64,000 nt of DNA from Streptomyces capitiformicae (GTDB lineage: Bacteria > Actinomycetota > Actinomycetes > Streptomycetales > Streptomycetaceae), in NCBI RefSeq assembly GCF_002214185.1, contig NZ_CP022161.1, forward strand, positions 9,803,486 through 9,867,485, in the 5' to 3' direction. Numbering within the stretch: position 1 is the first letter of the stretch; every line of letters starts with the position of its first letter. A program made the position numbers and the translations under genes. The notes beneath the pieces are model-generated. The model had not been told where the DNA came from. It searched no databases and worked only from the letters and a program-made list of their open reading frames with translations. Of the stretch, positions 1-64,000 are shown in pieces.

Positions 1-1
1 A

Positions 2-733
2 AGGCCCTCCGCGGGAAACGCTCTGGACGTGTCGTTGCGCGCCGGACTGATCGCCGCCGTACGCCGGGTGCGCGGCGACGGCGACCTCGTCCGGGCGGTG
101 CTGCTCACCGCCGAGGGCCGGCACTTCTGCGTCGGACAGGACCTCAAGGAGCACGCGCGAGCCCTGGAGAGCGCACCCGCCTCCGCCTTCGCCATCGTGC
201 GGGACGAGTACAACCCGCTCGTCGAGGAACTGCACGCGCTGCCGCAGCCTGTGGTTGCTGCCGTCGAGGGCGCCTGCGTCGGCGCGGGGCTGGGGCTCGC
301 GCTCTGTGCCGACTTGCGGGTCGTGGGAGCCGGTGCCCGCTTCTCGACCGCGTTCACCGGGATCGGCCTGGCCGCCGACAGCGGTCTGAGCGGGGCTCTG
401 GCGCAGGCGGTCGGTCCGTCGTGGGCCGCCGCCCTGATGCTGCTCGGTGACCGCTTCGACGCCGAGGCGGCGTGCCAGTGGGGCCTTGTCCACAGCGTCG
501 TGCCGGACGGCGTTGCCGCTGCGGAGGGCCTGGCCCTCGCCCAGCGTCTCGCTACCGGCCCCACGGCCGCGTATGCCGAGGTCAAGGCGCTGCTCCGGGC
601 CCACGGGGCGCCTTTGCCGGTGGTGCTGGAGCGCGAGGCGGCGGCCCAGGAGCGGCTGGGCACGACCGAGGACCACCGGGCTGCTGTGCGGGCCTTTCTC
701 GAAGGCCGGCAGCCGTCCTTCACCGGACACTGA
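2..733 (+). CDS. Enoyl-CoA hydratase/isomerase (PaaG-like), 5' end outside window
   Basis: The reading frame is open from base 2, so the start lies before the window. The visible part has the crotonase fold landmarks: an NALD segment at the beginning, the oxyanion-hole stretch HFCVGQDL, the second oxyanion segment [17 protein letters not shown], and an AADSGLS segment where PaaG-type isomerases carry the catalytic Asp. The family isomerises the ring epoxide of phenylacetyl-CoA to the oxepin, or hydrates enoyl-CoA. It lies 82 bases before paaA on the same strand, which supports a phenylacetate role. PaaG versus a generic hydratase cannot be decided from this alone. Confidence 0.85.
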
Positions 734-780
734 CCCGGCTGCCGCACTTGCCGGAACACGAACGCTCAACCATGATGTCG

Positions 781-794
781 ACCGAACGAACGGT
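781..794. promoter_or_regulatory. Putative PaaR (TetR-family) operator before paaA
   Basis: The core ACCGAACGAACGGT fits the ACCGNNCGNNCGGT pattern that I recall for the PaaR box of corynebacteria and other actinobacteria. It lies in the only gap of the operon, 22 bases before the paaA start, where bound repressor would block the promoter or early transcription. Family knowledge: PaaR is released by phenylacetyl-CoA. The paaR gene itself is not identified in the window. Confidence 0.7.
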
Positions 795-815
795 CGGTCG
801 GGAAGGTGGGGACAG

Positions 816-1802
816 ATGACCGCGTCACACGTCGACGTGTCGGCGGTGGGCTGCGCAGGGTCGGAGCTGCAGGAGCACTTCGAGGCGACGATTGCCCGCG
901 ACCGGCGGATCGAGCCGCGCGACTGGATGCCGGACGGCTACCGCAAGACGCTGATCCGCCAGATCGCACAGCACGCCCACTCGGAGATCATCGGCATGCA
1001 GCCCGAGGGCGAGTGGATCACCCGGGCGCCCTCGCTGCGCCGCAAGGCGATCCTGTTCGCCAAGGTGCAGGACGAGGCCGGGCACGGGCTGTACCTGTAC
1101 TCGGCGGCGGAGACGCTGGGTGCCGATCGCGCGGACCTGACGAACCGGCTGATCGAGGGCCGCCAGAAGTACTCGTCGATCTTCAACTACCCGACGCTGA
1201 GCTTCGCCGACGTCGGTGTGATCGGCTGGTTCGTGGACGGTGCGGCGATCTGCAACCAGGTGCCGCTGTGCCGGTCGTCATACGGGCCGTACGCGCGCGC
1301 GATGGTGCGGATCTGCAAGGAGGAATCGTTCCATCAGCGGCAGGGCTATGAGCTGCTGCTGACGATGATGCGCGGCACCGACGCGCAGCGCGCGATGGTG
1401 CAGGACGCGGTGAACCGCTGGTGGTGGCCGTCGCTGATGATGTTCGGCCCGCCCGACGACAACTCGCCCAACTCCGCGCAGTCGATGGCCTGGAAGATCA
1501 AGCGGCACAGCAACGACGAGCTGCGCCAGCGCTTCGTGGACATGACCGTCCCGCAGGCCGAGAAGCTCGGCGTCGCCCTGCCCGACCCCGAGCTGCGCTG
1601 GAACGCCGAGCGTGGCCACCACGACTTCGGCACCCCCGACTGGGCCGAGTTGACCAGGGTGATCTCCGGTGACGGGCCCTGCAACGCCGAGCGGGTCGCC
1701 CGGCGCCGGGCCGCCCACGAGGAGGGCGCCTGGGTCAGGGAGGCGGCCACCGCCCACGCCGCCAAGCAGGCGGCCCGTACGCAGAAGGGAGCGGTGGCAT
1801 GA
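816..1802 (+). CDS. paaA: 1,2-phenylacetyl-CoA epoxidase, catalytic subunit A
   Basis: This is the catalytic subunit of the cytoplasmic ring-1,2-phenylacetyl-CoA monooxygenase, a di-iron enzyme that epoxidises the aromatic ring. The 328-residue product shows ferritin-like di-iron ligand motifs DEAGHG at about residues 86-91 and [10 protein letters not shown] at about 168-177, as expected for PaaA. The start at 816 follows the purine-rich AAGGTGGGG and lies just after the PaaR-type operator; the frame extends further upstream but that part overlaps the preceding gene. The stop overlaps the paaB start (ATGA), indicating translational coupling. Confidence 0.96.
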
Positions 1803-2092
1803 CCACCGAGAAGGACAACTGGCAGCTGTACGAGGTGTTCGTGCGCGGCAAGCGCGGCCTCAACCACGTCCATGTGGGCTCGCTGCACGCGGCCGACGAC
1901 CAGATGGCCCTCACCCACGCCCGCGACCTGTACACCCGGCGCAACGAGGGCGTGTCCATCTGGGTCGTGCGCTCGGAGCACATCGCCGCCTCCACCCGCG
2001 ACGAGAAGGACCCCTTCTTCGAACCCAGCGCCGACAAGGTGTACCGCCACCCGACCTTCTACGACATCCCCGACGACGTCCCCCACATCTGA
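1799..2092 (+). CDS. paaB: 1,2-phenylacetyl-CoA epoxidase subunit B
   Basis: A small 97-residue subunit of the PaaABCE monooxygenase complex. It begins [20 protein letters not shown] and contains the characteristic YEVF(V)[12 protein letters not shown] and WVVRSEHI segments of PaaB. PaaB has no metal site of its own and is thought to help assemble the catalytic AC core. It overlaps paaA by four bases and is followed by a short gap with a GAGGAG ribosome-binding site for paaC. Confidence 0.96.
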
Positions 2093-2102
2093 GGAGCAGG
2101 GC

Positions 2103-2930
2103 ATGAGCGACGACCACGTCCACCTGACCCTCGCCGAGGGACACGAGGACGACACCCGCTGGGCCTACGGCACCGGCTTCGAGGACCCCCTGCACGGCGT
2201 GGACAGCGCGATACCCGACGGCATCGACACCGGCGAACTGGCCGCCGTCTGTGTCGCGCTGGCCGACGACGCCCTCGTCCTGGCGCAACGGCTGGCCCAA
2301 TGGACCACCCGCGCCCCCGAGCTGGAGGAGGAGGTGGCGCTGGCCAACATCGGACTCGACCTGCTCGGCCAGGCCCGCCTGCTGTACTCCCGCGCCGGCC
2401 AGGTCGACGGCACCGACCGCGACGAGGACGCCTACGCCTACTTCCGCGACGCCGGCGACTTCCGCAACGTACGCCTCGCCGAACTCCCGGGTGGTGACTT
2501 CGCGTTCTGCGTCGCACGCCTGCTGGTGCTCTCCTCCTGGAGGCTCGCTCACTTCGAGCGGCTCACCGCCTCCGACGATCCGGTGCTCGCCGCGATCGCC
2601 GCCAAGGGCCTCAAGGAGCTGAGCTATCACCGGCAGTACGCCGCCGAGTGGGTCGTCCGCCTCGGCGACGGCACCGCCGAGTCGCATCACCGGATGCAGG
2701 ACGCGCTGGAGCAGGTCGCGCCGTACCTGGACGAGCTGTTCACCGTGTACGACGTCGAGGACGAGGTCGGGGCGGTGCTGAAACAGGTCACGGAGGCGGC
2801 CGGAGTGCCCCTGCCGGTGTGCCGGCCGCTGCCCGGCGCCGGCCGCGACGGCGAGCACACCGAGCACCTCGCCCCACTGCTGGCCGAGCTGCAGAGCGTG
2901 GCCCGCGCCCACCCGGACGCGACATGGTGA
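2103..2930 (+). CDS. paaC: 1,2-phenylacetyl-CoA epoxidase, structural subunit C
   Basis: A 275-residue ferritin-like protein that pairs with PaaA in the alpha-beta core of the epoxidase. Recognisable PaaC segments include EEEVALANIGLDLLGQARLL, DFRNVRLAELPGGDFAFCV and KGLKELSYHRQYAAEW. PaaC lacks the full di-iron ligand set and serves structurally. The ATG at 2103 is preceded by GAGGAGCAGGGC. The stop overlaps the start of paaD by seven bases, consistent with a tightly coupled operon. Confidence 0.95.
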   Translation: MSDDHVHLTLAEGHEDDTRWAYGTGFEDPLHGVDSAIPDGIDTGELAAVCVALADDALVLAQRLAQWTTRAPELEEEVALANIGLDLLGQARLLYSRAGQVDGTDRDEDAYAYFRDAGDFRNVRLAELPGGDFAFCVARLLVLSSWRLAHFERLTASDDPVLAAIAAKGLKELSYHRQYAAEWVVRLGDGTAESHHRMQDALEQVAPYLDELFTVYDVEDEVGAVLKQVTEAAGVPLPVCRPLPGAGRDGEHTEHLAPLLAELQSVARAHPDATW

Positions 2931-3439
2931 CCGTACTGACGGACGTGCGCCGCGCTCGGCACATCGCCGAGTGCGTGCCGGACCCCGAGTTGCCCATGCT
3001 CACCCTGGCCGACCTCGGTGTGCTGCGGGGCGTCGAGGTCGGTGAGGACGGGACGGTCGTCGTCAGCCTCACCCCGACCTACTCCGGCTGCCCGGCCATG
3101 GCCGAGATGCGCGCCGAAGTGGCCGCGCGCCTCACAGCCGCCGGATACGCGCATGTCCGGGTGCGCACAGTGCTCGATCCGCCCTGGACCACGGACTGGA
3201 TCACACCGAGCGGCCGCCGCACCCTCGCCGAGCACGGCATCGCGCCCCCCGGACCGGCGCCGCGCCCCGCCCCCGGCCCGGTGCCGCTGACACTGTCCCC
3301 CACCCGCCCCGCGATTCCGTGCCCCCGGTGCGGCTCGGCGGACACGGAGGAGACCTCCCGCTTCGGCGCCACCTCCTGCAAGGCGCTGTGGCGCTGCCGC
3401 GCCTGCCGCGAACCCTTCGAGTACGTCAAGGAGATCTGA
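2924..3439 (+). CDS. paaD: Phenylacetate-CoA oxygenase assembly protein D (MIP18/SufT type)
   Basis: A 171-residue PaaD: an N-terminal MIP18-type domain (DPELPMLTLADLGVLRGV) and a C-terminal cysteine module CPRCG...CKALWRCRACREPFEY. PaaD is thought to assist Fe-S maturation of the PaaE reductase. The ATG at 2924 is chosen because it gives the expected N-terminus and overlaps the paaC stop. The stop overlaps the paaE start as TGATG. Confidence 0.93.
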   Translation: MVTVLTDVRRARHIAECVPDPELPMLTLADLGVLRGVEVGEDGTVVVSLTPTYSGCPAMAEMRAEVAARLTAAGYAHVRVRTVLDPPWTTDWITPSGRRTLAEHGIAPPGPAPRPAPGPVPLTLSPTRPAIPCPRCGSADTEETSRFGATSCKALWRCRACREPFEYVKEI

Positions 3440-4551
3440 TGGAGGACCTGCTGCCACCCGGCACCTCCGCCCCCACGCCCGTGCGGCGCCGCCGCCCGGC
3501 CTTCCACCACCTGCGCGTGGCCACCGTGCAGCGGCTGTGCGAGGACGCGGTCGCGGTCGGCTTCGACATCCCGGACGACCTGGCCGAGGAGTTCGCCTTC
3601 ACCCCGGGCCAGTCGCTCACCCTGCGCCGCGAGGTCGACGGGCGGGACGAGCGGCGCTCCTACTCGATCTGTTCCCCGGTGGGCGCCCGGCCGCGCATCG
3701 GGGTGCGCGAAGTGCCCGGCGGGCTGTTCTCCTCCTGGCTGGTCCACGACGTACGGCCCGGTGACACCCTGGAGGTGATGGCCCCGACCGGTGCCTTCAC
3801 CCCCGATCTCACCGCACCCGGCCACCACGTCCTCATCGCAGCGGGGTCCGGCATCACCCCCATGCTCTCCATCACCGAGTCGGTCCTCGCCGCCGACGAC
3901 CGCTCGCGGGTCACGCTGTTCTACGGCAACCGCCGCACCGGCTCGGTCATGTTCGCCGACGAACTCGCCGACCTGAAGGACCTCCACCCGGTGCGTTTCC
4001 AGCTCGCCCACGTCCTCTCCCGCGAGCCCCGCGAGGCCGAGGTGCTCTCCGGCCGCCTGGACGCCGACCGCCTCTCCGCCCTCGTCGGCGGGCTGGTCGA
4101 CGTCACCACCGCGGACCACTGGTGGCTGTGCGGACCCCACGGCATGGTCCGCGACGCCCAGCGGGTCCTGGCCGGCCTGGGGGTGCCCGACACCCGTGTC
4201 CACCAGGAGCTGTTCTACGCGGACGACGCGCCGGTACGGCAGACGCGGCGCGAGGAAGCCGCTGCCGAGGGTCCGGTCAGCAAGGTCACCGTCACGCTCG
4301 ACGGCCGGTCCACCACTGCCGCGCTGCCGCGCGCGGCCACGGTGCTGGACGGCGCCCAGAAGATGCGCCCCGACCTGCCCTTCGCCTGCAAGGGCGGCGT
4401 GTGCGGCACCTGCCGCGCCCTGGTCACCGAAGGGGAAGCCGACATGCGCCGCAACTTCGCCCTCGAAGCCGCCGAGGTCGAGGCCGGCTATGTGCTGACC
4501 TGCCAGACCTTCCCCGTCTCCGAGACGCTGACCGTCGACTTCGACAGCTGA
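3439..4551 (+). CDS. paaE: 1,2-phenylacetyl-CoA epoxidase, reductase subunit E
   Basis: The NAD(P)H-dependent flavin and iron-sulfur reductase that feeds electrons to PaaA. The 370 residues show the FAD-binding RSYS at 73-76, the nucleotide-binding GSGITPM at 136-142, and a plant-type [2Fe-2S] cluster with cysteines at about 317, 322, 325 and 355 (CKGGVCGTC...C). The order FAD, NAD, ferredoxin domain and the length match the family. The start overlaps the paaD stop by one base. Confidence 0.96.
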   Translation: MEDLLPPGTSAPTPVRRRRPAFHHLRVATVQRLCEDAVAVGFDIPDDLAEEFAFTPGQSLTLRREVDGRDERRSYSICSPVGARPRIGVREVPGGLFSSWLVHDVRPGDTLEVMAPTGAFTPDLTAPGHHVLIAAGSGITPMLSITESVLAADDRSRVTLFYGNRRTGSVMFADELADLKDLHPVRFQLAHVLSREPREAEVLSGRLDADRLSALVGGLVDVTTADHWWLCGPHGMVRDAQRVLAGLGVPDTRVHQELFYADDAPVRQTRREEAAAEGPVSKVTVTLDGRSTTAALPRAATVLDGAQKMRPDLPFACKGGVCGTCRALVTEGEADMRRNFALEAAEVEAGYVLTCQTFPVSETLTVDFDS

Positions 4552-4559
4552 GGAAGCCC

Positions 4560-5327
4560 ATGTCCGTCCACCTGGAAGTCGCCGAAGGCGTCGGCACGAT
4601 CCGCCTCGACCGCCCGCCGATGAACGCCCTCGACATCGCCACCCAGGACCGGCTCGGCGAGCTTGCCGCGGAGGTGACCGAGCGCGACGACGTCCGGGCG
4701 GTCATCCTGTACGGCGGCGAGAAAGTGTTCGCGGCCGGCGCGGACATCAAGGAGATGGAGCTCGTCGACCACGCGGGCATGGTCAGGCGCTCGCGCCCGC
4801 TTCAGGACGCCTTCACGGCCGTCGCCCGCATCCCCAAGCCGGTCGTCGCCGCGATCACCGGTTACGCACTCGGAGGCGGCTGCGAGCTGGCCCTGTGCAC
4901 CGACTACCGGATCGCCGCCGACAACGCCAAGCTCGGCCAGCCCGAGATTCTCCTCGGCCTGATCCCCGGCGCGGGCGGCACCCAGCGCCTGTCCCGGCTC
5001 GTGGGCCCCTCCAAGGCCAAGGACCTCGTCTTCACCGGCCGGATGGTCAAGGCCGATGAGGCTCTCCGGATCGGCCTGGTCGACCTCGTGGTTCCGGCCG
5101 CCGAGGTGTACGAGCAGGCGCGGGCCTGGGCCTCCCGGCTGGCCAAGGGCCCCGCACTCGCCCTGCGGGCCGCCAAGGAGTCGATCGACCAGGGCCTGGA
5201 GACCGACCTCGACACCGGTCTCACCATCGAGCGCAACTGGTTCGCGGGCCTGTTCGCGACAGAGGACCGCGAGCGGGGGATGCGCAGCTTCGTCGAGGAA
5301 GGCCCTGGCAGGGCGACGTTTCTCTGA
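4560..5327 (+). CDS. Enoyl-CoA hydratase (PaaF-like)
   Basis: A 255-residue crotonase-family enzyme. It has the oxyanion segments VFAAGADIKEM and GYALGGGCELALCTDYRIA, and a catalytic Glu pair typical of hydratases (GCELAL and GQPEILLGLIPGAGGTQRL). It would hydrate the 2,3-dehydroadipyl-CoA type intermediate of phenylacetate degradation. It begins eight bases after paaE behind GAGGAAG, so it is almost certainly in the same transcript. The exact substrate is inferred from context. Confidence 0.9.
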   Translation: MSVHLEVAEGVGTIRLDRPPMNALDIATQDRLGELAAEVTERDDVRAVILYGGEKVFAAGADIKEMELVDHAGMVRRSRPLQDAFTAVARIPKPVVAAITGYALGGGCELALCTDYRIAADNAKLGQPEILLGLIPGAGGTQRLSRLVGPSKAKDLVFTGRMVKADEALRIGLVDLVVPAAEVYEQARAWASRLAKGPALALRAAKESIDQGLETDLDTGLTIERNWFAGLFATEDRERGMRSFVEEGPGRATFL

Positions 5328-5412
5328 ATACTCCTTGGAATGGTTGGCTGTGTCGGTTTCCGCGGGAGTCGTTCGGCGATGACTTCAGGCGCAGACCTGA
5401 CGAATCGTCACT

Positions 5413-5432
5413 CCCGCCTGTCAGAAGGCGGG
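5413..5432. terminator. Hairpin after the paa operon
   Basis: CCCGCC (5413-5418) pairs with GGCGGG (5427-5432) around the loop TGTCAGAA. It is the first hairpin after the paa genes and could end or attenuate the transcript. There is no U-tract, as is usual in streptomycetes. Confidence 0.45.
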
Positions 5433-5438
5433 GCGTCC

Positions 5439-5894
5439 GTGCCAGAACCAGACAGTGAAGGGTGGGTACGCGTGGACCACGGTGAGGACGAGATCCTGGC
5501 TGAAGAGCTTGCTGCTCTGGGGGCCGTGGTCGGGGGCAGCCGTCGCTTGACCCGGCTTGTGGCCAAACTGATGAGGAAGAATGTCCATGAGATCGACCTC
5601 GAGATGCCCCTGCCGTTCGATGATGCCGTCAGACGTGTCGCCAAAGTGCTTGGTCACGCCGGACGAGCGGTGGGGTCCATGCATGTCGAGCCTGGCGTGG
5701 ACCAGGAGACGATCCGTGTCGTCACCAGCGGTGGCGCGGGCGGCATGAATCCCGTAGTGGTTACTGCGCTGGTGACAAAGGGCGGGATGGGCAGCTCGAA
5801 GGTCAGGCTTCGTGCAGCTGCCAAGGAAGGCTTGATCAAGCAGCGAGCGGGCGAGAAGACCGCCGCCCGTCTTGCGGGGTGGCTGAGCGAGTAG
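5439..5894 (+). CDS. Hypothetical protein
   Basis: I do not recognise this protein. The frame is open from 5340. I prefer the GTG at 5439, after the hairpin, giving about 151 residues; ATG at 5379 is the alternative. The product is acidic at first (EDEILAEELAALGAVVGG), then carries FDDAVRRVAKVLGHAGR and a Gly-rich VTSGGAGGMNPVVVTALVTKGGMG, and ends RAAAKEGLIKQRAGEKTAARLAGWLSE. No signal peptide or membrane helix is evident. It is the last seemingly intact gene before a run of pseudogenes. Confidence 0.5.
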   Translation: MPEPDSEGWVRVDHGEDEILAEELAALGAVVGGSRRLTRLVAKLMRKNVHEIDLEMPLPFDDAVRRVAKVLGHAGRAVGSMHVEPGVDQETIRVVTSGGAGGMNPVVVTALVTKGGMGSSKVRLRAAAKEGLIKQRAGEKTAARLAGWLSE

Positions 5895-6089
5895 AGCAGA
5901 TCCGGCATGAGGTGCTGCACACGGCCAAGATCCGGATCGTGTACTGCGGAAGACGGGGGCCACGACGGTGTCGCGGCAACGTCGTTCGCCTTCCCCGTTT
6001 CACATTCCAGCGTCGTCCAGCGCGAGAGGACGCCCTGAAGATGAACCGTTCCGGGTCTGATGGAGGCTCGATTCCCTGAGAGGATCGAG

Positions 6090-6720
6090 TCATGGGCAAC
6101 TCGGCCGCCATTGACGACACGGGGTCGGTACGGCCCGCGATCAGCTCATGCCGCGGGCTCCCGGTCGTCAAGTCCCATACCCGCATTTCCCCGTCCCTGC
6201 TTCCTGCAACGGCGACCGTTCGCCCGCCGACAACCGCCGTCGTCACCGCCGTCACAGGACCACCGTGGCCGGCGAAAGCACGCAGGAACCGAGGGTCGGC
6301 AGCAGAGCCGCTCGCCCAGGCCGGATCACACTCCAGACCCGGCTCCGGATCGGGCTGTCCCGGCACATCTGCGCTCCCGAACCATGAGGCCAGCTCCGCA
6401 TCACCCAGCCGTGCCGCATCCAGCGCCAGTATCTGCCGTCGCTGAACCGGTGCCACCGTCTGGTCACTTCCGCCGAAGTCCGGTACACCGCCGCCACGGC
6501 CCGACTCCACGGGTCGGCCATCCGGCCCAACAACTCGATGACACGAGTCGGTTCGGTGGTGAGCAGCAGACCGGGATCCGACAGCAAGGAACGCACTTCA
6601 AGCGGAATGTCCGCCGGTCTTTCGCTCACGGCACCGAGAACAGGATCCGGCGTGGACGCCGAGACATCCGCCGACCACGCGATGCCGACGAGCCTGGGCA
6701 GGGGATCGTGCACGGAAGAT
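6090..6720 (-). pseudogene. WD40-repeat protein remnant
   Basis: Two minus-strand frames carry one broken protein. Between about 6720 and 6460 reads PLPRLVGIAWSADVSA... to AVYRTSAEV. After a frame change it reads RRQILALDAARLGDAELA and then a WD40 blade with AGHGGPVTAVTTAVVGG and GSRDGEMRVWDLTTG. Both ends are missing, as such proteins normally have several blades. The 5' end abuts the recombinase remnant at 6729, suggesting that a mobile-element event truncated it. Confidence 0.75.
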
Positions 6721-6728
6721 CTGCGCAG

Positions 6729-7050
6729 ATGAAGCGGCTCGGCCGTAACGCCGCCGAACTCACCGCGCTCGCCGACCACCTCACCGCCCACGGCCTGGTC
6801 CTGGAGATGCTCGCCGGGCCCGAGAAGCTGCTGTTCGCGTTCTTCGCGGCGACGGCGGAGACCGAGCAGGAGAACATCCGGGTGTCGGCCCTGGAGAGGC
6901 GCGACACCGCGACCCCCAAGGGCAAGCACGGTGGTCGGCCGCAGGTCGTCACCGACGACATGCTCCACACCCTGCCGGAGCGCCGCCAGGGGCAAGGCCG
7001 GCGTCTGCGAGCCGTGTGCCGGGGGCCGAGGCGGGTGCCCGGGCCGGAGT
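6729..7050 (+). pseudogene. Serine recombinase (resolvase/invertase) fragment
   Basis: Reads KRLGRNAAELTALADHL, FFAATAETEQENIR and KGKHGGRPQVVTDDMLHT, the back half of a resolvase catalytic domain and the start of its DNA-binding region. The N-terminal part with the nucleophilic Ser is absent. The segment after EMLAGP is shortened relative to relatives I remember, and the frame degenerates after about 6980. Non-functional. Confidence 0.75.
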
Positions 7051-7560
7051 TCACAGGAGCTGGTCGAGGGCGATGGCGAAAGCGGTGCTCGCCACGCGCG
7101 TGGGGGCTTGTGACCGTGCATGACAGTGCTTCAGCGCGGATTCGATGGTGGACGAGATGTCCTCGAAGATCGACTCATCGGAGATTTCCAGGTTGCCCTG
7201 CATCAGGAGGGCGAAGGTGCGTGCCATGCCGCAGTTGGCGATGAAGTCCGGAACGACGGCGACGCTGTGGTCCGCGTGTTCGTAGACGGGGCCGTAGAAG
7301 ATCTCGGGGTCGGCGAACGGCACGTTGGCGCCGCTGGCGATGACTTCGAGGCCGTTCGCCGTCAGACGGTCGACGTGTTCGCGTGTGACAGACGTGACGC
7401 CGCGCAGGGGAAGAAGACCTCCGCGCCGGTGTCCCAGATGGTGTCGTTGACCTGGTCGAAGGGAACGAGGTCATCGGCCCGCAACGTGTTGCCCTGCTTG
7501 GCGAGGAACAGTTCGCGGACCTGCGCACCGGCGACCGGTGGCAGCCCGCCGATGGTCCTC
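7051..7560 (-). pseudogene. Glu/Leu/Phe/Val dehydrogenase, C-terminal remnant with frameshift
   Basis: The minus strand reads RTIGGLPPVAGAQVREL...TGAEVFFPCAASRL in one frame. It then shifts near 7400 to SVTREHVDRLTANGLEV, GANVPFADPEIFYGPVYEH and ends ALDQLL. This is the C-terminal Rossmann part of an amino-acid dehydrogenase, about 165 of some 400 residues. Upstream it stops abruptly before the TetR gene promoter. One indel restores the frame, so decay is recent. Confidence 0.8.
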
Positions 7561-7584
7561 CTGGGTCAGGCCACGACTCAACTC

Positions 7585-7598
7585 GGAACGGCCGTTCC
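7585..7598. promoter_or_regulatory. Perfect 14-bp palindrome upstream of TetR gene
   Basis: GGAACGGCCGTTCC lies 61 bases before the regulator start at 7660. Size, symmetry and position fit an autoregulatory TetR-family operator. Confidence 0.5.
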
Positions 7599-7659
7599 AA
7601 GATAGCGGGCGAGGAAGTAACCCGGAACCCTCGTTTCAAGTTGGCGAAGTGAGGCATGC

Positions 7660-8259
7660 ATGCCGGACATCAAGCACTTCGACCCGGACGCGGCCCTGGA
7701 GACGGTGTGCCGCCTGTTCTGGCGACAGGGTGTTGCCTCGACCGGGATCCAGGACGTGGTGACCGCGACCGGGCTCAACCGCTCCAGCCTGTATGCCACG
7801 TTCGGCGGCAAGCAGGAGCTCTACCTCGCCGCGCTGCGCCGCTACATGGAGCAACGGTCTCAGCCGATGTTCCGGCGCCTCGCGCAGGACGAGCGGGGAC
7901 TGCCGGCCGTCTCCGAGTTCTTCGCGGGCCTGATCGAGGCGCGCTGCTCGGGCGAGTACGCCCGCTGGGGCTGCATGGTCTCCGACGCGCACGCCGGGGC
8001 CGAGAACAGCGATCCCGAGGTGCGCGCCGTCCTGGACCAGCATCACCGGGAGCTGCGGGACGCGCTGCACGCGGCTCTCGTCACCGCCGATGCTCAGGGA
8101 CAGCTTGCCCCTGGCTGCGATCCGGGCGCCTGCGCCGACCTGCTGGCGCTGCTCGCGTACGGCGTCAACCTCCGCTCCCGCGCCGGAGCGGACGCACGCG
8201 ACCTGAACAGGACGGTGACCACCGCCCTCGCCTCGCTCGGCGCCCGGGCGACGCCCTGA
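7660..8259 (+). CDS. TetR/AcrR family transcriptional regulator
   Basis: A 199-residue regulator. The N-terminal helix-turn-helix spans about residues 8-50 (DAALETVCRLFWRQGVAST..DVVTATGLNRSSLYATFGGKQELYLAAL), followed by a variable ligand domain with RWGCMVSDAHAG, similar to regulators that sense electrophiles or oxidants. The ATG at 7660 follows GAAGTGAGG. No divergent partner survives, because the neighbouring dehydrogenase is a remnant, so its target may be lost or may only be itself. Confidence 0.88.
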   Translation: MPDIKHFDPDAALETVCRLFWRQGVASTGIQDVVTATGLNRSSLYATFGGKQELYLAALRRYMEQRSQPMFRRLAQDERGLPAVSEFFAGLIEARCSGEYARWGCMVSDAHAGAENSDPEVRAVLDQHHRELRDALHAALVTADAQGQLAPGCDPGACADLLALLAYGVNLRSRAGADARDLNRTVTTALASLGARATP

Positions 8260-8284
8260 TGACTCGTACCGGCCATCGCACCGG

Positions 8285-8515
8285 TCATCGCCGGGCCCTG
8301 CGTTCCGCCTCTTCCTTCACCGCGGCGAGCGATCCGGCGACCGTTGCCTCCCAGCGGGGGGCTACCAGGCCACCCCACCACTGGCCGAGGCGCCACAGGT
8401 CCGTAGAGAGTTCACCGGTGTATTCCAGCCGGGTCCTCGACCCCTGCTCGCCGAGCTCGAAGGACTCGGTGACGGCCGGGACGGGGCCGCGTACCAGCCG
8501 GAAGTCGACCCGCTC
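8285..8515 (-). pseudogene. SRPBCC-family protein, C-terminal remnant
   Basis: Reads ERVDFRLVRGPVPAVTESFELGE, RTRLEYTGELSTDLW and GSLAAVKEEAERRARR. This is the last half of a START/SRPBCC-like lipid or polyketide-binding fold (about 75 of some 145 residues). No start or N-terminal part remains. It abuts the LacI remnant at about 8516, a clean junction between two unrelated fragments. Confidence 0.7.
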
Positions 8516-8517
8516 GG

Positions 8518-9015
8518 GGCTGCTCGGCCTGGGGCACCGGCGCATTGCCATGATCAGCGGCCCGGATCACCCCTTCTGCCTCGCCCGGCTGTTCGGTCAC
8601 TCGTCGGCTCTCGCGGAAGCCGGCCTGCCGTTGGAACCCGGCCCGGTGGTAAAGACCCAGCTCACCCGCGAGCACGGATACACCGCCGCGCGGGAGCTGC
8701 TGTCCCGCTCCGATCGTCCCACCGCGGTGTTCACCGCGAACGACATGCAGGCGCTCGGTGTCTACCAGGCCGCGCGCGAGCTCGGATTGCGCATCCCGCA
8801 CGATCTCAGCGTGGAGGGCTTCGACGACGTACCGGCCGTGGCCTGGATGGACCCGGCCCCTGACCACGGTCCATCAGCCGTTGGCCGAGATGGCGGCAGC
8901 TGCCACCGAGCTGACCCTGGCGCTCGGCCGGGGTGAGCAGGTGCCGCAGGTGGGGTTGGAGATCGCCACCACTCTGACCGTCCGGGAGAGCACGGCTCCG
9001 CCGAAAGCGGCGTGA
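8518..9015 (+). pseudogene. LacI-family regulator, C-terminal remnant with frameshift
   Basis: Reads LGLGHRRIAMISGP, REHGYTAARELLSR, PTAVFTANDMQALGVYQAAREL and DLSVEGFDDVPAVAWMDP. After a shift near 8860 it reads PLTTVHQPLAEMAAAATE and VGLEIATTLTVRES. These are the periplasmic-binding-like sensor landmarks of LacI regulators. The helix-turn-helix and first lobe are gone. Confidence 0.8.
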
Positions 9016-9119
9016 GTGACTGAGGAGCAGCCGCGCGAGCGGTGGATGTCCAGCGACGCCCGGCACCGATTTGCTCCCGGAACCGGAGCCCGGAAAGGCT
9101 CAGGTCCCGGGAGCGAGGG

Positions 9120-9206
9120 TCATCCGGCGGTCAGAGTGGTCCACTTCTGGTTGGAGCCGCCGTGGCAGTCCCACAGATGGAGCTGCGTGCCGTCGGTCGT
9201 GCGCAT
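9120..9206 (-). pseudogene. Ricin-type lectin (CBM13) tail remnant
   Basis: The minus strand reads RTTDGTQLHLWDCHGGSNQKW followed closely by a stop: the QxW-containing final repeat of a ricin B-like carbohydrate-binding domain, normally at the C-terminus of secreted glycosidases. Nothing upstream of it is recognisable. The rest of 9016-9380 holds no gene I can support. Confidence 0.6.
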
Positions 9207-9305
9207 CGTGCGGCGGAGCACCGTTGGCGATCGTCCGCCACTACATCGAGCAGCAAAAACGTCCGCTCCAACGTGCACGTCAGAGCAGTCTTGAGATGCA
9301 TTCAT

Positions 9306-9325
9306 CCCCGGCGTGAACACCGGGG
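9306..9325. repeat. GC hairpin resembling an IS200/IS605-type end
   Basis: CCCCGG (9306-9311) and CCGGGG (9320-9325) enclose CGTGAACA. Hairpins of this kind mark ends of IS605-family elements in actinomycetes, but no transposase is adjacent. A terminator for the minus-strand AraC gene is the alternative. Confidence 0.4.
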
Positions 9326-9379
9326 CTTTCTGCAAGAGTCCCGATAATTCCCCAGGCGAAGACGAAGCAACGGAGAGCG

Positions 9380-10198
9380 TCAAGGTGTCCGAGGGGCGAG
9401 CAGGCGTCGCAGTGCCGTCGGTGTACGGCCCAGGTACTGGCGTATGGTCCTGCTCATGTGCGCCTGGTCGGCGAAGCCGAGGTCTGCGGCGAGGGCGCCG
9501 AGGCTGTTCTCGCCCTCCTCCAGGCGGTCGAGGGCGCGGCCGATGCGGACGCGGTTGCGATATTGGGTCACGGACACCCCCAGTTCGCGGCTGAAGGATC
9601 GGCTCAGGCGGTAGGGCGAGACGCCCAGCACTTCTGCGAGCGGGAGCAGTCCGTTCGAGGCCGGGTGGCCTTCGGTGATCGCCTGGCGTGCCGCCGCAAC
9701 GAGAGCCGCTTGGTTTCCCTGGGCTTGTGCGCTGAGTGGTGTGGGCCCTGAGACGACTTGGCGGACGGTGGTGGCGAGCAGGCCGAGCAATTCTTCGGTC
9801 AGCGTGTAGTCGACGTCTCCGGTCCGCGCGGTCGCCAGGAGCCGGCGATGGGTGAGGTCGAGGCGGGCATCGACGTACACGTTCTGGGTGGCCAGGCGCG
9901 CGACGTCGCCGGCCATGACGTGCCAGAGCGCCGGCGTCAGGCTAATGGATGTGCAGTCGTCGCCTCCGGCGGGATGGGCGAAGTGCTCTTCCTCACCCGG
10001 CACGCCGACGTAGGCCATTGTCGAGTCGATGTCGGCGGCGGCTCCGGCTACGCGCCTGCGGAACCGGCCACGGCACACGAGCACCAACCGGTAGTCCTCA
10101 CGTACTTCGGCCTCCGACCAGCGCGCATGGTCGTCCTGGCATGTCACAGCCGTGATGCTGAAATCGAGTCGGGTAGCGAGAGTGGTGGTTGAGAGCAC
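9380..10198 (-). CDS. AraC family transcriptional regulator
   Basis: A 272-residue protein with an N-terminal cupin-like sensor region (RLVLVCRGRFRRRVAG...HFAHPAGGDD) and a C-terminal double helix-turn-helix: LPLAEVLGVSPYRLSRSFSRE and LAADLGFADQAHMSRTIRQY. The GTG start at 10198 gives the complete family length. It is divergent from the VOC/SRPBCC pair starting at 10387 and could regulate it across the 188-base gap. The ligand is unknown. Confidence 0.88.
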   Translation of the reverse strand: MLSTTTLATRLDFSITAVTCQDDHARWSEAEVREDYRLVLVCRGRFRRRVAGAAADIDSTMAYVGVPGEEEHFAHPAGGDDCTSISLTPALWHVMAGDVARLATQNVYVDARLDLTHRRLLATARTGDVDYTLTEELLGLLATTVRQVVSGPTPLSAQAQGNQAALVAAARQAITEGHPASNGLLPLAEVLGVSPYRLSRSFSRELGVSVTQYRNRVRIGRALDRLEEGENSLGALAADLGFADQAHMSRTIRQYLGRTPTALRRLLAPRTP

Positions 10199-10386
10199 CT
10201 TTGCACGCTACGCCGAGGGTCTGACAATCACCCTCGCAAGGATGTTCAAGACGGGGACCTACTGCCACGAGCAGGCTGGTCGACGTGCCCCGGCCCGGCC
10301 GCCCGGCCCAGTGCACCCGCGCTGCGGCGTCGGCACGGGCGGGGCACGTCACACATCACCAGCACCCATACGAAGGGGTCATTGGC

Positions 10387-10749
10387 ATGCCCGCTCTCGC
10401 GGAGTTCACCGCGGTCGTCATCGACTGCGCAGATCCGGCCATGCTCGCCGAGTTCTACAGGAAGGCCACCGGCTGGGAAATCACCTACAGCGACCAGGAC
10501 TTCGCCTCCCTGGGCAACGGCGGTCGAATGCAAATCGCCTTCGTGCGCATCGAGGGCTACCAGGCGCCGGGCTGGCCTGACGCCCGCAAGCACGCGCACC
10601 TCGACTTCACCGTCACCGACTTGGAGAGCACCGCCAAGGAACTGCTCGCCCTCGGGGCAGCAAAGCCCGAGTTCCAGACCGGCGAGGGCAAGTGGGTGGT
10701 GCTCACCGATCCCGAGGGGCACCCGTTCTGCCTCACCACCGGCGACTGA
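10387..10749 (+). CDS. VOC (glyoxalase-like) family protein
   Basis: A 120-residue vicinal-oxygen-chelate protein. Segments FTAVVIDCADPAMLAEFYRKATGWE, KHAHLDFTVTDLES and DPEGHPFCL are typical of this two-motif fold, with metal-type residues His and Glu in HLDFTV and DPEGHPF. Such proteins act as small-molecule dioxygenases, isomerases or resistance binders; the substrate cannot be read. The ATG at 10387 follows GAAGGGG. The gene seems co-transcribed with the SRPBCC gene 27 bases downstream. Confidence 0.85.
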   Translation: MPALAEFTAVVIDCADPAMLAEFYRKATGWEITYSDQDFASLGNGGRMQIAFVRIEGYQAPGWPDARKHAHLDFTVTDLESTAKELLALGAAKPEFQTGEGKWVVLTDPEGHPFCLTTGD

Positions 10750-10775
10750 CCACCCGGAAAACAGGAGAGACCACC

Positions 10776-11192
10776 CTGGCTCACATCCATAAAGAATTCC
10801 TGATCGCGAGCGCCCCCGACAACGTCTGGGCGGCACTCCGCGACGTCAGCGGGATACACCGGCGCCTGGCACCCGGCTTCGTCACGGACACGCGTCTCGA
10901 GGCGGATACCAGAGTCGTGACCTTCGCCAACGGCGTCGTGGTGCACGAGCTTCTCGTTGACATCGACGACGAAACCCGTCGGGTCGCTTATGCGGTGATC
11001 GGCGGGTCACTGGCCCCCAAGCACCACCACGCGTCGATGCAGGTCTTCGCGGGCGGCGAGGACCACAGTCGGTTCGTCTGGATCAGCGATGTGGCACCGG
11101 ACGACCTCGCGGGCCCTATCGCTGAGATGGTCGACCAGGGAGCACGCGTCATCAAGCAGACGCTGGAGACCCAAGCCACTGCGGACAACTGA
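10776..11192 (+). CDS. SRPBCC family protein, apparent CTG start
   Basis: A 138-residue START-like protein: AHIHKEFLIASAPDNVWAALRDV at the N-terminus, FANGVVVHELLVDIDDETRRVAYAV in the middle and WISDVAPDDL near the end. The full family length is reached only if translation starts at the CTG at 10776, which has a good Shine-Dalgarno (AGGAGAG) seven bases upstream; no ATG, GTG or TTG is available at that place. The family binds hydrophobic ligands. It is paired with the VOC gene upstream. Confidence 0.75.
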   Translation: MAHIHKEFLIASAPDNVWAALRDVSGIHRRLAPGFVTDTRLEADTRVVTFANGVVVHELLVDIDDETRRVAYAVIGGSLAPKHHHASMQVFAGGEDHSRFVWISDVAPDDLAGPIAEMVDQGARVIKQTLETQATADN

Positions 11193-11377
11193 CCGAGCGG
11201 CCGGGAAGTGCGGCGCGGCTCCGGCAGGGGTCTGGTCCCGATGGAGCCGCGTCCGCAATCCCCGTGGGAAAGCTCGTGAACGTCTCCCAGGGGAATATCG
11301 CGACCGTTCACACGGGCTCGCGTGAGACCGCGTACGCGGGTCTGTAAAGGCTTCTGTGGAACTCGGTTTGGTGGTGG

Positions 11378-12117
11378 TCAGTCGCGGGCTGCGGTGAGGC
11401 GGCCGTCGAAGGCGATGTCGAAGGCGTTCAGGGCGGGCTTCCAGCGGCGGCCCCAGCGTTGGCGGCCCTTGCCGGAGGGGTCCAGGCTTATGACGGCGCG
11501 GTAGACGCACTTGAGAGCTGCCGCGTCGGTGGGGAAGTGCCCGCGGGCTCCGACGGCCTTGCGGATCCGGGCGTTGACGCTCTCGATCGCGCTGGTCGTG
11601 CAGATGATCTTGCGGATCTCGACGTCGAACTGGAGGAAGGGGACGAACTCGGCCCAGGCGTTCTCCCACAGGCGCACGATGCCGGGGTACTTCGTCCCCC
11701 ATTTCTCGCTGAACTGCAAGAACTGTGTCGTGGCCGCGTCCTCGGTCGGCGCGGTGTAGACGGGCTTGAGGTCGGCGGCGATCTTCGCCCAGTCCTGCCG
11801 GCCCGCGTAGGAGAACGAGTTCCGCAGGAGGTGAACCACGCAGGTCTGGACCACAGTGCGGGGCCACACATTGTTCACCGCGTCCGGCAGCCCGGACAGG
11901 CCGTCGCAGACGAGCATCAGCACATCACGGGTGCCGCGGTTCTTAATCTCGGTGAGGACCTGCTGCCAGTACTTCGCACCCTCGCCGCCGTCGCCGATCC
12001 ACAGTCCGAGGATGTCGCGCTGCCCGTCCGCGGTGACCGCCAGGGCGATGTAGACCGGCCGGTTGGCGACCTGCCCGTCGCGGACCTCGACGTTCACGGC
12101 ATCACGGTCGATGTGGT
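11378..12117 (-). mobile_element. IS256-family transposase, 3' two-thirds remnant
   Basis: The minus strand reads DAVNVEVRDGQVANRPVYIALAV with the first catalytic Asp, then DILGLWIGDGGEGAKYWQ, DVLMLVCDGLSGLPDAV with a second Asp, and IICTTSAIESVNARIRKAV with the Glu region, ending LTAARD. The N-terminal DNA-binding part is missing because the sequence joins an ISL3 fragment at about 12117. The remaining frame is intact, so truncation is the only visible lesion. Confidence 0.85.
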
Positions 12118-12425
12118 GGCGAGAGGCCGGGCGGCCGGGGCGGCGTGTCCGGACTGCGGTCGCTTTTCGGACCGGGTGCACGACTCGCAGGTTGATGGAT
12201 CTCCCGCTCGGTGAGCAGAGCGTCGTGATCCGGTTGACGGTCCGGCGTTTCATCTGCGGCGCGGCCAACTGCCTGCGCCGCATGTTCGTCGAGCCGTTCG
12301 CTCAGTTGACCGCGCCGTACGCGCGCTTCACCACTCGGCTCAACCACATCCTGGAGCGCATCGGGCTCACGCTCGCCGGACGGGCCGGCGCCCGCCTGGC
12401 AGCCCAAGTGGGCGCGCTCGGGCAG
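12118..12425 (+). mobile_element. ISL3-family transposase, N-terminal fragment
   Basis: Reads ACPDCGRFSDRVHDS in one frame, then after an indel near 12190 LMDLPLGEQSVVIRLTVRRF, FICGAANCLRRMFVEPF and APYARFTTRLNHILERIGLTLAGRAGARLAAQ. This is the zinc-finger and helix-turn-helix start of an ISL3 transposase. The DDE catalytic part is absent. It is head-to-head with the IS256 remnant, so one element was probably cut by another. Confidence 0.8.
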
Positions 12426-12860
12426 CCCGCCTGCGTGCAGCTGTTCCTGCCGCTCCATCTCTGTCTGGAGATCCCGGTCCCCGGCTTCGGCGGCCGCGGC
12501 TTTGGCTTCGGTGGCGAGCCCGTGCTGGACGACGGCGTCGGCGTCCGGGTCGTAGACACCGCCGGTGGTGGCGAGCAGCTACGCGATGCGCTCCCACTCG
12601 CCGACTTCGGCGGGGCTGCGTTCGTCGTCGGCCAGGTCCTCGCGGCCGCGTTCGAGGTGCCGCTGCAGCCGGGCTTCGTCGAGGGCGGCCGCGGCCTCGG
12701 TGGCGGTCATGCCGGTGGCGCGTCGGCGGACCGAGCGGCGGCCGACCTTCGCCCATTCGACCGGATAGCAGGGCGCGGCCGCGGCGGGCGCCGGGACGCA
12801 GGGACCTAGGGACGCAGGGACGCAGGGACGGCGGCTGGACCGGGGAACATGGGTGCTCAC
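12425..12860 (-). pseudogene. Hypothetical protein interrupted by an in-frame stop
   Basis: The minus strand reads GMTATEAAAALDEARLQRHLERGREDL then AEVGEWERIA. It meets TAG at 12579-12581 and continues in the same frame as LLATTGGVYDPDADAVVQHG, TEAKAAAAEAGDRDLQTEMERQEQ. The continuity of sense on both sides suggests one real gene with a nonsense change. I do not recognise the family; it is helical and charged. The end at about 12425 merges into the ISL3 fragment. Confidence 0.45.
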
Positions 12861-13023
12861 ACGAGCCTCCCAGCCGTCGCGGAAACGGTGACGGGAAATC
12901 CGGCTGCCGCGCGGTGGGCGCGGCAGCCGTAGACAGGTTCATAGCAGCCACGAATTCCGTGTGGCTAACAGCGGCTGACACAAAGAGGTGGATCGGCGCC
13001 GATGACCGTGTCCGGGGCGGGAG

Positions 13024-13800
13024 TTGACCGTTCGGCCGGGTGTGGGGACAGCGCCGTGGATCGTGTCGGATGAGCTGTGGGACCGCCTTGAGTCGCTGCT
13101 GCCGCGGCGTGGGCGGCGCTTGCGCTACCCGAGCCGCAAACCGCTGCCGGACCGGAAGGTGCTGTGCGGGATCCTGTACGTGCTGCACACCGGCATCCAG
13201 TGGGAGTACCTGCCCCAGGAGCTCGGCTTCGGCTCGGTCATGACCTGCTGGCGCAGGCTGCGGGACTGGAACGAGGCCGGTGTCTGGCAGCGGCTGCACG
13301 AGGTCCTGCTCGCCGAGCTGAAGGCGGCGGCGAAGCTCGACTGGTCGGGCTGCGTGGTCGACTCCTCCCACGTCAAGGCGCCAAAAGGGGGAGCCACACA
13401 GGCCCGTCGCCGGTCGACCGGGGCCGGGCCGGCTCGAAACACGATCTGATCATCGACGGGAACGGCGCGCCGCTCGCGGTCATCCTCACCGGCGGCAACC
13501 GCGGGCGACATCACCCAGCTGCTGCCGCTCCTCGGCGCGATCCCGCCGGTCCGCGGACGGGTCGGACGTCCCCGCTGCACGCCCGACTCGCTGTTCGCCG
13601 ACCACGGCTACGACCACGACATCTACCGCGACCAGGTCCGTTCCCGCCGGATCCTGCCCGTCATCGCCCGCCGCGGCACGCCCCACGGCAGCGGACCGGG
13701 TGTCTACCGCGGGGTGGTAGAGCGCACGTTCGCCTGGCTGCACTGCTTCCGACGTCTCCGGGCGCGCTGGGAACGACGGGCCGACATCCATGACATCACG
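13024..13800 (+). mobile_element. IS5-family transposase with -1 slip site and one further frameshift
   Basis: Frame 1 (13024-13392) reads WIVSDELWDRLESLLPRRG, GILYVLHTGIQWEYLP and CVVDSSHVKAPKGG. Shifting back one base in AAAAGGGGGA gives SHTGPSPVDRGRAGSKHDLI, the expected continuation. A second, opposite change near 13500 (an extra G) is needed to reach DITQLLPLLGAIPPVRG, LFADHGYDHDIYRDQVRSR and GVVERTFAWLHCFRRLRARWE. The C-terminus departs from the family after DIHD. The first slip resembles the programmed frameshift of IS5 groups; the second makes it a pseudogene. Confidence 0.8.
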
Positions 13801-14066
13801 CCACCGAGGTCAGTAGAGGCTGTTGTCATTCCGATCTTGTCGGGCGGCACGCGAACATATGTCCCAACCCAGAACCCGCGCGGGTGATCTTCGTGGGGGG
13901 CTGCGCACGGAAACAGGGCCTGCTGGCAACTCGGGGGAACGAACCCGCTTCGGGCATCTGGAGGCCCTTTTGCCCCAGCCTGTCGCGTCCGTGCTATCGG
14001 AGTCCAACTCTCGCGTGCCGCTGTGCGATTGCCTCGCACGCTGGTTCGGCAACGCAGGCGACCGCG

Positions 14067-14597
14067 ATGCAGCGCGACGTCGACTTCCGCGACTTCGCCA
14101 CCTACGCGGAACTGCGCCAGTGGGCCACGCAGATGACCGGCAGCCCGGCCTACGGGGTCATGTGGGCCATGGCTGGCACCGAACTCACGGAAGCGCAGTC
14201 GCTGGTGCGTGAGTTCGCCGAACTTTGCCAGTTGTCCGACGTGCTGTGCGACCTGTCGGAGGACCTCGACGACGGCCGCCTCTACCTCCCTCTTGAGGAT
14301 CTCGACCAGCTCGGGGTGCACCCCGCGGACGTCAAGGCCAAACGGTGGACACCGGCCATGGCTGACCTCATCGCGTTCGAAGCCGCGCGCGTCAGGGACC
14401 GGTTGCCCGCCCTGGCCGCTGAACTGGAACACACCCCCGTCGGCACCTTCGCCCAGGCATTCGGCGAGCATTGCAGGCTGCTCCTGGCCGGCGTGCTGGC
14501 CGCAGGCCAGGACGTGCTCCACCGGCCGGTCCAACCACCCATGGGTGACTTCCTCAATGCGTGGCGCCCCCTGATGCGCGACGTCATCCCCTGCTGA
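14067..14597 (+). CDS. Squalene/phytoene synthase-like protein, N-terminally short
   Basis: From ATG 14067 the product is 176 residues: MQRDVDFRDFATYAELRQWA, then the second Asp-rich motif in DVLCDLSEDLDDGRLYLPLEDL, then WTPAMADLIAFEAARVRDRL. It resembles the back half of head-to-head prenyl synthases (usually about 300 residues). The first DxxxD motif is not present in any frame I can connect, and an IS5 remnant ends 270 bases upstream, so it is probably truncated. It sits 18 bases before a polyprenyl synthetase gene, which suggests an isoprenoid pathway. Confidence 0.6.
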   Translation: MQRDVDFRDFATYAELRQWATQMTGSPAYGVMWAMAGTELTEAQSLVREFAELCQLSDVLCDLSEDLDDGRLYLPLEDLDQLGVHPADVKAKRWTPAMADLIAFEAARVRDRLPALAAELEHTPVGTFAQAFGEHCRLLLAGVLAAGQDVLHRPVQPPMGDFLNAWRPLMRDVIPC

Positions 14598-14615
14598 CCA
14601 TTGAAAGGACGTGTC

Positions 14616-15590
14616 ATGCCCATCGCCGTGACCCCAGTCGGGGGCACACACATTCCGCTCCTGGAGGCTGAGCTGCTGCGCTGGGTGGGCAGCGGCGACA
14701 GCCTGCTGGAGGTAGCCTGCCTGGACGCTTTGTTCCCCCCGGGCAAGCTCCTTCGCCCCATCCTGTGTATGGAGTCCGCCAAAGCCGTCGGCGGTGACAT
14801 GAACCAGGTGCTGGCGTTCGCGGCCGGCATCGAATGCCTGCACGTCGCCAGCCTCATCCACGACGACATCATCGACCAGGACCCGGTACGCCGCGGGCGG
14901 GCCTCCACCGCCGAGCAGTACGGCCTCGCCGAGGCCCTGGTAGCAGGTGACGGACTGTCGATGGCCGGAATTGCGGCCATGCTCAGCGGCGGCCCCGCCG
15001 AGCGCGTACTGCACGCAGCACGGGTCACCGTCGATGCCCTGCGTCACATGTGCCAGGGCATCATGCGCGAAACCGGAATCCGCGGCGACCTGACCTGCGG
15101 GGTACCCGCCGTCCTGAACGTCATGCAAGCCAAGACCGCCGCTCTGACCGGCGCCGCCTGCCAGGCCGGCGCCATCCTGGCCGGAGCAACCCTGGAGCAG
15201 GACCGAGCCCTACGCAGGTACGGAGAACAGCTCGGCATGGCCTTCCAGATCCGTGACGACCTGCTCCCCTACACCGCCGAGGACCAGATCACCGGCAAGA
15301 CAGCCATCAGCGACGTCGCCAACCTGCAGCCCACCCTGCCCGTCCTGCTCGCCTACGAAGTGGCCGACAAAGCCGACCGCGACCGCCTGACCACCGTATT
15401 CCACGGCGACACCGACCCCGTCACCGCACACCGAGACATCCTCGCCGTGCTGACACGCACCGGCGCCCTCACCAAGGCGGCCCAGATGGCATCCTCCCGC
15501 GCCGAACAAGCACACGTTGCACTCACCGGCCTGCCGGACGCCCTGCGCCTCGCCGAACTGGCCACATCAGCAGCCGACCGTCAGCGCTGA
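14616..15590 (+). CDS. Polyprenyl (isoprenyl) diphosphate synthase family protein
   Basis: A 324-residue all-helical prenyl synthetase. The first Asp-rich motif is intact (LIHDDIIDQDPVRRGR). The second is FQIRDDLLPYTAEDQITGK, where the usual DDxxD has Pro at the third Asp. Synthases of this type condense IPP with allylic diphosphates; the variant second motif might alter activity or chain length. The ATG at 14616 follows GAAAGGAC. It is coupled to the upstream squalene/phytoene synthase-like gene, so they probably worked in one isoprenoid route. Confidence 0.85.
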   Translation: MPIAVTPVGGTHIPLLEAELLRWVGSGDSLLEVACLDALFPPGKLLRPILCMESAKAVGGDMNQVLAFAAGIECLHVASLIHDDIIDQDPVRRGRASTAEQYGLAEALVAGDGLSMAGIAAMLSGGPAERVLHAARVTVDALRHMCQGIMRETGIRGDLTCGVPAVLNVMQAKTAALTGAACQAGAILAGATLEQDRALRRYGEQLGMAFQIRDDLLPYTAEDQITGKTAISDVANLQPTLPVLLAYEVADKADRDRLTTVFHGDTDPVTAHRDILAVLTRTGALTKAAQMASSRAEQAHVALTGLPDALRLAELATSAADRQR

Positions 15591-15694
15591 GTAGGGCCGG
15601 GACTGGCGCGGTGGCTGATGCTCCGTTTCCAGTTCCCGCTCCTGGTCTGCACCGGGCTGGCCGCTCAGCCCTCAAGTACAGGAGACCTGCGCTC

Positions 15695-16279
15695 ATGAAC
15701 ACCTCCCGCATACTCAAGCGCTCCGCTCTGGCCGTGGCCGGGGCCGCCGGTGTCCTGGCGGTGGCGGTGACTGTCATCCCTCAGGAGGAGACCCCGGCCG
15801 CTCAGAGTGTGAAGTCCCCTCCGCTCCTGGCCGCCCTTACGCAAGCGGCTTCGCTGCCGTTCGCCTGCCAGAAGGCGATCTTCAAGACCGGGGATCAGTT
15901 CGCCACCACCCGCTACGCCATCCCGGACGAGTTCTGGAACGCCGCTGTCGCCGCTCTGGGCAGTCTGACCGAGACCGAGCGGGCCGAACTCACCCGGCCT
16001 GCCTGTGCGGCGTGGAACAGTTGGGCCACCGCCAACAGCACCGCCGTGACGGGTGAGCTCGACAACCGCTACCGCAACGCTCCCCTGCCGGTGTGCAACA
16101 AGTTCACCGTCGCCACTGTGGGAACGGTCAGGAAGTTCTCTCCGAACACCCCGGCGGCGGCCCGGGGCCTGGAAAAGGTGGTCAAGAAGGTGTGGACCGA
16201 GGCCATGACCAAGCTTTCCGCTACGGCCTCCGACGCCACCTGCCGCACCTCCTACAGCACCGCCAAGACCGCCTGGTAG
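15695..16279 (+). CDS. Secreted hypothetical protein
   Basis: A 194-residue protein with a Sec signal peptide (MNTSRILKRS followed by ALAVAGAAGVLAVAVTVIP; cleavage probably near AAQ). The mature part has four Cys (FACQKAIF, RPACAAW, PVCNKF, ATCRTS), which could form two disulfides, and Trp/Ala-rich helices. I recognise no family. The ATG at 15695 follows CAGGAG with ten-base spacing. It lies 104 bases after the polyprenyl synthetase; co-transcription is possible but not shown. Confidence 0.7.
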   Translation: MNTSRILKRSALAVAGAAGVLAVAVTVIPQEETPAAQSVKSPPLLAALTQAASLPFACQKAIFKTGDQFATTRYAIPDEFWNAAVAALGSLTETERAELTRPACAAWNSWATANSTAVTGELDNRYRNAPLPVCNKFTVATVGTVRKFSPNTPAAARGLEKVVKKVWTEAMTKLSATASDATCRTSYSTAKTAW

Positions 16280-16323
16280 CCACCGCGGCCCTGGCCCCTG
16301 TCCTCCGAGGATTCCACGCCTTC

Positions 16324-16599
16324 TCAGCGGGCCCGGTTCAGTGCCCGGGTCAGTTCCCGGTTGGCCGCCCGCGCGGCATCGAGTTCCTCGGTCCGCTCAT
16401 CGAGCTGGCCCTTTATGTCGGCGAGGTGTTGTTCGAGCAACGTGATGCGACGTTGAAGCTCGTCGATGTCGGCGGACGCGCCAAGGCCGGATTCTTTCCC
16501 GGCGGTTTCACCAAGGGTCTCGGAGAGACGCTTCTCCAACTGTCGGCCCCGGGCTGTCAGCCGTCTGTTTCGCTCGAGCGCGACGACAAGAGATGCCAT
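16324..16599 (-). CDS. DUF6262-like coiled-coil tail
   Basis: A 91-residue protein from ATG 16599: MASLVVALERNRRLTARGRQ, then LEKRLSETLGE, IDELQRRITLLEQHLADIKG and ELDAARAANRELTRALNR. This is a heptad-rich helix like the C-terminal part of DUF6262 proteins, which accompany Tn554-type tyrosine recombinases. The helix-turn-helix half is missing or was never present here. The frame extends upstream without family resemblance. Its start codon interlocks with the start of the divergent pseudogene. Confidence 0.5.
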   Translation of the reverse strand: MASLVVALERNRRLTARGRQLEKRLSETLGETAGKESGLGASADIDELQRRITLLEQHLADIKGQLDERTEELDAARAANRELTRALNRAR

Positions 16600-16970
16600 G
16601 TCACACCACTGCCACCAAAACCCCAGAGAACCCGACGATCTCCTCATCGCGCAGCGGACCTCAACCAGGTCCGCGCCGACCTCACCGCCTTGTAGGGGCG
16701 GCTGCCCTACTCGGTGGAGCCGATGGAGGCCCGGGGGCGTCCGAGGGCTACTGGTTCGCAACGTCCCGCGCGTACCCTGACTCGCCGGGCTGGTCCCAGC
16801 AGGAACAGCAGCAGGTCGCCGCGCTGCGGGAGAAGGCACGCGACGTCACCGGGGTGATACTCACGCACGCCTTCTGGGACGGGGTCGCGGCACCGCATCG
16901 TCCCGACGCCCGCAGCCAGCTCAAGTACGCCCTCGATGTCCACGAGGACAGCCGAGATCAGGAGGTGTAA
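16598..16970 (+). pseudogene. Hypothetical conserved protein, multiply frameshifted
   Basis: Three frames add up to one protein. ATG 16598 begins MSHHCHQNPREPDDLLIAQR. A shift gives DLNQVRADLTAL, a TAG stop at about 16693, and GRLPYSVEPMEA. Another shift gives EGYWFATSRAYPDSPGW, VAALREKARDVTGVILTHAFW and DARSQLKYA. I recall small actinobacterial proteins of this pattern near mobile elements but know no function. At least two indels and a nonsense codon make it inactive. Confidence 0.55.
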
Positions 16971-17194
16971 CCGTAGCGGCCCCTCGGGGGCGTGTCCTGA
17001 GGGCGGACGTGCTGGGCGTACCTGCCCAACGAGGCGACAGCTGCGACTGGTTGGGGACAGGATGGCGGCAGCGATCGCGGGGAGGGCCGGATGAGGCTGA
17101 CCATTGGGCGATGCACAACCTGAATCTGCAGGTCGGGGGGCTGGCGTGCGTCGCGATCGGGATGCTCGCGCTGGTCGGCGCCGTGTCACGTGGA

Positions 17195-18265
17195 TCAGGC
17201 CGATGCCTCGGTGGCACGTCGAAGCGCCGCCGTGTACGCACCGGGCCGCTGCTGGACACCGCTGCAGGCGTGGTCAGGCTCGCGTTTCGATTCGCCGAGG
17301 CACGGACGGTCGCGCTCGGCGGACCACATGGACAGCCCACCGATGCGCTTGTCTGCGGCGAAATCGGCGAGTTGGGCCGCGTCCTCCAAGGTGAAGACCT
17401 CACCGGCGACGTCGTTGACACCCACCATAGGTGTCACGGCCAGAGCCCTCCATGCGGCCGCGTCCGTAAGGCGCAGCACTGTGCGCACCTGAGCCTGGGC
17501 GTTCGTGGCCGCCTGCATCGCGTACCCGCCCATGTCGCCGCGCAGCGCCTCACCGTAGTTCATCGTCATGATGTTCACGGTCGACACCCGGACGCCGCTT
17601 TCTCTGGCCTCGGTCAGCAGGGCCATGCCGTCGTCCGTGAGCCCGGTCGGCAGGACTGGCAGCGTGAAGGAGACGTCAAGGCCCTCGTGGGTGCGCTGAA
17701 GTTCGGCGATCGCCTCGGCGCGGCGGGCACGGGCACGGGGATCGGAGAGCGCCTCGTCCTCGATGTCGAAATCGACCTCGGTCAGGTCGTAATGGTCGAT
17801 CACTGAGCCGTAGGCGGCGATGAGTTGGGGCACTCGGGTGCATGCCGTCGCCAGTTCCGTTCCGTCGGCACCGCCGAAGGAGACCCGAACGTCGCCACCC
17901 GCCCGGCGGGTGGCGGCGATACGGTCCCTCACCCTGGGCTCGGCCACGGGAACGTCTGCGTCCCATTCCGGCTTGCAACGGCCGTCGTCGGCCACGATGA
18001 AGGAGAGGATCAGGTCCTTGACGCCTGGCGGCGTGGGGGCGGTCGCCCAGGCATTGACGTACGGAGCGAACCGGGGGCCCGCGCCGGAGGCGGGCGGGAC
18101 CTGATCTGTTCGGTGCTCGGTCTTGAGTACCGAGGGCAGCGCGAGCGCCGACAGCCCGGCCAGGACCACGAACACCAGCACGGCAGGCACAGCGAACAGC
18201 CCGATGGAGATATGTCCCGGTGCAAGGGAGCCGGCGTGTCCGCGGCAGCGGAAGAAACCCCTCAC
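17195..18265 (-). CDS. GH18-like (chitinase-type) membrane-anchored protein
   Basis: From GTG 18265, behind AGAGGAGCG, the 356-residue product has an N-terminal membrane anchor (HISIGLFAVPAVLVFVVLAG). Its extracellular TIM-barrel domain has NAWATAPTP, VRVSFGGADGTEL and YDLTEVDFDIEDEA. The last matches the DxDxE active-site signature of GH18, with Glu as the acid. VSFTLPVLPTGL, MTMNYGEAL and IGGLSMWSAERD agree with bacterial chitinase-like barrels. It is divergent from the NodB/GT2 enzyme and is likely to act on the same amino-sugar polymer. Confidence 0.85.
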   Translation of the reverse strand: MRGFFRCRGHAGSLAPGHISIGLFAVPAVLVFVVLAGLSALALPSVLKTEHRTDQVPPASGAGPRFAPYVNAWATAPTPPGVKDLILSFIVADDGRCKPEWDADVPVAEPRVRDRIAATRRAGGDVRVSFGGADGTELATACTRVPQLIAAYGSVIDHYDLTEVDFDIEDEALSDPRARARRAEAIAELQRTHEGLDVSFTLPVLPTGLTDDGMALLTEARESGVRVSTVNIMTMNYGEALRGDMGGYAMQAATNAQAQVRTVLRLTDAAAWRALAVTPMVGVNDVAGEVFTLEDAAQLADFAADKRIGGLSMWSAERDRPCLGESKREPDHACSGVQQRPGAYTAALRRATEASA

Positions 18266-18436
18266 AGGTCGCTCCTCTGTTCCGGTCGGGAGGTTGGGAA
18301 GGAACGGGACGGCCTGGCCTGTCAGTTGGCTGTCCTCGAGGAGAAGTCTCACGCTGCCGAGTGTGTCGACCCTGATGACACGCTGATAAGCACCACTGTG
18401 TCACGATTAGTAATGTTCTCGTCTAGCCTCTGCGTC
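18266..18436. promoter_or_regulatory. Divergent promoter region, GH18 / polysaccharide operon
   Basis: A 171-base gap between divergent genes. Its right half is AT-richer than the surroundings (GTGTCACGATTAGTAATG around 18394-18415), a plausible promoter for the plus-strand pair. No clear operator palindrome is visible. Confidence 0.4.
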
Positions 18437-18829
18437 ATGGATCTCCAGCTCGGCACGGCCGAGTGCGCGCCCACGCTGAGCCTCCAGCGGGAACCATGCC
18501 AACAAGGCAGGCAACAACCACAGCCCGAACAGCCCTGCGGCAGACCTGTGTTCGTGGACCCCACCGGCCGCCGTGCCCGCCTGATCGGGTGCTGCGCCGT
18601 GGTCGCCGGGACGGCGCTGGTCGGCTACGCGGCAATTTTCTGCGTAGGGCTCTCGGGCGGCACCCCGTTCGCTCCACGGACGCTCGTCCCCGGCACCGCC
18701 GGCGACGCGGATACCACAGGTGCTGTGGGCAGCCGTGCCACGTCCAGCGCCCAGCCCCCGTCCCCGACCGCCAGGACCGCCCGGACCTCCTGGGACGGGG
18801 CAGGCATGCTGAGGCCCGAGCCGCGATGA
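18437..18829 (+). CDS. Small single-pass membrane protein coupled to NodB/GT2 gene
   Basis: A 130-residue protein from ATG 18437. FVDPTGRRARLIGCCAV leads into a membrane helix (VVAGTALVGYAAIFCVGLSG) and then a Thr/Ser/Pro-rich extracytoplasmic tail. I know no function. The stop overlaps the next start as ATGA, so expression is coupled to the deacetylase/glycosyltransferase. A GTG at 18549 is a shorter alternative start. It is likely an accessory of the polysaccharide machinery. Confidence 0.65.
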   Translation: MDLQLGTAECAPTLSLQREPCQQGRQQPQPEQPCGRPVFVDPTGRRARLIGCCAVVAGTALVGYAAIFCVGLSGGTPFAPRTLVPGTAGDADTTGAVGSRATSSAQPPSPTARTARTSWDGAGMLRPEPR

Positions 18830-21180
18830 CGAGCCGACGGCCGCGCCGGGCGCTCGGCGCATCCCGGAGGCTGCTGAAGGCCGTGGCCGGCTGCCTTCCC
18901 GTCGTCAAAGGCATCGCGCACCCCCGCGCGGTGCTGGCTCTGGCCGCGCTGCTCGCGCTGGCCTGCGCCATGCTGCTCAACGGCTATCTGCGCGCGGAGA
19001 TCGGGGCCGACCCGCCCGGCCGGGGAACCAGCGACTCCCGTGGGGCGGTCCCCGGGAGTACGTTCCCCGTCTTTCACAGGGCCGTCCCCAGGGGAGCGGT
19101 CTCCGTGGGCACGCCCCCCAGGAGCCGAGCCTTCGATGCGGCGCGTCTCAGGGCCGCCACAGCGAGGAGGGGCTCCTACCAGCGGACGGTCCCCGAAGAA
19201 GTGCTCACCGGAGGCCCGGTCCTCACCTTCGCTGCCGACGGCAAGGTGACCAGCCACCGCATCCCCCGCAATACCATCGCACTGACCTTCGACGACGGAC
19301 CGGATCCGGAGTGGACCCCGAAGGTGTTGGAGGTCCTGCGGAAGCACGACGTGTCTGGAACGTTCTTCGTGGTCGGCCGGATGGCAGCCCGGCATCCCCA
19401 ACTGATCCGCCGGATTCTGGAGTCCGGCAACGAGATCGGCGTGCACACGTTCTCGCACCCCGACCTGGGATCCCACAGCACCGGGCGTATCGACCGCGAA
19501 CTCGCGCGGACACAGCTGGTGCTGGCCGGCGCAGCCGGGGTCACCAGCTCGCTCTTCCGGGCCCCGTACACCTCCTACGTCACGGTGCTCGACGACCGCG
19601 ACTGGGCGGTCACCCGGTATCTCGGACGCAAGGGGTACATCAGCACGTTCATCGACAAGGACAGCGAGGACTGGCGGCAGCTCGCGGCCGCGAAAATCGT
19701 GCGCAACGCCATGCCGAAGGCCGGCGCGGGCGCGTCCGTACTCTTCCACGACGCGGGGGGCGACCGCGCACAGACTGTCCGCGCCCTCGGCATGTACATC
19801 AAGGAGATGAAGCGTAGGGGTTACGTGTTCACCACCGTCACCGGGGCTCTCTCAGCCCCCAGCGCTGTGCACAAGGCCGGGACGGTGCGTCTGTGGGAAG
19901 GCAGGGCCATGGTCGCCGCGGTGTCGCTGACCGGCGCGGTGATGCCGGCGTTGAACGTCCTGCTGCTTGCCGTGGGCGCGGCGGTCATCGCCCGGTTCAT
20001 CACGATGCCCGTCCTTGCGGCGTGGCACCACCGCTCACGCAACAGGCGGTCCTGGACCTGGGGGCCGCCGGTCACGGAGCCCGTGAGTGTGATCGTCCCG
20101 GCGTACAACGAGAAGGAGTGCATCGCCCATACGATCACTTCGCTGGCCGCGAGCCGCCACCCCATCGAGATCATCGTCGTGGACGACGGCTCCACGGACG
20201 GCACCGCCGACATCGCCGAGGCCATGAAGCTGCCCTCCGTACGCGTGATCCGGCAGCGCAACGCCGGCAAGCCCGCGGCCCTCAACCGCGGTGTGGCGAA
20301 CGCCCGGCACGACCTGATCGTCATGATGGATGGCGACACGGTTTTCGAGCCCGGCACCGTCGGCGAGCTGGTCCGCCCGTTCGCCGACACCCGTGTGGGC
20401 GCGGTGGCGGGGAACGCCAAGGTCGGCAACCGGAATTCGGTGATCTGCGCCTGGCAACACATCGAGTACGTCATGGGCTTCAACCTGGACCGCCGGATGT
20501 ACGACCTGTTGCGCTGCATGCCCACCATCCCCGGCGCCATCGGGGCCTTCCGTCGCACGGCGCTGGTCGACGCGGGCGGCATGAGCGAAGACACCCTCGC
20601 CGAGGACACCGACATCACCATCGCCCTGCATCGCGCGGGCTGGCGAATCGTCTATGCCGAACATGCCCGTGCCTGGACGGAAGTCCCAAACAGCGTAGGC
20701 CAGTTGTGGCGCCAGCGCTATCGCTGGTCCTACGGCACCATGCAGGCCCTCTGGAAACACCGCCGCTCGGTCGTCGACCGCGGATCGTCAGGACGCTTCG
20801 GCCGGGTCGGCATGCCGCTGGTGGTCCTCTTCCAGATCCTCATGCCTCTCTTCGCCCCGCTGATCGACCTGTTCATGCTCTACGGGATCTTCTTCTTCGA
20901 CCCCGTGAGGTCGCTGGCGGCCTGGGCATCGGTCCTGCTCGTGCAGTTGCTGTGCGCACTGTACGCGTTCAAGCTCGACGGCGAGCGATACCGCTGTCTG
21001 TTCCTGCTGCCCCTGCAGCAGATCGTCTACCGACAGCTGATGTATCTTGTCCTGCTGCACTCCTGTGCCACAGCGGTCACCGGCGCCCGCCTTCCCTGGC
21101 AGAAACTGCGGCGCACCGGCGAGGTCGACGCGCCGCCCCGGCCGCGTGTCGTGACGGGGCAGGTTCCTGGCAACGGCTGA
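18826..21180 (+). CDS. Bifunctional polysaccharide deacetylase / family 2 glycosyltransferase
   Basis: A 784-residue membrane enzyme. Domains in order: an N-terminal helix (about 35-52); a NodB deacetylase domain with TFDDGPD at 154-160 and the zinc HxxxH at His207 and His211, plus the RAPY motif; a helix near residue 365; and a GT2 domain with VIVPAYNE, VVDDGSTDGT, MMDGDT, the EDTD acid motif and QRYRW of processive synthases. It ends with several membrane helices. It would polymerise and deacetylate an N-acetylhexosamine polymer, like PNAG or chitin-type synthases. The ATG at 18826 overlaps the upstream stop. Confidence 0.92.
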   Translation: MTSRRPRRALGASRRLLKAVAGCLPVVKGIAHPRAVLALAALLALACAMLLNGYLRAEIGADPPGRGTSDSRGAVPGSTFPVFHRAVPRGAVSVGTPPRSRAFDAARLRAATARRGSYQRTVPEEVLTGGPVLTFAADGKVTSHRIPRNTIALTFDDGPDPEWTPKVLEVLRKHDVSGTFFVVGRMAARHPQLIRRILESGNEIGVHTFSHPDLGSHSTGRIDRELARTQLVLAGAAGVTSSLFRAPYTSYVTVLDDRDWAVTRYLGRKGYISTFIDKDSEDWRQLAAAKIVRNAMPKAGAGASVLFHDAGGDRAQTVRALGMYIKEMKRRGYVFTTVTGALSAPSAVHKAGTVRLWEGRAMVAAVSLTGAVMPALNVLLLAVGAAVIARFITMPVLAAWHHRSRNRRSWTWGPPVTEPVSVIVPAYNEKECIAHTITSLAASRHPIEIIVVDDGSTDGTADIAEAMKLPSVRVIRQRNAGKPAALNRGVANARHDLIVMMDGDTVFEPGTVGELVRPFADTRVGAVAGNAKVGNRNSVICAWQHIEYVMGFNLDRRMYDLLRCMPTIPGAIGAFRRTALVDAGGMSEDTLAEDTDITIALHRAGWRIVYAEHARAWTEVPNSVGQLWRQRYRWSYGTMQALWKHRRSVVDRGSSGRFGRVGMPLVVLFQILMPLFAPLIDLFMLYGIFFFDPVRSLAAWASVLLVQLLCALYAFKLDGERYRCLFLLPLQQIVYRQLMYLVLLHSCATAVTGARLPWQKLRRTGEVDAPPRPRVVTGQVPGNG

Positions 21181-21204
21181 TGCGGGCCCGGGCGCAGCTC
21201 CTCA

Positions 21205-21233
21205 CGAGGGGAGGACTGCGCGTCCTCCCCTCG
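21205..21233. terminator. 11-bp stem terminator after GT2 gene
   Basis: CGAGGGGAGGA (21205-21215) pairs perfectly with TCCTCCCCTCG (21223-21233) around CTGCGCG, 25 bases after the stop. It is a strong GC hairpin without a U-tract, typical of streptomycete terminators. Confidence 0.8.
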
Positions 21234-21295
21234 CCCAGGTCCCCCGACCGGGAAACAGCGTGGCCGCCGCGATCAACATGAGCATGCCGCGTCGG

Positions 21296-21550
21296 TCGAG
21301 GGTCGTGCGGCGGGCCATGTCCGACGACACCACCCCAGTTCCTGGTCAACGAGGCCCAGCAGCAGAAGGACGAGGAGGCACGCGAGGCCTTCCACCGCGA
21401 CTCGCCCGTCGCCCCGACCCTGCGCCACATCCAGCGGTCGATCGAGTTCATCGAACTGGTCGGCGTCTTCCATGCTCTGGTCACAGCCGCCGGCGGATCG
21501 TCTTGCGGCTGAGGGGCAGGCATCTGTCGGACGACGAACGCGCTGCAGAG
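21296..21550 (+). pseudogene. DUF6192-like protein fragment, frameshifted
   Basis: Reads VVRRAMSDDT, then in another frame FLVNEAQQQKDEEAREAFH, SPVAPTLRHIQRSIEFIEL and VFHALVTAAG, then in a third RLRGRHLSDDERAA. Together they resemble the C-terminal half of DUF6192 proteins, which I recall as mobile-element passengers of streptomycetes. Two frame changes and missing ends make it dead. The remaining 21550-21985 has no supported gene. Confidence 0.5.
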
Positions 21551-21987
21551 TGCCTGAGCTTGACTCTGAGCGTCGATCGGGGATCGGGTCAGACCCTCGA
21601 GCGGTGCCTCCCACATCCTCACAGTCGGGGATCTTGGAGTTTCCCGGTGCAATGACATGACCAACGGGCATGCTCGGGGCTGTTCCGCGGGCGGATGCAG
21701 TTGATGGGGTGTCCGTTGTCCCTCTGTTCCCGTTCCGGTGAGCAAGTCCCTTGTCTGACCGCGCAGATCGCGCGGGCGAGCGATGCGGGCGCTACGACGG
21801 CGATATGGGTGCGGGACCGGCGGTCTCTGCGGCGCCCCGCGTGCGGGGCTGGGGAGGGCGCGGGGCGCCGCGGTCGAACCGGTGCGCCGGGCAGGTCAGG
21901 GATGCCTGGCGCACCGGTGATTCGAAGACGCCCCCGCCGTGCCGGGCGGATGCGTGGTTGGGGCGCACCGTGCCGGTGTGCTCGGTG

Positions 21988-23215
21988 CGGGTGGCGCGTC
22001 GCCGTGGATGAAGGACCTGTCCACCTCGGTGGTCGCGCTGCTGGTGTCCGAGGCGTGCAACATCGGCCTGGCCCCGGTGGTGAACCCCGCCCATGAGGCG
22101 CTGACCCGGGCCCGGCTCGTGCACGTCGACCAGTCCTACCTGCGGGCCGACACGGTCGCCGCAGCGAACGCGCGGCTGATGGCCGCCCAGGCCGAGGTGC
22201 CCATCGTGAAGTTCTGGGGCGAGGGCCTGCTCGCCTCGGTCGACGGACTGCGGTTCGTCGTCCCCGTCCGGACCGTCAGCGCGGCGCCGTCGCCGAAGTA
22301 CTTCGGGCTCAAGCGGGGCATCACCTGGCTCAACGCAGTAAACGACCAGGTCGCGGGCATCGGGCAGATGGTCGTCCCCGGCACCCCGCGCGACTCCCTG
22401 CACATCCTGGAGGCGCTGCTGAACCTGGACGGCGGGGTCAAGCCGGAGATGGTGGCGACCGACAACGCCTCGTACTCCGACATGGTGTTCGGCCTGTTCA
22501 AGATCCTCGGCTACAACTTCAGCCCGCGGTTCCGCGACCTGGACGACCAGCGGTTCTGGCGGGCCACGATGCCCGGCGTCGAGACAGGCACGTACGGCGC
22601 GGTGGAGGACCTGGCGCGCAACCGCGTGAACCTGAGCAAGGTGATCACGCACTGGCCGGACATGCTGAAGGTCGCCGGTTCCCTGGTCACCAACCAGGTC
22701 CGTGCCTAACCCTGCTGCGCATGTTCGGACGAGAGGGGCGCCCGACTCCGCTGGGTGCGGCGTTCGCGGAGTACGGGCGGATCGCCAAGACCGAGCACCT
22801 GCTGCGCATGGTCGACCCGGTCGACGGCACCTACCGGAGGCAGATGAACCGGCAGCTCACCGTCCAGGAATCCCGCCACAAGCTGGCCCGGGAGGTGTGC
22901 CACGGCAAGCGCGGCGCCATCCACCAGGCGTACCGGGACGGCATGGAGGACCAGCTCGGCTCGCTCGGCCTGGTCCTCAACGCCACCGTGCTCTGGACGA
23001 CCCGTTACATCGACGCCGCCGTCGCCCAGCTCCAGGCCGAGGGCCACGAGATCCGCGAGGAGGACATCACCCGGCTCTCCCCGCTCAAGCACCGCAACCT
23101 GAACCTGCTCGGCCGGTACAACTTCACCGCCTCGGCCCCGGCGGCCGGCGCCCTGCGCCCGCTGCGCGACCCGGACGCGCCCGAGCTCGACGAGGACGAC
23201 GAAAGCGTGGACTGA
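21988..23215 (+). mobile_element. Tn3-family transposase, C-terminal 40% with frameshift
   Basis: Frame one reads LVSEACNIGLAPVVNP, LVHVDQSYLRADTVAAANAR, GLKRGITWLNAVNDQVAGIG and MVATDNASYSDMVFGLFKILG up to LVTNQVRA. A base loss near 22706-22712 shifts to LRMFGREGRPTPLGAAFAEYG, ESRHKLAREVCHGKRG, and ends DEDDESVD. This is the DDE catalytic half of a Tn3 transposase (normally about 1000 residues). The N-terminal 60% and a resolvase partner are missing. Confidence 0.88.
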
Positions 23216-23315
23216 ACGCTCACATCGGGTGACGCGGGCACATCAGGTGGCCGGGGTGCTCGGACATCGCAAGCGCCAGTTGGGGAGCCGATGTCAGGCT
23301 GCCTGGTATGTCCAA

Positions 23316-23900
23316 CTAAGCCTTGATTGGTGCGGCCGTCCTGGCGGCCAGCTCGATCTTCGCGCAGTAGGCTGCACGGGCTTCCTCGTCGATCTGCTTC
23401 TCGTGTTCGGCGCGCAACCCGGTCCGGCCGTCGAGGCCCTCGCGCAGGATATCGGCGTGCCCGGCATGCCGGATGGACTCGCCGAGGACATGGACCATGA
23501 CGGCGAACAGGTTCGTGTCGGCATAAGGCTCTGGCCACCACGGCACGTGGCCGGGGGCGTCGAGGGGAAGCTCGTTGATCGTCGCGTCCGAGTGTTCCCA
23601 CGTGCGCCGGTAGAACCCGATGATCTGATCGCGGGTCTCGTCCTCGGTCGCCCACAGATCGCTGCCGTCGGAGTCCTGCCACCGGGGCAGCGGTTCCGGG
23701 GAAGGGCGGTCGAAGACCTCGCCGAAGTACCTGGCCTCGACGCTGGCCACGTGTTTGACCAGGCCGAGGAGGTTGGTCCCGGTCGCTGTCAAAGGTCGGC
23801 GGGCGTCGTATTCGGACAAGCCGTCGAGTTTCCAGAGCAGCGCCTCGCGGTCCCGCCGCAGTCTCCCGTGCAGGTTGTCCTTCGCGAATTCATCGATCAT
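23316..23900 (-). CDS. DinB/DUF664 family protein
   Basis: From ATG 23900 a 194-residue four-helix protein: LHGRLRRDREALLWKLDGLSE, then LGLVKHVASVEARYFGEVF with the first metal His, and MVHVLGESIRHAGHADILRE with the other metal His residues. DUF664/DinB proteins are putative metal-dependent thiol (mycothiol) transferases or hydrolases in actinobacteria. The gene looks intact between the Tn3 remnant and a non-coding stretch. The substrate is unknown. Confidence 0.85.
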   Translation of the reverse strand: MIDEFAKDNLHGRLRRDREALLWKLDGLSEYDARRPLTATGTNLLGLVKHVASVEARYFGEVFDRPSPEPLPRWQDSDGSDLWATEDETRDQIIGFYRRTWEHSDATINELPLDAPGHVPWWPEPYADTNLFAVMVHVLGESIRHAGHADILREGLDGRTGLRAEHEKQIDEEARAAYCAKIELAARTAAPIKA

Positions 23901-24112
23901 GCGGCATGAGCCTGCCATGGGCTGTTCGTGGTCTCAAGATCCCGTACATGGTCCGCAACGACTGGCAGAGCCGGGGCCTGGCCATGGCCGCCGTTGTTCA
24001 CGCTCACGGACAGCACTGCCTCGCGGCGAAGAGCGGGCGCCGTCGCCGGCCTCTGGCGGCCGCGAGGGCGTAGGGCCGAACGGGTGGCGGGAAACGGGCA
24101 GGCTGGACACCC

Positions 24113-24433
24113 TCACCAGAGTTCAACCCTGCGACCGAGGATCGAACCCTGCTCGCCTGTCGTCAAACGATCGTTTGACGACAGGCGAGCGATGCGTCCA
24201 ATGAACCCGTGCAATCCGGGGGTTCGCGGCGGCGCGAATCCAATCTCCACCGCGACCAGGTGGCGCTGCGCATCCACGACGGCGCGTTCTCCGAATCCCG
24301 AAGTTACGTCAGCAGGCAGTCGAGCCGCCGCCGAAGGAAGAACCCCCTGGCCACAGGGGCAAGCGCTCAGCGGAGCTTTGGGGAACTCGCCGGATGTCGC
24401 ACAGTCGAAGATGTAGTTGCCGGTGCGAGACAT
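24113..24433 (-). CDS. Small Cys-containing hypothetical ORF overlapping a palindrome
   Basis: ATG 24433 has a strong ribosome-binding site (AAGGACGAC just before it) and lies 41 bases after the alcohol dehydrogenase stop. The start reads MSRTGNYIFDCATSGEF, then SACPCGQG. The downstream part crosses the 40-bp palindrome and looks arbitrary, so the authentic protein may be much shorter or interrupted. I recognise no family; a short peptide product is possible. Confidence 0.35.
   Translation of the reverse strand: MSRTGNYIFDCATSGEFPKAPLSACPCGQGVLPSAAARLPADVTSGFGERAVVDAQRHLVAVEIGFAPPRTPGLHGFIGRIARLSSNDRLTTGEQGSILGRRVELW
24151..24190. repeat. 40-bp perfect palindrome
   Basis: The left half GCTCGCCTGTCGTCAAACGA (24151-24170) is followed immediately by its exact reverse complement (24171-24190), with no spacer. 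Such DNA can extrude a 20-bp cruciform. It looks like two abutted copies of a 20-bp terminal repeat, or a large dimer binding site. No gene pair is arranged around it. Confidence 0.9.
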
Positions 24434-24474
24434 GTCGTCCTTCTTCGTTGTGGTGCTGTGCCGGCGGGCAGGGT

Positions 24475-25504
24475 TCAGGGGTTGATGAGGACCTTGAGGG
24501 TGTTGCGGTCGGCCATGTCCTGGTAGCCGACCGGGACTCCATCGAGAGCGGTGGTGGCGTCGAAGACCTTCCCGGGCTCGATCGTGCCGTTGAGGATGTC
24601 GGGCATCAGTTCCTCGATGTAGGCACGTACGGGGGCGGGGCCTCCAGCGAGGCGGATGTTGTGGCCGAAGAGGCTGCCGAAGCCGACGGGGTCGTCCTCG
24701 CACTGGGGGACGCCGACGCGGCTGATGACGCCGCCGTGGCGCACGATGCCGAGGGACTGTTCGTAGGCGGGCGTGTTGCCGACGCATTCGAGGACCACGT
24801 GCGTGCCGTCGCCGCCGGTGAGTTCCCGTGCCTGCTCGATGCCTTCCTCGCCTCGGGCGGAGACGACGTCGGTGGCGCCGAACTCGCGGCCGAGGTCGGT
24901 ACGCGCATGGTGGCGGCCCATGAGGATGATCTGTTCGGCGCCCAGGCGCTTGGCCGAGAGCACGGCCATCAGGCCGACGGCGCCGTCACCGATCACGGTG
25001 ACGCGGGTGCGCTCGTTCACGCCGCCCGCGACGGCGGCGTGGTAATCGGTGCCGAGGACGTCCGTGAGCGTCAGCAGGGACGGGATGAAGGCGGAGTCCG
25101 GGGCGACGGGGAGCTTGACGAGGGTGCCGTCGGCGAGCGGGACGCGGACCGCTTCGGCCTGGCCGCCCTCCTCCGGCTCGCCGCCCCAGAAGTTCGCCTG
25201 CGGGTGGGCGCAGGAGGTGTGCAGACCCTCGCGGCAGAAACGGGCAGGTGTTGTCGGAGACGGCGAACGGGGCGACGACCAGGTCGCCGCGCTTGACGGT
25301 GGTCACCTCCGAGCCGGTGTCCTCAACGACGCCGATGAACTCGTGGCCCATCCGGGCCGGCCCGTCCTCGGGCTTCATCGAGCCGTAGGGCCACAGGTCG
25401 CTGCCGCAGATGCAGGAGCTGGTGATGCGGACCAGCGCGTCGGTGGGCAGCTTGATGATGGAGTCGGGGACGTTCTCGACGCGGACGTCGCCGGCGCCGT
25501 ACAT
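24475..25504 (-). pseudogene. Zinc-dependent alcohol dehydrogenase with one frameshift
   Basis: The N-terminal frame from 25504 reads MYGAGDVRVENVPD, CICGSDLWPYG with the first zinc Cys, and GHEFIGVVED. Near 25240 an extra base breaks it just after DNTCPF. The other frame continues VNERTRVTVIGDGAVGLMAV and ends NTLKVLINP. It is a medium-chain dehydrogenase, about 345 residues if repaired. It is otherwise complete, so the lesion is recent or a sequencing error. The 5' end is in the same orientation as the MFS remnant. Confidence 0.85.
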
Positions 25505-25588
25505 GAGGGTCGCGCGCGTGAATGCTCTCCAGTGCGGTGGTGCGGGTTCGAGGGAAAGCGACTGGTCAGGGGGTAGGGCTGGGCCGGC

Positions 25589-26213
25589 TCAAGCCTGGTC
25601 GGCATGAACGGGGGCTGCTCCGCGGGCGAGGGGGCCGGGTGAACCGGCGCGGTGGTCCCGTCGCAGGGCGAGGGCGATGGTGGGGATCAAGGTCAGGGCG
25701 GCGATGGCAGTCCCGACGACGGCGGGGCCGATGGCTCCCAGGCCGGTGTCGAGGGTGAGGCCGGCGAGCCAGGAGCCGTTCGCGGTGCCGAGGTTGAACG
25801 TCGAGACGGTCAGGGCCGAGGTCAGGGTGGGTGCTTTGCCGGCGTAGCAGACGGCCAGGGCCATGAGGACTGGGTTGGCGCCCAGGCCGAAGAAGCCCCA
25901 GCAGGGCGACCAGGACGATGGTCGCGGGGGCGGAGTCGGCGAACAGCACGACTGCCAGCAGCAGAAGGGTGGCGACCGTGGCGGCGGTGAGGGTCACCGT
26001 GTGCGGGCGGCGGTCGCCCAGACGGCCTCCGACGATCGAGCCGGCCGGGGCGTCAAGGCCGAAACCGACCAGGACCAGCGGCACGATCCCGGACGCGATC
26101 TGCGACCGGTCGGTCAGCAGCGGCGCGATGTAGAAGTACGCCGCCAGGACACCGCCGGTCGTGGTGGCGCACGCCGCCAGCACCAGCCCCACTCGGCCGG
26201 AGCCCAGAGCGGT
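25589..26213 (-). pseudogene. MFS transporter, C-terminal half with frameshift
   Basis: Reads GLVLAACATTTGGVLAAYFY, APAGSIVGGRLGDRRPHTV and TIVLVALLG. After a one-base change near 25880 it reads MALAVCYAGKAPTLTSALTV, TFNLGTANGSWLAGLTLD and ends AAPVHADQA. These are the last six helices of a DHA1-type efflux transporter. The first half is replaced at about 26213 by a regulator remnant on the opposite strand. Confidence 0.8.
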
Positions 26214-26459
26214 CAGCTCGGTCGGCGATCTGGGGCTGACCTACCAGTCCCTGGACCTGCCCTTGTCCCATCGGGCCATGCACGACCTGACCCTCTACAC
26301 CGCCGAACCGGGCACCACCTCCGAAGACCGACTCAAGCTCCTGGCCAGCCTGGCAGCAACCCAGCCCCAGGCAGAGCCCGCTGACCAGCCGCACCAAGCT
26401 GCGCCGTCAACGCCCACACCCCGATCCGGCACCAGCGAGAACCGCCCTCCCACTTCGTG
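26210..26459 (+). pseudogene. MmyB-type HTH regulator, C-terminal remnant
   Basis: Reads VGDLGLTYQSLDLPLSHRAM then HDLTLYTAEPGTTSEDRLKL and LLASLAATQPQAEP. This resembles the end of the MmyB ligand-binding domain (VGELTLAYE..., VYTAEPGS...LLASW) found in XRE-family regulators. The helix-turn-helix part is absent. Only about 80 residues remain. Confidence 0.65.
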
Positions 26460-26618
26460 AGGCTCATGCGGTTTTGTCCACGCGAGCACGCCATTCCGAC
26501 TGTCCGGCTCGCTACGGGTCTGGCACGCCCGGCGGCTGCAACGCGTCGACGACAAGATCGCCGCCCTCCGACAGGGGGAAGCCGAGCAGCAGCACGGGCA
26601 GCACCGAACGGACGCACC

Positions 26619-26789
26619 TCAACCCCGGGCCGCTGCATCCGATCGGGCGCGGTCGGGCAGCGGATGGACAGTGGCGCCTTGACGCAGGGCGGCATTTTCG
26701 AGTGCGAGCTGCCGGATGGCTTCCTCGTACAACTGAAGGGTGCGGCGCAGATCGGTGTTCTCCTGCCGCAGTTCGGTTGCTCCTTCTCA
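26619..26789 (-). pseudogene. Coiled-coil tail remnant (recombinase accessory-like)
   Basis: The minus strand reads ELRQENTDLRRTLQLYEEAI, RQLALENAALRQ, then HPLPDRARSD and a stop. It is like the C-terminal coil of the small proteins that accompany integrases. No N-terminus is present. The rest of 26460-26618 has nothing else that I can support. Confidence 0.4.
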
Positions 26790-27227
26790 GCGCAGTTGCT
26801 CGGCCAGTCCGACGATGATGCCCTCTGGGCCGCGGATGTAGCAGAGCAGATAGCTGTCCTCGAACCGGGCGATCTCGCCGACGAGTTCGGCGCCGTGAGG
26901 GCGCAGTCGGGCAACGGTGTCCTCGATGTCGTCGACGGCGAACATGATGCGGTGCGTGCCCAGAGTGTTGTGCGGCCGGTTGCGCGGCCCGGCGCTGATC
27001 ACCGCGGGGCTGCGGTACTTCGCCAGCTCGAGCCGGCTGTGACCGTCCGGGGTCCGGACCATCGCGATGTCACAGCGGACGCCATCGAGTCCGGTGCATT
27101 GGTCAGCGAAGAGGCCCTCGACCTGCGCCCTGCCCTCCAGTTCCATACCGAGTTCCACGAAGAACGCGATGGCGGCATCCATGTCGTCGACGACGATGCC
27201 GACGTTGTCCATCCGCTGAATCGCCAT
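26787..27227 (-). CDS. VOC family protein
   Basis: A 146-residue glyoxalase-fold protein from ATG 27227, behind AGGAGAAACC. It has two beta-alpha-beta-beta-beta units: MDNVGIVVDDMDAAIAFFVELG with LELAKYRSP, and HRIMFAVDDIEDTVARLRPHG with CYIRGPEGIIVGLAEQL. Possible metal ligands are the His of HRIMF and the Glu residues of LELA and GPEGI. The substrate is unknown. It is an intact gene surrounded by remnants. Confidence 0.85.
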   Translation of the reverse strand: MAIQRMDNVGIVVDDMDAAIAFFVELGMELEGRAQVEGLFADQCTGLDGVRCDIAMVRTPDGHSRLELAKYRSPAVISAGPRNRPHNTLGTHRIMFAVDDIEDTVARLRPHGAELVGEIARFEDSYLLCYIRGPEGIIVGLAEQLR

Positions 27228-27485
27228 GCTGGTTTCTCCTTCTGCCTCGTGCGGCCGGTGATGGCCGCTGATGCTCCTGGGACGGAGCCGGGGGCACGTT
27301 CTCGACATCCGCAGACCGCCGAACTCCGAAAAGTCTGCTGGCACCGTGCCCGACCCGACCTCTCCCCCGCCGACGTCCCCCGCCTGACGTCACCGCCGCA
27401 CTGCCGCAGCACCGGGCGCGGCGGCCCGCCCGGCGCGCAACACCGGTGAGCGCGCCCCGATCCCGGCAGCGGCCGCGCCGACCAT

Positions 27486-28310
27486 CCCGCCCTTCCATCG
27501 ACTTCGTCGACCTCGACGAGATCGAGCCCGTCTATTTCGACCGCACCTACCACATCGCCCCGCGCGGCAGGGAGTACACCAAGGTGTATGAGCTGCTGCG
27601 CGCCCCCTGGCCGAAGCGAACACGGTCGGCATCGCCACGTTCGTGATGCGCGGCAAGCAGTACCTGACCGCGCTGCGCGCAGAGGACAAGGTGCTGGTAC
27701 TCCAGACCCTCCACTGGGCCGACGAGTTCCGCGACCCGCGCCAGGAGCTGCCCGAACTGCCCTCCGGCCGGGCGGGCAAGGGCAAGGAGCTGGACATGGC
27801 GCTCCAGCTCGTCGGCGCGCTCAGCGGGCCGTGGCACCCGGCCGGTATCACGACACCTACCAGGAGAAGGTAGCGGGAGCTGGTGCAGGCGAAGGACGAG
27901 GGTGAGGAGATCGCGTCGGCCGAGGAAGCGTCGGCGGCCACCAACGTCATCGACCTGATGACGGTTCTGCAGGGCAGCATCGACCAGGCTCGCGACGGAA
28001 GTAGGACAGAGAGTGAGCCGCAGTAGAAGAAGCCGGCCCCGGCCCGCAGGACGGCACGGAAGACGACCCGGAAAGCGGCGAAGAAGACCGCCGCCAGGAA
28101 GGCGCCGCCGAAGACGGCCCGCGCCTCGGCCGCCGCCCGCAGCCAGCGCGGCACCGGCAAGAGCGAACTGCGGCAGCTGAGCAAGGGGGGGTGTATGAGC
28201 GGGCCACCGAGCACGACATCGCAGGCCGCTCCATGATGAGCCGACAGGACCTCATCCAGGCCCTCGCCCGAGCCGGGCGCCGCCGCAAGAAGAGCGGCCG
28301 CTTGACCCAG
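27486..28310 (+). pseudogene. ku (NHEJ end-binding protein) remnant
   Basis: The back two-thirds of a bacterial Ku in several frames: SIDFVDLDEIEPVYFDRTYH; then LAEANTVGIATFVMRGKQYL and RAEDKVLVLQTLHWADEFRD; then RYHDTYQEKV and ELVQAKDEGEEIA with NVIDLMTVLQ. A basic Lys/Ala tail and a C-terminal LYERATEHDIAGRSMMSRQDL motif follow. The first third of the Ku core is missing, and there are at least three frame changes and two stops. Ku normally works with LigD; an intact polymerase/ligase pair is at 37-39 kb. Confidence 0.85.
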
Positions 28311-28548
28311 ATACCGGGCCAGATCGGCGATGGTGTCGTCCAGGCCGGGCTCGAACGCGCGGCCGCGCAGGGTCTCCTGGAGGCTGAGCCGGGTCGCCGC
28401 CCCCGTTGCTCTCTGTTCCTCCAGTTCACGTCCGACAGCTGCGTCACGTGTTCAAGGGTTGTTTGTTCGGCCCCAGTGTTCGAAGGTGGAGAACCGCCAA
28501 CCGCTGTATGTGGACCGCGAGTTGACGGGCACAGGGAGGGGATTTCTC

Positions 28549-29010
28549 ATGGCACTACGCAAGTTGGCCGCGACACTGTTCGCGGCAGCGGCGATCACGA
28601 CCTCGACGGTCGGTCTCAACGGTACAGCCGCCGCCCACACCGACAGCGCCAACGGCGGCACCGGCATCCTCACCTCCGAGGAGGCCCGGCAGCCGTCGCT
28701 GACGGCGGCCCAGATGAAGAACGCCGTCGTACCCGAAGCGGCCGGGTCCGGCTCGGTCGCCGCCTCGCTGAACTGCGCGTACTACTACGTGTGCGGGAAG
28801 GGCGGGAACGGCAACAGATTCGACTACACCACGTGCAACACGACGTACACCCTGCCCAACCTCGTGGGCTGGGGCTCCCTCCACAACAACCAGACGCCGG
28901 GTACCAGGGCGCACTTCTACGACGCGAACGGTGCCTGGATGTTCTCCATCGACGCTCCCAACAGGAATGACGTGTTCTGGACCCCGGTGTGGTACGTCAT
29001 CGCCTGTTGA
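28549..29010 (+). CDS. Secreted peptidase-inhibitor-like protein (I36 type)
   Basis: A 153-residue protein with a Sec signal peptide (MALRKLAATLFAAAAITTST, cleavage near AAAH) and a mature domain LNCAYYYVCGKGG...DYTTCNTTYTLPN..GWGSLHNNQTPGTRAHFYD. The Cys pattern, YVC start and GWG..SLHNNQ core resemble family I36 inhibitors (SMI type) of metallopeptidases. The ATG at 28549 follows GGGAGGGG. It seems monocistronic. The family call is from pattern memory. Confidence 0.75.
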   Translation: MALRKLAATLFAAAAITTSTVGLNGTAAAHTDSANGGTGILTSEEARQPSLTAAQMKNAVVPEAAGSGSVAASLNCAYYYVCGKGGNGNRFDYTTCNTTYTLPNLVGWGSLHNNQTPGTRAHFYDANGAWMFSIDAPNRNDVFWTPVWYVIAC

Positions 29011-29164
29011 GCTGACAGCCCGGCCCGGTCCGTGTGCGGTGGGATGAACCCCGACAGTTCAACGCACCGCCGTCAACGCCTCCCGTACCGCCGCCAGTTC
29101 CTGGTGGAGTCCTTCGTCGGAGCACCAAGAGGCGGGCGAGCTTGCCCGGGGGAAGGCATGGTGC

Positions 29165-29275
29165 GTGACGTGGACGCTTCCGGAGCCGATGCTGGCCACC
29201 CCCGTGCCTGATCCTGCTCTGCTGCCGGGGTGGGCCAGCGAGCCGAAATGATGGACAGGGTTCGCTGCTGTCCGC
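29165..29275 (+). pseudogene. ATP-dependent DNA ligase N-terminal stub
   Basis: From GTG 29165: TWTLPEPMLATPVPDPALLP, then GWASEPK, a TGA stop and WTGFAAVR. This is the start of a LigD-like ligase. EPKWDGF would be the adenylation motif with its catalytic Lys, but the stop falls directly after that Lys. It joins the FCD regulator remnant. With ku 0.9 kb upstream on the same strand, it suggests a lost NHEJ locus. Confidence 0.65.
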
Positions 29276-29606
29276 TGATCGCGTTCCACGACACGGTGAT
29301 GCGGTCCACCAACAACGCCTTCATCCCGCTGCTCTTCAAGCTCTTCGGAAAGCTGCTGATCGAGGGCCGCCGCGAGACGTCGGCGGTCCCCGCGATCCCG
29401 GAACACGCCATCGCACACCACGCCCTCATCCTGGAGGCCCTGGGATCCGGGGATCCGGGGATCCGGGGATCCGGGGATCCGGGGATCCGGAGAAGGCACG
29501 CCGTGCGATGGCCGCGCATAGGGCGCAGACCGCCGAAGACCTGCGCGCCCATGTCCTCGCCCCCTTGCAGTCGTCACCGGAACTGCAGGAGTCCGGCTCC
29601 GCCTGA
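29268..29606 (+). pseudogene. GntR/FCD regulator tail with slippage-tract frameshift
   Basis: Reads AFHDTVMRSTNNAFIPLLF, KLLIEGRRETSAVPAIPEH and AIAHHALILEALGSGDP. It runs through an expanded GGGATCCG tract and loses frame. In the other frame it continues DPEKARRAMAAHRAQTAEDL and LAPLQSSPELQESGSA. FCD-domain His residues in HAIAHHALI are visible. The N-terminal winged helix is missing. It is not the same gene as the complete FCD regulator at 29740. Confidence 0.8.
29442..29490. repeat. 8-bp tandem repeat GGGATCCG, six copies
   Basis: GATCC recurs at 29444, 29452, 29460, 29468, 29476 and 29484, an exact 8-base period. Two copies encode the expected GSGDP of the surrounding FCD domain; the extra copies shift the frame. 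Two or five copies keep the frame and six do not. Confidence 0.95.
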
Positions 29607-29739
29607 CACCGCGCGGCCGCGTTGCCGGCCCCGCCGGTTCCGTCCGACCCGCCGCCGGCCATGCCCGCCCGCCTTGCCGCAGCGTCCTTTCGGTCAGTGC
29701 GCAGCAGGCCGCCGGCCCACTCGGCTCCGACGACGCGCG

Positions 29740-30498
29740 TCAGGGAGTGGTGTCGAGGTCCACGTCGACGGCCTCGGTCTCGGTCCAGAACACCGGGTCC
29801 GCGTCCTGGAGACGAGAGGCGGCGTGCTTCATGTGGCTGCGCGCGGCGGAGCGTGCCGCCTTGGCGTCGCGGGCTTCGATGGCGGCCAGGATGGCGTGGT
29901 GCTCCTGCCGGACCGCTTCGATGAAGTCGGCCCGTCGGGCCTCGTTTGCGCGGGTGACACGGATGCCGCTGCGCAGCACCTCGCCGAGGTACCGCACCGT
30001 CGAGACCATCACCGCGTTCCCCGTCGACTCGGCGATGGACCGGTGGAAGGCGAGGTCCTCGTCCACGCCGTCACCGCCGGCCACGACCGCCGCGTCGATC
30101 GCGGCCAGAGCCTGACGCATCCGGGCGCAGTCGCCCGGCGTGGCGCGGGTGGCCGCGAGGTAGGCCGCCTCCCCCTCCATGGCGCGGCGTACCTCCACGA
30201 TCTGCAGCACCTTGGACTTGGTGTCCGCGGTCTCGGCATCGGCCTCGAGATCGAGCGGCCGGATGCGCCGGGGCATGACGAACACGCCGAGGCCCTGGCG
30301 CGGTTCGACCAGGCCCGCGTTGCGCAGCCGCGACACGGCCTCACGCACCACCGTGCGGCTGACGCCCAGCTGCTTGACCAGCTCCACCTCGGTCGGCAGC
30401 TTGTCGCCCTCGGCCAGTCGCCCGGATTCGATCTCTTCCCAGAGCAGTGCGGCGACCCGGTCCGTGAGCCGGACGGGACCACTCACCTTGGAAAACAT
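29740..30498 (-). CDS. GntR/FadR family regulator (FCD domain)
   Basis: A complete 252-residue regulator: the winged helix (RLTDRVAALLWEEIESGRLA, LPTEVELVKQLGVSRTVVRE, RLRNAGLVEPRQGLGVFV) and an FCD domain with metal-type residues in DEDLAFHRSIAEST, RQEHHAILAAIEARD and AARSHMKH. It begins just after denD on the same strand with an 11-base gap, so it probably regulates and belongs to the D-erythronate-type operon. Confidence 0.9.
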   Translation of the reverse strand: MFSKVSGPVRLTDRVAALLWEEIESGRLAEGDKLPTEVELVKQLGVSRTVVREAVSRLRNAGLVEPRQGLGVFVMPRRIRPLDLEADAETADTKSKVLQIVEVRRAMEGEAAYLAATRATPGDCARMRQALAAIDAAVVAGGDGVDEDLAFHRSIAESTGNAVMVSTVRYLGEVLRSGIRVTRANEARRADFIEAVRQEHHAILAAIEARDAKAARSAARSHMKHAASRLQDADPVFWTETEAVDVDLDTTP

Positions 30499-30508
30499 GA
30501 TCTTCAGT

Positions 30509-31555
30509 CTATCGGCATGGATTCGGCCGCGCGGCTGGGACGAGTGTGCCGGGCGCGAGCGCGTCGGCGTGGTCGGCGAGGTAGTCCCGTACCACCGACT
30601 CGAAGCCCGGATCGGGTTCCAGACCGAGCGCGGCGGCGCGCGCGTTGTCGAAGACAGCGGGCCACGAGCCGACGATGGCCTCGACGTTCACGTCCGGCGC
30701 GAGCGTCACCAGGTCGGCGGCGGCGTCGCCGGCCACTCGCCGCAGCGTGGCCAGCATCTCGGCGACCGACACGGTGAGCGCCGGAAGGTTGACCGGCAGC
30801 GCGCCGTCGAGGCGGCCCCGGCTGGTGCCACGGTCGGCCTCCGCGACGCGGAGGATTCCTTCGACCGTGCGCCGCGGCGAGGCCAGGGCCACCTTCAGCT
30901 CGGGCCTGACCGGGCAGGTAGCCGGGAGGCCCGCGAGCGGCTCGCGGATGATGCCGGACAGGAAGCTCGAGGCGGCCGCGTTCGGCTTGCCCGGTCGTAC
31001 CGACACGGTCATGAGGCGGACGACGCGTCCGTCGACGAAGCCGCGGCGGGTGTAGTCCGCGATCAGCTGCTCGCAGACGAGCTTCTGGGTTCCGTAGCTG
31101 GAGCGGGGCGTGGGCAGGGTCGATTCGCTGACCACCGGCGGCAGCGGCAGCGCCGGGTCGGAACCGTAGACCGCGACGCTGCTGGAGAACACCAGCCGCG
31201 GTGTCGGTCCACCGCCGGCCGACTGGGCCCGGGCGGCTTCGAGGAGGGCGCGGGTGGTGTCCACGTTGGCGCGCATGCCGAGGTCGAAGTCGGCCTCGCA
31301 CTCGGCCGAGACCGCGGCGGCGAGGTGGATCAGCGCGTCCACCGGCTCCGCGAACAGCTCGTCGAGGCGGTCGGCCAGGTCGCCCTGGACGACGTCCACG
31401 AGCGGGTCGGCCGCCGTCGGCGAGTCGGACGGCACGAACCGGTCGGCGAGCACCAGCCGGTCGATCGGTGCACCGCGGAACGTCCGCGTCCTCAGCAGCG
31501 TTTCGGTGACCTGCCGTCCCAGGAAGCCGAAGCCACCCGTGATGACGATCCTCAT
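30509..31555 (-). CDS. denD: D-erythronate dehydrogenase
   Basis: A 348-residue NAD-dependent extended short-chain dehydrogenase: TGGFGFLGRQV nucleotide-binding motif, VFSSSVAVYGSDPALPLPPV and YGTQK (the YxxxK catalytic pair), and PGKPNAAASSFLSGIIREPL, which I associate with DenD. Family reaction: oxidation of D-erythronate to 2-oxo-tetronate. The neighbour otnI would isomerise the product. A kinase (otnK) is not present, so the route is incomplete here. Confidence 0.88.
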   Translation of the reverse strand: MRIVITGGFGFLGRQVTETLLRTRTFRGAPIDRLVLADRFVPSDSPTAADPLVDVVQGDLADRLDELFAEPVDALIHLAAAVSAECEADFDLGMRANVDTTRALLEAARAQSAGGGPTPRLVFSSSVAVYGSDPALPLPPVVSESTLPTPRSSYGTQKLVCEQLIADYTRRGFVDGRVVRLMTVSVRPGKPNAAASSFLSGIIREPLAGLPATCPVRPELKVALASPRRTVEGILRVAEADRGTSRGRLDGALPVNLPALTVSVAEMLATLRRVAGDAAADLVTLAPDVNVEAIVGSWPAVFDNARAAALGLEPDPGFESVVRDYLADHADALAPGTLVPAARPNPCR

Positions 31556-31577
31556 GTGCTGTCCCTCCAGTGCCTCA

Positions 31578-31619
31578 GTAGTCGTCAGCGTCGGTAGTCG
31601 TCAGCGTCGGTAGTCGTCC
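31578..31619. repeat. 16-bp tandem repeat at the end of otnI
   Basis: GGTAGTCGTCAGCGTC recurs about 2.5 times with a 16-base period across the stop of the isomerase gene. The duplicated unit re-creates the codons for the terminal DDYRR, so a slippage event outside the gene left the reading frame unchanged. Confidence 0.8.
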
Positions 31620-32395
31620 AGCCAGCCGAGGCCTTCGCTCGTGCCGGCGCGGGGGCGGTACTCGCAGCCGATCCACCCGTCGAAGCCCAGGTCGTCGACG
31701 ACGCCGAACAGGTGGCGAACGTTGAGTTCGCCGTGGTCGGGCTCATGGCGGTCGGGCACGCCGGCGATCTGCAGATGGCCGACCCGGCCGGTCGGCAGGT
31801 CGCGGCGCAGGGTCGCGGTGAGGTCGCCCTCGACGATCTGGCAGTGATACAGGTCGAGCTGCACCTTCAGGTTCGCGGCGCCCACTTCCTGCACCACCGC
31901 GTGGGCCTCGGCCTGCCGGCGCAGGAAGTAGCCGGGCATGTCGCGGCCGTTGATCGGCTCGATCAGGATGTCGATGCCCGCCGCGGCGGCCCGTTCCGCG
32001 GCCCAGGCGAGGTTGGCCAGATAGGTGTCGCGGTGCTTGGCCCGCTCCTCCGCTGTCGCCTCCGGCCGCACCAGCCCGGCCATCACGTGCACCCGGGGGC
32101 AGCCCAGCGCCGCGGCGTACTCCAGCGCCCGGTCGATCCCCGAGTGCGTCTCCGCCTCGCGTCCGGGCAGTGCGGCAGTTCCGCGCTCCCCGGACTCCCA
32201 GGACCCGGGAGGTGCGTTGAAGAGCACCTGCGTCAGGCCGTGCTCCTCGAGCCGGCGGCGCAGTTCGGTGGCGTCGTGGTCGTAGGGGAAGAGGTACTCG
32301 ACGGCCTGGAAGCCGTCCGCCGAGGCCGCGGCGAAGCGGTCGAGGAAGTCGTGCTCGGTGTACATCATGGACAGGTTCGCGGCGAACCTCGGCAT
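31601..32395 (-). CDS. otnI: 2-oxo-tetronate isomerase (hydroxypyruvate isomerase family)
   Basis: A 264-residue xylose-isomerase-like TIM barrel: [60 protein letters not shown] with the metal Glu, [16 protein letters not shown], and [13 protein letters not shown] with the last metal Glu. It isomerises 2-oxo-tetronate to 3-oxo-tetronate in C4 acid-sugar catabolism. The ATG at 32395 follows AGGAGCACAGC. It is followed by denD and a GntR regulator. Confidence 0.88.
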
Positions 32396-32466
32396 GCTGT
32401 GCTCCTGTGTTCGGGCGGGGTCCGGGCCCGAAGCGGGGGCTCCGGACCCGGATCCGGTCAGCGGGT

Positions 32467-32868
32467 TCAGCGGTTGACGAGCTGCTTCCTGGTGGTGAGC
32501 ACCGCGGCGGCGCCGATGTCTCGTTGTTGACGAACATGAACGCCGCGGAGACGATGCCCCAGGTGATCATGATCCGGGCGATCCAGGTGCTGGCGCCGAT
32601 GCGCTGCAGTAACAGGTTCCAGGGGGACCTCGAAGAGGAAGTAGCCGATGAAGAACAGTCCGGCACCGAGGCCGTACGCCGCCTCGCTGAAGCCGAGGTC
32701 GGCGGACATCTGCAGCTTCGCGAAGCCGACGTTGACCCGGTCCAGGTAGGAGAAGATGTAGCAGAGGATCAGGAAGGGGACGATACGTCGCACGACCTTA
32801 CGGAAGACGGCGTTCTCGCGGGCGATGTCGTGGCTCTCGGCCGCCGTGACGAGGACGGGGATGGACAT
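32467..32868 (-). pseudogene. MFS transporter (ACS type), internally deleted
   Basis: From ATG 32868: MSIPVLVTAAESHDIAREN, VVRRIVPFLILCYIFSYLDR and NVGFAKLQMSADLGFSEAAY. A one-base insertion at the PLEP codons breaks the frame, and [20 protein letters not shown] follows in another. The middle ten helices are gone, and only [11 protein letters not shown] of the C-terminus remains. Position and family indicate the sugar-acid importer of the denD/otnI operon. Confidence 0.85.
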
Positions 32869-32968
32869 AGGGGATCCTTCGTGCACCTCAGGTGATTCTC
32901 TGGCGGATCGGGGCATTCGTCACCCCCTGGAGGGGGCGACTGTCACCCCAGAGGTGTGGTGCTGATCA

Positions 32969-33300
32969 TCACGCGGCGCCGAACACGGACCTCAGTTCGT
33001 CGAGGGCGTGGGCGGGGAGCGGCTCGGGGCGACGGTCGGTCGCGAGCCAGAGACGTGCCGTCTCCTCGAGTTCTTCGAGGACGGCGAGCACGCCGGCGGC
33101 GTCGGGGCCCCAGACGACGGGGCCCAGCCGTTCCAGCAGGACGGCCCTGATCGGCGTACCGCTCGCTGCACGGTCGGCGATCCGGGCGGTCACCAGGTCG
33201 GCCACGCGGGGGTCGCCGGGCCGGTGGTAGGGGATGAGCAGGACGTACGAGCGCAGCGTCCGCAGGTTCGCGCAGACCGTCCGGGCCTTGTGCCGCTTTG
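32969..33300 (-). pseudogene. Class II aldolase (OtnC-like) C-terminal remnant
   Basis: The minus strand reads KARTVCANLRTLRSYVLLIP, YHRPGDPRVADLVTARIADR, AVLLERLGPVVWGPDAAGVL and AVLEELEETARLWLATDRRP. This matches the end of class II aldolases/3-oxo-tetronate 4-phosphate decarboxylases. The N-terminal metal-binding half is missing, being joined to an integrase fragment at about 33300. It completes the picture of a broken acid-sugar operon. Confidence 0.7.
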
Positions 33301-33662
33301 GGCCACCGCCGACGACAGATGGACATCACCCCGCACCTGGCTTCCCGCCACCGGCGGCAGCTCGGTCGTGAGCAGACTCGCCCCCTCGCCCAGCCGCATC
33401 CCGGTGTAAACGAGCAAGCCCGCGAACAGAGCGTCGCGCTCGCCGTGCCGTCCCCGCCACGCCGGATCCGGGCAGGCGTCAGGCAGTTGGCCCCGCGGCC
33501 CGCGTTCCGCCACAACAGACAGTCGACGAACTGCACGATGCGCAGTGGCTCTTCGTCGTCGTCCACGTCGTACTCGGCGTTGACGCGCACGCGCTTCGGG
33601 CCCTGCGGCGCCATCACCGTCTCCAACGTCACCCGATCGGTGGCCGTGCTGAAAACCCTCAC
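33300..33662 (-). pseudogene. Tyrosine recombinase/integrase fragment
   Basis: The minus strand reads GPKRVRVNAEYDVDDDEEPL and IVQFVDCLLWRNAGRGANCL in one frame, and GERDALFAGLLVYTGMRLGE and GASLLTTELPPVAG in another. YTGMRLGE resembles the catalytic Arg box of tyrosine recombinases, which usually reads TGLRxGE. The catalytic Tyr end is missing. It may be the agent that truncated the aldolase gene. Confidence 0.55.
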
Positions 33663-33868
33663 TCTGTGAACTTCCCGCCGTCACCTGACGGTCCGACCCG
33701 TCCCGACGAAGACCAGAACGGAGGAGACCCGCACCACCCCGGGCCCGTGAACCCGGTGCAGCCGTGGCGTCACGCGACGGCCCACCTCAGACGTCAGGGG
33801 ACATTACGGGCGAACCGCCGAGCCACTCAGCGACCGAACCCCGCTGACGGATCGAGGTCAAAGGTGGG

Positions 33869-34720
33869 TCACGTCGTGCCGCGGACATTCAAGCTTGGTG
33901 TCAGGACGATAGGGGGTGGCAGTTCGCCTGCGAGGAGTTGGTCGACTTGGTGGATGGCCAGTTCGCCCAGCCGTCGCTTGTCGAGGTGGAGGGTGGTCAG
34001 TGGCGGGTCGACCAGATCGACGACGCTCAGCCCGTCGTAGCCGACCAGTGCGCAGTCGCCCGGTACTTGGACGCCGAGCCGGCGGGCGGCCCGGAGCGCG
34101 CCGATCGCAACCAGGTCGTTGAAGGCGACCACGGCGGTGAGATCTGGGCGCGCGGCGTACAGCGCCTCGAACGCGGCGGCGCCCCCGGCCGGGGACTGCT
34201 CACCCATGACAACCCAGCCCTCGTCGACGGGCAGCGCATGTTCGCCGACGACTTCGAGGAAGGTGCGTCGCCGGACCATCGGGGCGCTCACGCACTCGCA
34301 GTCGATCATGCCGATCCGGCGGTGACCCCGGTCGATGAGGTGCTGCATCCCGGCCCGGATTCCGGCCGCGGTGTCGATGTGGACCACCGCGTGGTTCGAC
34401 GAGTCCAGCCCTCGATCGACCAGAACCAGCGGCACGGTGCCCACGTACGGCTCGAGCTGCGCATCGGGATGGCTGATGTAGCCGACAAGAGCGTCAACCT
34501 GTTGGCCGAGTGAGCGGACCAAGGTCAGCTCCCGGGACCGATCGTTCTCGGTGCTGGCCACGAGCACCTGCCAGTCGCGTTCGTCCGCGGCCGCAATCAC
34601 TCCTGCCACGAACTCCGGGAAGAAGGGGTTGACCACGTCGGGGACGATGAGCCCGACGGATACGACGTCCGGGCGGACCAGCCCCCGGCCGAACCGGCTG
34701 GGCCGGTACCGCAACTGTCT
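33869..34720 (-). pseudogene. LacI-family regulator lacking its DNA-binding domain
   Basis: An intact sensor domain: VSVGLIVPDVVNPFFPEFVA, GYISHPDAQLEPYVGTVPLV, VHIDTAAGIRAGMQHLIDRG, AVVAFNDLVAIGALRAARRL and CALVGYDGLSVVDLVDPPLT, ending NVRGTT. The helix-turn-helix is missing: upstream of LRYRPSRFGRGLVRPDV the frame runs into the IS21 element. The insertion therefore removed the 5' end. A headless protein could be translated but could not bind DNA. Confidence 0.8.
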
Positions 34721-34818
34721 TCGCTCAGCCGGTCCACGGCGCGTCCCCGGGGCTGTCCTGCTCCCAGTGGGGATGGTCGGTGCTGACAAGAAGTGTTCAC
34801 TGCCTCTTTCGCAGTACT

Positions 34819-35540
34819 TCATCCCGCGCTTGTGTCCTGGGCCCGGGCGGCCCGGGCGCTGGCGAGTCGGTAGGATTCCGTGCCGGTCTCGGTGATGTTC
34901 CCGCCGAAGGTGAGGCGGTCGACGATGGCCGCGCAGAGTCGGGGATCGGTGAACGTTTTGGTCCACCCACCGAACGACTCGTTGGAGGCGATGGCGACGC
35001 TGTTCGCATACAGAGAAGATCAACGCGCCCGTAGCGGGCGATCGTCTCGGTCAGGATCTTCTCGTCCGCTGCTTCGAAGAGCGCGTTGACCAGCTTGGTG
35101 GCGAGCGTGTAGCGGACACGGACGCCGGCCATGGCGGCCTCGGTCCCGAGCGCGATCAGCAGGTGGGACTTACGGGTGCCCGAGTCGCCGATCAGACAGA
35201 GTGGCAGGCCTTTCTTGAGCCGTTCGCAGGTCGCCAGGGTGTGGATGACCGCAGCGTCGATGTTCCCGTTGGCCTCGAAGTCGAAGGCCCGCAGCGATTT
35301 CTCCCAGGGGAACTACGCCGCCTTGATGCGCCGTTCGGAGCGGCGGCGGGCCCGGTCGTCGCACTCGGCCATCAGCAGTACGGCGAGGAACCCGCGCTAG
35401 GACATCTGGTCCCGGGCGGCTGCTTCGGCCAGTTCGGGGAACTGGGCCCGAACGGTGGGCAGCCTGAGCAGGCGGCATGCCTGGTCGACGGCGGCAGTAG
35501 CGACGTGTTCGGTCAGCCCGCGGTGGCGTTTGAGTGTCAC
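34819..35540 (-). mobile_element. IS21-family istB, multiply mutated
   Basis: From GTG 35540: TLKRHRGLTEHVATAAVDQA, then LAEAAARDQMS, a TAG stop near 35398, and RGFLAVLLMAECDDRARRRS. The Walker A motif reads GDSGTRKS where GDSGTGKS is expected. After VDLLC a deletion removes the Walker B region. A later frame carries SVAIASNESFGGWTKTFTDP and LTFGGNITETGTESYRLAS to a stop at 34819. The helper ATPase is therefore inactive. Confidence 0.85.
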
Positions 35541-35556
35541 GGCATCCCTCCCTATG

Positions 35557-36159
35557 TCAGCGGGGCGGTCGGCCACCTGCCTGGCTCTCAGCCGCTGGTC
35601 GTAGGCCGCGACCGAAGGCAGCGGCCGGGTGTCGGGCGGCCGCTGCGCCAGCCGCCGTTCGGTCAGGGAGGTCACGTTCGTCCGTTCCGGCTCCACGGGG
35701 ACAGCAGGAGCCGCGACCCCGTCGGCTTCGGCCGCCTTCCGGGCCTCCAGGGCGACGGCGTCTGCGGTCAGAGCGCCGTCTCCCAGGCTCCAGGGCGACG
35801 GCGTCTGCAGTCAGAGCGCCGGCCCGCACAGCGGAGGCAGGTCCGGCGACCAGATGTTCGTGGGGGACGTGGCGGCCCATCAGCAGGGCCTCGATCAGGG
35901 CCCGGGTGGCCTCCCGCTCGCCATGGGCAGCCTTCGCCGCCGCCCACCAGGCGTCATGGACCGGCGTGAACTTCCCTGCAGAACGGGCCTGTTCGAGGGC
36001 GGTGGCGCCGGGAAACGCACCGTGCTTGCGGACCAGGGCTTCCAGGTAGTGGTCCAGATCCAGCCCAGCCCGCCCCTTGGCGATCAGCCGTTCATGGCGG
36101 GCGACCTCCTGCTGGCCGTCGTAGACCACCAGCTCGGACGCGTGCAGCATCGTCCTCAC
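35557..36159 (-). mobile_element. IS21-family istA, C-terminal part, frameshifted
   Basis: The minus strand reads MLHASELVVYDGQQEVARHE, LDLDHYLEALVRKHGAFPGA, KFTPVHDAWWAAAKAAHGER and RALIEALLMGRHVPHEHLVA up to GALTADAVALE. There a 43-base duplication throws the frame off. A later frame carries VTSLTERRLAQRPPDTRPLP and SVAAYDQRLRA. The DDE integrase core of istA is missing upstream of 36159. It precedes istB on the same strand, as in IS21. Confidence 0.82.
35746..35820. repeat. Direct duplication inside istA (32-bp copies, 43-bp period)
   Basis: The 32-base segment beginning TCCAGGGCGACGGCGTCTGC occurs at 35746-35777 and again at 35789-35820 with a single G/A difference. The 43-base period is not a multiple of three and explains the istA frameshift. 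Confidence 0.9.
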
Positions 36160-36285
36160 CGTCCGCCCTGCCCTGGCGGCGCACGTACGACCGGGTACGG
36201 CGGGTGCTCGCGGAGTGGGAGTAGGGGTGGCCGGCTAGATGCAATACCGGTGATTTAGGTTGTTTTCCGGCGGGTCGGCCTGGCC

Positions 36286-37038
36286 TTGGTCGGCCCGACG
36301 AGGGTCACACCTGCACCACCTGCGGACACCCCCTGCCCAGCCCTCGGAGCAGCCGCAGACAGCCCACAACCTAACGAAGCACTACTAGCCCACGCCGAGT
36401 CGCTGGGGATACTCGTCGGCCGACTCCGGGAAGGCCGGGAAGGCCAGATGACCCAGTGGTACGTACTGCGGGCTCTGGCCCGGTACGGCGAGGTGGCCGC
36501 CCCGACGGCCCCGCTGCTGCGGAAGTTGGCCTCCGCCGCCGTCTCCCCCGGGAACCGGCTGGCAGCGGCCCACGCCCTGTGGGCGGCGACCGGTGACACC
36601 GGGACGGCGCTGTCGGCCCTCCGCGCCGGCGTGGAGTCCGAGGACGCCGCCACCCGCGACCTCACCCTCCAACTGCTCGGATCGCTGGGCCCGGCGGCAG
36701 CGCCCCTGGGCGACATCGTGCGCGCGGCGGACGGGGGCGCCCGCGCGGCGATCACCCTCTGGAAGGTGACCGTCGACACCGACGAGGCCCTGCCCCGCCT
36801 CCTCCACCACTGGAGCACCGACCCGAAGTTCCGACCGGCCATAGCCGCCTGCCTCACCGAAATGGGCACCACCGCAAGCCCGGCCCTCCCCCTCGTTCAG
36901 GCAGAGCTGGCCTCCCCACGCCGCCACCACAACGACGGGTTGGCGACGAGACCACGCCAAGACATCACGGCGGACGAGGAGTTGCTGAGGGACTGCCGCC
37001 GAATACAGGCAACGTTGGCCAGTTCGGCAGCGCCCTGA
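36286..37038 (+). CDS. HEAT-repeat protein fragment
   Basis: The frame is open for 250 residues. From about residue 45 it has regular HEAT-like helices: TQWYVLRALARYGEVAAPTA, PLLRKLASAAVSPGNRLAAA, HALWAATGDTGTALSALRAG and RDLTLQLLGSLGPAAAPLGD. The first 40 residues look non-coding, and the IS21 remnant lies just upstream, so this is probably the C-terminal part of a longer gene. HEAT arrays are protein-interaction scaffolds; no enzyme domain is present. Confidence 0.55.
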   Translation: MVGPTRVTPAPPADTPCPALGAAADSPQPNEALLAHAESLGILVGRLREGREGQMTQWYVLRALARYGEVAAPTAPLLRKLASAAVSPGNRLAAAHALWAATGDTGTALSALRAGVESEDAATRDLTLQLLGSLGPAAAPLGDIVRAADGGARAAITLWKVTVDTDEALPRLLHHWSTDPKFRPAIAACLTEMGTTASPALPLVQAELASPRRHHNDGLATRPRQDITADEELLRDCRRIQATLASSAAP

Positions 37039-37051
37039 AGGGCCGACCGAC

Positions 37052-38062
37052 TCACGGCTTCCTGGCCCGACTCGGCTGCACCCTCTTCGGCTCACCCGGC
37101 ATCTTCGGATACTCCGGCGGATACGGCAGATCACCGAGCCCATGGTCGTGTTCATCACGGGCGGCAAGCTCCAGCAGGGCCTCCAAGGAGTACGCATGGT
37201 CGTCCATGTCGGCATGTACATCGCCCCGTTCCGCGAAGCGCACCGGCATGGTGGCCAGGTCGAAGTCGCGGGGCACGGCGACGCCCACCTCGTCCCAGGT
37301 GAGGGGCGCGGAGACGGGGGCGTGCGGGCGGGGTCGTACGGAGTAGGCGGAGGCGATCGTGCGGTCCCGGGCGGTCTGGTTGTAGTCGACGAAGATCTTC
37401 TGGCCGCGTTCCTCCTTCCACCAGGCCGTCGTCACGTGGTCCGGCATCCGGCGTTCCAGCTCCCGGGCGGCGGCGATGGCGGCGCGTCTGACCTGGGTGA
37501 AGGTCCAGTGCGGTGCGATCGGCACGAAGACGTGCAGGCCGCGGCCGCCGGAGGTCTTCGGCCAGCCGCGCAGGTCGCCGTAGTCGTGGAGGACGGTGCG
37601 GAGTTCATGGGCGGCGCGGACGGCGTCGTCGTAGTCGGTGCCGGGCTGTGGGTCGAGGTCGATGCGGAGTTCGTCGGGCCGGTCGACGTCGTCGCGGCGG
37701 ACCGGCCACGGGTGGAAGGTGAGCGTGCCGAACTGCGCTGCCCACAGAACGGCGCCCACCTCGGTCGGGCACATCTCGTCGGCGCTGCGGCCGCTGGGGA
37801 AGGTGATGTGGGCGGTGGGGATCCAGCCGGGCATGCTCTTGGGGGCGCGCTTCTGGAAGAAGTTCTCGCCCGTGACCCCGTCCGGGTACCGCTCCAGGGT
37901 GGTGGGCCGGTTGCGCAGGGCCCGTAGGATGCCGGGGCCGACGGCGAGGTAGTACCGGGCGAGGTCCAGCTTGGTGAAACCGCGCTCCGGGAAGAACACC
38001 TTGTCCGGGCTGGACAGCCGAACCGTCCGCCCCGCCGCCTCCAACTCCACCGCATCACCCAT
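37052..38062 (-). CDS. LigD-type NHEJ polymerase/primase domain protein
   Basis: A 336-residue stand-alone polymerase domain: VRLSSPDKVFFPERGFTKLD, RPTTLERYPDGVTGENFFQK, RIDLDPQPG with the catalytic Asp pair, KTSGGRGLHVFVPI, and HVTTAWWKEERGQKIFVDYN with the third Asp region. It ends YPKMPGEPKRVQPSRARKP. It fills gaps and adds nucleotides at double-strand breaks. ATG 38062 is 73 bases from the divergent ligase gene, forming an NHEJ pair. No intact ku lies in the window. Confidence 0.92.
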   Translation of the reverse strand: MGDAVELEAAGRTVRLSSPDKVFFPERGFTKLDLARYYLAVGPGILRALRNRPTTLERYPDGVTGENFFQKRAPKSMPGWIPTAHITFPSGRSADEMCPTEVGAVLWAAQFGTLTFHPWPVRRDDVDRPDELRIDLDPQPGTDYDDAVRAAHELRTVLHDYGDLRGWPKTSGGRGLHVFVPIAPHWTFTQVRRAAIAAARELERRMPDHVTTAWWKEERGQKIFVDYNQTARDRTIASAYSVRPRPHAPVSAPLTWDEVGVAVPRDFDLATMPVRFAERGDVHADMDDHAYSLEALLELAARDEHDHGLGDLPYPPEYPKMPGEPKRVQPSRARKP

Positions 38063-38135
38063 GCGGCCACGGTAGGTGGAACGAAGAGAAGGCGCATACC
38101 GGGCGAATCTCACCGTGGGGTCGCAGAATCGGAAC

Positions 38136-39200
38136 ATGGATCTGCCGGTGATGCCGCCCGTGAAACCGATGCTCGCCAGGTCCGTCGCGAAGATCCCGCC
38201 CGGCATGCACTACGAGGCGAAATGGGACGGGTTCCGGGCGATCGTGTTCCGCGACGGCGGCCAGGTGGAGCTCGGCAGCCGCACCGGCAAGACGCTGACC
38301 AGGTACTTTCCCGAGCTGGTGGAGGCGCTCAGGGAACGGCTGCCGGAGCGCTGTGTGGTGGACGGCGAGATCGTGATCGTCCGGGAGGGCCGGCTGGACT
38401 TCGACGCGTTGACGGAGCGCATCCACCCGGCGGACTCCCGGGTCCGGATGCTGGCCGCGACGACCCCCGCCTCCTTTGTCGCGTTCGACCTGCTCGCCCT
38501 CAACGACGAGTCGCTGCTGAGGGTCCCGCTCACCGACCGACGCGCGCTGCTGGAGCTGGCCCTCTCCGAGACCACGGCGCCCGTCCATCTCGCCCCGGCG
38601 ACCACGGACCGCGAGCTGGCCGAGCAATGGTTCGAGCAGTACGAGGGCGCCGGACTGGACGGGGTGATCGCCAAGCCGCTCAATCTGCTCTACCGGCAGG
38701 ACGAGCGGGCCATGTTCAAGATCAAGCATGAGCGCACGGCGGATGTGGTGGTCGCCGGGTACCGCCTCCACAAGAGCGGGCCGGTGGTCGGCTCACTGCT
38801 GCTCGGTCTGTACGACGAGGGGGGCACCCTCCAGCACGTGGGAGTGTGCGCCGCGTTCCCCATGAAGCGGCGGGCGGAGCTGGTGGAGGAGTTGGAGCCG
38901 CTGCGGATGGAGGACGTCGAGGAGCACCCGTGGGCGGCCTGGTCCGACGAGGCGGCCCATGAGACTGCCCGGCTCCCGGGCGCGCCGAGCCGCTGGTCGA
39001 CGAAGAAGGACTTCTCCTGGGTGCCACTGCGGCCCGAGTGGGTCGCCGAGGTGGCGTACGACCACATGGAGAACGGCGTCCGCTTTCGCCACACCGCCCG
39101 CTTCCGCCGCTGGCGCCCCGACCGCACCGCCGAGAGCTGCACCTACGCCCAGCTGGAGGAGCCGGTGAACTACGACTTGACGGAGATCCTCGGACCCTAG
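38136..39200 (+). CDS. ATP-dependent DNA ligase (LigD-ligase type)
   Basis: A 354-residue ligase: PPVKPMLARSVAKIP, the adenylation motif EAKWDGFR with its Lys near residue 29, RCVVDGEIVI, FVAFDLLALND, EGLDG-like AGLDGVIAKPLN, FKIKHERTADVVVAGYR, and an OB-fold C-terminus FRHTARFRRWRPDR. It seals nicks after end joining. The start at 38136 gives the standard N-terminus. It shares the divergent promoter region with the polymerase gene. Confidence 0.93.
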   Translation: MDLPVMPPVKPMLARSVAKIPPGMHYEAKWDGFRAIVFRDGGQVELGSRTGKTLTRYFPELVEALRERLPERCVVDGEIVIVREGRLDFDALTERIHPADSRVRMLAATTPASFVAFDLLALNDESLLRVPLTDRRALLELALSETTAPVHLAPATTDRELAEQWFEQYEGAGLDGVIAKPLNLLYRQDERAMFKIKHERTADVVVAGYRLHKSGPVVGSLLLGLYDEGGTLQHVGVCAAFPMKRRAELVEELEPLRMEDVEEHPWAAWSDEAAHETARLPGAPSRWSTKKDFSWVPLRPEWVAEVAYDHMENGVRFRHTARFRRWRPDRTAESCTYAQLEEPVNYDLTEILGP

Positions 39201-39242
39201 GGCCTGTCGTCACATTCCCGTCTGCCTCGCGACGCCATGCAC

Positions 39243-39313
39243 GCTCCCCCACTCTCGGCTTCGCTCGAGCGGGGGATCCCCATGACGCCGCCCGGTCCGC
39301 CCTCCGGGCGGAC
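39243..39313. repeat. Streptomycete-type intergenic repeat with two hairpins
   Basis: A segment of the CTCCCCCACTCTCGGCTTCG type with the complementary CTCGAGCGGGGGA forms one stem. GTCCGCCC (39295-39302) and GGGCGGAC (39306-39313) form an 8-bp stem around TCC. It lies between two convergent genes, ligase and reductase, and could terminate both. I recall the first element as widely dispersed in Streptomyces genomes. Confidence 0.7.
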
Positions 39314-39335
39314 GACGGGACTTTCGCAACACGCC

Positions 39336-39929
39336 CTAGCGGCGGGTGAGGTGGGTGAGAGTCACGCCGTTGGGGAAGGCGGTGCGTTCGGCGACCTCGA
39401 AGACGGTGGGATCGAAGGCGCCGTCGAAGGCCGGGATTCCGGCGCCGGCGACGACGGGGTAGTTCTTGATGACCAGTTCGTCGAGCTCGGGCAGGAGCGC
39501 GCCGGCGAGCTTGCCGCCGCCGCAGAGCCAGATGTCCATGTTCGTGGATTCCTGTCGTTTGAGCTCGCGTATAAGGGCGAGCGGGTCGTCGGAGACGACG
39601 GTGACGGCCGGGTCGGTGTCGGGGGCGAGGGTGCTGGACACCACGTATTGACGCAGGTGCGCGTACGGACTGGTGATCCCCGCGTCGAGGGCGGGGCGGT
39701 AGGCGCCGAGGCCCATGACGACCGTGTCGAAGTGCCGGTTGGGCGCGTCGGTGAGTCCGACGGCGGCGCGCATGGCGGTCGGGACCGTCTCGGGGTACAG
39801 CCCGTTGGTCCAGGCGCTGTAGGCGGCGTGCTGCTGTTCGTCGCCGCCCGGGAAGAAGTCGTACTCACCGCCGGGGCCGGCGATACGGCCGTCGAGGGAG
39901 ACGGCCACGTAGTACACGAGCTTTCGCAT
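39336..39929 (-). CDS. Dihydrofolate reductase family (RibD C-terminal-like) protein
   Basis: A 197-residue reductase-fold protein: MRKLVYYVAVSLDGRIAGPG at the N-terminus, FDTVVMGLGAYRPAL, MDIWLCGGGKLAGALLPELD with the NADP-binding GGG, and IPAFDGAF. Members reduce pterin-like or riboflavin-precursor substrates, but many in actinobacteria are uncharacterised. It is divergent from a TetR gene, with shared operator repeats in the 92-base gap, so it is probably the regulator's target. Confidence 0.88.
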   Translation of the reverse strand: MRKLVYYVAVSLDGRIAGPGGEYDFFPGGDEQQHAAYSAWTNGLYPETVPTAMRAAVGLTDAPNRHFDTVVMGLGAYRPALDAGITSPYAHLRQYVVSSTLAPDTDPAVTVVSDDPLALIRELKRQESTNMDIWLCGGGKLAGALLPELDELVIKNYPVVAGAGIPAFDGAFDPTVFEVAERTAFPNGVTLTHLTRR

Positions 39930-39943
39930 TCTGGTAACTCCAC

Positions 39944-39981
39944 ACGTAGTACTCTGACTGAAGTGGTTAGAACGTAGTACT
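39944..39981. promoter_or_regulatory. Paired ACGTAGTACT sites between reductase and TetR genes
   Basis: ACGTAGTACT occurs at 39944-39953 and 39972-39981, 28 bases apart. The second is part of the palindrome GTAGTACTAC. They lie inside the divergent promoter region, so they are good candidates for TetR operators controlling both genes. Confidence 0.65.
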
Positions 39982-40021
39982 ACAGTTGGAGTGGTGTCAA
40001 CGGTGAAGGAGGAATGGGTCC

Positions 40022-40600
40022 ATGGTGAGAAGGAACGACCAGCGGCGCGCCGCGCTCGTGGACGCCGCGATCGAGGTGCTGGCCAGGGAAGGTGCCCGGG
40101 GCCTGACGTTCCGGGCGGTGGACACCGAGGCGGCCGTACCGGCGGGCACCGCGTCCAACTACTTCGCCAACCGCGACGACCTGCTCACCCAGGCCGGGGC
40201 CCGGGTCTATGAGCGGCTCCAGCCCGACGAGGCCACGATCGCCCGCCAGCAGGCGGCCGGCCGCGACCGGGAGACCTATGTGGAGTTGATGCGTGAACTC
40301 GTCGGCCGGGTCGCCTCATTCCGCACGGGCTACCTCGCGCTGCTCGAACTCCGGCTCGAGGCCACTCGCCGCCCGGAACTGCGCAAGGTCCTCACCGCGC
40401 GGGTCCGCGCAGACGTCGACGCCAACGTCGCCTACCACGAGGCGTCCGGCCTCCCCGGTGACGCCATGGCCGTCAAGCTGCTCATCCTGACGCTGAACTG
40501 GCTGATCGTCGAGCAGCTCACCCTGCCGGACGTCTTCACGGAGGCGGAGCGCGAACTGCTGGTGACGGCAGCGGTCGAGCGCATCGTGCCAGAGGAGTAG
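40022..40600 (+). CDS. TetR/AcrR family transcriptional regulator
   Basis: A 192-residue regulator. Helix-turn-helix at about residues 8-50: RRAALVDAAIEVLAREGARG and LTFRAVDTEAAVPAGTASNY with FANRDDLL. The helical ligand domain follows (LRLEATRRPELRKVLTARVR). The ATG at 40022 has AGGAGG just upstream (GAAGGAGGAATGGGTCC). It is divergent from the reductase gene at 39336 and probably represses it together with itself. Confidence 0.92.
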   Translation: MVRRNDQRRAALVDAAIEVLAREGARGLTFRAVDTEAAVPAGTASNYFANRDDLLTQAGARVYERLQPDEATIARQQAAGRDRETYVELMRELVGRVASFRTGYLALLELRLEATRRPELRKVLTARVRADVDANVAYHEASGLPGDAMAVKLLILTLNWLIVEQLTLPDVFTEAERELLVTAAVERIVPEE

Positions 40601-40641
40601 AACTCCCGCTCCCAGGGCTCCCTCTCTCAGGGTTCCCTCGG

Positions 40642-41832
40642 TCAGGGCTCCATGAGCACCTTCACCGCACCGTCCTGCTTCCGCTGGAACATCGCGTAGG
40701 CGTGCGGTGCCTCGGAGAGTGGCAGGCGGTGGGTGGCGAAGGAGTCGACGCCGAGCGGGTCCTCGTCCGTGAGCAGGGGCAGGATGTCGTCGCTCCAGGT
40801 GCGGACGTTGGCCTGGCCCATGCGCAGGCAGACCTGCTTGTCGAACATGGTGAGCAGCGGCAATGGGTCGGCCGTGCCGCCGTACACCCCGGAGATGGAG
40901 ATGGTGCCGCCGCGCCGTACGAGGTCGATGGCCGTGTGGAGGGCGGCCAGCCGGTCCACGCTCAGATGCTCCGCGAACCGCGCGCCGATGGCCCGGGGCA
41001 GCAGTCCGGTGGCGGTCTGGGCGAGCCGGGCGGCCGCGCTGCCGTGGGCCTCGGTGCCGACGGCGTCGATCACCGCGTCGGGGCCGCGCCCGGCGGTGCG
41101 GTCCTGGAGTGCGGTGACGAGTTCCTTCTGGCTGTCGAAGTCCCTGAGGTCGTAGACCTCGACGCCCCGTTCGCTCGCCCGGCTCAGTCGCTCGGACACC
41201 AGGTCGACCCCGAACACCTGCTCGGCGCCCCGCACTTGGGCGACCCGGCAGGCCATGTCGCCGATGGGCCCGAGGCCGAGCACGGCGACGCTGCCGCCGG
41301 GCGGGACGTGCGCGTACTCGACCGCCTGCCATGCGGTGGGCAGCACGTCGGAGAGGTACACGAACCGGTCGTCCGGCGGCCCTTCCGGCACCTTGATCGG
41401 CCCGAACTGCGCCTGCGGGACGCGGAGGTACTCGGCCTGCCCACCCGGCACCGCGCCGTACAGCCGGGTGTAGCCGAACAGGGCCGCTCCCATGCCCTCG
41501 CCCGTGCACTGGGTGGTCTCGCACTGAGTCGGCAGCCCGGTGAGGCACATCCAGCAGGTGCCGCAGGCGATCTGGAACGGCACCACAACCCGGTCCCCCG
41601 CCGCCAGGTCCGGCACACCGGCGCCGACCTCCTCGACGATCCCCATGGGTTCGTGGCCGAGGATGTCGCCGGGCGTCATGAACGGAGTGAGTACTTCATA
41701 GAGGTGCAGGTCGGAGCCGCACAGCCCGGTCGAGGTGATACGGATGACCGCGTCCGTCGGCTCCTGGATCACCGGGTCGGGCACGGTCTCCACGCGTACG
41801 TCCCGCCTGCCCTGCCATGTCACTGCCTTCAT
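40642..41832 (-). CDS. Zinc-dependent alcohol dehydrogenase (glutathione-independent formaldehyde dehydrogenase-like)
   Basis: A 396-residue medium-chain dehydrogenase: MKAVTWQGRRDVRVETVPDP, TGLCGSDLHLYE with the catalytic zinc Cys, GHEPMGIVEEVGAG, and CGTCWMCLTGLPTQC, which holds a structural-zinc Cys cluster. NAD binding is in AVLGLGPIGDMACRVAQ and the end is GAVKVLMEP. Length and the extended loop match the class-III-like dehydrogenases common in Streptomyces. The ATG at 41832 gives this N-terminus. The substrate is uncertain. Confidence 0.88.
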   Translation of the reverse strand: MKAVTWQGRRDVRVETVPDPVIQEPTDAVIRITSTGLCGSDLHLYEVLTPFMTPGDILGHEPMGIVEEVGAGVPDLAAGDRVVVPFQIACGTCWMCLTGLPTQCETTQCTGEGMGAALFGYTRLYGAVPGGQAEYLRVPQAQFGPIKVPEGPPDDRFVYLSDVLPTAWQAVEYAHVPPGGSVAVLGLGPIGDMACRVAQVRGAEQVFGVDLVSERLSRASERGVEVYDLRDFDSQKELVTALQDRTAGRGPDAVIDAVGTEAHGSAAARLAQTATGLLPRAIGARFAEHLSVDRLAALHTAIDLVRRGGTISISGVYGGTADPLPLLTMFDKQVCLRMGQANVRTWSDDILPLLTDEDPLGVDSFATHRLPLSEAPHAYAMFQRKQDGAVKVLMEP

Positions 41833-41924
41833 CGCGACACACTCCCGTCCCTCGCCTCGGCCCAGCAGATCCGGCACGAGTACCCGCGGCCCCATCCCCG
41901 AACCGCCCCACCCCCAGACCGAAG

Positions 41925-41985
41925 CCATAAACAAGCAAGTATGGCTATCTATGAATGATTAAGCGCACAATAAAAGACAAACGCG
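41925..41985. promoter_or_regulatory. AT-rich divergent promoter region
   Basis: Bases 41925-41985 are markedly AT-rich for this genome (TATGGCTATCTATGAATGAT, then AATAAAAGACAAAC). They lie between the divergent dehydrogenase and DUF3048 genes. A promoter for the lipoprotein gene, which starts at 41993, is the simplest reading; I cannot assign exact -35 and -10 boxes. Confidence 0.45.
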
Positions 41986-41992
41986 GAACAGG

Positions 41993-42985
41993 ATGGCCAC
42001 AGTGGGCATAGGTCTCAGCGCGCGACGGAGGCGGCGCGGCGGGGTGACGGGGGCGCTGCTCGCCGCCCTGACGGCGGGCACCCTGCTGGCGGGCTGCACC
42101 GCCAACGGCTCGAACGACGACGGCCGTGGTACGAGCCCGAAACCCCGCGACGACCAGGTCACGACCAGCCCCGCCGGTTCCGTACTCGCCGTGAAGATCG
42201 ACAACGTGCGCGCCGCCCGCCCCCCGACCGGCCTCGACGCCGCGGACATCGTCTACGCGGAGCAGGTCGAGGGCGGGCTGAGCCGGCTGATGGCGGTCTA
42301 CGCGACGAAGTTCCCGGACACCGTGGGACCGGTGCGCAGCGCACGGGAGTCCGACCTCGAACTACTGCGCCAGTTCGACGAGCCGACGCTGGCCTTCTCC
42401 GGCGCCCACAGCAAGCTCCTCCCCCTGATAGACGAGGAGCCCCTGCGCGCGGCGACCCCCTCGGACGCCCCCGACGCCTACTTCCGGAGCACCGACAAGT
42501 CCGCCCCGCACAACCTCTTCCTGCGCCCCGAGCGACTGATCGACTCCCCACCGGGCGCCGACGCCCTGACCACCGGCTTCCGCTACGGCCCCGCCCCCAC
42601 GGGTGGCACTCGGGAGAACTCCCGCACGATCCGCTACCCGGCCGCCCGCTTCACCTTCACCTGGTCGCAGAGCGAGCAGCGCTGGCAGGTCTCCATGGAC
42701 GGCACACCGACCGTGACAACGGACGGCACCCGGGTGGCCGCGTCGACCGTGGTCGTGCAGTACGTGACGGTACGCGAGTCCCGGTTCCGCGACTTCCTGG
42801 GCAACAACACCCCTTACACGGAGACGGTCGGCTCGGGCCGGGCGGAGATCCTGCGCGGCGGCCGCGCCTTCGACGCGGACTGGGAGCGGAAGACGGCCAC
42901 GGACGGCACGGACTTCACGACGCGGAACGGCGAGCCGCTGAACTTCGCGAAGGGCCAGGTGTGGGTGGTCTACGCGAAGAAGTGA
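41993..42985 (+). CDS. DUF3048 (YerB-like) lipoprotein
   Basis: A 330-residue lipoprotein: a basic N-terminus, hydrophobic core LLAALTAGTLLAGC with lipobox LAGC, then a low-complexity linker. The DUF3048 domain has VLAVKIDNVRAARPPTGLDA, ADIVYAEQVEGGLSRLMAVY, VGPVRSARESDLELL and APHNLFL. DUF3048 proteins sit on the outer face of the membrane; their function is not established. It is monocistronic. Confidence 0.93.
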   Translation: MATVGIGLSARRRRRGGVTGALLAALTAGTLLAGCTANGSNDDGRGTSPKPRDDQVTTSPAGSVLAVKIDNVRAARPPTGLDAADIVYAEQVEGGLSRLMAVYATKFPDTVGPVRSARESDLELLRQFDEPTLAFSGAHSKLLPLIDEEPLRAATPSDAPDAYFRSTDKSAPHNLFLRPERLIDSPPGADALTTGFRYGPAPTGGTRENSRTIRYPAARFTFTWSQSEQRWQVSMDGTPTVTTDGTRVAASTVVVQYVTVRESRFRDFLGNNTPYTETVGSGRAEILRGGRAFDADWERKTATDGTDFTTRNGEPLNFAKGQVWVVYAKK

Positions 42986-43019
42986 CTCTGGGGGACTGCC
43001 TACTGGGCCTTGGGACGGC

Positions 43020-43478
43020 CTACGGACGGGCCATCTCCGCCGGGCTGCGCAGTTCCTCCGCCGCATCGGCGACCCGCCGTATGAGCTCGAAGAACATCTC
43101 CTGCTCCCCGTCGGACAGCGGCGCCAGGAACACCTGGTTCATCCGGGCCGTCCGCACCGTGAGCTTGCGATGTGTACGCACTCCCTCCTCGGTCAGACGC
43201 AGCAGGAACCGCCGACCGTCCTGCGGATCGCGGACCTTGTCGAGCAGGCCTCGGCGGCCGAGCCGGCTGATGACCTCGGACATCGTGGAGCGGTCGAGCC
43301 CGACCCGCTCCCCCACCGTGCGCTGGTCAAGGCCCGGCTCGGCGACGAGCGTGTTGAGCACCGCGAACTGCGGCGAGGTGATCTCCTCGGAGACCATCAC
43401 GTTCCACAGCAGATAGTGGGCCTGCTGCAGCCGTCGGGCCAGGTGCCCGGGGTGGGTGGAGAGGTCCACCGCGGCCAT
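43020..43478 (-). CDS. pcaV: MarR-family regulator of the protocatechuate genes
   Basis: A 152-residue MarR regulator from ATG 43478. Winged helix: TSPQFAVLNTLVAEPGLDQR, TVGERVGLDRSTMSEVISRL and GRRGLLDKVRDPQDGRRFLL. It is divergent from pcaI with a 242-base gap, exactly the position of PcaV in S. coelicolor. Known there: PcaV represses the pca operon and is released by protocatechuate. The symbol rests on this synteny and family. Confidence 0.85.
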   Translation of the reverse strand: MAAVDLSTHPGHLARRLQQAHYLLWNVMVSEEITSPQFAVLNTLVAEPGLDQRTVGERVGLDRSTMSEVISRLGRRGLLDKVRDPQDGRRFLLRLTEEGVRTHRKLTVRTARMNQVFLAPLSDGEQEMFFELIRRVADAAEELRSPAEMARP

Positions 43479-43533
43479 GTGCGCTCCTCGGCTGGTCGAC
43501 GGGGTCGGCAAATCGTTGACGCGCTGGAAAATG

Positions 43534-43547
43534 TTGGTGCACTGAAC
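43534..43547. promoter_or_regulatory. Candidate PcaV operator, pcaV-proximal
   Basis: TTGGTGCACTGAAC, read on the other strand as GTTCAGTGCACCAA, contains the palindrome GTGCAC. It shares TCAGTGC with the pcaI-proximal site at 43667. It lies 56 bases before the pcaV start, where autorepression would act. Confidence 0.5.
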
Positions 43548-43666
43548 GATACCCACAGACGACCGCAGCCTGTCCACAGCCGTGCATGCCTCTGGCCTCA
43601 CTCTTCTCCCGGCCCTTGACGCAGGACCCGGCGAGTGGCAGCGTGAAGGAAACTTCACCGAAATAC

Positions 43667-43678
43667 TCAGTGCCCTGA
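43667..43678. promoter_or_regulatory. Candidate PcaV operator, pcaI-proximal
   Basis: TCAGTGCCCTGA has inverted TCAG/CTGA ends and shares TCAGTGC with the other site. It lies 43 bases before pcaI, overlapping AT-rich TACTCAG...GATTAATT that could be the promoter. Confidence 0.5.
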
Positions 43679-43720
43679 TTAATTGGTCACCGGGCGCTCG
43701 GACGAGATGGGGCCTCACGG

Positions 43721-44503
43721 ATGGACAAGGTGGTCGCCACAGCCCTTGAGGCAGTGGCCGATGTGCCGGACGGCGCGACACTCGCCGTCGGCGGCTTCGG
43801 GCTGAGCGGGGTGCCGAACGTACTGATCCAGGCGTTGTACGAGCGCGGCGTCTCGGGCCTCGGCGTGGTGTCGAACAACTGCGGGGCCATGGAGTCCGGG
43901 CTCGCGGTCCTGCTCGCGGCGGGCCGGATCGCCCGGGTGACCGGTTCGTACATCGGGGCGAACAAGGAGTTCGCGCGACAGTACCTCGCCGGTGAGCTGG
44001 AGGTCGAGATGATCCCCCAAGGCACGCTGGCCGAGCGGCTGCGCGCCGGCGGCGCCGGCATCCCCGCGTTCTTCACCCCGGCCGGCGTCGGCACGCAGGT
44101 CGCCGAGGGCGGGCTGCCCTGGCGCTACGACGGCAACGGCGGCGTCGCGCTGGCCTCACCACCGAAGGAGGTACGCGAGTTCGACGGCACGGAGTACGTG
44201 CTGGAGCGCGGCATCCGTACCGACTTCGCCCTGGTCCGGGCGGCCAAGGGCGACCGGCACGGCAACCTGGTCTTCAACAAGTCCTCCCGCAACTTCAACC
44301 CCCTCGCGGCGATGGCCGGCAAGGTGACGATCGCCGAGGTCGAGGAACTGGTCGAGCCGGGCGAGATCGACCCGGACGCCGTACACCTGCCGGGCGTCTT
44401 CGTACAGCGGGTCATCGCCCTGACCCCCGAGCAGGCGGCGGACAAGAAGATCGAGCAGCGCACGGTCTCCGTGCCTCCGGCGCAGGGAACGGTGAGCGAG
44501 TAA
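43721..44503 (+). CDS. pcaI: 3-oxoadipate CoA-transferase subunit A
   Basis: A 260-residue alpha subunit: [59 protein letters not shown] and [20 protein letters not shown]. Together with PcaJ it moves CoA from succinyl-CoA to 3-oxoadipate. It is the first gene of the pca operon. Its TAA overlaps the pcaJ start (TAATG), so the two subunits are made in equal amounts. Confidence 0.95.
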
Positions 44504-45150
44504 TGGCCTGGAACCGTGAAGAGATGGCCGCCCGCGCCGCGCGCGAGCTTCAGGACGGCCAGTACGTCAACCTCGGCATCGGTCTGCCGACGCTGATCCC
44601 GAACTACCTCCCGGACGACGTCGAGGTGATCCTCGAATCCGAGAACGGGATCCTGGGCACCGGCCCGTACCCGACCGAGGACCAGGTCGACCCCGATCTG
44701 ATCAACGCGGGCAAGGAGACCGTAACGGTCCTGCCCGGCGCGTCGTACTTCGACTCGGCGCTGTCGTTCTCGATGATCCGCGGCGGTCACATCGACGTCG
44801 CGGTCCTCGGCGCCATGCAGGTCTCCGCCGGCGGCGACCTGGCCAACTGGGCCATCCCCGGCAAGATGATCACCGGCATCGGCGGAGCCATGGACCTGGT
44901 CCACGGCGCCCGTACGGTCCTCGTCGTCATGACGCACACTGCGAAGGACGGCTCGGCGAAGATCCTCGAGGAGTGCGCGCTGCCGCTCACCGGCAAGGCG
45001 TGCGTGAACCGGATCATCACCGACCTGGGCGTGCTCGACGTGACGGACGAGGGCCTCATGCTGGTGGAGACGGCGCCCGGCGTCACCGTCGAGGAGATCG
45101 TCGCGAAGACCGCCGCCAAGGTGCGCATCCCCGAGGAGATCCAGTCATGA
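44503..45150 (+). CDS. pcaJ: 3-oxoadipate CoA-transferase subunit B
   Basis: A 215-residue beta subunit: [40 protein letters not shown] with ESENG, whose first Glu is the catalytic nucleophile of the family, then [20 protein letters not shown] and [20 protein letters not shown]. Its stop overlaps the pcaF start as ATGA. Length and motif order match PcaJ. Confidence 0.95.
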
Positions 45151-46373
45151 GCGATGGTCCGAGCAACGGTCTGAAGGACGTCTACATCGTCGACGCGGTG
45201 CGTACGCCGATCGGCCGCTACAACGGCGCTCTGGCGGGCCTGCGCCCCGACGACCTGGCCGCGCACGCCATCCGCGAACTGATCGCCCGTACCCCGGACC
45301 TGGACCCGGCCCGGATCGAGGACGTGTACTTCGGCAACGCCAACGGCGCCGGCGAGGAGAACCGCAACGTCGGCCGCATGGCCGCGCTGCTCGCGGGCCT
45401 GCCGACCTCCGTGCCCGGCGTGACCGTCAACCGGCTGTGCGCGTCCGGTCTGGAGGCCGTGGTCCAGGCGGCCCGGGCCATCGCGCTCGGTGACGCCTCG
45501 ATCGCCGTCGCCGGCGGTGTCGAGTCCATGACCCGCGCCCCCTATGTCCTGCCCAAGAACGACCGGCCCTTCCCGGCCGGGCATACCGAGCTGTACTCGA
45601 CCACGCTGGGCTGGCGCATGGTCAACCCCAGGATGGACCCGCAGTGGACCATCCCGCTGGGTGAGTCCGCCGAGCTCATCGCCGACAAGCACAAGATCAG
45701 CCGGGAGCAGCAGGACGAGTTCGCGCTCGCCTCCCACCGGAAGGCCGCGAAGGCGCAGGCCGAGGGTCTGTTCGACGCCGAGCTCGCGCCCGTCTCCATC
45801 CCGCAGCGCAAGGGCGACCCGGTCGTCTTCGGTGCCGACGAATGTGTGCGGGCCGATGCCTCCCTCGCGGCGATGGCGAAGCTGAAGCCGTCCTTCCGCA
45901 CCTCCGAGGGGACGGTCACGGCCGGTAACGCCTCGCCGCTCAACGACGGTGCCGCCGCGCTGCTGCTGGTGGACGAGGAGGGTCTGGCGGCCACCGGTCG
46001 CGAACCGCTGGCCCGGGTCTCGGCGTCCGGGGTGTCCGCGATCGACCCGCACTACTTCGGTCTGGCCCCGGTCGAGGCGGTTACGCGTGCGCTGGCCAAG
46101 GCGGGCAAGGGATTTGGCGATCTGTCGGTCCTGGAGCTGAACGAGGCGTTCGCCGCGCAGGTGCTCGGCTGTGTCGCCGAGTGGCCCGAGTTCGACCCGT
46201 CGATCCTCAACCCGCAGGGCGGGGCCATCGCCCTCGGGCATCCGCTGGGTGCGTCCGGTGCGCGGCTCGCCGGGACGGTGGCCCACCAGTTGGCCCGGCG
46301 CGGCAGCGGCGTGGGCGTCGCCACGCTGTGCATCGGCGTGGGCCAGGGCCTCGCCCTCGTACTGGAACGCTGA
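45147..46373 (+). CDS. pcaF: 3-oxoadipyl-CoA thiolase
   Basis: A 408-residue thiolase that cleaves 3-oxoadipyl-CoA to succinyl-CoA and acetyl-CoA, the last step of the pathway. The catalytic Cys is in [12 protein letters not shown], the His in [16 protein letters not shown] and the second Cys in [29 protein letters not shown] is typical of PcaF. It is followed by a 152-base gap containing a dispersed repeat. Confidence 0.95.
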
Positions 46374-46377
46374 GCAC

Positions 46378-46471
46378 TGTTTGCGGCTGCGGGCCGTCTG
46401 TGGCTGGTCGCGCCCGCGCGGTGGAGCCGCATATCGATACAGTCCCGCGCCCCTTTGGGCCTTCGGCCCAT
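46378..46471. repeat. Dispersed intergenic repeat with TTC-loop hairpin
   Basis: TTTGCGGCTGCGGGCCGTCT begins an element with GTGGCTGGTCGCGC and CCCGCGCCCCTTT. It ends with a hairpin TGGGCC (46457-46462) TTC GGCCCA (46466-46471). The same element in opposite orientation is at 56228-56318. I recall it as abundant between Streptomyces genes. It splits the pca operon between pcaF and pcaH. Confidence 0.8.
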
Positions 46472-46525
46472 CGTGGCGCGGCAGGGACCCGACTTCGATG
46501 AGAACCCCGAACCCCAGGAACACCC

Positions 46526-47299
46526 ATGACCCTCACCCAGCACGACATCAACCTGGAGATCGCGGCCGAGCGTGCCGCGTACGAGAAGCGGGTCGCCGAC
46601 GGCGCGCCGGTCGAGCATCAGCCGCGTCGCGACTACGCCCCCTACCGGTCCTCGGTGCTGCGGCATCCGAAGCAGCCGCCGATCGCGATCGACGTCTCCA
46701 AGGACCCGGAGCTGGTGGAGCTGCACTCCCCCGCCTTCGGCGAGCGGGACATCACCGAGATCGACAACGATCTGACCCGGCAGCACAACGGCGAGCCGAT
46801 CGGCGAGCGCATCACCGTCTCCGGCCGGCTCCTCGACCGTGACGGGCGCCCGATCCGCGGTCAGCTGGTCGAGATCTGGCAGGCCAACTCGGCCGGCCGC
46901 TACGCGCACCAGCGTGAGCAGCACGACGCCCCGCTGGACCCGAACTTCACCGGCGTCGGCCGCACGCTGACCGACGACGACGGCCACTACCACTTCACGA
47001 CCATCCAGCCGGGCCCGTACCCGTGGAGCCAGCACCTCAACGCCTGGCGTCCTGCCCACATCCACTTCTCGCTCTTCGGTACGGCGTTCACGCAACGGCT
47101 CGTGACGCAGATGTACTTTCCGAGCGACCCGCTCTTCCCGTACGACCCGATCATCCAGTCCGTGACGGACGACGCGGCCCGGCAGCGGCTGGTGGCGACC
47201 TACGACCACAGCCTGTCCGTGCCGGAGTTCTCGATGGGCTACGTCTGGGACATCGTGCTCGACGGGCCGAACGCCACCTGGATCGAAGAAGGGCGCTGA
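46526..47299 (+). CDS. pcaH: Protocatechuate 3,4-dioxygenase beta subunit
   Basis: A 257-residue iron-binding subunit of the intradiol dioxygenase that opens the protocatechuate ring to 3-carboxy-muconate. Family-specific segments: RDYAPYRSSVLRHPKQPPI, LIEIWQAN-type QLVEIWQANSAGRYAHQREQ, FTTIQPGPYPW with one Tyr ligand, and WRPAHIHFSLFG with the Tyr/His/His iron ligand region. The ATG at 46526 follows CAGGAAC. pcaG follows six bases after the stop. Confidence 0.96.
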   Translation: MTLTQHDINLEIAAERAAYEKRVADGAPVEHQPRRDYAPYRSSVLRHPKQPPIAIDVSKDPELVELHSPAFGERDITEIDNDLTRQHNGEPIGERITVSGRLLDRDGRPIRGQLVEIWQANSAGRYAHQREQHDAPLDPNFTGVGRTLTDDDGHYHFTTIQPGPYPWSQHLNAWRPAHIHFSLFGTAFTQRLVTQMYFPSDPLFPYDPIIQSVTDDAARQRLVATYDHSLSVPEFSMGYVWDIVLDGPNATWIEEGR

Positions 47300-47305
47300 G
47301 CTGCC

Positions 47306-47911
47306 ATGACGAAGATCGACACCAGCCGCCCCGAGACGGTGCTCCCGACCCCGTCCCACACGGTCGGCCCTTTCTACGGCCATGCCCTGCCGTTCCCCGG
47401 CGGCGGTGACATCGCCCCGATCGGCCACCCGGACACCATCTCCCTCCAGGGCTACATCTACGACGGCCAGGGCAACCCGCTGCCGGACGCCTTCGTGGAA
47501 CTGTGGGGCCCCGACCCGGACGGCAACGTCTCGCAGGTCGACGGCTCGATGCGGCGCGACCCTGCGAGCGGCGGCTTCCTCGGCCGCAACGGCCTGGAGT
47601 TCACCGGCTGGGGCCGCATCCAGACGGACAAGAACGGCCACTGGGTCGCGCGTACGCTGCGGCCCGGCGCGCGCGGGCGGAACGCGCCGTACCTCAGCGC
47701 GTGTGTTTTCGCGCGCGGCCTGCTCGTGCACCTGTTCACCCGGATCTATCTGCCGGGCGACGAGGCGGCGCTCGCCACGGACCCGCTGCTCTCCCGGGTG
47801 GAGGAGGCGCGCCGCGGCACGCTGATCGCCGAGGACCAGGGCAACGGCACCTACCGTTTCGACATCCGCCTTCAGGGCGAGGGCGAGACGGTCTTCCTGG
47901 AGTTCCAGTGA
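47306..47911 (+). CDS. pcaG: Protocatechuate 3,4-dioxygenase alpha subunit
   Basis: A 201-residue alpha subunit: LPTPSHTVGPFYGHALPFPG, LQGYIYDGQGNPLPDAFVEL, RTLRPGARGRNAPYLSACVF and LLVHLFTRIYLPGDEAALAT. It lacks the iron ligands and completes the (alpha-beta-Fe) protomer. Its stop overlaps the GTG start of pcaB (GTGA). Confidence 0.95.
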   Translation: MTKIDTSRPETVLPTPSHTVGPFYGHALPFPGGGDIAPIGHPDTISLQGYIYDGQGNPLPDAFVELWGPDPDGNVSQVDGSMRRDPASGGFLGRNGLEFTGWGRIQTDKNGHWVARTLRPGARGRNAPYLSACVFARGLLVHLFTRIYLPGDEAALATDPLLSRVEEARRGTLIAEDQGNGTYRFDIRLQGEGETVFLEFQ

Positions 47912-49245
47912 CAGCTGACGTTCCCGACACCGGTCTGCTCGCCCCCGGGTGGACCGGCTCCCCGGCGGCGGCCGCGACCGGCGACACGGCCTACCTCCAG
48001 GCGCTGCTCGACGCCGAGGCCGCGCTGACCCGGGCCCAGGCCTCGCTGGGGCTGGCCCCCGCCGAGGCCGCGACGGCGGTGACGGCCGCGGCCGGCGTCG
48101 GCACCGGCGCCATCGACGGATCGTCGCTCGCGGAGCGCGCCCGCGGCGGCGGGAACCCCGTGATCCCACTGGTCGCGGACCTCACCAAGGCGGTCGGCGC
48201 GGAGTACGGCCCGTACGTCCACCGGGGCGCGACCAGCCAGGACATCATGGACACGGCGACGATGCTGGTCGCCGCGCGCGCCCTCGACCTGGTCCTCGCC
48301 GACCTCGGCCGTACGGAGGCCGCGCTGGCCCGGCTCGCCGCCGAGCACCGGGACACCGCCATGCCCGGGCGGACCCTCACCCAGCACGCCGTACCGACGA
48401 CGTTCGGGTGGAAGGCGGCGGGCTGGCGGTCACTGGTGCTGGACGCCAGGGACCGGCTCGCGGTCGTACGGGCGAGCCTGCCCGCCCAACTCGGGGGCGC
48501 GGCGGGCACGTTGGCGGCCTTCACGGTCTTCGGCGCGACCGACAGCCATGCGCTGAGCGCCGCGTACGCCCGTGAACTGGGCCTTTGTGAGCCGGAGTTG
48601 CCCTGGCACGCCCTGCGCACTCCGATCGCCGACCTCGCCGGAGCGCTCGCCTTCAGCGCGGGGGCTCTCGGGAAGGTCGCGGTGGATGTGCTCACCCTCG
48701 CCCGCACCGAGATCGCGGAGGTCGCCGAGGGCAGCGGCGGCGGTTCGTCGGCGATGCCGCACAAGGCGAATCCCGTACGGTCCACGCTGATCGCGGCGGC
48801 CGCCCGGCGGGCACCCCAGTTGGCGGCCACGTTGTACGGCTCGCTCGCCGCCGAGGACGAGCGGCCGGCCGGGGCCTGGCACGCCGAGTGGGAGCCGTTG
48901 CGCGATCTGCTCCGGCTGGTCGGGGGCGCGGCCCGGGACGCCGTGGAACTGACGCGGGGACTCCGGGTGAACGCCGACACCATGCGCCGGCATCTGGATC
49001 TCACCCATGGGCTGATCGTCTCCGAACGGCTGGCCGCCGAGCTGGCTCCGGTGCTCGGCCGGGCCCGCGCCAAGGAGCTGCTCACCCGGGCCGCCGAGCG
49101 CGTCCATGCCGAGGGTCGCTCTCTCGGTGAACTCCTCACCGAAGAGCCGGAGTTGAAGGACCTCGACCTGGCGGACCTGACCGACCCCACCCGCTACACC
49201 GGCTCCGCCGGAGCCCTCACCGACCGTGCCCTGGAGCGACGTTGA
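47908..49245 (+). CDS. pcaB: 3-carboxy-cis,cis-muconate cycloisomerase
   Basis: A 445-residue fumarase/aspartase-superfamily enzyme that lactonises 3-carboxymuconate. Superfamily signature: GSSAMPHKANPV (GSSxMPxKxN). Also VHRGATSQDIMDTATMLVAA and TLTQHAVPTTFGWKAAGW. GTG 47908 is chosen since it overlaps the pcaG stop by four bases and yields the expected N-terminus (DTGLLAPGWTGSPAAAATGD). Its stop overlaps the TTG start of the next gene. Confidence 0.93.
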   Translation: MTADVPDTGLLAPGWTGSPAAAATGDTAYLQALLDAEAALTRAQASLGLAPAEAATAVTAAAGVGTGAIDGSSLAERARGGGNPVIPLVADLTKAVGAEYGPYVHRGATSQDIMDTATMLVAARALDLVLADLGRTEAALARLAAEHRDTAMPGRTLTQHAVPTTFGWKAAGWRSLVLDARDRLAVVRASLPAQLGGAAGTLAAFTVFGATDSHALSAAYARELGLCEPELPWHALRTPIADLAGALAFSAGALGKVAVDVLTLARTEIAEVAEGSGGGSSAMPHKANPVRSTLIAAAARRAPQLAATLYGSLAAEDERPAGAWHAEWEPLRDLLRLVGGAARDAVELTRGLRVNADTMRRHLDLTHGLIVSERLAAELAPVLGRARAKELLTRAAERVHAEGRSLGELLTEEPELKDLDLADLTDPTRYTGSAGALTDRALERR

Positions 49246-50369
49246 CCGACAAGCTGCTCAACCACCGTGCGGAGGGCCCGACTTCCGCTCCCCCGCTGCT
49301 GCTCGGCCCCTCCCTCGGCACCTCCACCAAGCTGTGGGACAGGGTGGCGCCCGAGCTGTCGATCACGCACCGGGTGGTCCGCTGGGACCTGCCGGGACAC
49401 GGCGGCTCCCCCGCCGGTCTCATCGGCCCGGGGGCGACGGTCGCCGACCTGGCCGACCTGGTGCTCGCGTCGGCGGACTCGCTGGGCATCGAGCGGTTCG
49501 CGTACGCGGGTGTGTCCCTCGGCGGCGCGGTCGGTCTGCACCTCACCGCGCACCACCCGGAGCGGGTCTCGTCCCTCGCGGTGATCTGCTCCTCCGCCCA
49601 CTTCAACGGCGCGGGGCCCTGGCGGGAGCGCGCCGAGCTGGTGCGCCGGGAGGGGCTGGCCGGACTCGCAAAGACGGCGAACTCCCGTTGGTTCACGCCC
49701 GGTTTCACCGTGCCGGAGCTCGTGGACGACCACCGTGACGCCGACCCGGAGGCGTACGCGGCCTGCTGTGACGCGCTGGCCGCGTTCGACATCCGCGAGG
49801 ACCTCTCCCGGATCACCGCCCCCACGCTCCTCATCGCCGGCCGCGAGGACCCGGCGACGCCGCCCGCGCATCTGCGGGAGATCGCGGACGCGGTCCCGGG
49901 GTCGTCGCTGACGGAGATCGCCGGCGCCTCCCACCTCGCCCCCGCTGAGCGCCCGGAGGCCGTACTGGCCGCGCTGCGCGCACACTTCGACGGCTACGCC
50001 GAGCGCGGCATGGAGGTACGCCGCCAAGTCCTCGGCGACGCGCATGTGGACCGCGCCCAGGCCCGTCAATCACCCTTCACGGCCCGGTTCCAGGACTTCA
50101 TCTCCCGCTACGCCTGGGGCGAGATCTGGACCGACCCGACCCTCTCGCGCCGCGAACGCAGCATGATCACACTCACCGCCCTCGTGGCCCACGGCCACTA
50201 CGACGAACTGGCCATGCACATCCGAGCCGCCCGCCGCAACGGCCTCACCCCCGAGGAGATCGGCGCCGTACTCCTCCAAACCGCCGTGTACTGCGGAGTC
50301 CCGGCCGCGAACTCGGCCTTCGCCACGGCCCAGCGGGTCCTCGCGGAGGAGGAGGCCGGGCAAGGCTGA
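49242..50369 (+). CDS. pcaL: Fused 3-oxoadipate enol-lactonase / 4-carboxymuconolactone decarboxylase
   Basis: A 375-residue fusion. Residues 1-245 are an alpha/beta-hydrolase (PcaD) with nucleophile AGVSLGGAVGLH (Ser92), acid region LIAGREDPATPP and His in IAGASHLAPAERP. Residues about 250-370 are a carboxymuconolactone decarboxylase (PcaC): GMEVRRQVLGDAHVDRAQA, WGEIWTDPTLSRRERSMITL and VLLQTAVYCGVPAANSAF. Such fusions are known as PcaL in actinobacteria. The start is TTG at 49242, overlapping the pcaB stop. Confidence 0.95.
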   Translation: MTDKLLNHRAEGPTSAPPLLLGPSLGTSTKLWDRVAPELSITHRVVRWDLPGHGGSPAGLIGPGATVADLADLVLASADSLGIERFAYAGVSLGGAVGLHLTAHHPERVSSLAVICSSAHFNGAGPWRERAELVRREGLAGLAKTANSRWFTPGFTVPELVDDHRDADPEAYAACCDALAAFDIREDLSRITAPTLLIAGREDPATPPAHLREIADAVPGSSLTEIAGASHLAPAERPEAVLAALRAHFDGYAERGMEVRRQVLGDAHVDRAQARQSPFTARFQDFISRYAWGEIWTDPTLSRRERSMITLTALVAHGHYDELAMHIRAARRNGLTPEEIGAVLLQTAVYCGVPAANSAFATAQRVLAEEEAGQG

Positions 50370-50383
50370 GGGTGCCTCCTCAG
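50366..50383. terminator. Short convergent hairpin after pcaL
   Basis: CTGAGG (50366-50371) pairs with CCTCAG (50378-50383) across the ten-base gap between the convergent pcaL and ATPase genes. Weak but well placed. Confidence 0.45.
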
Positions 50384-53052
50384 GTGAGCCGGGCGAGTGC
50401 CTCCCGTGCCTGTCGGACCAGGCCGTCCGCGCCGCACGACTCGGCCAGGGTCAGGCCGCGGGTGAGTTCGGAGGCCGAGCGGATCGCGATGCCGTATTCG
50501 ACGCGGGCCGCGGCGTGCTCGTAGCCGCAGGGTGAGGCGGCCAGGTAGGTGACGGCCTTGGCGTAGAGTTTGGCGGCCTGCTTGCCGGTGGCGAGGGCGG
50601 CTTCGACCCGGAGGGCCTCGCCGATGGCCGTGTTCGTGCCGAAACGTTCGGCACGGCTGCGGACGCTCAGGGCGAGTTCGGCGGCCCGGCGCGGGTCGTC
50701 GCCCGCAAGGGCTCGGGCGAGGTCACCGCCCCAGGGGGCGACGATCGTGTTGTGGTGGCCCCGGGTGTTGGCGGCCTTCTCGGCGCCCTCCAGTTCGTTG
50801 ATGCCTTCCTCGGTGCGGCCGACGGCGAGCAGCAGCCGACCCCGAATGGAGCGGGGGTCGGGCAGCACGATGGGGGACGGGTACGGCGGTGCGAAACCGT
50901 ACTTCTCGGCGACCTTCCAGGCCTCCTGGACATGGCCGCGGGCGAGCAGCGTGTCGACGAGATTGCAGGTCGTCGACCAGTGCAGGGGCAGTCCACGGCC
51001 GACCCCCTCGGCGAAGGCCAGCGACTTGCGCAGGGATTCCTCGGCCTGCCTGAGCCGGCCCCGCCTGCGATGTCCGTGTCCGACGTGGGCATAGGCCATG
51101 GCGAGATGGCCGCCGGTCCACCCGGCGGACTCATAGGTGCGCAGAGCCTCCGTGTAGAGGCTCTCCGCCCGGTCGAGCCGGTCGGCATAGGCGTACGCGG
51201 TGGCCAGCATCAGCAGCAGTTCGATGCCCCACTCGGAGTCGGTCCAGCCGAGGCCCGGTGCCAGGCGGCCGTTGACGAGCGCGCGGTCGCAGAACTCGAC
51301 GACCTCCTCGGCGTTCTCGCCGCGCACCATCGCGTCGAAGCCACGCAGGATGAGCAGCGCGCGTTCGGCGTTGTCCCTGCCCGTGCAGGTGGCGGCGAGC
51401 ACGGCGAGTTCCTGGGAGTGGGTGGGTGTGAGTGCCTCGCCCGCGTGGATGCCCTCCCACATGTAGCGCGCGGCCTGGAGTCGCATCCGGTCGGGCCCCG
51501 GTTCCAGCCGGGCGGCTTCCGCCACGACGGTACGGACGGCCTCCTCCAGCTGGTTGTTGTGGAGCAGCGCCTGGGAGAGGCGGAAGACGGCGTCCACGCG
51601 TTCGGTGCTGTCGAGGCCCGGTTCGGCGAGCGCCGAGCGCAGGTATTCGATGGTGGTGGCGGGTGAGGTGAGGAGGGTCGCGCAGCCCAGTTCGTAGAGC
51701 ACGTGGACGCGGACGTCCGGTGCCGGCGGCTCCTTCAGGGCGCGCTCCAGACAGCGCCGGGCCGCGTCGGGGGCGCCCACGGCGAGGTGTTCGGTGGCGG
51801 CGGCGCGCAGTTGCTCGACGAGTTCGGACTCGCCGTCCGGGTGTACCTCGATGAGGTGGCGGGAGGCCGCCGCGGGACCGCGCCCGGACTCGGTGACGAC
51901 GGTCGCGGCCACACCGTGGAACGCGGTGCGGACGCCGGGCGGGATCGAGTCGTAGACGGCGGTGGCGATCAGCGGGTGGACGAACACCAGGTCGCCGTCG
52001 TCCGGTTGGCGGTTCGCCGGATCGGGTGCGGTGAGAATGCGGGCCTGGGTGAGCAGTTCCACGCACTCCGCCGCCGTGTCCGGCGGCAGGCCGGCGAGCC
52101 GGGCCACGATCTCCCCGGTGATACCGGTGTGGAGGATGGCCGCCGCCCAGGCGAACCGGGTGGCTTCGACACCCAGTTTCTCGAGGCGGGCGACGAGGCC
52201 GTCGCCGCGTGCCGCCTTGTTCAGGGCGCGCAGTCTCGCGGCGGAGTCCTCGACCGGGTCCAGTTGGCTGTCCTTCACCTTGGCGAGCAGTTCGACGGTG
52301 AGGTACGGGTTGCCTCCGGTGACCGCCCACACCTCGCGGCAGAACGCGTCGTCCGCGTGGTCGCCGATCGTGGTGCGAGTGATGCCGGCGGTGGCCTCGG
52401 GGGTGAGCGCGCTGAGCGTGGTGACGGGGCGGGCCTTGGCGGCGATTCGGGTGAGGTGGCGGGCGCGGTCGCCGGTGGCCTCGCCGGGGCGGTGGGCGAC
52501 CACGACGAGGACGCACATCTCGGTCAGCCGGTCGGAGAGCGCCGACAGCCACTGCAAGGTCTCCTGGTCGGCCCAGTGGGCGTCGTCGATCAGCAGTACG
52601 AGCGGCCAGTCGCGCCGCACGAGCCGGTTCACGGCGGCGACCAGTCCGTCGCACACGCCCTGCGGGTCGGCGGGTGTCGCGCCCGGTTCGGCGAGCCCCA
52701 GGGCGGGTCCGGCGATGTCGTACCAGTCGCCGAGGTAGTCGCGGGTCTCTTCTTCCAGCAGTCCGAGCAGCGCGGGCTGCAGCAACTGTCGTACGACGTT
52801 GAAGGGGACGGCTGTGACGGTCTCGCCGCCGCGGGCGTACCAGGCCGTGCAGCCGCGCTCCTCGGCGACGCGACGGGCCTCGGTGAGGAGGGCGGTCTTG
52901 CCGATGCCCGCCTCGTCGCTGAAGACCAGGACGGTGCCCGGGGACGCCTTGTCGACGCGCAGTTCGTCGATCGCCTCCGTGATGGCGGTGATCTCCGCGT
53001 CGCGCTCCCACAGGGAAGCCGAGGCGGCCGCTTCGGGCCGGTCCTCCGTCAT
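50380..53052 (-). CDS. Large P-loop ATPase/TPR protein of the LuxR-regulator (LAL) type, without HTH
   Basis: An 890-residue protein from ATG 53052 (GGAGGTAGCGGG upstream). It has an N-terminal AAA-like ATPase with LVFSDEAGIGKTALL, where the first P-loop Gly of the usual GEAGIGKT is Asp, and Walker B LVLLIDDAHWADQETLQWLS. A long helical TPR-like region follows, with ELGCATLL, ERALLILRGFDAMVRGE and LAMAYAHVGHGHRRRGRLRQ. LAL regulators end in a LuxR helix-turn-helix; this one ends VRQAREALARLT with none. It converges on the pca operon; a regulatory link is unproven. Confidence 0.8.
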   Translation of the reverse strand: MTEDRPEAAASASLWERDAEITAITEAIDELRVDKASPGTVLVFSDEAGIGKTALLTEARRVAEERGCTAWYARGGETVTAVPFNVVRQLLQPALLGLLEEETRDYLGDWYDIAGPALGLAEPGATPADPQGVCDGLVAAVNRLVRRDWPLVLLIDDAHWADQETLQWLSALSDRLTEMCVLVVVAHRPGEATGDRARHLTRIAAKARPVTTLSALTPEATAGITRTTIGDHADDAFCREVWAVTGGNPYLTVELLAKVKDSQLDPVEDSAARLRALNKAARGDGLVARLEKLGVEATRFAWAAAILHTGITGEIVARLAGLPPDTAAECVELLTQARILTAPDPANRQPDDGDLVFVHPLIATAVYDSIPPGVRTAFHGVAATVVTESGRGPAAASRHLIEVHPDGESELVEQLRAAATEHLAVGAPDAARRCLERALKEPPAPDVRVHVLYELGCATLLTSPATTIEYLRSALAEPGLDSTERVDAVFRLSQALLHNNQLEEAVRTVVAEAARLEPGPDRMRLQAARYMWEGIHAGEALTPTHSQELAVLAATCTGRDNAERALLILRGFDAMVRGENAEEVVEFCDRALVNGRLAPGLGWTDSEWGIELLLMLATAYAYADRLDRAESLYTEALRTYESAGWTGGHLAMAYAHVGHGHRRRGRLRQAEESLRKSLAFAEGVGRGLPLHWSTTCNLVDTLLARGHVQEAWKVAEKYGFAPPYPSPIVLPDPRSIRGRLLLAVGRTEEGINELEGAEKAANTRGHHNTIVAPWGGDLARALAGDDPRRAAELALSVRSRAERFGTNTAIGEALRVEAALATGKQAAKLYAKAVTYLAASPCGYEHAAARVEYGIAIRSASELTRGLTLAESCGADGLVRQAREALARLT

Positions 53053-53380
53053 CCCGCTACCTCCCCAGGTCGCCCAAATGACGTACAGGTCATCGAGCGT
53101 AGCCCTCCGGCTGTCGATGTGAAGGCTGGTCCGTGCAGGTATTGCCGTGTCGGGTGACATCGTGCGGCAGCGAGGCGACGCATCCGGCCGCCCACCTGCT
53201 GCGTTGAAGGTGATGAACAGTCAACTGGACGTGATCCGAAGCTGTTTCTCCACCATCGACTCGCCGCCCTCCTCGCGTGCGCCCGCCGGGGCGGCTCGTC
53301 GTCGGGGGAGAACCCGACGGGTCGCGGCGAACAACCGTCCCCCTCATCCGCTTTTCACTCCGGCCTCATACGGTGACTCC
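53053..53380. other. Intergenic region between divergent ATPase and DUF2510 genes
   Basis: I see no gene in these 328 bases. ATGACGTACAGGTCAT (53078-53093), an inverted repeat ATGAC/GTCAT, lies 26 bases before the ATPase start and could be an operator. The rest is ordinary GC-rich spacer. Confidence 0.4.
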
Positions 53381-54430
53381 ATGACGCAGGTGACTCCTCC
53401 CGATTGGTATCCCGACCCCGGGCAGACGAATGACGCGCCCGCCACCGAGCGCTGGTGGGACGGCAAGGCGTGGACGGACCAGATCCGGCCCGCGGGCTCG
53501 GCCGCGGGGTTCGGTCCCCCGGCCTTCCCGCCGGGTGCCGGGCCGCACCCCGGGTATCCGGGGTATCCGGGGTATCCGGGGTATCCGGGGTATCCGGGGT
53601 ATCCGGTCGCCGCTCCGAAGCGCGGCCTGCGCACGGGCATAGCCGTCGCCGTGGCGGCGGCGGTCCTGGCGAGCATCGGGGTGGGTGTGTATGCCCTGAC
53701 CAGCGGCGACGGCGGCAGCGAGGGCAGCACGACGTCCCAGGGCCCCGGCGGGCAGAACGGCCAGGGCGGTCCGGGCGGCAACTCCGGCGGCCAGGGCGGG
53801 CCCGGCGGCTCGGGTGGCTCGGGCGGTTCCGGTGGTCCCGGCGGTCAGAGTCCGGCGCCCGATGGGTCCGCCCGGCCGCCGCAGACCGAGGAGGGGTACG
53901 CGACCGACGCGGCCAGCGGCATCAGCATCCCGGTGCCCGACGGCTGGGTCACCTCGCCCCTCCAGGCCGGCGCGCAGGTGGTGACGGAGGCGTCGTACGA
54001 ATGCCCGGCCGACAACTCGAAGACGTGCACGCGTGGCGGTGCCTACTCGATGCCCGCCGAGTTGCTGAAGCTGAAGGCCACCACGGCCGAGGCGGCCGCC
54101 AAGGAGGACATCTCCAAGAACGCCGAGGACGCCTACGGCAGCGAGGCGTACGGCGAGATCAGCTCGCACGAGGAGTTGGCCTCCAAGGCGGTGACCGTGG
54201 CCGGCGAGAAGGGCTATCTGGTCCGTTGGAAGGTGGTCACGAGCAAGGGCGACGACGGCTACGTCGAGTCCCTCGCGTTCCCCTCCCCGGCCGACTCCTC
54301 GCGGCTCGTCGTGGTCCGGTTCGGCATCGACGTCAGTGACGAGGCGCCCGAGCAGTCGGTGATCGACGAGATCACCGAAGGCATCAAGGAGGCGTCGATC
54401 AGCAGCGGCGGCAGCGGTCAGGAGGTCTGA
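53381..54430 (+). CDS. DUF2510-domain membrane protein with GYP repeats
   Basis: A 349-residue protein. The N-terminal DUF2510 motif is PPDWYPDPG...RWWDGKAWTDQIRP, followed by six Gly-Tyr-Pro repeats, a membrane helix (TGIAVAVAAAVLASIGVGVY), a long Gly/Gln/Ser/Pro-rich linker and an extracytoplasmic lipoprotein-like domain ISIPVPDGWVTSP...YLVRWKVVTSKGDDGYVES. Two Cys in ECPADNSKTC may bond. The ATG at 53381 begins at the DUF2510 motif. Function unknown; probably envelope-related. Confidence 0.88.
   Translation: MTQVTPPDWYPDPGQTNDAPATERWWDGKAWTDQIRPAGSAAGFGPPAFPPGAGPHPGYPGYPGYPGYPGYPGYPVAAPKRGLRTGIAVAVAAAVLASIGVGVYALTSGDGGSEGSTTSQGPGGQNGQGGPGGNSGGQGGPGGSGGSGGSGGPGGQSPAPDGSARPPQTEEGYATDAASGISIPVPDGWVTSPLQAGAQVVTEASYECPADNSKTCTRGGAYSMPAELLKLKATTAEAAAKEDISKNAEDAYGSEAYGEISSHEELASKAVTVAGEKGYLVRWKVVTSKGDDGYVESLAFPSPADSSRLVVVRFGIDVSDEAPEQSVIDEITEGIKEASISSGGSGQEV
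53552..53605. repeat. 9-bp tandem repeat GGGTATCCG x6 (GYP repeats)
   Basis: TATCC recurs at 53555, 53564, 53573, 53582, 53591 and 53600, an exact 9-base period. It codes for Gly-Tyr-Pro units, so copy-number change would alter the length of the cytoplasmic linker without breaking the frame. Confidence 0.95.
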
Positions 54431-54452
54431 CCCGACGCGCCCGGCGACGAGT

Positions 54453-54499
54453 CGGCCGGGTGGGGTTCCTCTCCGCTCCAGAGGAACCCCACCCGGCCG
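54453..54499. terminator. 20-bp perfect-stem bidirectional terminator
   Basis: CGGCCGGGTGGGGTTCCTCT (54453-54472) pairs perfectly with 54480-54499 around CCGCTCC. It lies between the convergent DUF2510 and TetR genes and should end transcripts from both sides. Confidence 0.9.
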
Positions 54500-54579
54500 C
54501 GGGTGCACGCCGCCCCCGTCCCCACGGTGCGGCGCGATCAGGTCGTCGTCCGGTCATCGCGCGGACGGCGCCCTGAGTC

Positions 54580-55194
54580 TCAGGTGAGGCCGAGCGTCGG
54601 CAGCACGGCCGCCTCCATGAACTTGATGATGTACGTCTCGTCCGCGTCCTGCCCGTCCAGGACCGGGCGGGCCCGCAGTACGCCGAAGATCTGCGCCGGG
54701 ATGAACTCCAGCGCCGGGTGGTCCGCTGGGACCTCGCCCCGGGCGACGGCGCGGTCGACCATCGCCCTGAGCGCGCAGATCTCGGGCTCGACGAGCGCGC
54801 CGCGCAGGGCCGCCTGCAACTCCTCGTCCTGTACGACGGCGTGGCCGAGCGCCTGGAACAGCCGGCCCTCGATGACGTAGCCCTCGCCTGCTTGCCGGGC
54901 CACCTCGCGCAGGTCACCGGCGAGCGTGCCGGTGTCGATGCCGGCGAAGCGCACACTGCGGCGCGCGCGCAGGGCCGCCGCCACGAACTGGGGCTTCGTC
55001 TTCCACTGACGGTAGAGCGTGGACTTGCTGCACCGGGTGCTCGCGGCGACGCCCTCCATGGTCACGGAGTCGTAGCCGCACTGTCTGATCTGTTCGAGCA
55101 CGGCGTCGAAGAACTCCTGCTCACGCTCGGGCGTGAGTTTGGAGCGGCGCGAGGCGACGGCCGTCTCCGGCCGGTCCGCGGCCTGCGACGTCAT
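54580..55194 (-). CDS. TetR/AcrR family regulator next to the iteron array
   Basis: A 204-residue regulator from ATG 55194. Helix-turn-helix: REQEFFDAVLEQIRQCGYDS and VTMEGVAASTRCSKSTLYRQ with WKTKPQFVAAAL. The C-terminal TetR domain is LREVARQAGEGYVIEGRLFQ...RGEVPADHPALEFIPAQIFG. It begins 39 bases from a 16-bp iteron array that continues to the divergent PAP2-like gene. It is therefore the best candidate protein for binding the array. Confidence 0.92.
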   Translation of the reverse strand: MTSQAADRPETAVASRRSKLTPEREQEFFDAVLEQIRQCGYDSVTMEGVAASTRCSKSTLYRQWKTKPQFVAAALRARRSVRFAGIDTGTLAGDLREVARQAGEGYVIEGRLFQALGHAVVQDEELQAALRGALVEPEICALRAMVDRAVARGEVPADHPALEFIPAQIFGVLRARPVLDGQDADETYIIKFMEAAVLPTLGLT

Positions 55195-55232
55195 GGCTCT
55201 GGTCTCCTTCGGTCGATCCGGCGCCCATCGGC

Positions 55233-55408
55233 CCTTCGATACGCCACTGTACCGGAACGGCTCCGTATCGGTACAGTGGCGTGTCGATACCTGACCGTTT
55301 CGATACTCCATCGTTTCGGTACAGCGTCGTATCGGTGCACCCGCGTATCGGTGCACCCGCGTATCGGTACGACAACGTATCGGTACCCGCGCGCATCGAT
55401 CGCTTGTA
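55233..55408. promoter_or_regulatory. Array of 16-bp iterons (GTATCGGTAC core) between TetR and PAP2 genes
   Basis: Cores start every 16 bases at 55265 (GTATCGGTAC), 55281 (GTGTCGATAC), 55297 (GTTTCGATAC), 55313 (GTTTCGGTAC), 55329 and 55345 (GTATCGGTGC), 55361 and 55377 (GTATCGGTAC) and 55393 (GCATCGATCG). Two weaker units lie at 55233 and 55249. The units at 55329 and 55345 are identical over all 16 bases. In addition, 14-bp inverted arms (55241-55254, 55269-55282) flank the left edge. This arrangement suggests cooperative regulator binding over both promoters. Confidence 0.85.
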
Positions 55409-55465
55409 CCGCCGTGAGAGCCAGCGCCACCAGCGCCACCAGCACCGTCAGTGAAAGGGCCGGGG

Positions 55466-56238
55466 ATGGAATGCCACACCGAGCCTGCCGAAGAAGGGCC
55501 CGCCGCGATATCGCGGCCGCCCCTCGTCCGTGAACTCCTGCTCGTCGCAGGGCTCTTCCTGCTCCACAAGGTCGGGCGACTGCTGGCGAACGGCCACACC
55601 GCCGAGGCCTTCCACAACGCCCACGAGGTGTGGGGCTGGGAGCGTGCCCTGGGGCTGCCGGGCGAGTGCTCCGTGCAGTCCGCGCCGCTGCAGAGCGACA
55701 GCCTGGTCCACGTCGCGAACGTCTACTACGCGACCATCCACTTCCCGGCAACCGCGGCCTTCCTGGTCTGGCTGTACCCCTGCGGCGCCCCGCCCACTAC
55801 GTGTGGGCGCGCCGGGTCCTCGCCGCCCTCACCGCCGCCGCCCTGCTGCTGCATCTGGCGTTCCCGCTCGCCCCGCCGCGGATGCTGGAGACCGCCGGAC
55901 TCGTCGACACCGGGCAGGCGTACGGGCCGACGGTGTACCTCCTCAACGCGCAGGTCGTCGTGGTCGCCCTCCTGGTGGCCGCCTGCGCGGTCGGCGGCCT
56001 GTTCCTCCTCGGCGAGGGACTGCGGGGAGGCGTCGCGGGGGTGCTGCTCGCGGTGGTGGCGGCACGGGGGGTGGTGCTGCTGACGCGGGTGCCGCCGGTC
56101 GAGGTCCGGCCGGTGGACGAGAACCACCCGGTGGCGGCGGTCCTCGCGTTGGAACCCAGGCACGCCCCGATGGAGCCGCCCCTGCTCCCCCTCCAGCCAG
56201 GGCCCCCGGCGCCGGGTCACCTCACTCCCGCCCCGTAA
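55466..56238 (+). pseudogene. PAP2/inositolphosphotransferase-like membrane protein, frameshifted and lacking its catalytic core
   Basis: From ATG 55466: LVRELLLVAGLFLLHKVGRL, FHNAHEVWGWERALGLPGEC and VYYATIHFPATAAFLVWLY. A shift near 55778 leads to RRPAHYVWARRVLAALTAAA, PLAPPRMLETAGLVDTGQAY and GPTVYLLNAQVVVVALLVAA. The family motif with Pro-Ser-Leu-His that should follow GPTVY is missing, so an internal deletion has also occurred. The divergent regulator and iterons upstream are intact. Confidence 0.75.
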
Positions 56239-56318
56239 AGGGGCGCGGGGAACTGCGCGATCAGCCACGTACGGCCGCAGCCGCCTCGTCGCAGTTCCCC
56301 CCGAGCTATTAGACGCCC
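56228..56318. repeat. Dispersed intergenic repeat, inverted relative to the 46.4 kb copy
   Basis: Begins CCCCGTAAAGGGGCGCGGGG and contains GCGCGATCAGCCACGTACGG and CCGCAGCCGCC. Its reverse complement aligns with the element at 46378 (GCGGCTGCGG, GTGGCTG, GCGCCCCTTT). It separates the PAP2 and phospholipase remnants. Confidence 0.75.
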
Positions 56319-56320
56319 GG

Positions 56321-56510
56321 TTACGACCCCAGCGCCGGATCACTCACTCCCACACGCCCGTTCTCCACGTGCCCCGCGAACCGGCGGAGGAACGTCGGAT
56401 CCGCGGCGGACGTGACGGTCAGGTCGTACCAGCGGCGGCTCGCACGCAGGTCGAAGCGGTGCCGGACCATCGCACCGGCCCGCACCTCGACCGTACGGGA
56501 CGGACCACCG
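56321..56510 (-). pseudogene. Phosphocholine-type phospholipase C, C-terminal remnant
   Basis: The minus strand reads RTVEVRAGAMVRHRFDLRAS, RRWYDLTVTSAADPTFLRRF and AGHVENGRVGVSDPALGS with a stop. This matches the terminal DUF756 repeat of bacterial non-hemolytic phospholipase C. The catalytic part is missing; upstream sequence to 56670 is unrelated (a plus-strand AEDPDSLIAIGHVVALELAT segment of unknown origin). Confidence 0.7.
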
Positions 56511-56793
56511 TACGCACCCGTTTGGTTCAAGGCGACGCAGCCGAACGACGAAAGGCGCGGCAGGTTGCGACCGGTGTACGCCGAGGATCCGGACTCGCTC
56601 ATCGCGATCGGGCACGTGGTGGCGCTCGAGTTGGCCACCATCGCCGCCGCGAACAACTACCGGCGCTGAATGCCTGCTTGATGCGGCGCATGATGAGATC
56701 GCTCCACCGGCCGCCATTCCGGCGGAGAAGACCGGGAGATACGGCTGAGGCCGCTGTCGGCCAGGGCGAGATGGGGCTTCTCGGTGTGGTCGG

Positions 56794-59394
56794 TCACGGC
56801 AGGATCTCGATGTACCCGTCGGTTCCGTGCACGCGGATCCGCTGTCCGTCCCGGATCAGCCGGGTGGCCTGCTCCACGCCCACGACGGCGGGCAAGCCAT
56901 ACTCCCGGGCGATCACTGCGCCATGGGTCATCAGGCCGCCCACCTCCGTCACCAGGCCCGCGATTCCGACGAACAGCGGCGACCAACTGGGGTCCGTGAA
57001 GGTCGTGACCAGGATGTCGCCCGCTTCGAGATCGGCCTCCGCCATGTCAAGGATGACGCGGGCCCTTCCCTCGATGGTCCCGGCGGACACCGGTAGGCCG
57101 GTCAGGGCGCCGGCCGGCACGTCGTCGCGCCGGTATGCCCCGGTGACGGCCTCGCCGTCCGATGTGAGCACGCGGGGCGGTGTGAGCGCGTGGTACGACC
57201 GGAACGCGTCCTTGCGCTGCTGTATGAGCTGGTCGTCCACCTGGTTCGAGCGCACGACGTCATGGAGTTCATGGAAGGTGAGGTAGAAGATGTCCTCCTT
57301 CGCAGGAAGCACGTTGGCCTGCACGAGGCGCTCGGCCTCCGCCAGCAGGGCCTGCTTGTAGACGAAGTAGCGGCTGACGATGCCGTACTTCGGGTACTCC
57401 CGGTACCCGATGAAGGTTCGGACCCGGTCGATCATCCGCTTGGCCTCGTCGGCTTTCTGGTCCCCGTCCGGCAGGGCCCGCAAGCGTGACAGCACGTCCT
57501 GTTCCTTCTTCCGCGCCTTCTGCCGACCTTCCTCGAAGCGCCGCTCGGCGGCGCCCGGTTCGAAGTTCCTGACGTTGTCGAGGATCACGGGCACGAGCGT
57601 GGTGGGTCGCTCGCGCCAACGTGGCCTCGTGATGTCGATCTCGCCGACGCAGCGCATACCGTACCGGTCGAGGTAGGCCTCTATGGCGTCGCGCGCTTCG
57701 GTCCCGCCCGCGAGCTTCGCCAGTTCCTCCAGGAAACCCTCGTCCTCGACGCCCTGCAGGAACGCCACCACCTCCGGCTGAGGGCGGATCACGTCCGCGA
57801 CGTCGAGCAGCGCCAGTCCCATCTCCGACGTGACGTTGTCGGGGACGGACAGTGTGAGCGTGTCAGCCGCGTTCTTCTCGCCCAGCCACTCCCGCAGCCT
57901 GTCGTTGAGCCACCACGTGGCCTCCATCCCCGCCATGATCGCCTGATGGCTCAGCGGATCACTGAGGACCCGCTTGTGCTCCTCGAAGGCCTCCAGCAGG
58001 AAGTCGAACAGCGCCGGTCCGGTCTTCGTCCGGATGTCGCGCTCCAGGTCGGCGATGGACGCCTGACTGCGCTCGATCAGCTCGGTGACGATGGCCGGAT
58101 CGGTCTCGATCTGGGCGGAGGCACCGCCGGCCGGCGGCCTGCCGGGTCCCGCGTCCGGGAGTGACGGGACGAAATCGTCGTCGCGGTCGAGGACGGTCTC
58201 CAGCGCGTCCCTGACCAGCGGATCGCCCCTCCCCATGACGTCCAGGAGGCCGGCGCGGCTCGCGGGCGAGGCCAGGCGCCGGGTGACATCCACGAACAGC
58301 CTTCCGCCGGCCTCGTGCATCGGCACCATCGCCGTCAGTTGCCACATGGAGAACCCCAGAGGCTTCATGGGGTCCGTCATCATCTGCTGATGACCGACGG
58401 AGACGTAGACGTGATTGTCCTGGTCGCCGGTCTCGGGGACGGGGAACAGCGTCGTGATCGGCCGGCTCTGAACGATGTGGAAGCCCTCATCGGCCAGGCA
58501 CCATTCGATGTCCTGCGGGCGGCCGAAGTGGGCTTCGATTCGCCGCCCGAGCTGTACGAGCCGCACGACCTGCGCATCCGTCAGCGTCGGCCGCTCCTGC
58601 CGCTGCGAGTCGATCGCCACTTCCTGCGTGCCGCCGTCCGGCAGGGCGTGAACGGCACGCTGTTTGGCGGCGATCGACTTGGCGACGACTTCGCCGTCGC
58701 GCACCTTGAAGACGTCCGGGTTCACCAGGCCGGAGACCAGGGCCTCGCCGAGGCCGAAGCCGGCGTCCACGGTGGCGACCTTCCGGTTGCCCGTGACGGG
58801 GTCGGCCGTGAACAGGATGCCGGCCGCATGCGGGAAGACCATCTGCTGCACGACCACGGCCATGTGGACCGTACGGTGGTCGATGCCGTTCCGCTGGCGG
58901 TAGGTCACGGCCCGCTCGGTGAACAGCGAGGCCCAGCACCGGCTGACGTGCTGGAGGATCGCCGCCGGCCCCACCACGTTCAGGTACGTGTCCTGCTGGC
59001 CGGCGAAGGAGGCCGTCGGCAGGTCCTCTGCCGTAGCGCTGGATCGGACGGCGTAGGCGGCTTGCTCGCCGAGCTGGGCGAGTGCGCGGGTGATCGCCGC
59101 CGCGAGATCGCCCGGAATGGCAACCCCTTCGATGGTTCGGCGAATCTGCGCGCTGAGCGTGCGGATCGCTTCCCGGTCGTCCGGGTTCAAGCGCGACAGC
59201 TGATCGAGCCGATCGTCGATCGACGGCGCTTCCGCCATGATCCGCCGGAAGGCGTCCGTCGTCACACAAAAGCCACCCGGCACGCGGATGCCTTCGATCC
59301 CCGACAGCCCGCCCAGGTGCGCGCCCTTGCCCCCAACGACCCCGACCTGCGTCTCGTCAACCTCTTGAAGATCCCGCACGTACCGCTCGGTCAT
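56794..59394 (-). CDS. rph: Rifamycin-inactivating phosphotransferase
   Basis: An 866-residue PEP-synthase-like enzyme that phosphorylates rifamycins with ATP. ATP-binding domain: GVVGGKGAHLGGLSGIEGIR, AYAVRSSATAEDLPTASFAG and DIEWCLADEGFHIVQSRPIT. Rifampicin domain in the middle: YVSVGHQQMMTDPMKPLGFS. C-terminal swivelling His domain: VTEVGGLMTHGAVIAREYGL with His824. ATG 59394 follows GGAGGT. A rifamycin-associated element lies 252 bases upstream, so expression is probably rifamycin-inducible. Confidence 0.95.
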   Translation of the reverse strand: MTERYVRDLQEVDETQVGVVGGKGAHLGGLSGIEGIRVPGGFCVTTDAFRRIMAEAPSIDDRLDQLSRLNPDDREAIRTLSAQIRRTIEGVAIPGDLAAAITRALAQLGEQAAYAVRSSATAEDLPTASFAGQQDTYLNVVGPAAILQHVSRCWASLFTERAVTYRQRNGIDHRTVHMAVVVQQMVFPHAAGILFTADPVTGNRKVATVDAGFGLGEALVSGLVNPDVFKVRDGEVVAKSIAAKQRAVHALPDGGTQEVAIDSQRQERPTLTDAQVVRLVQLGRRIEAHFGRPQDIEWCLADEGFHIVQSRPITTLFPVPETGDQDNHVYVSVGHQQMMTDPMKPLGFSMWQLTAMVPMHEAGGRLFVDVTRRLASPASRAGLLDVMGRGDPLVRDALETVLDRDDDFVPSLPDAGPGRPPAGGASAQIETDPAIVTELIERSQASIADLERDIRTKTGPALFDFLLEAFEEHKRVLSDPLSHQAIMAGMEATWWLNDRLREWLGEKNAADTLTLSVPDNVTSEMGLALLDVADVIRPQPEVVAFLQGVEDEGFLEELAKLAGGTEARDAIEAYLDRYGMRCVGEIDITRPRWRERPTTLVPVILDNVRNFEPGAAERRFEEGRQKARKKEQDVLSRLRALPDGDQKADEAKRMIDRVRTFIGYREYPKYGIVSRYFVYKQALLAEAERLVQANVLPAKEDIFYLTFHELHDVVRSNQVDDQLIQQRKDAFRSYHALTPPRVLTSDGEAVTGAYRRDDVPAGALTGLPVSAGTIEGRARVILDMAEADLEAGDILVTTFTDPSWSPLFVGIAGLVTEVGGLMTHGAVIAREYGLPAVVGVEQATRLIRDGQRIRVHGTDGYIEILP

Positions 59395-59645
59395 TGCCGT
59401 ACCTCCGGGGCGACCGTGCTCCGCTGCACTGCGCCGGCCGATCGAATCACCAGCGCCTCCAACTCTGTCGAACCTCTTGTCGAGCACGTCTTCATCCCTG
59501 GTTGCCTTCCCTCTGACGAGTCGGCCGGCCGCTCCGCCCAGTCGGACGGCGCGCACCCCCGCACCTCCGCACCGATCGTCCGCGACTGCACTCCCGGCCC
59601 CACCACTGTGCTGTGGCCTCGGCCGACGATTCTGCGCCGTGACCC

Positions 59646-59664
59646 GGGTCTTGCGGCAAGCCCC
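59646..59664. promoter_or_regulatory. Rifamycin-associated element (RAE) upstream of rph
   Basis: GGGTCTTGCGGCAAGCCCC differs at two positions from the RAE consensus that I remember (GGGGCTTGCGGCAAGGCCC), and the two halves are near-inverted repeats. RAEs precede rifamycin-inactivation genes in actinobacteria and mediate induction. The 581-base gap 59395-59975 holds this element and an AT-rich promoter-like stretch (59829-59872) before the subtilase; no other gene is seen. Confidence 0.85.
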
Positions 59665-59975
59665 CCAGCGGGCTGTACGTTGAGAGTGGCAAGGAGAGCG
59701 CGCTCCTTGCCTTTGCTTTTTGCAGCCGCGGAACCAGAAGTGCTGCGGGCGGAGCCGGACACTCTTGCCGCGGCCGCCGGTAGAAGCAGTCCACATGGGT
59801 GATGTCGCCGAACATTCCAGCGCAGGCCTCAATAGCTCACATAAACATGAGAATCAGTAATAAATATGAGTGAAAGTAGCCAAAGAGGCCTATCGGTGAT
59901 GAATCGTCTGGCCATCCTCGGATCAGCAGTATCAGCGATCACTGTCGCGGATCCGCCCGAGGAAGGCCCTTCAAG

Positions 59976-61184
59976 ATGCGAGAAACGTTCACCCCCCGAA
60001 GGCGGACTGTTTCGGCGGTTGCCGCCATGGTCTCGGCCGCAGCCATCGGGTGCGGCACCGTCCTGCCCGCCGAGGCCGCTCCCGCCGCCGGAAGGGTCCT
60101 GTACGAGGATTCGCCCGACGCCGTCGACGGCCGTTACATCGTCACACTGAAGAACTCCGTCGGCTTCAAGGCGAACTCAAGGAAAGGCGGCCAACTGGCG
60201 GCCAAGTACGGTGCCACGGTGTGGAAGACCTACGGCTCCGTACTCAATGGCTACGCCGTCCGCGTGGGCGCCGCCGGAGCGCGGAGCTTCGCGGCCGACC
60301 CGGCCGTTGCGTCCGTCGAGCAGGACCAGAAGGTCCACCTCGACGCGACCCAGTTCAACCCGCTGTGGGGTCTTGACCGGATCGACCAGTTCCGCCTTCC
60401 GCTCAGCCGGTCGTACACCTACCCGGATTCGGCGGGCAGGGGAGCGACCGTGTATGTGATCGACACGGGCGTGCGCATCACTCACACCCAGATCGCCGGG
60501 CGTGCCGCATACGGCTACGACGCGATCGACGGTGACACCATCGCCTCCGACGGCAACGGTCACGGAACCCACGTCGCCACCACGGTCGCCGGCGCGACGT
60601 ACGGCGTGGCGAAGGCAGCCAGAATCGTGGCGGTACGAGTGCTCGACGCCGACGGCTCCGGCACCACCTCGGGTGTCATCGCGGGCGTCGACTGGGTCAC
60701 TTCGCACCGCACCGGCCCTGCCGTCGCCAACATGTCGCTGGGCGGGAGCGCCAGCACGGCACTGGACACCGCGGTGCGCAACTCCATCGCCTCCGGTGTC
60801 ACCTATGCGGTTGCCGCCGGCAACGACAACAGAAACGCCGTCTACTCCTCACCCGCCCGGGTGAGCTCTGCCCTCACGGTGGGGGCCAGCACCAGTACTG
60901 ACTTCAGGGCAGGTTTCTCCAACTACGGTTACCTGCTCGACCTGTTCGCCCCCGGTGCGTCGATCACCGGCGGCTGGCACACCAGCGACACGGCGGCAGC
61001 CACGCTCTCCGGCACCTCGATGGCAGCCCCTCATGTCGCGGGGGCCGCGGCCGTCTACCTCACGACCCACCCCACCGCCGGCCCGGCGGCCGTACACAGC
61101 GCCCTCGTCAGCGGAGCGACGATCGGAGTCCTACGGAACATCGGGAGCGGTTCACCCAACAGGCTACTCAGAGTCGTTCCCTAG
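59976..61184 (+). CDS. Secreted subtilisin-like serine protease (S8)
   Basis: A 402-residue secreted proteinase-K-type subtilase. Signal peptide: RRRTVSAVAAMVSAAAIGCG. An I9 inhibitor propeptide follows (GRYIVTLKNSVGFKANSRKG...SVEQDQKV). The catalytic triad is Asp163 in VIDTG, His196 in GHGTHVA and Ser348 in GTSMAAPH, with AAGNDN supplying the oxyanion Asn. The ATG at 59976 follows GAGGAAGG. It is complete and monocistronic. Confidence 0.95.
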   Translation: MRETFTPRRRTVSAVAAMVSAAAIGCGTVLPAEAAPAAGRVLYEDSPDAVDGRYIVTLKNSVGFKANSRKGGQLAAKYGATVWKTYGSVLNGYAVRVGAAGARSFAADPAVASVEQDQKVHLDATQFNPLWGLDRIDQFRLPLSRSYTYPDSAGRGATVYVIDTGVRITHTQIAGRAAYGYDAIDGDTIASDGNGHGTHVATTVAGATYGVAKAARIVAVRVLDADGSGTTSGVIAGVDWVTSHRTGPAVANMSLGGSASTALDTAVRNSIASGVTYAVAAGNDNRNAVYSSPARVSSALTVGASTSTDFRAGFSNYGYLLDLFAPGASITGGWHTSDTAAATLSGTSMAAPHVAGAAAVYLTTHPTAGPAAVHSALVSGATIGVLRNIGSGSPNRLLRVVP

Positions 61185-61247
61185 CACTGCCGCAGCGCTT
61201 CGGCCGACCCTCGGCGGCGTGAGCGAGATGTGCAACTCTTGACGTGC

Positions 61248-61269
61248 TCCCTGGCCTAAAGCCCAGGGA
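61248..61269. repeat. Right-end hairpin of the tnpB element
   Basis: TCCCTGG (61248-61254) pairs with CCAGGGA (61263-61269) around CCTAAAGC, overlapping the tnpB 3' end. IS200/IS605 elements carry such subterminal hairpins, and the omega-RNA of TnpB is made from this end. Confidence 0.65.
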
Positions 61270-62501
61270 TTCCGGCCTGGGTCGTCTGACCCTTCCGGGG
61301 GCTTCCTGCTTCACCGCGCTGTGCGGGCACGGGTGCCCGTCTTACCGGCGCTCCACAGGCGTTTAGCGTCTCCGCCCGTCCGGCGGCGACGATTCGGCGT
61401 CCTTCGAAGAGGACGTTGCGTGCTGCGTTGTGGTCGCGGTCGTGCACGGTGCCACATTCGCCGCACGTCCACTCCCGGACGTGCAGGGGCTTGGGACCGT
61501 CCCGGAATCCACAGGCCGAGCAGACCTGAGAGGACGGGAAAGCGCGGTCCACCTTGGCGAAGGTGCGGCCGTGCAGAGCCGCCTTGTACTCCAGCATGCC
61601 GACGAACGCGGACCATCCCGCGTCGTGCACGGACTTGGCGAGCCGGGTGCGGCCGAGGCCGGACACCGCGAGGTCTTCCACGTACACCGCTTGGTTGTCG
61701 CGAATGATCTGTGTGGATGCCTTGTGGTGGAAGTCCCGGCGCCGGTCGGCCACCTTGGCGTGCTGGCGTGCGACCTTGATGCGGGCCTTGGCCCGGTTCT
61801 TCGATCCCTTGGCCTTACGGGACAGCTCCCGCTGAAGACGCTTGAGTTTCTTCTCCGCCCGGCGCAGGAAGCGCGGGCTGTCGATCTTCCTGCCGTCGGA
61901 CAGGACGGCGAAGGCGGACAGTCCGAGGTCGATACCGGCGTCGGTCTCCAGCTCGGGCAGGCTGTCCGGCCCGGTGTCCACGACGAAGCTGAGGAAGTAC
62001 CGGCCACAGCTGTCCTTGGTGACGGTCAGGGACGTGGGTGCGGCCGGAAGCCTGCGAGACCACTTGACCTTGAGGTTGCCGACCTTGGCCACGTACACCG
62101 TGCCCGTCGCCCTTCAGGCAGAAGGCGTTGGTGTTGAGGCGGATCGACTGCCGGGTGTCCTTCTTCGACTTGTAGCGGGGAGGGCCGGCCTTGCGGCCCT
62201 GCCGCTTGCCCTTGAGGCTGTCGAAGAAGTTCTTGTAGGCGGTGTCCAGGTCCCGCAGGGACTGTTGCAGGACGACCGCCGACACGTCGGCGAGCCAGGC
62301 GCGTTCCTCGGTGCGCTTGGCCTGGGTGATGCGAAGCCGGGACAGCTCGGCCGACTTCACATACGGCAGCCGCGCCGCGTGCGCTTGTTTCCGGTCGCGC
62401 AGGCAGTCGTTCCACACCACGCGGGCGCACCCGAACGCACTGGCCAGCGCACGGCGCTGTGCGGCGTCCGGGTAGGCCCGGTAGTTGTAGCGGAGCTGCA
62501 C
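61256..62501 (-). mobile_element. tnpB: IS200/IS605-family tnpB (RNA-guided nuclease type), one frameshift
   Basis: From GTG 62501: QLRYNYRAYPDAAQRRALAS, RVVWNDCLRDRKQAH and VVLQQSLRDLDTAYKNFFDS. An extra base near 62105 breaks the frame after CLKGDG, and the other frame continues YVAKVGNLKVKWSRRLPA. RuvC residues are present: Asp in GIDLGLSAFAVLSDG, Glu in VYVEDLAVSGLG and Asp in HDRDHNAARNV, with a CxxC...CxxC zinc finger. There is no tnpA nearby. Apart from the single indel the protein is complete. Confidence 0.88.
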
Positions 62502-62520
62502 AACCAAGATCCGCTTGGTG

Positions 62521-62751
62521 TCGTGCACGCTGCCCGCCTGCTCCCGCGCATGCCGCGTGCCCGGCCTCGTGCACGCTGTACGGTCGGTCTCGTCCACGCT
62601 GCCTGCTCGGCCTTGCGCACGCCGCTTGCCCGGTCTCGCGCGTGCCGTCTGCCTGGCGTCGTGCGTGGCGCGTGCCCGGCCTCGCGCACGCTGCCTGGCA
62701 GGGTCTCGTGCGCGCTGCCCGCCGAGCCCCGCGCATGCTGCCCGCCCGGCG
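62521..62751. repeat. 23-bp minisatellite, ten degenerate units
   Basis: Units of the form TCGTGCACGCTGCCCGCTCG plus GCC start at 62521, 62544, 62567, 62590, 62613, 62636, 62659, 62682, 62706 and 62729. All are 23 bases except one of 24. Each has a TCGYGCRYGCTG-like half and a CCYGCCCGG-like half. The array fills the gap between tnpB and dapE. Units differ by several bases, so it is not a CRISPR. Confidence 0.9.
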
Positions 62752-62791
62752 CCGTCCGGGGCGGTTCCGGTGGCGCGTTAGGGTCGACGGC

Positions 62792-63871
62792 ATGGCCGAG
62801 ATCCCGATTGACCTCACGCAGGACGCCGCGCGGCTGACCGCGCAGCTCGTCGACTTCCCCTCCGAGAGCGGCACGGAGAAGCCGCTCGCCGATGCGATCG
62901 AGGCCGCGCTGCGCCCGCTGACGCATCTCACGGTCGACCGCTTCGGCAACAGCATCGTCGCCCGTACGAACCTGGGGCGGGCGGAGCGCGTGATTCTGGC
63001 CGGCCACATCGACACCGTCCCCATCGCCGACAACGTCCCCTCCCGTCTCGACGAGGACGGCGTCCTATGGGGCTGCGGCACCTGCGACATGAAGTCGGGC
63101 GTAGCGGTCCAGCTCCGCATCGCGGCCACGGTCCCCTCCCCGAACCGCGACCTGACCTTCGTCTTCTACGACAACGAAGAGGTCGCCGCCGAACTGAACG
63201 GCCTGAAGCACGTCTCCGAGGCCCACCCCGAGTGGCTCGCGGGCGACTTCGCGGTCCTGCTGGAGCCCTCGAACGGCCAGGTGGAGGGCGGCTGCCAGGG
63301 CACGCTGCGGGTCCTGCTGAAGACCAAGGGCGAGCGCGCCCACTCCGCCCGCAGCTGGATGGGCTCCAACGCCATCCACGCGGCGGCCCCGATCCTGGCC
63401 CGCCTCGCCGCGTACGAGCCGCGCTACCCGGTGATCGACGGCCTGGAGTACCGGGAGGGCCTGAACGCCGTACGCATCGGGGGCGGGGTCGCGGGCAACG
63501 TCATCCCCGACGCATGCGTGGTCACCGTCAACTTCCGCTACGCGCCCGACCGTACGGAGGAGGAGGCACTCGCCCACGTCCGCGAGGTCTTCGCCGACTG
63601 CGGCGTCGAGGAGTTCGTCGTGGACGACCACAGCCCGGGCGCCCTGCCAGGCCTCTCCCACCCGGCGGCCGCGGCGTTCATCGAGGCGGTCGGCGGCACG
63701 CCTCAGCCCAAGTACGGCTGGACGGACGTCTCCCGCTTCAGCGCGCTCGGCGTCCCGGCCGTCAACTACGGCCCCGGCAACCCCCACTTGGCGCACAAGC
63801 GCGACGAACGCGTGGACACGGCGACGATCCTGGCGGGGGAGGAGCGCCTGAGGGCATGGCTGACGGCGTGA
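62792..63871 (+). CDS. dapE: Succinyl-diaminopimelate desuccinylase
   Basis: A 359-residue M20 peptidase-family enzyme of lysine/diaminopimelate synthesis. Metal and catalytic landmarks: ILAGHIDTVPIADN with His72 and Asp74, WGCGTCDMKSG with Asp99, YDNEEVAAELNG with Glu129/Glu130, and HLAHKRDE with the last His. NVIPDACVVTVNFRYAPDRT matches actinobacterial DapE. The ATG at 62792 gives the standard start; upstream is the minisatellite. It is essential for peptidoglycan in most actinobacteria, so this marks core genome. Confidence 0.92.
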   Translation: MAEIPIDLTQDAARLTAQLVDFPSESGTEKPLADAIEAALRPLTHLTVDRFGNSIVARTNLGRAERVILAGHIDTVPIADNVPSRLDEDGVLWGCGTCDMKSGVAVQLRIAATVPSPNRDLTFVFYDNEEVAAELNGLKHVSEAHPEWLAGDFAVLLEPSNGQVEGGCQGTLRVLLKTKGERAHSARSWMGSNAIHAAAPILARLAAYEPRYPVIDGLEYREGLNAVRIGGGVAGNVIPDACVVTVNFRYAPDRTEEEALAHVREVFADCGVEEFVVDDHSPGALPGLSHPAAAAFIEAVGGTPQPKYGWTDVSRFSALGVPAVNYGPGNPHLAHKRDERVDTATILAGEERLRAWLTA

Positions 63872-63880
63872 GACCACGTC

Positions 63881-63912
63881 TGTCGGAGAAGTTCGGAGAA
63901 GTTCGGAGAAGT
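63881..63912. repeat. 10-bp tandem repeat GTTCGGAGAA x3
   Basis: Three units (the first with one difference) follow the dapE stop. They are short and could be slippage products, or sites for a regulator of the next gene, which starts beyond the window. Confidence 0.8.
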
Positions 63913-64000
63913 ACCGGGTGGCGGATTGTGGCGGACACGCGCGCGTACCCCGTCCGTAACCCTCGTGGATCTACGCTGAGGTGAACCACCAGCATGGCGG

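Follow-up and report, generated by a model that had tools for sequence, protein, structure and literature searches.

Chained inverted repeats at a 16-bp period as the probable operator of a TetR-family regulator in Streptomyces

The window, as the whole 64-kb stretch of DNA analysed here is called, carries an array of short repeats in the intergenic region between a minus-strand TetR gene and a divergent gene, with eleven 16-base units in register. The array is probably the operator of the adjacent TetR_C_11 regulator; its association with that gene can be seen at the sequence level, and binding would go with it. It is best read, from the arrangement of its half-sites, as a chain of inverted repeats of the form ATCGRTAC-N6-GTAYCGAT, in which each putative site is centred on a spacer and has a core in common with its neighbour. 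Read as chained inverted repeats, the array is compatible with the TetR family, whose proteins bind palindromes. The features are as follows.

54580..55194, minus strand: TetR-family regulator of 204 aa with PF00440 (TetR_N) and PF16859 (TetR_C_11), open frame intact
55233..55402, no strand: putative operator array with a 16-bp period and 11 element positions
55235..55400, no strand: ten predicted overlapping 22-bp sites, spacer-centred, 8 bp-N6-8 bp
55451..55938, plus strand: 5' remnant of the divergent PAP2_3 (PF14378) gene, 95% to bases 1-486 of an 816-base S. tailanensis gene (L039)
55922..56238, plus strand: 3' remnant of a second target gene (a DMT-family transporter in relatives)

Strong cores (GTAYCGRTAC with 0-1 mismatch) start at 55249, 55265, 55281, 55297, 55313, 55329, 55345, 55361 and 55377. 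The preliminary description had given nine cores at exactly 16 bases from 55265 to 55393 with two weaker ones before them. The number nine and the exact period stand, but the best nine are those at 55249-55377, and the weaker elements lie one at each end (55233 and 55393, each with 3 mismatches to GTAYCGRTAC). The core is itself a near-palindrome of 10 bp, a point of which that description made no use. When cores of 0-1 mismatch are counted in constant-period runs, the longest run in the 64-kb window has 9, at period 16, while each of 100 shuffled versions that preserve its dinucleotides gave a maximum of 1. The array is thus far above chance expectation. Tandem Repeats Finder recovers part of it (55296-55386, period 16, 81% matches). 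A two-core pattern, allowed 3 mismatches at most, was matched 7 times inside the window array when the complete 11-Mb genome was searched; outside the array a single 3-mismatch match is recorded, and the reversed control gave 2 matches. The predicted 22-bp sites start at 55235 and then every 16 bp up to 55379, a geometry inferred from the chain ends and the single-site relatives described below; only 5-6 of 8 positions are palindromic in each of the ten, a weakness of this reading. It is plausible that the array spans both promoters; a promoter and terminator scan of 55150-55600 returned no sigma-70-type consensus and nothing else. Two adjacent 16-mers at 55329-55360 are identical, likely a recent duplication of the unit.

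Does the array belong to the TetR gene? The regulator is a TetR protein by its PF00440 helix-turn-helix (HTH) domain and its TetR C-terminal domain, both over the curated cut-off, and its AlphaFold2 model has an all-helical TetR-like fold (mean pLDDT 82.6). It has no NCBIfam equivalog, KstR and BetI being far under their cut-offs. Of 295 genomes from the genus that were searched, 273 have a TetR relative (E <=1e-20). Five sets of loci were then examined: 30 from this search, 80 named Streptomyces loci from 329 candidates, 31 of lower identity, 29 new ones from a family-wide search, and 20 mainly chosen as paralogues or distant homologues. The sets overlap partly in strains, and counts of distinct arrays are used where given. 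A run of at least two strong cores 16 bp apart was present at 160/160 fetched loci whose TetR protein has at least 55% identity, a border set, like the E border of 1e-58 below, after the data were seen. A search beside TetR orthologues was the check put forward in the preliminary description, and absence of the array, which would have spoken against it, was not seen. The runs comprise 2 cores at 6 loci, 3 at 65, 4 at 47, 5 at 23, 6 at 7, 7 at 8, 8 at 1 and 9 at 3. With elements of up to 3 mismatches included, chains have 3 to 12 elements, most commonly 5 (70 loci), and the 160 loci hold 140 distinct arrays. Below 55% identity the chain was absent at 28 of 30 loci; L192 and L194 have a three-element chain with GTCTCG half-sites, that is, two sites with one core in common. 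A chain is also present at L244, from another genus, where the TetR protein has 53% identity. Cys55 is also present in L180, L184 and L197, which have no chain, so the correlation with the HTH is loose and could reflect shared ancestry.

The same association emerged when 101 genomes from the genus were surveyed. The operator pattern occurs in 64/64 genomes with an orthologue (E <=1e-58) and in 4/37 without one, as a single site each (G026, G037, G076 and G098); at least two sites occur in 60/64 against 0/37. With the border at 1e-60 the table is unchanged, and at 1e-62 it reads 62/62 against 6/39. The reversed control matched in 1/101 genomes, and among the matches listed nine sites of the pattern lie outside the array. 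A strict three-core pattern was found in 12 of 296 genomes of a class-wide sample, every one belonging to the window's genus, which has 28 genomes in the sample, and within the family in 16 of 121 genomes and 3 of 17 genera. It has 0 matches in the window's own genome because some cores carry a mismatch there, and hence it undercounts arrays. The single site of G026 (L211) adjoins a different TetR gene. At L199, L208, L211 and L212 (near base 1500) such a different TetR gene goes with two chained CGATAC-N6-GTATCG-like sites at a period of 17 bp, not 16 bp, as read by eye; one neighbouring gene there resembles an AlkB-type repair gene. Chaining may be more widespread among TetR operators.

There is a further question, where does a dimer sit? 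The ends of the chains were compared in 137 distinct arrays, repeated arrays being dropped and L120, L121, L123 and L126 having no room for the count. Beyond the right end of the run, 123 arrays have an element whose outer half departs more from the core, against 2 in which the inner half does and 12 in which the halves are equal. Agreement with the core at the two outermost bases of this element is 6% and 9%, where composition would give 15% and 38%. At the left end the numbers are 77, 20 and 40, a weaker asymmetry with the opposite direction in 20/137, including a subclade such as L127-L137; since run ends are set by the 1-mismatch border, a true left end with one mismatch falls inside the run. 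Among homologues of about 50% identity (L169-L178, nine from one other genus and L171 from a third), a single inverted repeat of the form ATCGAAAC-N6-GTTTCGAT is found in 9/10, of which 8 are perfect and the other (L176) has one mismatch; at L171, where the protein has 51% identity, no such repeat was found. The inner halves kept at chain ends, together with these single repeats, favour sites centred on the spacers. The alternative is that one dimer binds each 10-bp palindrome GTAYCGRTAC, so that the array would consist of nine to eleven separate operators, each 6 bp from the next. Every core is indeed near-palindromic and is the most conserved part of the unit, and some TetR proteins, such as KstR, use palindromes of 10-14 bp. 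However, separate operators leave without explanation that end elements mostly keep the half facing the array, and the single-site relatives have two half-sites 6 bp apart and no core. We regard binding of one dimer per core as rather improbable. The cores are imperfectly symmetric, GTATCGGTAC being the commonest, and this asymmetry could be used by a directional reader too. A BldC-type filament on direct repeats was considered and rejected, the linked regulator being a TetR protein and not a BldC/MerR-like wHTH protein. The preliminary description had called a direct-repeat array unusual for a TetR protein; the repeats and the 16-bp phase are there, but chained inverted repeats are the better description.

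Why then is the period so strict? Adjacent strong cores are 16 bp apart in 427 of 433 distances over the 137 distinct arrays, although the spacer sequences differ. The other six comprise three distances of 32, one pair of 6 + 10 from an additional core within L012, and one of 42, the distance to a solitary core in L042; one more distance of 32 occurs in a repeated locus. By the nature of these six exceptions the phase of the chain is broken in none. Identical adjacent spacers were found in only 2 of 284 pairs, at 55329-55360 of the window and in L045, so most copies are old enough for their spacers to have diverged. Strict phase despite diverged spacers, with phase-breaking indels missing, is the main argument for selection on the phase. 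As regards the phase, the earlier suggestion that core and phase are selected is supported by these counts across the sampled loci. Neutral growth of a tandem repeat, with slippage copying a single operator and the further units carried along as passengers, would fit the variable copy number and the identical neighbours in the window and L045, but diverged spacers beside kept cores and phase, and at least two strong cores retained at every one of the 160 orthologous loci, make it a very improbable account. A second possibility is that the extra sites are decoys which titrate the regulator and so delay or sharpen derepression, with dimers that make no contact. Many sites, the tolerance of imperfect ones and a number that varies among close relatives would all suit decoys. 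Titration alone needs no exact 16-bp phase, however, and the sites are located between the divergent genes; this explanation is unlikely, though not negligible. Hardly any weight is due to the idea of an iteron or origin-like element, or of a site for an unrelated DNA-binding protein. Iterons are likewise short direct repeats at fixed spacing, and the preliminary description had raised a borrowed origin-like structure. But a Pfam scan of six protein sequences from five neighbouring genes gave TetR, two PAP2 pieces, DUF2510, PPDK_N/PEP-utilizers and an S8 peptidase, and no replication protein; the array's presence tracks the TetR gene across genomes; and none of the 268 genomes beyond the family in the class-wide sample matched the strict three-core pattern. 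An iteron-type replication origin was rejected, no cognate initiator being among the five genes scanned.

What would the regulator control? PAP2 and DMT genes were sought in the available upstream stretch of each locus. An uninterrupted PAP2_3 match is present at 158/190 loci; L192 and L194 are among these, and the other 156 belong to the 160 array loci. PAP2 was found at none of the 28 array-less homologues in the 1.5-2 kb upstream stretch searched. The array loci without an uninterrupted match are the window, L069, where it is partial, and L125 and L166, where it falls into two pieces free of stops. A transporter-like gene lies downstream of PAP2 at 104 of the 106 array loci having at least 2.5 kb of upstream sequence, the exceptions being L069 and L148. 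The family name of the transporter rests on the L244 protein, which matches NF038012 (DMT_1) with 67.6 bits against a cut-off of 50; in Pfam only Mg_trans_NIPA passes for it, narrowly. PAP2 has no NCBIfam match. At L244 (1400-2532) the chain lies between the TetR homologue and the DMT transporter, which is the divergent neighbour there, and PAP2 was not found at this locus. The DMT transporter may be an older target than PAP2. L148 is a 57% orthologue with an eight-element chain and no DMT match downstream, and its target may differ. The pair of PAP2 and DMT genes suggests a role in the handling of membrane lipids or small molecules.

The preliminary description had the divergent target decayed, which holds in the window but is not general, given the uninterrupted PAP2 matches at 156 of the 160 loci. 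In the window a net insertion of 2 bases near 55777 shifts the frame of the PAP2_3 remnant, and the second half of the gene is missing, including the PSLH and NHYWLD stretches, which we take to be its catalytic motifs. Relative to L039, L040, L043 and L044 a deletion of about 880 bp fuses the PAP2 and transporter remnants; at the junction the two L039 alignments have 17 bp in common, and another stretch of about 90 bp is lost slightly beyond. The larger deletion took parts of both targets and left regulator and array intact. With both targets broken in this strain, the chain may now serve autoregulation only. The broken targets are adjoined by a gene for a rifamycin-inactivating phosphotransferase (56797-59490; NF041857, 1663 bits). 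Other repeats in the window are six 9-bp repeats of GGGTATCCG at 53552-53606, which encode a Gly-Tyr-Pro repeat in a DUF2510 protein, an 8-bp unit GGGATCCG in six perfect copies at 29442-29490, and a 23-bp unit in ten degenerate copies (66% matches) at 62521-62750.

An autoregulated, divergent TetR repressor acting on a chained operator is the most economical account of these observations, and we hold it to be likely; repression is what the family would lead one to expect. One TetR dimer would read ATCGRTAC-N6-GTAYCGAT, with variation, centred on the 6-bp spacer. Each 10-bp core would then be used twice, by one dimer as its right half-site and by the following dimer as its left, the two half-sites overlapping at the central CG. 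As 16 bp is about 1.5 turns of B-DNA, successive dimers would be placed on alternating faces of the DNA. The regulator would occupy the whole chain between tetR and the PAP2-DMT genes, and would repress both ways, tetR itself on one side and the two-gene membrane unit of PAP2_3 phosphatase and DMT-family transporter on the other, until a ligand, as is expected in this family, releases it. The regulon looks narrow, as matches to the operator pattern in the window's genome are confined to the array; the pattern catches just 3 of the 10 sites in the array, so weaker targets elsewhere would be missed. A cooperative repressor filament, as had been suggested before, may form on such a chain. The chain length, 3-12 elements or about 2-11 dimer sites, would set the steepness and tightness of the switch. 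The homologues form a graded series, beginning with a solitary inverted repeat in a different genus of the family and two chained sites at L192 and L194; 70 of the 160 loci have four sites (five elements), this strain has ten, and S. scabiei (L044, with 12 elements) has eleven. It is possible, and we put it forward tentatively, that the repressor polymerises along chained operators, changing face from one 16-bp step to the next, and that steepness could be tuned in evolution through the number of units.

How does such an operator compare with known ones? SlmA has a role in cell division with sites scattered over the chromosome, and so differs from the window array in having no repressor operator array. 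In the relevant part of PMC4150764, QacR, CprB, CgmR, SlmA and Ms6564 are described as binding as two dimers. In QacR, CprB, CgmR and Ms6564, as described there, the two dimers occupy one site on a DNA stretch of 22-32 bp, cooperatively in QacR and CprB, whereas the chain in the window is open-ended with ten predicted sites. DarR places two touching dimers on overlapping palindromes within a 20-bp site (PMC10636190); it resembles the window array in its adjacent dimers and, in the part of that paper drawn on, has no extended chain. EthR dimers form a cooperative octamer in the ethA-ethR intergenic region, according to a passage of PMC5403819 that cites a 2004 study; EthR has a divergent TetR/target pair as in the window, and its target is unrelated. 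BldC of Streptomyces forms head-to-tail multimers on direct repeats of variable number, a protein-DNA filament in the account of PMC5859096, but in that account it is MerR-like with repeats about one helical turn apart, unlike a TetR protein at 16 bp. With several overlapping inverted-repeat sites phased at 16 bp, the array matches the multi-dimer TetR operators at the sequence level. It is probably a multi-dimer operator of a known sort, differing by an open-ended chain of up to 12 elements (L044). Among the matches listed in open-licence PubMed Central, no account of this locus or of so long a TetR chain was found, and those to the core strings are unrelated by title. One with a DNA motif in its title (PMC5715377) was rejected as a precedent, the core string there sitting in primers; another, PMC5895659, reports one 27-bp palindrome and, in the part concerned, no chain.

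TetR proteins are a very common family of bacterial regulators. The structures described in the relevant parts of PMC10636190 and PMC4150764 have one or two dimers. The present analysis supplies PAP2_3 plus a DMT transporter as the likely target of a regulator that goes unnamed in NCBIfam. Because the orthologous family is conserved and has a graded operator length at a fixed phase, the relations among site number, phase, cooperativity and steepness would be measurable on natural variants.
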